Shown in pieces: positions 1-9,114 of a stretch of 9,114 nt of DNA. Within the stretch, counting starts at the first letter, position 1. Each line of letters begins with the position of its first letter. The position numbers were made by a program, and so were the translations under genes. The notes beneath the pieces were generated by a model. It was not told the origin of the DNA. It saw only the letters and a list, made by a program, of their open reading frames with translations, and did not search any database. Source of the DNA: Candidatus Fermentibacterota bacterium (GTDB lineage: Bacteria; JAFGKV01); assembly GCA_016928395.1 (NCBI GenBank), contig JAFGKV010000132.1:1-9114 (forward strand), given 5' to 3'.

Positions 1-175
1 GCAGTAGGCTGTCAGCTAACGGGGCCATCTCCTCACTCCTCACCCCCATGTCAGAGCGAAGCGAAGCCGCATTCTCTCGCCACGGTGTGCCTTCGACCTG
101 CGGTGGGGAACGTCTCACGCAAAGCCGCGAAGCACGCCAAGGGAGCGGCATGATTCACCATGAAGGGCACGAAGA

Positions 176-216
176 GTGACGGAAGAATGGGCTGGGGAGC
201 CTCATTCTTCCGTCAC
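176..216. repeat. Perfect 14-bp inverted repeat (hairpin copy A)
   Basis: The arm GTGACGGAAGAATG (176-189) is exactly complementary to CATTCTTCCGTCAC (203-216), with a 13-nt loop. The element at 6956-6997 has the same layout and loop length but different stem bases, changed on both arms together (GGAAG/CTTCC here, GAGAG/CTCTC there). It lies just downstream of the stop codon of the minus-strand propeller gene. It is followed, in that gene's direction of reading after the stop, by no T-tract, so it is not a clear intrinsic terminator. Confidence 0.8.
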
Positions 217-227
217 AGGGTGCCCTT

Positions 228-245
228 CCCGGCCTATGAGCCGGG
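228..245 (-). terminator. Short GC hairpin after the propeller gene (possible terminator)
   Basis: CCCGGC (228-233) and GCCGGG (240-245) form a 6-bp GC stem with a 6-nt loop, beginning 11 nt beyond the minus-strand stop codon at 257-259. The position suits a transcription end. No run of T follows on the minus strand, so it would be at best an atypical or Rho-assisted terminator. It may equally be part of the adjoining repeat element. Confidence 0.25.
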
Positions 246-256
246 CCTGCCTTGGA

Positions 257-2299
257 CTATCGCAGCACCATCACAGGTCGCACGCTTCGATCAGATCCGG
301 AGACCAGTCGGCAGAAGTAAACTCCGGAGGGGATCGATGAGGCGTCCCAGGATACGGTGTGATACCCGGCGGGAAGCGTCTTGTCGACCAAGGTCGTGAT
401 CTCCCTGCCTAGCGCATCCATCACCACCAGGCGTACATGTCCCATGGTCGGAATACCATAGGAGAACATCGTCTCGGTGCCAAAGGGATTCGGGCTGTTT
501 GGCAGCAGCACGCATGCCACCGGCAACGCCACATCCGGGTGACCATACGAGATCTCGGGCGTGTCGGTCGGGATGAGGCCGACATCGAGAATGTCGCCCT
601 CGTTGATGGCCTCCGCGACATCCTTGGCCAGCTCATCGTTGGCCGTCTCGTCATCGGTGATGAGCTGCCAGCAGTACGTGATGGCCTGCGAAGCCGTGGC
701 GCCGTCGTAGCTCACTGATGCGAACTGCGGCAGCTGCAGCGAGGTCACATTCAGCAGCAATGCCATCATCTGTCGCTTGGCCTTCTGCACCATCGGCACA
801 TTGCCGTCTGTATTGAGCAGATCATATGCTGCCTGCAGGCTGTCCACGTGGTCCGCAGGCTGGTTGACCACGTAGACCCCCAACGGGTTCGCAGGGCTGT
901 TGGTGAAGTGCATCGAGATGTCACTCAAGTAGCCCGTGAAGTCAGCCTCGTCGATCTGCGCGGCGCCTCGTCCGGTGAGATAGACCTTGAGCTGATGCTT
1001 CCAGAAGCCCACCGAACGAGGATCATATGCCAGGTCCATCGGGGTGAGGAAGAAGTCACACACAATATCCTCGCCTGCGATGGTCACGCCCTTCGATTCC
1101 GCATCGGCGACGTAGCCCAGAGGAGTGATGATGGAGACGGTGTAGTCGCCCCATGGCAGTTCAGAGAACGAATAGGCCCCAGACGCATCAGACTCTGTCA
1201 TCCCGAGCTCTACACCTAACGCATCGTGAAGCTCAACAGGAACCCCAGCGCGACCACCGGCAGAGCTCTTCACCGAGCCGGCAATCCTGCAGAACTGGGG
1301 AAGATCTTGATACCTCAGGATCTTGAATCCCGTGTTGTCAGCCACGTAGACAAGTTTATCCAAGACACAGAGATTCCTCATGTTCGTCCCGGGATTGTAG
1401 CGCGTGAGGTATTCACAATTCTGTGGATCAGAGATATCCACCACCCAGAGGCCACCGTAGTAATCACTCACATAGGCGATTTCATCCTCGACTTCGACGG
1501 AGACCGTTAAGTCCATTCCGGGTGGATTGAAGGAGCCGACTAACGACGGTGTTGCCGGGGCACTTACATCGAATATCACCAAACCTTCGGTCTTATCAGT
1601 CACATATGCGTGTGTGTCAACAACCTCGACATCATACGCCACGAAACCTGTCGTGATGGTGGAGATGGTGGAAAGAGCAGAGGGGTTCGTGGCATCGACT
1701 ATCCGAAGTCCCGCGTACCAGTCGCCGACGAAGACAAGACCATCTCGAGTGGCCACCCAGTGTGCGTTGTTCGTCGAGAGGCTGCCTACCTGAACGGGGT
1801 TTGAGGGGTCAGTCACATCAATCGCTCGGAGCCCTCCGAACCCACTTCCGACGAAGGCTATCGTACCATCGACCACCACTCCCCTTGCCTCGTGAGGAGT
1901 GGGGATGTGACCCTCGAGCTTCAGGTCGGCAGGATCGGAGATGTCGAAAATCCACATGCCACCGGTATCATGGTGAAAACCATCAGTGACGAAGGCGAGG
2001 GTACCCTCGATGTCGATTTGGCTGGCCGCGAATGAAGGATCACTCCACCCATCGAGGAATACCGGATTGCTGGGATCTGACACATCATAGGCAAGAAGAC
2101 CAGCCGCCTTTGCTCCCACGAAGGCGTAGGGGAATGCAACCTCCACAGCCATGGCGCCATCGGCCAGGAAGGCTTCGCCAAGAAGGACTAGCTCCGGAAG
2201 CACATCTCCTGTGGAGACCGAGGGGACTATGGTCGTGAGGAAGATCAGGACTACCGCAAGCACAGTTAGAAATCGTGGTCTATTCAGTGGCTCTCTCAT
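257..2299 (-). CDS. Exported LVIVD-type beta-propeller protein with carboxypeptidase-regulatory-like domain and FlgD/T9SS-type C-terminal tail
   Basis: The ATG at 2299 is chosen because GGAG lies 8 nt upstream and the next residues form a signal peptide (charged start, hydrophobic core about 11-24). The frame stays open to 2545, but that part has no start signal or recognisable sequence. The product is 680 aa. Residues about 43-332 hold seven repeats of the type 'AYVxxxxGGLxIxDVSDPSNPxxVGS', typical of LVIVD repeats, suggesting one seven-blade propeller. Residues 338-420 resemble a carboxypeptidase-regulatory/Cna-B-like beta sandwich (SDASGAYSFSELPWGDYTV). Residues about 425-580 are a mostly helical region opening with 'RSVGFWKHQ', which I do not recognise as a named family. 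Residues 599-680 are a FlgD-like/T9SS type A sorting-like domain (LPNSPNPF, SGVYFCRLVSG). It is likely a secreted or surface protein with no evident catalytic residues. It follows the sigma cassette after a 444-nt gap, so co-transcription is uncertain. Confidence 0.88.
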   Translation of the reverse strand: MREPLNRPRFLTVLAVVLIFLTTIVPSVSTGDVLPELVLLGEAFLADGAMAVEVAFPYAFVGAKAAGLLAYDVSDPSNPVFLDGWSDPSFAASQIDIEGTLAFVTDGFHHDTGGMWIFDISDPADLKLEGHIPTPHEARGVVVDGTIAFVGSGFGGLRAIDVTDPSNPVQVGSLSTNNAHWVATRDGLVFVGDWYAGLRIVDATNPSALSTISTITTGFVAYDVEVVDTHAYVTDKTEGLVIFDVSAPATPSLVGSFNPPGMDLTVSVEVEDEIAYVSDYYGGLWVVDISDPQNCEYLTRYNPGTNMRNLCVLDKLVYVADNTGFKILRYQDLPQFCRIAGSVKSSAGGRAGVPVELHDALGVELGMTESDASGAYSFSELPWGDYTVSIITPLGYVADAESKGVTIAGEDIVCDFFLTPMDLAYDPRSVGFWKHQLKVYLTGRGAAQIDEADFTGYLSDISMHFTNSPANPLGVYVVNQPADHVDSLQAAYDLLNTDGNVPMVQKAKRQMMALLLNVTSLQLPQFASVSYDGATASQAITYCWQLITDDETANDELAKDVAEAINEGDILDVGLIPTDTPEISYGHPDVALPVACVLLPNSPNPFGTETMFSYGIPTMGHVRLVVMDALGREITTLVDKTLPAGYHTVSWDASSIPSGVYFCRLVSGSDRSVRPVMVLR

Positions 2300-2307
2300 T
2301 TGTCTTT

Positions 2308-2311
2308 CTCC
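2308..2311 (-). promoter_or_regulatory. Shine-Dalgarno of the propeller gene (decides start)
   Basis: GGAG on the minus strand sits 8 nt before the ATG at 2299, directly ahead of a clear signal peptide. No comparable signal precedes the longer in-frame candidates at 2410, 2431 or 2545. This fixes the start of the 680-aa product. Confidence 0.7.
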
Positions 2312-2354
2312 ATGTTGAGGGTGTTGCCTAATGGGAATAGCGAGGATCGACGCC

Positions 2355-2375
2355 CCGCTCCGCGGTGGGGAGCGG
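2355..2375 (-). other. Hairpin in the leader of the propeller gene
   Basis: CCGCTCC (2355-2361) pairs perfectly with GGAGCGG (2369-2375), with a 7-nt loop. If transcription starts upstream, this folds in the 5' leader of the propeller mRNA. Its loop and 3' arm include GCGGTGGGGA, a 10-mer also found at 100-109 and 6869-6878 inside the dispersed repeat. No regulatory role can be assigned from the sequence. Confidence 0.4.
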
Positions 2376-2743
2376 TTCCGTGTGGACAGTCGGCGGCACC
2401 CGAGGCGCATGTGATTCCTCCCTTCACTCATTAGGCCACCGTTGATGCACGGGAATTGGTTCGTGCAGTGGACCGTCGCGCGGCAAGGGCCTGCGCAACA
2501 GTGAGTCATCGTGTTTGATATCTCAAACGATCGGCAGGGGTCCATTGCTTATTCGAGATAGAAATGCGGTTGATACTGGGCCGCAGTTCGGGGAGTCCGG
2601 ACCTGTTCGCAGAGAGGTGTTGTGTCGGGGCGATTGGCCAGACTCATGGATCTATCCACACTCTGGGCATCCACAGGAGTGGACACGGCGGCAGGCGAAC
2701 CACCCCACTGAGGACATGTAAGCGATGGCCTTCGGGGGTTCTA

Positions 2744-5041
2744 CTATCTGTGGCTTTGCCGCCTAAGGTGCTTCGATCCATGGAGCACTTGGATGCGTCG
2801 CATCGAACGGTCGAAGGCTTCGGAGCGTGCATCCCACGTTATCACGTTGTTTCGCCTTGCCTTCTCGGACCAGACCTTGAAGGCATCGCACGCGTAGAAG
2901 TCGACCACATTGAGATCGGTATCCAAGAAGTATCGGAAGACTGGCTCAGGCATTTTCCAGCCGGGTAGCCGCGCTGATATTTGAACAGAGAGAATAATCA
3001 CGCCATTATGGTGCTCGACTCGAGCGTTGGTAGCATCGAGACGACTCATGCCGAGAGCTTCAGGGAGGCCGATCGGAGTGGGAAAGATGATGTAGTCCTG
3101 GTAGCCCGTAGCAGCATCGTCAGTCTCGTACATTGGACCTCGACCGCAGCCTCCTCTCGGATCGAGGACCACGACAACAGGTGAACGGCAAGGAACATTG
3201 GTACCCGTACAGATGAATTCCTCGTACCCATCCTGGTCTATGTCATACACCGCTGACTTCTCGGTACCGTTGCAAAAAAACGCCGACCCATGATGTCCAG
3301 GATTCCAGAAGCTGTGAAGGTGTTCCCCACTGGAGGATAGCACGGCAGTCTGACACACGCCCGTTGGTCGGTGATAACAGCTCACAGCGAGCCAATGATC
3401 TTGACAGGTTGGCCCTCGGAGGAGCACCACGCCACTGATCCCGAAATTGTCGGCGACATCCCACGGCAAGGGGCACTCGAGGTTATTCCCCGCCCTAAAA
3501 CGCCAGAGTTCATTGCCGCGAGAGTCGAGGCAGAACAGCGTTCCGGGGACTGAATCTTCGACCGCGGTTCCATAGACTATCTCGGAACCTGCCAGCCCAT
3601 CCACATCTATCAGTTTGCTGAATCGGTTTGTGGTGTGGACGACTGGAAAACGCCGGATGCAGCGTCCCTTGCTATTGGAAAGCAGCATGTGCTGATGGTC
3701 CGGAGCCAGCCGCACTTCAGCTGGACGGGAATCCAGCCACCAAGCCAAGCGTGGAATGCTCCATGCAGCGGCAACCAACACGATGGCACACGCAAAGACT
3801 GTCATCAGCCTCCTCCCAGGTCGACCCTGACTCACGACAGCCATCAGACGCGTCGCGGGTCCACGCTTCTTGATCGTGACAAGGTGGTGCGAGCCGAGTG
3901 CATCTCGAATACTCCGCAAGGGATAGCACTGCGTTTCGACACGAGACGACGCGAGCAGTCCACGGACAGCGGTTGACATCTCTTCATGCACTTCCGCAGG
4001 ATAGGCGATCCCCCGTAGTCGCGAGGCAGCAACCCGTTCGACCTTCTCTCGGAGGCTGCCGACCGGCCGGATCTGTCCCTCCTCGTCCAAGTCACCCGTC
4101 CAGGCAATCTGCTGGCTGGGACACATCTGATGAGGAAGATTCAGTTGTTCCCCGAGAGCATTGGCTGCCACAAGCGCGACGGGAAGAAGGATCGATCTAC
4201 CTTGGATTTCGGCTACCGCTTCCAGTCGCCCAAGGGTGAATGTGAATTCCAAGTGAGATCGGGCTCCCTCCTCGCCCGCCGAGGGACCGAGGAGGAGCAA
4301 GACATGCTCGACCGCGCGCCGGATTGCAGCGTCCAAAGCATTAGGGATGCTTCCCCCTTGCGCGTTTCTGATCTGAATCATGATGGATGGCGTCTTGCGA
4401 GCCTTGCTCACCTTGAGATATGCCGACAGCTGAGTCAGATAGCCCTCGCGGTATCGAGCAGGTACGTCTGGCGTGTCCACGAGCACCGTCAGAAGTACGC
4501 CAACCGGAACATCATCCGGTCTCATCAGGTGATACGGCCACACCAACCGATCGTACCCGCCTTGATCCGATTGCCTCGAGTCAATCTCTCGGAGAGCGTC
4601 GAGTGTTCCGTCGAGATCATGCTCCGGGATGGGCACATCCGGGACCAGCCTACTCATGATCCCTTTTGCAGCAGACCAATCTGCACGGATGACGTGCTCA
4701 GCAGCCTGAAGGACACGCAATCTCCCAAGTGCACAGGACAACGTTGTGATACTCCGGCCAGCATCAGTGGATAGATGAGTCTCGATTGTCTGTAGAACAT
4801 CTGCGAGGAACCCGAGATGCCCGGAAATCGGAACTGGTCCAAGAGTGAGGTCGCACAGACGAGTCAGCGTATCAACGTGGTAGAACAACACGGATGGCAA
4901 CTCAGCGAGAGGCGGAAGGGACTTCAGATGATCGAGGAGCCGCACTGCGGCTTGCTTCCTTGTGAGAACAGGCAGAGTGATGAGCAGTTCGCTGTGGCGA
5001 CCGTCGATCAGCGGAAGAGAGTGCCCCCGGTCGTTAGCCAT
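2744..5041 (-). CDS. Membrane protein with cytoplasmic Lon/S16-like protease domain and extracytoplasmic FG-GAP-like domain
   Basis: The ATG at 5041 gives 765 aa and begins 13 nt after the upstream gene's stop. A GTG at 5068 (774 aa, 14-nt overlap) is an alternative; neither has a good Shine-Dalgarno. Residues 1-about 230 are unrecognised. Residues about 260-350 match the Lon proteolytic/RadA C-terminal fold: 'AEIQGRS' then 'WTGDLDEEGQIRPVGSLREK' lines up with Lon 'MTGEITLRGxVLPxGGLKEK'. K333 falls on the catalytic Lys of Lon (E. coli K722), and S283 is the best candidate for the Ser, although the GPSAG context is lost. There is no AAA+ ATPase module. A basic stretch (391-411) precedes one membrane helix (about 412-436), predicting N-terminus inside and C-terminus outside. 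Residues 440-765 contain FG-GAP/VCBS-like motifs (LIDVDGLAGSEIVYG; YDIDQDGYEEFI, D600/D602/D604/E608). It is third in the sigma cassette and may sense outside and act on the anti-sigma inside; that role is inferred. Confidence 0.8.
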   Translation of the reverse strand: MANDRGHSLPLIDGRHSELLITLPVLTRKQAAVRLLDHLKSLPPLAELPSVLFYHVDTLTRLCDLTLGPVPISGHLGFLADVLQTIETHLSTDAGRSITTLSCALGRLRVLQAAEHVIRADWSAAKGIMSRLVPDVPIPEHDLDGTLDALREIDSRQSDQGGYDRLVWPYHLMRPDDVPVGVLLTVLVDTPDVPARYREGYLTQLSAYLKVSKARKTPSIMIQIRNAQGGSIPNALDAAIRRAVEHVLLLLGPSAGEEGARSHLEFTFTLGRLEAVAEIQGRSILLPVALVAANALGEQLNLPHQMCPSQQIAWTGDLDEEGQIRPVGSLREKVERVAASRLRGIAYPAEVHEEMSTAVRGLLASSRVETQCYPLRSIRDALGSHHLVTIKKRGPATRLMAVVSQGRPGRRLMTVFACAIVLVAAAWSIPRLAWWLDSRPAEVRLAPDHQHMLLSNSKGRCIRRFPVVHTTNRFSKLIDVDGLAGSEIVYGTAVEDSVPGTLFCLDSRGNELWRFRAGNNLECPLPWDVADNFGISGVVLLRGPTCQDHWLAVSCYHRPTGVCQTAVLSSSGEHLHSFWNPGHHGSAFFCNGTEKSAVYDIDQDGYEEFICTGTNVPCRSPVVVVLDPRGGCGRGPMYETDDAATGYQDYIIFPTPIGLPEALGMSRLDATNARVEHHNGVIILSVQISARLPGWKMPEPVFRYFLDTDLNVVDFYACDAFKVWSEKARRNNVITWDARSEAFDRSMRRIQVLHGSKHLRRQSHR

Positions 5042-5054
5042 CACTGCTATTGTG

Positions 5055-5942
5055 TCAGGAAGCCACACCTACGACGTATGCAGTCAAGGAGAATTCACGC
5101 GCTTCAGTGTCCTCATCTGACACCCATCCGATCCCTCCCGCGTCAACAGAGATAAGCTCTTCACGCGAGCCATGAGAAACATAGGCGCGCAAGCTGCACT
5201 TGGGATGTCTCGTAGTCATGTCGCTGAGATCGAGTCTATAGCGTCTTCCAGCGGCAGTTTCGATCAGCGAGACGATGAGTTTGTATCCCTGGCGAGAGGT
5301 GATGGTCACTGCCCCTTCTGCGACCAGCGAATCATGGAGAGCACGAGGTTGGAGGTGGAAATGTGCATCACCGTGGAAGAGGACCACGGACGTATCCGCG
5401 GGGGACAAGGCGGGCGCATCTTCGACGATTAGGCAGCCCTTCACGTCGGGCCTGCCCTCGTAGTAGAACCCCACTTTCGGATTCGAGATCACCAAAATGC
5501 TCTCGCCCAGCCATGGCACGTCCTCTCCAATGAGGTACAGCCGCACCTGGCCAGACCAGGCTTGCCGAAGCGAGCGCAGCAGAATCGATCCATCTTCGGA
5601 GACGAAAGCATCGATGTCGCCCTCGCCACCAGTGTCTGCTGCCAAAGCGCGTGGCGCTGTGATTGGCGTCATCGGTTGATGTCGGGGGTAGAACCTGACG
5701 ACATTAGAGGCAGAAGGAGATACGCGTCGCGCCAGCACCCGTTGCCATAGATCCGGTCGGTCTTCCACCTCCGCACTTTTGCGATGCGCAACTCGCACAC
5801 AATCGACGAGGATGTCACAGCAGTACTGGCACTCCGAGAAGTGCCCCTCAAGCACGGACCGGAGTTCATCCGAAATCGCTCCCGAGAGGTATGAGGCGAG
5901 CAGCATTTCGTCGGGGCACGAGATCGGCGGATTCTCAAGCAT
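5055..5942 (-). CDS. Soluble zinc-finger (zf-HC2-like) anti-sigma-type protein
   Basis: The ATG at 5942 is preferred over the one at 5975 because GGAG lies 7 nt upstream and the zinc-finger domain follows at once. The product is 295 aa. The N-terminus carries C9 ('CPDEMLLASYLSGAISDE') and then H34-x3-C38-x2-C41, the signature of zinc-binding anti-sigma (ZAS, zf-HC2) domains that clamp ECF sigma factors. A hinge (about 50-105) leads into a beta-rich region of about 190 residues that I do not recognise (DGSILLRSL, GQVRLYLIGE, CSLRAYVSH). No transmembrane segment is visible, unlike many ZAS proteins. The gene starts 77 nt after the sigma factor gene and ends immediately ahead of the Lon-like membrane protein gene, so all three are probably one operon. 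Likely role: cytoplasmic inhibitor of the upstream sigma factor; the C-terminal part may be a ligand- or partner-binding module. Confidence 0.82.
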   Translation of the reverse strand: MLENPPISCPDEMLLASYLSGAISDELRSVLEGHFSECQYCCDILVDCVRVAHRKSAEVEDRPDLWQRVLARRVSPSASNVVRFYPRHQPMTPITAPRALAADTGGEGDIDAFVSEDGSILLRSLRQAWSGQVRLYLIGEDVPWLGESILVISNPKVGFYYEGRPDVKGCLIVEDAPALSPADTSVVLFHGDAHFHLQPRALHDSLVAEGAVTITSRQGYKLIVSLIETAAGRRYRLDLSDMTTRHPKCSLRAYVSHGSREELISVDAGGIGWVSDEDTEAREFSLTAYVVGVAS

Positions 5943-5949
5943 TGCAGCG

Positions 5950-5953
5950 CTCC
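5950..5953 (-). promoter_or_regulatory. Shine-Dalgarno of the anti-sigma-type gene (decides start)
   Basis: GGAG on the minus strand, 7 nt before the ATG at 5942. The alternative ATG at 5975 has only a GAGG about 14 nt upstream, too far for good use. This supports the 295-aa product over one 11 residues longer. Confidence 0.65.
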
Positions 5954-6019
5954 ATATGAGTTCGCGTCTTGGCATTCACAAGACTCAGCCCTCGTTCAAT
6001 GCCGCAAGCATGCGACCGC

Positions 6020-6658
6020 TTACTCCAGGGCATTTCCGGGGCCCTCGCATGAACAACGGCTAAGGCTCTCGTTTTGCTGGAGAGCACTGCGCATTTTCAC
6101 CTTGGCCTGTGCTATCGAGGACGATACCGCTCCGATTGTGACTCGCGCCAACTCTGCGATTTCGCGATACTTCAGACCGCCAAAGTAGAATAGCCGCACG
6201 TAGTAGCGTTCCCTTTCGGAGAGGCAGCCGAGAGCCGCATTGAGGGATTCCTCCGTGCAGATGGCCTCCAGAGGATCCAGTTCCATGTGTCCTTCAGAGG
6301 AAGCGGCCAGGCCTGGCGCACCCCGTATGTAGGGCGACGCGTCACCAATCGGGATGACAAAACGATCATGTCTGAGGTGATCGCGATAGAGGTTTCTGGC
6401 GATGATGAGGAGCCACCATCGGAATTGGTGATCCGAGGCAAAAGCGGCATCCCTGATTCGTTGGCCGTTCTTGGCCATCAACCGGCAGAAGAGCTCGATG
6501 AGAATGTCATCCGCAGTGTCGGGGTCAGCGCCTGATTGCCGAAGAAAACCCGTGATCGTTCCAGAGTGCTCAACAAAAAGCCTGTGCCACGCTTCTACAT
6601 CGCCCTCGATGCACCTCTGGAGTATTGAGAGAATCGGGTTTCCTCGTTGTTCGCTCAA
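6020..6658 (-). CDS. RNA polymerase ECF-like sigma factor
   Basis: The start is TTG at 6658, with AGGA 7 nt upstream. The first in-frame ATG would remove most of region 2, so the TTG is credible. The product is 212 aa, a normal length for an ECF (group 4) sigma. Residues about 8-100 form sigma region 2: 'DPDTADDILIELFCRLM' (2.1-2.2), then 'FRWWLLIIARNLYRDHLR' (2.3-2.4, -10 recognition). A poorly conserved linker (about 101-130) follows. Residues about 134-193 form region 4: 'LSERERYYVRLFYFGGLKYREIAELA' then the helix 'VTIGAVSSSIAQAKVKMR' for -35 recognition. It directs core RNA polymerase to its own promoter set, and is probably held inactive by the zinc-finger protein encoded next. The short C-terminal tail (RCSCEGPGNALE) includes two cysteines of unknown meaning. 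Confidence 0.92.
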   Translation of the reverse strand: MSEQRGNPILSILQRCIEGDVEAWHRLFVEHSGTITGFLRQSGADPDTADDILIELFCRLMAKNGQRIRDAAFASDHQFRWWLLIIARNLYRDHLRHDRFVIPIGDASPYIRGAPGLAASSEGHMELDPLEAICTEESLNAALGCLSERERYYVRLFYFGGLKYREIAELARVTIGAVSSSIAQAKVKMRSALQQNESLSRCSCEGPGNALE

Positions 6659-6665
6659 GGGCCAA

Positions 6666-6669
6666 TCCT
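6666..6669 (-). promoter_or_regulatory. Shine-Dalgarno supporting the TTG start of the sigma gene
   Basis: AGGA on the minus strand lies 7 nt before the TTG at 6658. No ATG or GTG in frame near this point has a comparable signal, and a downstream start would delete sigma region 2. Confidence 0.6.
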
Positions 6670-6673
6670 ATGC

Positions 6674-6687
6674 ACGTTGGCAAAATG
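6674..6687. repeat. ACGTTGG-type motif, copy 1 (5' of the sigma gene)
   Basis: ACGTTGGCAAAATG is followed on the plus strand by TAAG. It lies 16-29 nt upstream of the sigma start codon. It matches ACGTTGGTAAAATG at 8888-8901 (13 of 14) and, inverted, ACGTTGGTGAAATG at 8802-8815 (12 of 14). The position places it in the promoter-proximal or leader region of the sigma operon. It could be an operator, a leader element or a short dispersed repeat; the sequence alone does not decide. Confidence 0.5.
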
Positions 6688-6868
6688 TAAGCTTGCTATG
6701 GCTGAACGGGGCGTATCGGGAGCGTGACGGCGGTAATCTTTCGAGCTCCAGAGACGAGTTGACTCCACGAGCATCGTCTTCCCCCATGGGACGCGGCAGT
6801 GGCCGCGACGTAAGAACCACGCGGTGGTGTGTGCGGAAGTGTAGCGCGCGGGGGGCGGGAATGCAAGC

Positions 6869-7040
6869 GCGGTGGGGAAGCAGGGTTCACCACCAAGACA
6901 CGAAGGACACCAAGGAAGCAAGAACTTCACCATGAAGAACATGAAGGGCATGAAGAGTGACGAGAGAATGAAACGATGTCCTGCATTCTCTCGCCACAGG
7001 TGTGCCTTGCCCTGCGGGGCGGGGGACCAGTCGGCAGTAG
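6869..7040. repeat. Dispersed repeat, copy B (GCGGTGGGGAA, CACGAAG leader, hairpin, GTGTGCCTT tail)
   Basis: The order of parts matches the copy at 100-250. GCGGTGGGGAA (6869-6879) comes first, then a purine-rich leader of repeated ACACGAAGG, ACACCAAGG and ATGAAGG-like units up to GAAGAGTGAC, then a hairpin with a 13-nt loop, then CACAGG(T)GTGCCTT. It ends near GGCAGTAGG (7032-7040), which resembles the first bases of the window. The element is non-coding, and shared structure rather than an open frame is what is kept between copies. Confidence 0.7.
6956..6997. repeat. Hairpin copy B, covarying with copy A
   Basis: The core arms CGAGAGAATG (6961-6970) and CATTCTCTCG (6984-6993) pair perfectly around a 13-nt loop. 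The pairing extends outwards (GTG ... CAC) past one A.C mismatch. Compared with copy A at 176-216, the two changed stem positions differ on both arms so that pairing is kept. Confidence 0.75.
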
Positions 7041-7107
7041 GGACAATGGAGGGTCAGACATCGCACTATTGCATTCTCCGGGACCAGAGGGAAGACAGCC
7101 TGCAAGG

Positions 7108-7326
7108 TCAATCGACCTTCTCGCCACACTGCCGCCCCTCGGCGTCATACTCGCCCGTGGATTCGCGGACTTTGCGGGTGGGCGGCATCTCCTCCACCAC
7201 CTTCCCATCACGCCAGATGACAAGGGGTCTGCCTCGGCGACGATGTTCTTCTATCACCCCGTCCACGGCCGCACGCATTGCGGCCATCGCCTTCTCAGTC
7301 AGTGTGTCTTCCTTCTTGTGCGTCAT
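7108..7326 (-). CDS. Small partner (putative antitoxin) of the zeta-like kinase
   Basis: The product is 72 aa. The sequence 'EKAMAAMRAAVDGVIEEHRRRGRPLVIWRDGKVVEE' resembles a small protein commonly encoded beside COG4185/zeta-toxin-like ATPases: a predicted amphipathic helix followed by a short 'RRRGxPLxIWRDGKVV' beta hairpin. The ATG overlaps the kinase gene's stop as ATGA (7323-7326), so the two are almost certainly translated together. The toxin-like gene comes first, opposite to the usual antitoxin-first order. The antitoxin role is inferred from size and coupling; no DNA-binding domain is apparent. A 6-bp hairpin (AAGGTC 7104-7109, GACCTT 7114-7119) spans the stop codon. Confidence 0.72.
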   Translation of the reverse strand: MTHKKEDTLTEKAMAAMRAAVDGVIEEHRRRGRPLVIWRDGKVVEEMPPTRKVRESTGEYDAEGRQCGEKVD

Positions 7327-7904
7327 CGGTGTCCTCCGGCTGTCGCGATGATCCTATCATAGAGACGTCGATCGATAATCGTCACCTCACCTTGTTCCTC
7401 GTGAAAGACCATTCTTGGCTCAGCCGTAGAATTGTCAAAGAAATGCAGGGAATCAAGTTCTTTGCGATAGACACAGAACAGGTTTCTGAGGCTGCGGCTG
7501 TAACGCCTCCGTACGTCCGTTTCCGGCACATCGTGGCCACCCTGGTCGACCCGGTCCCTGATTCGCGCCACCGCCATCTCAGCACTGGGTATCCAGAGAT
7601 AGAACATGTGTGCCCGATACCCCGTCACACGAATGGACCGGATGAGGTTGAGATGCGTGCGGCCCGAGAGCGTCGTCTCGAACGCAAAATCATCCCGGCG
7701 CCGGACGGATTCCGCAATCTCCTCAAGAACGAGGCGCCCTGCCTTCACTATCGCCCTGCTTGGGTCGAAAGGAGATAGCCCACCTGCGATGAGATCAGGA
7801 TTGATGAAATTCAGGCAATGCGCGTACCTGGGCAGAAATTCCCGCGCGAACGTAGTCTTGCCGGCTCCGTTCGACCCTGCGACGATATGGCACTCAAGCA
7901 CCAC
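7323..7904 (-). CDS. Zeta-toxin-like P-loop kinase (COG4185/AAA_33 type)
   Basis: The product is 193 aa, starting at GTG 7904 (a second GTG follows at 7901). The sequence shows an N-terminal Walker A motif (GSNGAGKTT, 10-18), 'FINPDLIAGGLSP' (33-45), 'FAFETTLSGRTHL' (73-85), and 'RVDQGGHDVPETDVRRRY' (118-135), the late Arg-rich phosphate-binding region of this family. These are the conserved blocks of compact zeta-toxin-like ATPases. Classical zeta toxins phosphorylate UDP-N-acetylglucosamine and block wall synthesis; whether this compact branch does so is not established by sequence. All key motifs appear intact. The start codon abuts the TGA of the truncated methylase-family gene (TGAGTG), and the end overlaps the small partner gene by 4 nt. 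It is therefore expressed from upstream, possibly by read-through and coupling from the truncated gene. Confidence 0.88.
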   Translation of the reverse strand: MVLECHIVAGSNGAGKTTFAREFLPRYAHCLNFINPDLIAGGLSPFDPSRAIVKAGRLVLEEIAESVRRRDDFAFETTLSGRTHLNLIRSIRVTGYRAHMFYLWIPSAEMAVARIRDRVDQGGHDVPETDVRRRYSRSLRNLFCVYRKELDSLHFFDNSTAEPRMVFHEEQGEVTIIDRRLYDRIIATAGGHR

Positions 7905-8108
7905 TCACCACCCGAGGAAGCAGGGTTTGAGCACCTTGGGGACGTACATGAAATCAGTACTTTCCGCCCTCGCCGCGGCCAACGGCCGCCTCGCCGACCA
8001 CAAGTGCAGCGTACTCGGATGTCCATGCCGTATCGACTTCTCCCTCGCACTCGCCGCATTGATCGCATCCAACGGCAACGCCACCTCAATGAGCTTCCTG
8101 TGGTTCAC
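7905..8108 (-). pseudogene. Truncated N-terminus of a DUF1156-family DNA methylase gene
   Basis: Translation from GTG 8108, with AGGAG 5 nt upstream, gives 67 aa. The first about 49 residues are near-consensus for the N-terminus of DUF1156 proteins: '[17 protein letters not shown]', '[17 protein letters not shown]', '[10 protein letters not shown]'. This family comprises large (often around 900-aa) adenine-specific methylase-like proteins, several of which occur in anti-phage islands with DUF499 ATPases. Homology stops at about residue 49, and 18 unrelated residues follow before TGA. The expected 'LHLWWARRP' reads 'LHLWSARRP'. The start region is intact while about 95% of the gene is missing, so this is a stub left by a large deletion. 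The GTG overlaps the TGA of a preceding frame (GTGA), which hints that an upstream operon partner once existed. Confidence 0.78.
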
Positions 8109-8113
8109 TCTGT

Positions 8114-8118
8114 CTCCT
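8114..8118 (-). promoter_or_regulatory. Preserved Shine-Dalgarno of the DUF1156 stub
   Basis: AGGAG on the minus strand, 5 nt before the GTG at 8108. It confirms the start of the DUF1156 reading frame and shows that translation of the stub could still occur, feeding ribosomes to the abutting zeta-like gene. Confidence 0.55.
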
Positions 8119-8281
8119 GGGTTTGGCATGCGGCATACCCGATCCATTCTCGGGCATCGGCCGGTTGGGCCCGGCTCTCTAATGCCACGCGAGAAGCGGA
8201 TCGCTTGTGGATCATCTGACGCAGGCTGAGGCATATCAGACGATTGCCGGACGATTCCGGCGTGCGTGGTGATGAGCCGCA

Positions 8282-8324
8282 TCGATGGATTAGACCAAGT
8301 CGTCGATGGATTGTCGATGGATTA
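8282..8324. repeat. Short direct repeats TCGATGGATT (three units)
   Basis: TCGATGGATT occurs at 8282-8291, 8303-8312 and 8314-8323; the last two are adjacent with one base between. The block sits at the stop codon of the winged-helix fragment. It may reflect local slippage; nothing points to a function. Confidence 0.5.
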
Positions 8325-8456
8325 CGCATGGTTACCTGCAGAAACGTACCTGGTGCTTCGACCGCTTCCAACCGGCTCAATCAAACCTAAGTCTACCAAA
8401 CCTTGAAGGTCTCGGTACGCAGTGTTGTGGTCAACGAGTAGGGTCAAGTATTGCAT
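8322..8456 (-). pseudogene. C-terminal winged-helix fragment (Fic/AlbA-type ATP-binding protein tail)
   Basis: The minus-strand frame from 8456 to the TAA at 8322-8324 gives 44 aa including 'HNTAYRDLQGLVDLGLIE' and 'PVGSGRSTRYVSA'. This is the classic recognition-helix-plus-wing pattern (TAxRDLxxLVxxGLL ... GxGRSTRY) found at the C-terminus of Fic-family proteins and of AlbA_2/RecG-like ATP-binding proteins. Reading further upstream in frame gives no related sequence, so only the tail survives. The ATG at 8456 is probably just an internal Met codon of the lost gene. The fragment is more AT-rich than the neighbouring genes. It lies on the same strand and 213 bp upstream of the DUF1156 stub, consistent with a decayed multi-gene island. 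The parent family is not certain. Confidence 0.55.
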
Positions 8457-8589
8457 TGTGGGATTTGGATGGGCGGATTGAGCAGCACGAATCGCCGCGC
8501 CTGCAGGCGCGTGCCTTGTATGGAGAAGCCAATGTGGAGCGGAATCCGGTCGAGTCCATCGCTGCCCCAGGGTGAAGGCTCTCTATCGA

Positions 8590-8714
8590 GTAAGGAAATA
8601 GGAGTAAGGAGTGAGGAGATGAAGAGGTCAAGGGGTGAAGAGGTGAAGGGGGAAAGAGGGCCGGAGTGAACCCTGAACCCTTGACCTTGGCAGAGAGCTG
8701 ATAGCTGAGAGCTG
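8590..8714. repeat. AG-rich tract plus period-7 AGCTGA repeats
   Basis: Purines dominate 8590-8668, including AGGAGTGAGGAGATG at 8607-8621, which recurs exactly but inverted at 26-40. AGCTG then occurs at 8696, 8703 and 8710 with a 7-base period. The left edge of the window has the same pairing of an AG-rich 15-mer with an AGCTGACAGC heptad. Such tracts are seen as dispersed intergenic repeats in various environmental bacteria. Confidence 0.6.
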
Positions 8715-8800
8715 CCGCGCAGCGGCAACCGTGCCCACTCCAGGGCGCAGATTCTCGTTAGACAACTTCGGAACCGGCGCCGGGGATTCCCCGTAGCTCG

Positions 8801-8903
8801 ACATTTCACCAACGTGCCTAAACCGCTTCAACCCTACACCACAACCGTGGCTTCATGCGGTCTTCTCTTCTACTCGTGGAACTAGGGACGTTGGTAAAAT
8901 GGT
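8801..8903. repeat. Inverted pair of ACGTTGG motifs enclosing about 65 bp
   Basis: The left arm ATTTCACCAACGTGCCTA (8803-8820) is matched on the other strand by ATTTTACCAACGTCCCTA (complement of 8883-8900), 16 of 18 bases. The space between is short and non-coding. The layout resembles a small MITE-like element or a pair of facing regulatory sites. No target-site duplication is evident at the outer ends. Confidence 0.5.
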
Positions 8904-8932
8904 AAGTTACCGATCGAGTATGGCCCCCGAAG

Positions 8933-8960
8933 CCCACTATTCTAAGGTTAGAATAGTGGG
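8933..8960. repeat. Perfect 13-bp inverted repeat
   Basis: CCCACTATTCTAA (8933-8945) and TTAGAATAGTGGG (8948-8960) are exact complements with only GG between. The AT-rich core contrasts with the GC-rich surroundings. No T-run follows on either strand, so an intrinsic terminator is unlikely. It may be a protein-binding palindrome or a hairpin remnant of a mobile element. Confidence 0.75.
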
Positions 8961-9051
8961 TAAATACGGCCCGGCGGGCCATGGAAGGGCATGGGATGTG
9001 GGATGAGAGTGCGGGCATGCTTCCCCCTGGGAATGCGGAGCAACCCCACGC

Positions 9052-9068
9052 GACGGCACTACGCCGTC
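9052..9068. repeat. GC hairpin near the right edge
   Basis: GACGGC (9052-9057) pairs with GCCGTC (9063-9068) around ACTAC. It has no T-tract; a terminator for a gene outside the window cannot be excluded. Confidence 0.4.
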
Positions 9069-9114
9069 ACCACAGCAGGGCAAACGGTATGGCGGGAGGA
9101 GGGGGAAGTCAAGA

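Follow-up and report, generated by a model that had tools for sequence, protein, structure and literature searches.

Three genes on the minus strand of the window (the whole 9,114-nt stretch of DNA analysed here) occupy positions 2744-6658 and encode an ECF sigma factor, a soluble ZAS anti-sigma-like protein and a membrane protein with a Lon-like domain, one transmembrane (TM) helix and an FG-GAP-type outer domain. Spacing is tight, with 44 nt between the sigma and ZAS genes and a GTG start of the Lon-like gene (5068) that overlaps the ZAS stop by 14 nt, and every part of this one-strand arrangement described in an earlier note was found again. Two features had been overlooked in that note, namely a Ser-Lys dyad in the Lon-like protein and a recurring fourth gene downstream (257-2299). 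The features of the locus are listed below.

6020..6658, minus strand: gene of the ECF sigma factor; 212 aa from a TTG start; Pfam and TIGR02937
5055..5975, minus strand: soluble ZAS anti-sigma-like protein gene; 306 aa; HxxxCxxC domain and a C-terminal domain, beta-rich in appearance
5820..5843, minus strand: ZAS zinc motif, H45-x3-C49-x2-C52; unchanged in all 15 homologues aligned
2744..5068, minus strand: Lon-like/TM/FG-GAP membrane protein gene; 774 aa with GTG 5068 as start, 765 aa with ATG 5041
4559..5017, minus strand: helical N-terminal domain of the Lon-like protein, residues 18-170; confident helices in AlphaFold2 (AF2)
3833..4513, minus strand: Lon (S16) protease-like domain, residues 186-412; AF2 with Foldseek, VIA and hhalign
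4193..4195, minus strand: Ser292, counterpart of E. coli Lon S679 and predicted to be the nucleophile; kept as Ser by 45/45 non-redundant relatives
4097..4099, minus strand: Thr324, counterpart of Lon T704; 40/45 relatives have Thr here and 5/45 have Ser
4043..4045, minus strand: Lys342, counterpart of Lon K722 and predicted to act as general base; Lys in 45/45
3752..3808, minus strand: single TM helix of the Lon-like protein, residues 421-439; hydropathy 2.18, basic stretch before it; predicted N-in, C-out
2747..3751, minus strand: predicted extracytoplasmic FG-GAP/beta-propeller-like domain of the Lon-like protein; FG-GAP_3 in relatives, hhalign between phyla
257..2299, minus strand: fourth gene, secreted LVIVD/sorting-tail protein; ORF open from 2545, likely start ATG 2299

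The first product has sigma regions 2 and 4 without other sigma-70 regions, the combination that defines an ECF factor. Sigma70_r4_2 was called above the Pfam cut-off (3e-9) and region 2 just below it (9e-5), and the NCBIfam sigma70-ECF superfamily model (TIGR02937) scored 63.9 bits against a cut-off of 42.9. An ECF promoter shared by the sigma and Lon-like genes was sought by eye in their upstream regions, and none was established.

The ZAS protein of the window has no TM helix, since its best 19-residue hydropathy is only 1.09; hydrophobic segments do not exceed 1.27 in any of the 15 homologues, all of which lack a TM helix. Thus, it is not a membrane-bound anti-sigma of the kind found in membrane anti-sigma/RIP switches. 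The HxxxCxxC motif is invariant across these homologues, and the gene adjoins a sigma gene in three genomes of the window's phylum. Pfam did not call zf-HC2 in the window copy and called it in two relatives (best 3.8e-7); the NCBIfam 'antisigma' match of the window protein was 0.0045, and profile matches to RsiW and ChrR chains were weak (E 0.03 and 0.8). The protein also carries a conserved additional domain of about 200 aa, and homologues in two phyla align nearly end to end (hhalign 96.4%, E 1e-9). It would act as a class I zinc anti-sigma that keeps the sigma factor of the window off.

Lon-like membrane protein

Read from its N-terminus, the third product has a helical region, a Lon (S16) domain, a single TM helix and an outer domain of FG-GAP type. 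Searches of Pfam, NCBIfam and the PDB by sequence gave weak matches for the Lon domain of the window copy (Pfam Lon_C 12.7 bits, E 0.09; another match 11 bits), and Lon_C rose above the Pfam cut-off in the relative from G239 (31.5 vs 21.1 bits). The protease domain was folded alone because it was unusable in the AF2 model of residues 1-415, where its pLDDT was about 30-60. With the resulting model, which is of low confidence (mean pLDDT 54), Foldseek returned 1rr9 at E 5.1e-5 (prob 1.00) with nearly all top rows being Lon, and a VIA comparison to LONP1 gave Z 10.5 (rmsd 3.7, 166 aligned). The Lon (S16) fold proposed for the 765-aa protein was thus confirmed at the level of predicted structure, and profile comparison agrees, as hhalign matched the domain to Lon at E 6e-6 and shuffled controls never came close.

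Ser and Lys of the dyad are invariant in all 45 non-redundant relatives, and the assisting position holds Thr in 40 and Ser in 5 of them; Ser292 is also invariant in alignment A11, at an overall Lon-like identity between phyla of 15-17%. The segment LLGPSAG (residues 260-266) was considered as the 'GPSAG' nucleophile motif of Lon and rejected, its Ser being replaced by Gln, Gly or Phe in relatives.

The single membrane helix behind a basic stretch, claimed from the sequence before, is borne out at residues 421-439, with a net charge of +4 just ahead, and 17/17 family members have a single TM helix whose cytoplasmic side is basic. The predicted topology is therefore N-in/C-out, and would place the protease facing the cytoplasm. 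On the other side of the membrane, FG-GAP_3 (down to 5e-9) and FG-GAP (7.5e-6) were called in 5/6 scanned family members, the window copy not among them. PDB matches to designed 'Cake' propellers were set aside as a guide to function, being based on one repeated 30-residue motif.

The N-terminal part is predicted by AF2 to be a helical bundle of about 150 residues. No match to an AAA+ ATPase domain was obtained in the window protein or its relatives. The protein thus has neither the AAA+ module with Walker motifs that precedes the protease in LonA and LonB nor the degenerate AAA+ module that precedes S16 in LonC: no AAA-like match was found and the N-terminal part is too short.

Recurrence of the gene set

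All 3 genomes of the window's phylum have the Lon-like family, which three other phyla contain as well; no relative was found on viral contigs. Between the two main phyla, homology of these proteins extends over protease, TM helix and propeller (hhalign 99.6%, E 9e-25, 450 columns), and the outer propeller was also matched between phyla (99.1%, E 1e-18). The N-terminal helical domains of the window group and of the group in the phylum of G298 share the same position, and homology between them was undetected (hhalign 0.2%).

Within the window's own phylum the cassette looked refuted at first, because its closest relatives mostly keep the Lon-like gene apart from sigma and ZAS. The full arrangement occurs once in the window's own genome, in the window; the readable Lon-like copies on C341, C182 and C256 of its phylum lack a sigma or ZAS gene beside them, and next to the sigma-ZAS pair on G002:C23 there is no Lon-like gene in the about 1.2 kb up to the contig end. 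These cases suggest that protease function does not require an adjacent switch, or can be exercised in trans. A second sigma-Lon linkage in the window's genus is present on G001:C460, where a divergent Lon-like gene is separated by about 610 nt from the start of a gene of the same sigma subfamily, cut off by the contig edge.

Across phyla, which were reached through a profile search with the ZAS protein, the set does recur. In the phylum of G298, a Lon-like/TM/propeller gene comes next after ZAS on the same strand for 38/42 ZAS homologues, typically with gaps of 3-24 nt, and at least 2 of the 4 others (G467, G473) are placed where a contig ends; Lon-like places in this phylum number 56. A third phylum (G173) and a fourth (G239, G101, G517 and G518) carry the complete unit as well. 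Hence the claim that the three genes are neighbours in related genomes stands between phyla and fails for most copies in the window's own, while the 38/42 pairs in one phylum and the cassettes in two more support a transmembrane cassette, with a gene at the sigma position beside ZAS and the Lon-like gene. Gene order varies, with gene 1-Lon-ZAS in G517 and Lon-sigma-ZAS in G239, but the set stays together, suggesting joint function. Conservation of the gene set across four distantly related bacterial lineages, with near-zero intergenic gaps, is well supported.

The sigma gene as a part of this set stood up only in part. The cassette of G239 holds a clear ECF sigma (r4 3.5e-13, r2 1e-10), as the window does, whereas most other-phylum cassettes have at that position a protein of about 360 aa in which no sigma homology was detected. 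Of this family 17 sequences were collected; Pfam, NCBIfam and PDB gave no identification for the protein, and its candidacy as a sigma factor was not demonstrable (E 0.05, 1%).

The secreted LVIVD/sorting-tail gene belongs to the recurring neighbourhood: a gene for a secreted protein follows the Lon-like gene in 9/11 readable cassettes and is usually fourth in those of the phylum of G298, as in the window. The product of the window gene has a signal-peptide-like N-terminus, LVIVD repeats (8e-34) and a Por/FlgD-type (T9SS-type) sorting tail above cut-off.

Proposed mechanism and alternatives

The reading that we favour, and hold to be somewhat probable, is an ECF-type switch in which a dedicated Lon-like sensor-protease, anchored in the membrane and independent of ATP, cleaves a soluble anti-sigma. 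The zinc-motif anti-sigma would keep the sigma factor held, and sensing would be done by the separate inner-membrane protein, whose periplasmic propeller may take up the signal; this might be the condition of a surface protein that is secreted, for example the product of the neighbouring gene. The cytoplasmic Lon-like domain would then cut the anti-sigma and free the sigma factor. We infer protease activity, the anti-sigma as substrate and the nature of the signal alike. Among the options left by the earlier note, namely cleavage, unfolding and binding, invariance of Ser and Lys in 45/45 relatives favours cleavage, and unfolding is disfavoured because no ATPase domain was detected. A wider claim, that the sensor-protease is a new class of transmembrane transducer, the inward-facing equivalent of regulated intramembrane proteolysis, working with a two-domain soluble anti-sigma and that, in addition, the family of about 360 aa is a new sigma-like or otherwise ZAS-controlled regulator, is put forward only tentatively.

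Alternatively, the sigma factor may switch on the Lon-like and secreted proteins, the former serving the envelope or export as a protease and the latter being its cargo, with the soluble ZAS protein sensing the cytoplasm and the Lon-like protein acting downstream of sigma. ECF genes often adjoin their targets, the secreted protein is a recurrent neighbour, and additional Lon-like copies are found singly or in tandem with no sigma gene beside them. Moreover, soluble zinc anti-sigmas are often tied to intracellular redox sensing (PMC7406223), which also counts for such an arrangement. We nevertheless consider it unlikely, given ZAS-to-Lon-like gaps of 3-24 nt in most cassettes, a set kept together despite changing gene order, and a protease that is predicted to face the cytoplasm, where ZAS is, and not the exported cargo.

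Retention of the dyad bears on a reading of still lower probability, in which the Lon-like domain binds without cutting, tethers ZAS or ZAS-sigma to the membrane and lets go on signal. A pure scaffold would not need the dyad, but Ser and Lys are kept in 45/45 relatives, with Thr or Ser at the assisting site, despite 15-17% identity between phyla. On the other hand, a TM-less ZAS with a one-TM partner resembles a membrane anti-sigma split in two, and non-proteolytic Lon-like domains are known, with RadA, ComM and BrxL among the structural matches.

It is very unlikely, in our judgement, that the protease cuts the sigma factor (or the protein of about 360 aa) or its own chain, thereby turning the switch off or releasing a fragment, although all partners are cytoplasmic and degradation of sigma-T by Lon gives a precedent (PMC10662116). 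In most cassettes no gene lies closer to the Lon-like gene than ZAS, and gene 1 is swapped between lineages while ZAS and protease stay, so ZAS is the likelier constant partner. That unrelated genes adjoin by chance, or that a domain was misread, is effectively refuted by 38/42 co-location in another phylum, recurrence in four phyla and the fold and profile tests for Lon identity, even though the window's own genome has the full arrangement only in the window copy.

How soluble zinc-type anti-sigmas respond to outside signals is largely unexplained, and a propeller, TM helix and Lon-like domain with an intact dyad offer a testable answer. If cleavage of the anti-sigma by the Lon-like protein is true, the Lon fold, so far associated chiefly with ATP-driven quality control, would enter transmembrane signalling. 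In addition, an unannotated family of about 360 aa is brought to light at the sigma position, in lineages for which genomes are the main source of knowledge.

Relation to known systems

The open literature searched gave no description of a Lon-like/ZAS/sigma combination, and the cassette is apparently undescribed so far. It shares with ECF switches of the RseA/DegS/RseP type an ECF sigma with an anti-sigma, a membrane protein linking the outside to sigma and proteolysis as the likely release step. Here, however, the anti-sigma is soluble, sensing and proteolysis are apparently joined in one separate S16 membrane protein, and a site-1/site-2 protease would not be needed.

RsrA and ChrR, which themselves sense cytoplasmic redox or singlet oxygen, are like the window ZAS in being soluble, in having HxxxCxxC and in being encoded beside sigma; the window protein differs by its conserved extra domain of about 200 aa and its recurrent membrane Lon-like neighbour. 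Zinc-type anti-sigmas are common among soluble anti-sigmas (PMC7406223).

With LonA, LonB, LonC, BrxL, RadA and ComM, the third protein shares the S16 fold and a Ser-Lys dyad with assisting Thr. S16 proteases can work without ATP-powered unfolding, as LonC shows (PMC3391209). In contrast to Lon proteases, the window protein has no detected AAA+ domain and combines a helical N-terminal domain, one TM helix and an outer FG-GAP/propeller. A dedicated protease encoded beside a transcription regulator system is also found in ImmA/ImmR, where the regulator system is the presumed target; ImmA is a soluble metalloprotease, whereas the window system would combine a membrane-spanning S16 sensor-protease with sigma and anti-sigma.

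The four-gene block and its flanks

Contig C170 is spanned entirely by the 9.1-kb window, belongs to a 4.8-Mb draft genome and carries four genes in the following order.

6020-6658, minus strand: ECF sigma factor gene, first
5055-5975, minus strand: ZAS gene (anti-sigma-like protein with an HxxxCxxC zinc motif), second
2744-5068, minus strand: Lon-like/TM/FG-GAP gene, third
257-2545, minus strand: ORF of a secreted LVIVD protein with a Por/FlgD-type sorting tail (likely start 2299), fourth

The sigma and ZAS genes are separated by 44 nt, and the Lon-like gene starts either at GTG 5068, overlapping the ZAS stop by 14 nt, or at ATG 5041, 13 nt past it. Direct repeats at 69-189 and 6940-7022 (31 nt at 90%, 40 nt at 73%) flank the block and may be dispersed repeats marking its borders; sequence of the AAGACACGAAGG type lies around 6890-6920. 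In addition, a zeta-toxin/AAA-like kinase gene (7108-7904, minus; Zeta_toxin 7e-8) and an adjoining small ORF on the same strand (7108-7326) are possibly a toxin-antitoxin-like pair, and a fragment at 7905-8282 (minus) that matches DUF1156 over its first 40 residues (1.3e-17) is apparently a truncated gene remnant.

The Lon-like protein and its orientation

By sequence search alone, the Lon_C match of the window copy was marginal (12.7 bits). When a profile built from seven family members was compared with genuine Lon proteases in hhalign, the match had E 6e-6 and a score of 48, against a maximum of 19 for thirty column-shuffled control profiles, and a relative in another phylum exceeded the Pfam Lon_C cut-off (31.5 against 21.1 bits). 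The protease domain folded alone gave an AlphaFold2 model of low confidence (mean pLDDT 54), whose top Foldseek matches were Lon proteolytic domains (1rr9, E 5.1e-5, probability 1.00); VIA-align placed it at Z 10.5 to human LONP1, with Lon domains of BrxL, ComM and RadA just below. Moreover, Ser292, Thr324 and Lys342 fall by alignment on S679, T704 and K722 of E. coli Lon. Ser and Lys are invariant in all 45 non-redundant sequences, with Thr (40) or Ser (5) at the third position, and the dyad is kept although the two main groups share just 15-17% identity. Because of the profile alignment, the fold match, the relative's Pfam match and the aligned Ser, Thr and Lys, the Lon-like domain proposed in the earlier note is real and retains a Ser-Lys dyad.

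A single strong hydrophobic segment follows this domain in 17/17 full or near-full family members, each time with a basic stretch before it (net +2 to +6), as had been described for the window copy; an N-in/C-out orientation is therefore predicted. FG-GAP repeats were found in the outer part of five of six members scanned. The partner is likewise predicted to be soluble, with no membrane segment in any of 15 ZAS proteins. No AAA+ domain was detected in the Lon-like proteins and the N-terminus of the window copy is a helical bundle of ~150 residues, hence ATP-driven unfolding of the anti-sigma, one of the options offered earlier, is unlikely. LonC provides precedent for S16 proteases without ATP dependence (PMC3391209).

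Recurrence of the cassette and the gene in sigma position

Recurrence of the Lon-like gene beside ZAS and sigma-position genes stood across phyla but not at most readable copies in the window's own phylum, where three genomes were examined. Lon-like family genes, partly tandem, are found at four places or more in the window's genome, at three in a genome of the same genus and at one in the remaining genome, and most readable copies have no sigma/ZAS neighbour. The sigma-ZAS pair is present in both other genomes; in G002, no Lon-like gene occurs within the 1.2 kb past it, where the contig ends, and in G001 the contig stops inside the ZAS gene. At the edge of another G001 contig (C460), the first part of a same-subfamily sigma gene (MQVVDLHETIRGCLQGDQDSWHALF) lies ~610 nt from a Lon-like gene, in divergent orientation to it, and a motif inside this sigma sequence is unique to that subfamily among ~0.5 million translated residues examined. 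On the evidence of this phylum alone, the cassette would be doubtful. Tandem Lon-like pairs without sigma or ZAS occur in the window's genus at L013:1-3212 and L006:3695-6299, with a polysaccharide deacetylase-like gene downstream in L013 and also in L007, its likely continuation. The gene ~65 nt upstream of the Lon-like copy on C341, on the same strand (L005:4535-7366, plus), encodes a peptidase-like secreted protein that has FG-GAP-like repeats.

In a second phylum, the ZAS profile matched a nearly full-length homologue in genome G298 (hhalign 96.4%, E 1e-9). Among the 132 genomes examined there, 34 have a ZAS homologue and 40 a Lon-like protein; the Lon-like gene comes next on the same strand after 38 of 42 ZAS places, usually with a gap of 3-24 nt, and at least two of the four exceptions (G467, G473) are at a contig end. 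These Lon-like proteins match that of the window across protease, TM helix and propeller (hhalign 99.6%, E 9e-25, 450 columns). The cassette is also carried by G173, from a phylum with three genomes examined. In the phylum of G239, 4/7 genomes have a Lon-like match, always with an HxxxCxxC neighbour (4/4); of these, only G239 has a significant ZAS profile similarity (E 8e-13), that of G517 is weak (0.003), and the remaining assignments are by motif, size and position. The G239 Lon-like gene has a single in-frame stop (L178:5721-5723) between protease/TM and the remaining propeller, which may reflect an assembly error or decay, or may mean that two chains are made. Gene order is mostly ZAS-Lon, with Lon-sigma-ZAS in G239 and gene 1-Lon-ZAS in G517, gene 1 being that in sigma position. 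In 9 of 11 readable cassettes, as in the window, the gene after the Lon-like one encodes a secreted protein, which often has a FlgD/Por-type sorting tail at its end.

In sigma position, the window and G239 have a clear ECF sigma; most other cassettes have a ~360-390-aa protein instead. Alignment A9 of this family comprises the following members and their relatives.

L126:4019-5116, plus strand: ~360-390-aa family member
L176:6145-7233, minus strand: ~360-390-aa family member
L186:3538-4677, plus strand: ~360-390-aa family member
L189:6646-7812, minus strand: ~360-390-aa family member

In several phyla, genes of this family adjoin those for ZAS and Lon-like proteins, and members from two phyla are homologous (hhalign 97.5%, E 8e-12). 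It had no match in Pfam, NCBIfam or PDB; against sigma profiles, its best alignment fell on sigma region 2 in the expected register and was not significant (E 0.05). These proteins may be extremely diverged, unrecognised sigma-like factors or a different regulator family.

Proposed signal transduction and known ECF systems

The analysis shows the parts, predicted topology, invariant dyad, fold and synteny; protease activity, its substrate, the signal and the direction of the switch are inferred. Most likely, a signal reaching the outer propeller would switch on the predicted Lon-like protease inside, which would then cut the soluble anti-sigma and free the sigma factor. Since the secreted neighbour recurs, the quantity sensed may, speculatively, concern a surface protein, either its state or its export. 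As rivals, the Lon-like and secreted genes may be targets of the sigma, the Lon-like domain may bind as a scaffold without cutting, or a partner other than ZAS may be cleaved, such as the sigma, the ~360-aa protein or the protease's own chain.

Soluble proteins make up ~35% of class I anti-sigmas (PMC7406223). Soluble zinc anti-sigmas are ordinary, as is proteolytic sigma release. A membrane-anchored S16 sensor-protease transducer is absent from the ECF control mechanisms in the part of a 2021 review covered here (PMC8103513), and full-text search of the open-access literature returned no description of the combination, in agreement with the earlier suggestion of an undescribed cassette. Compared with these systems, the new element would be a dedicated membrane-anchored S16 sensor-protease acting as transducer; should the gene-1 family turn out to form a new regulator class, the chance of greater novelty is fair.
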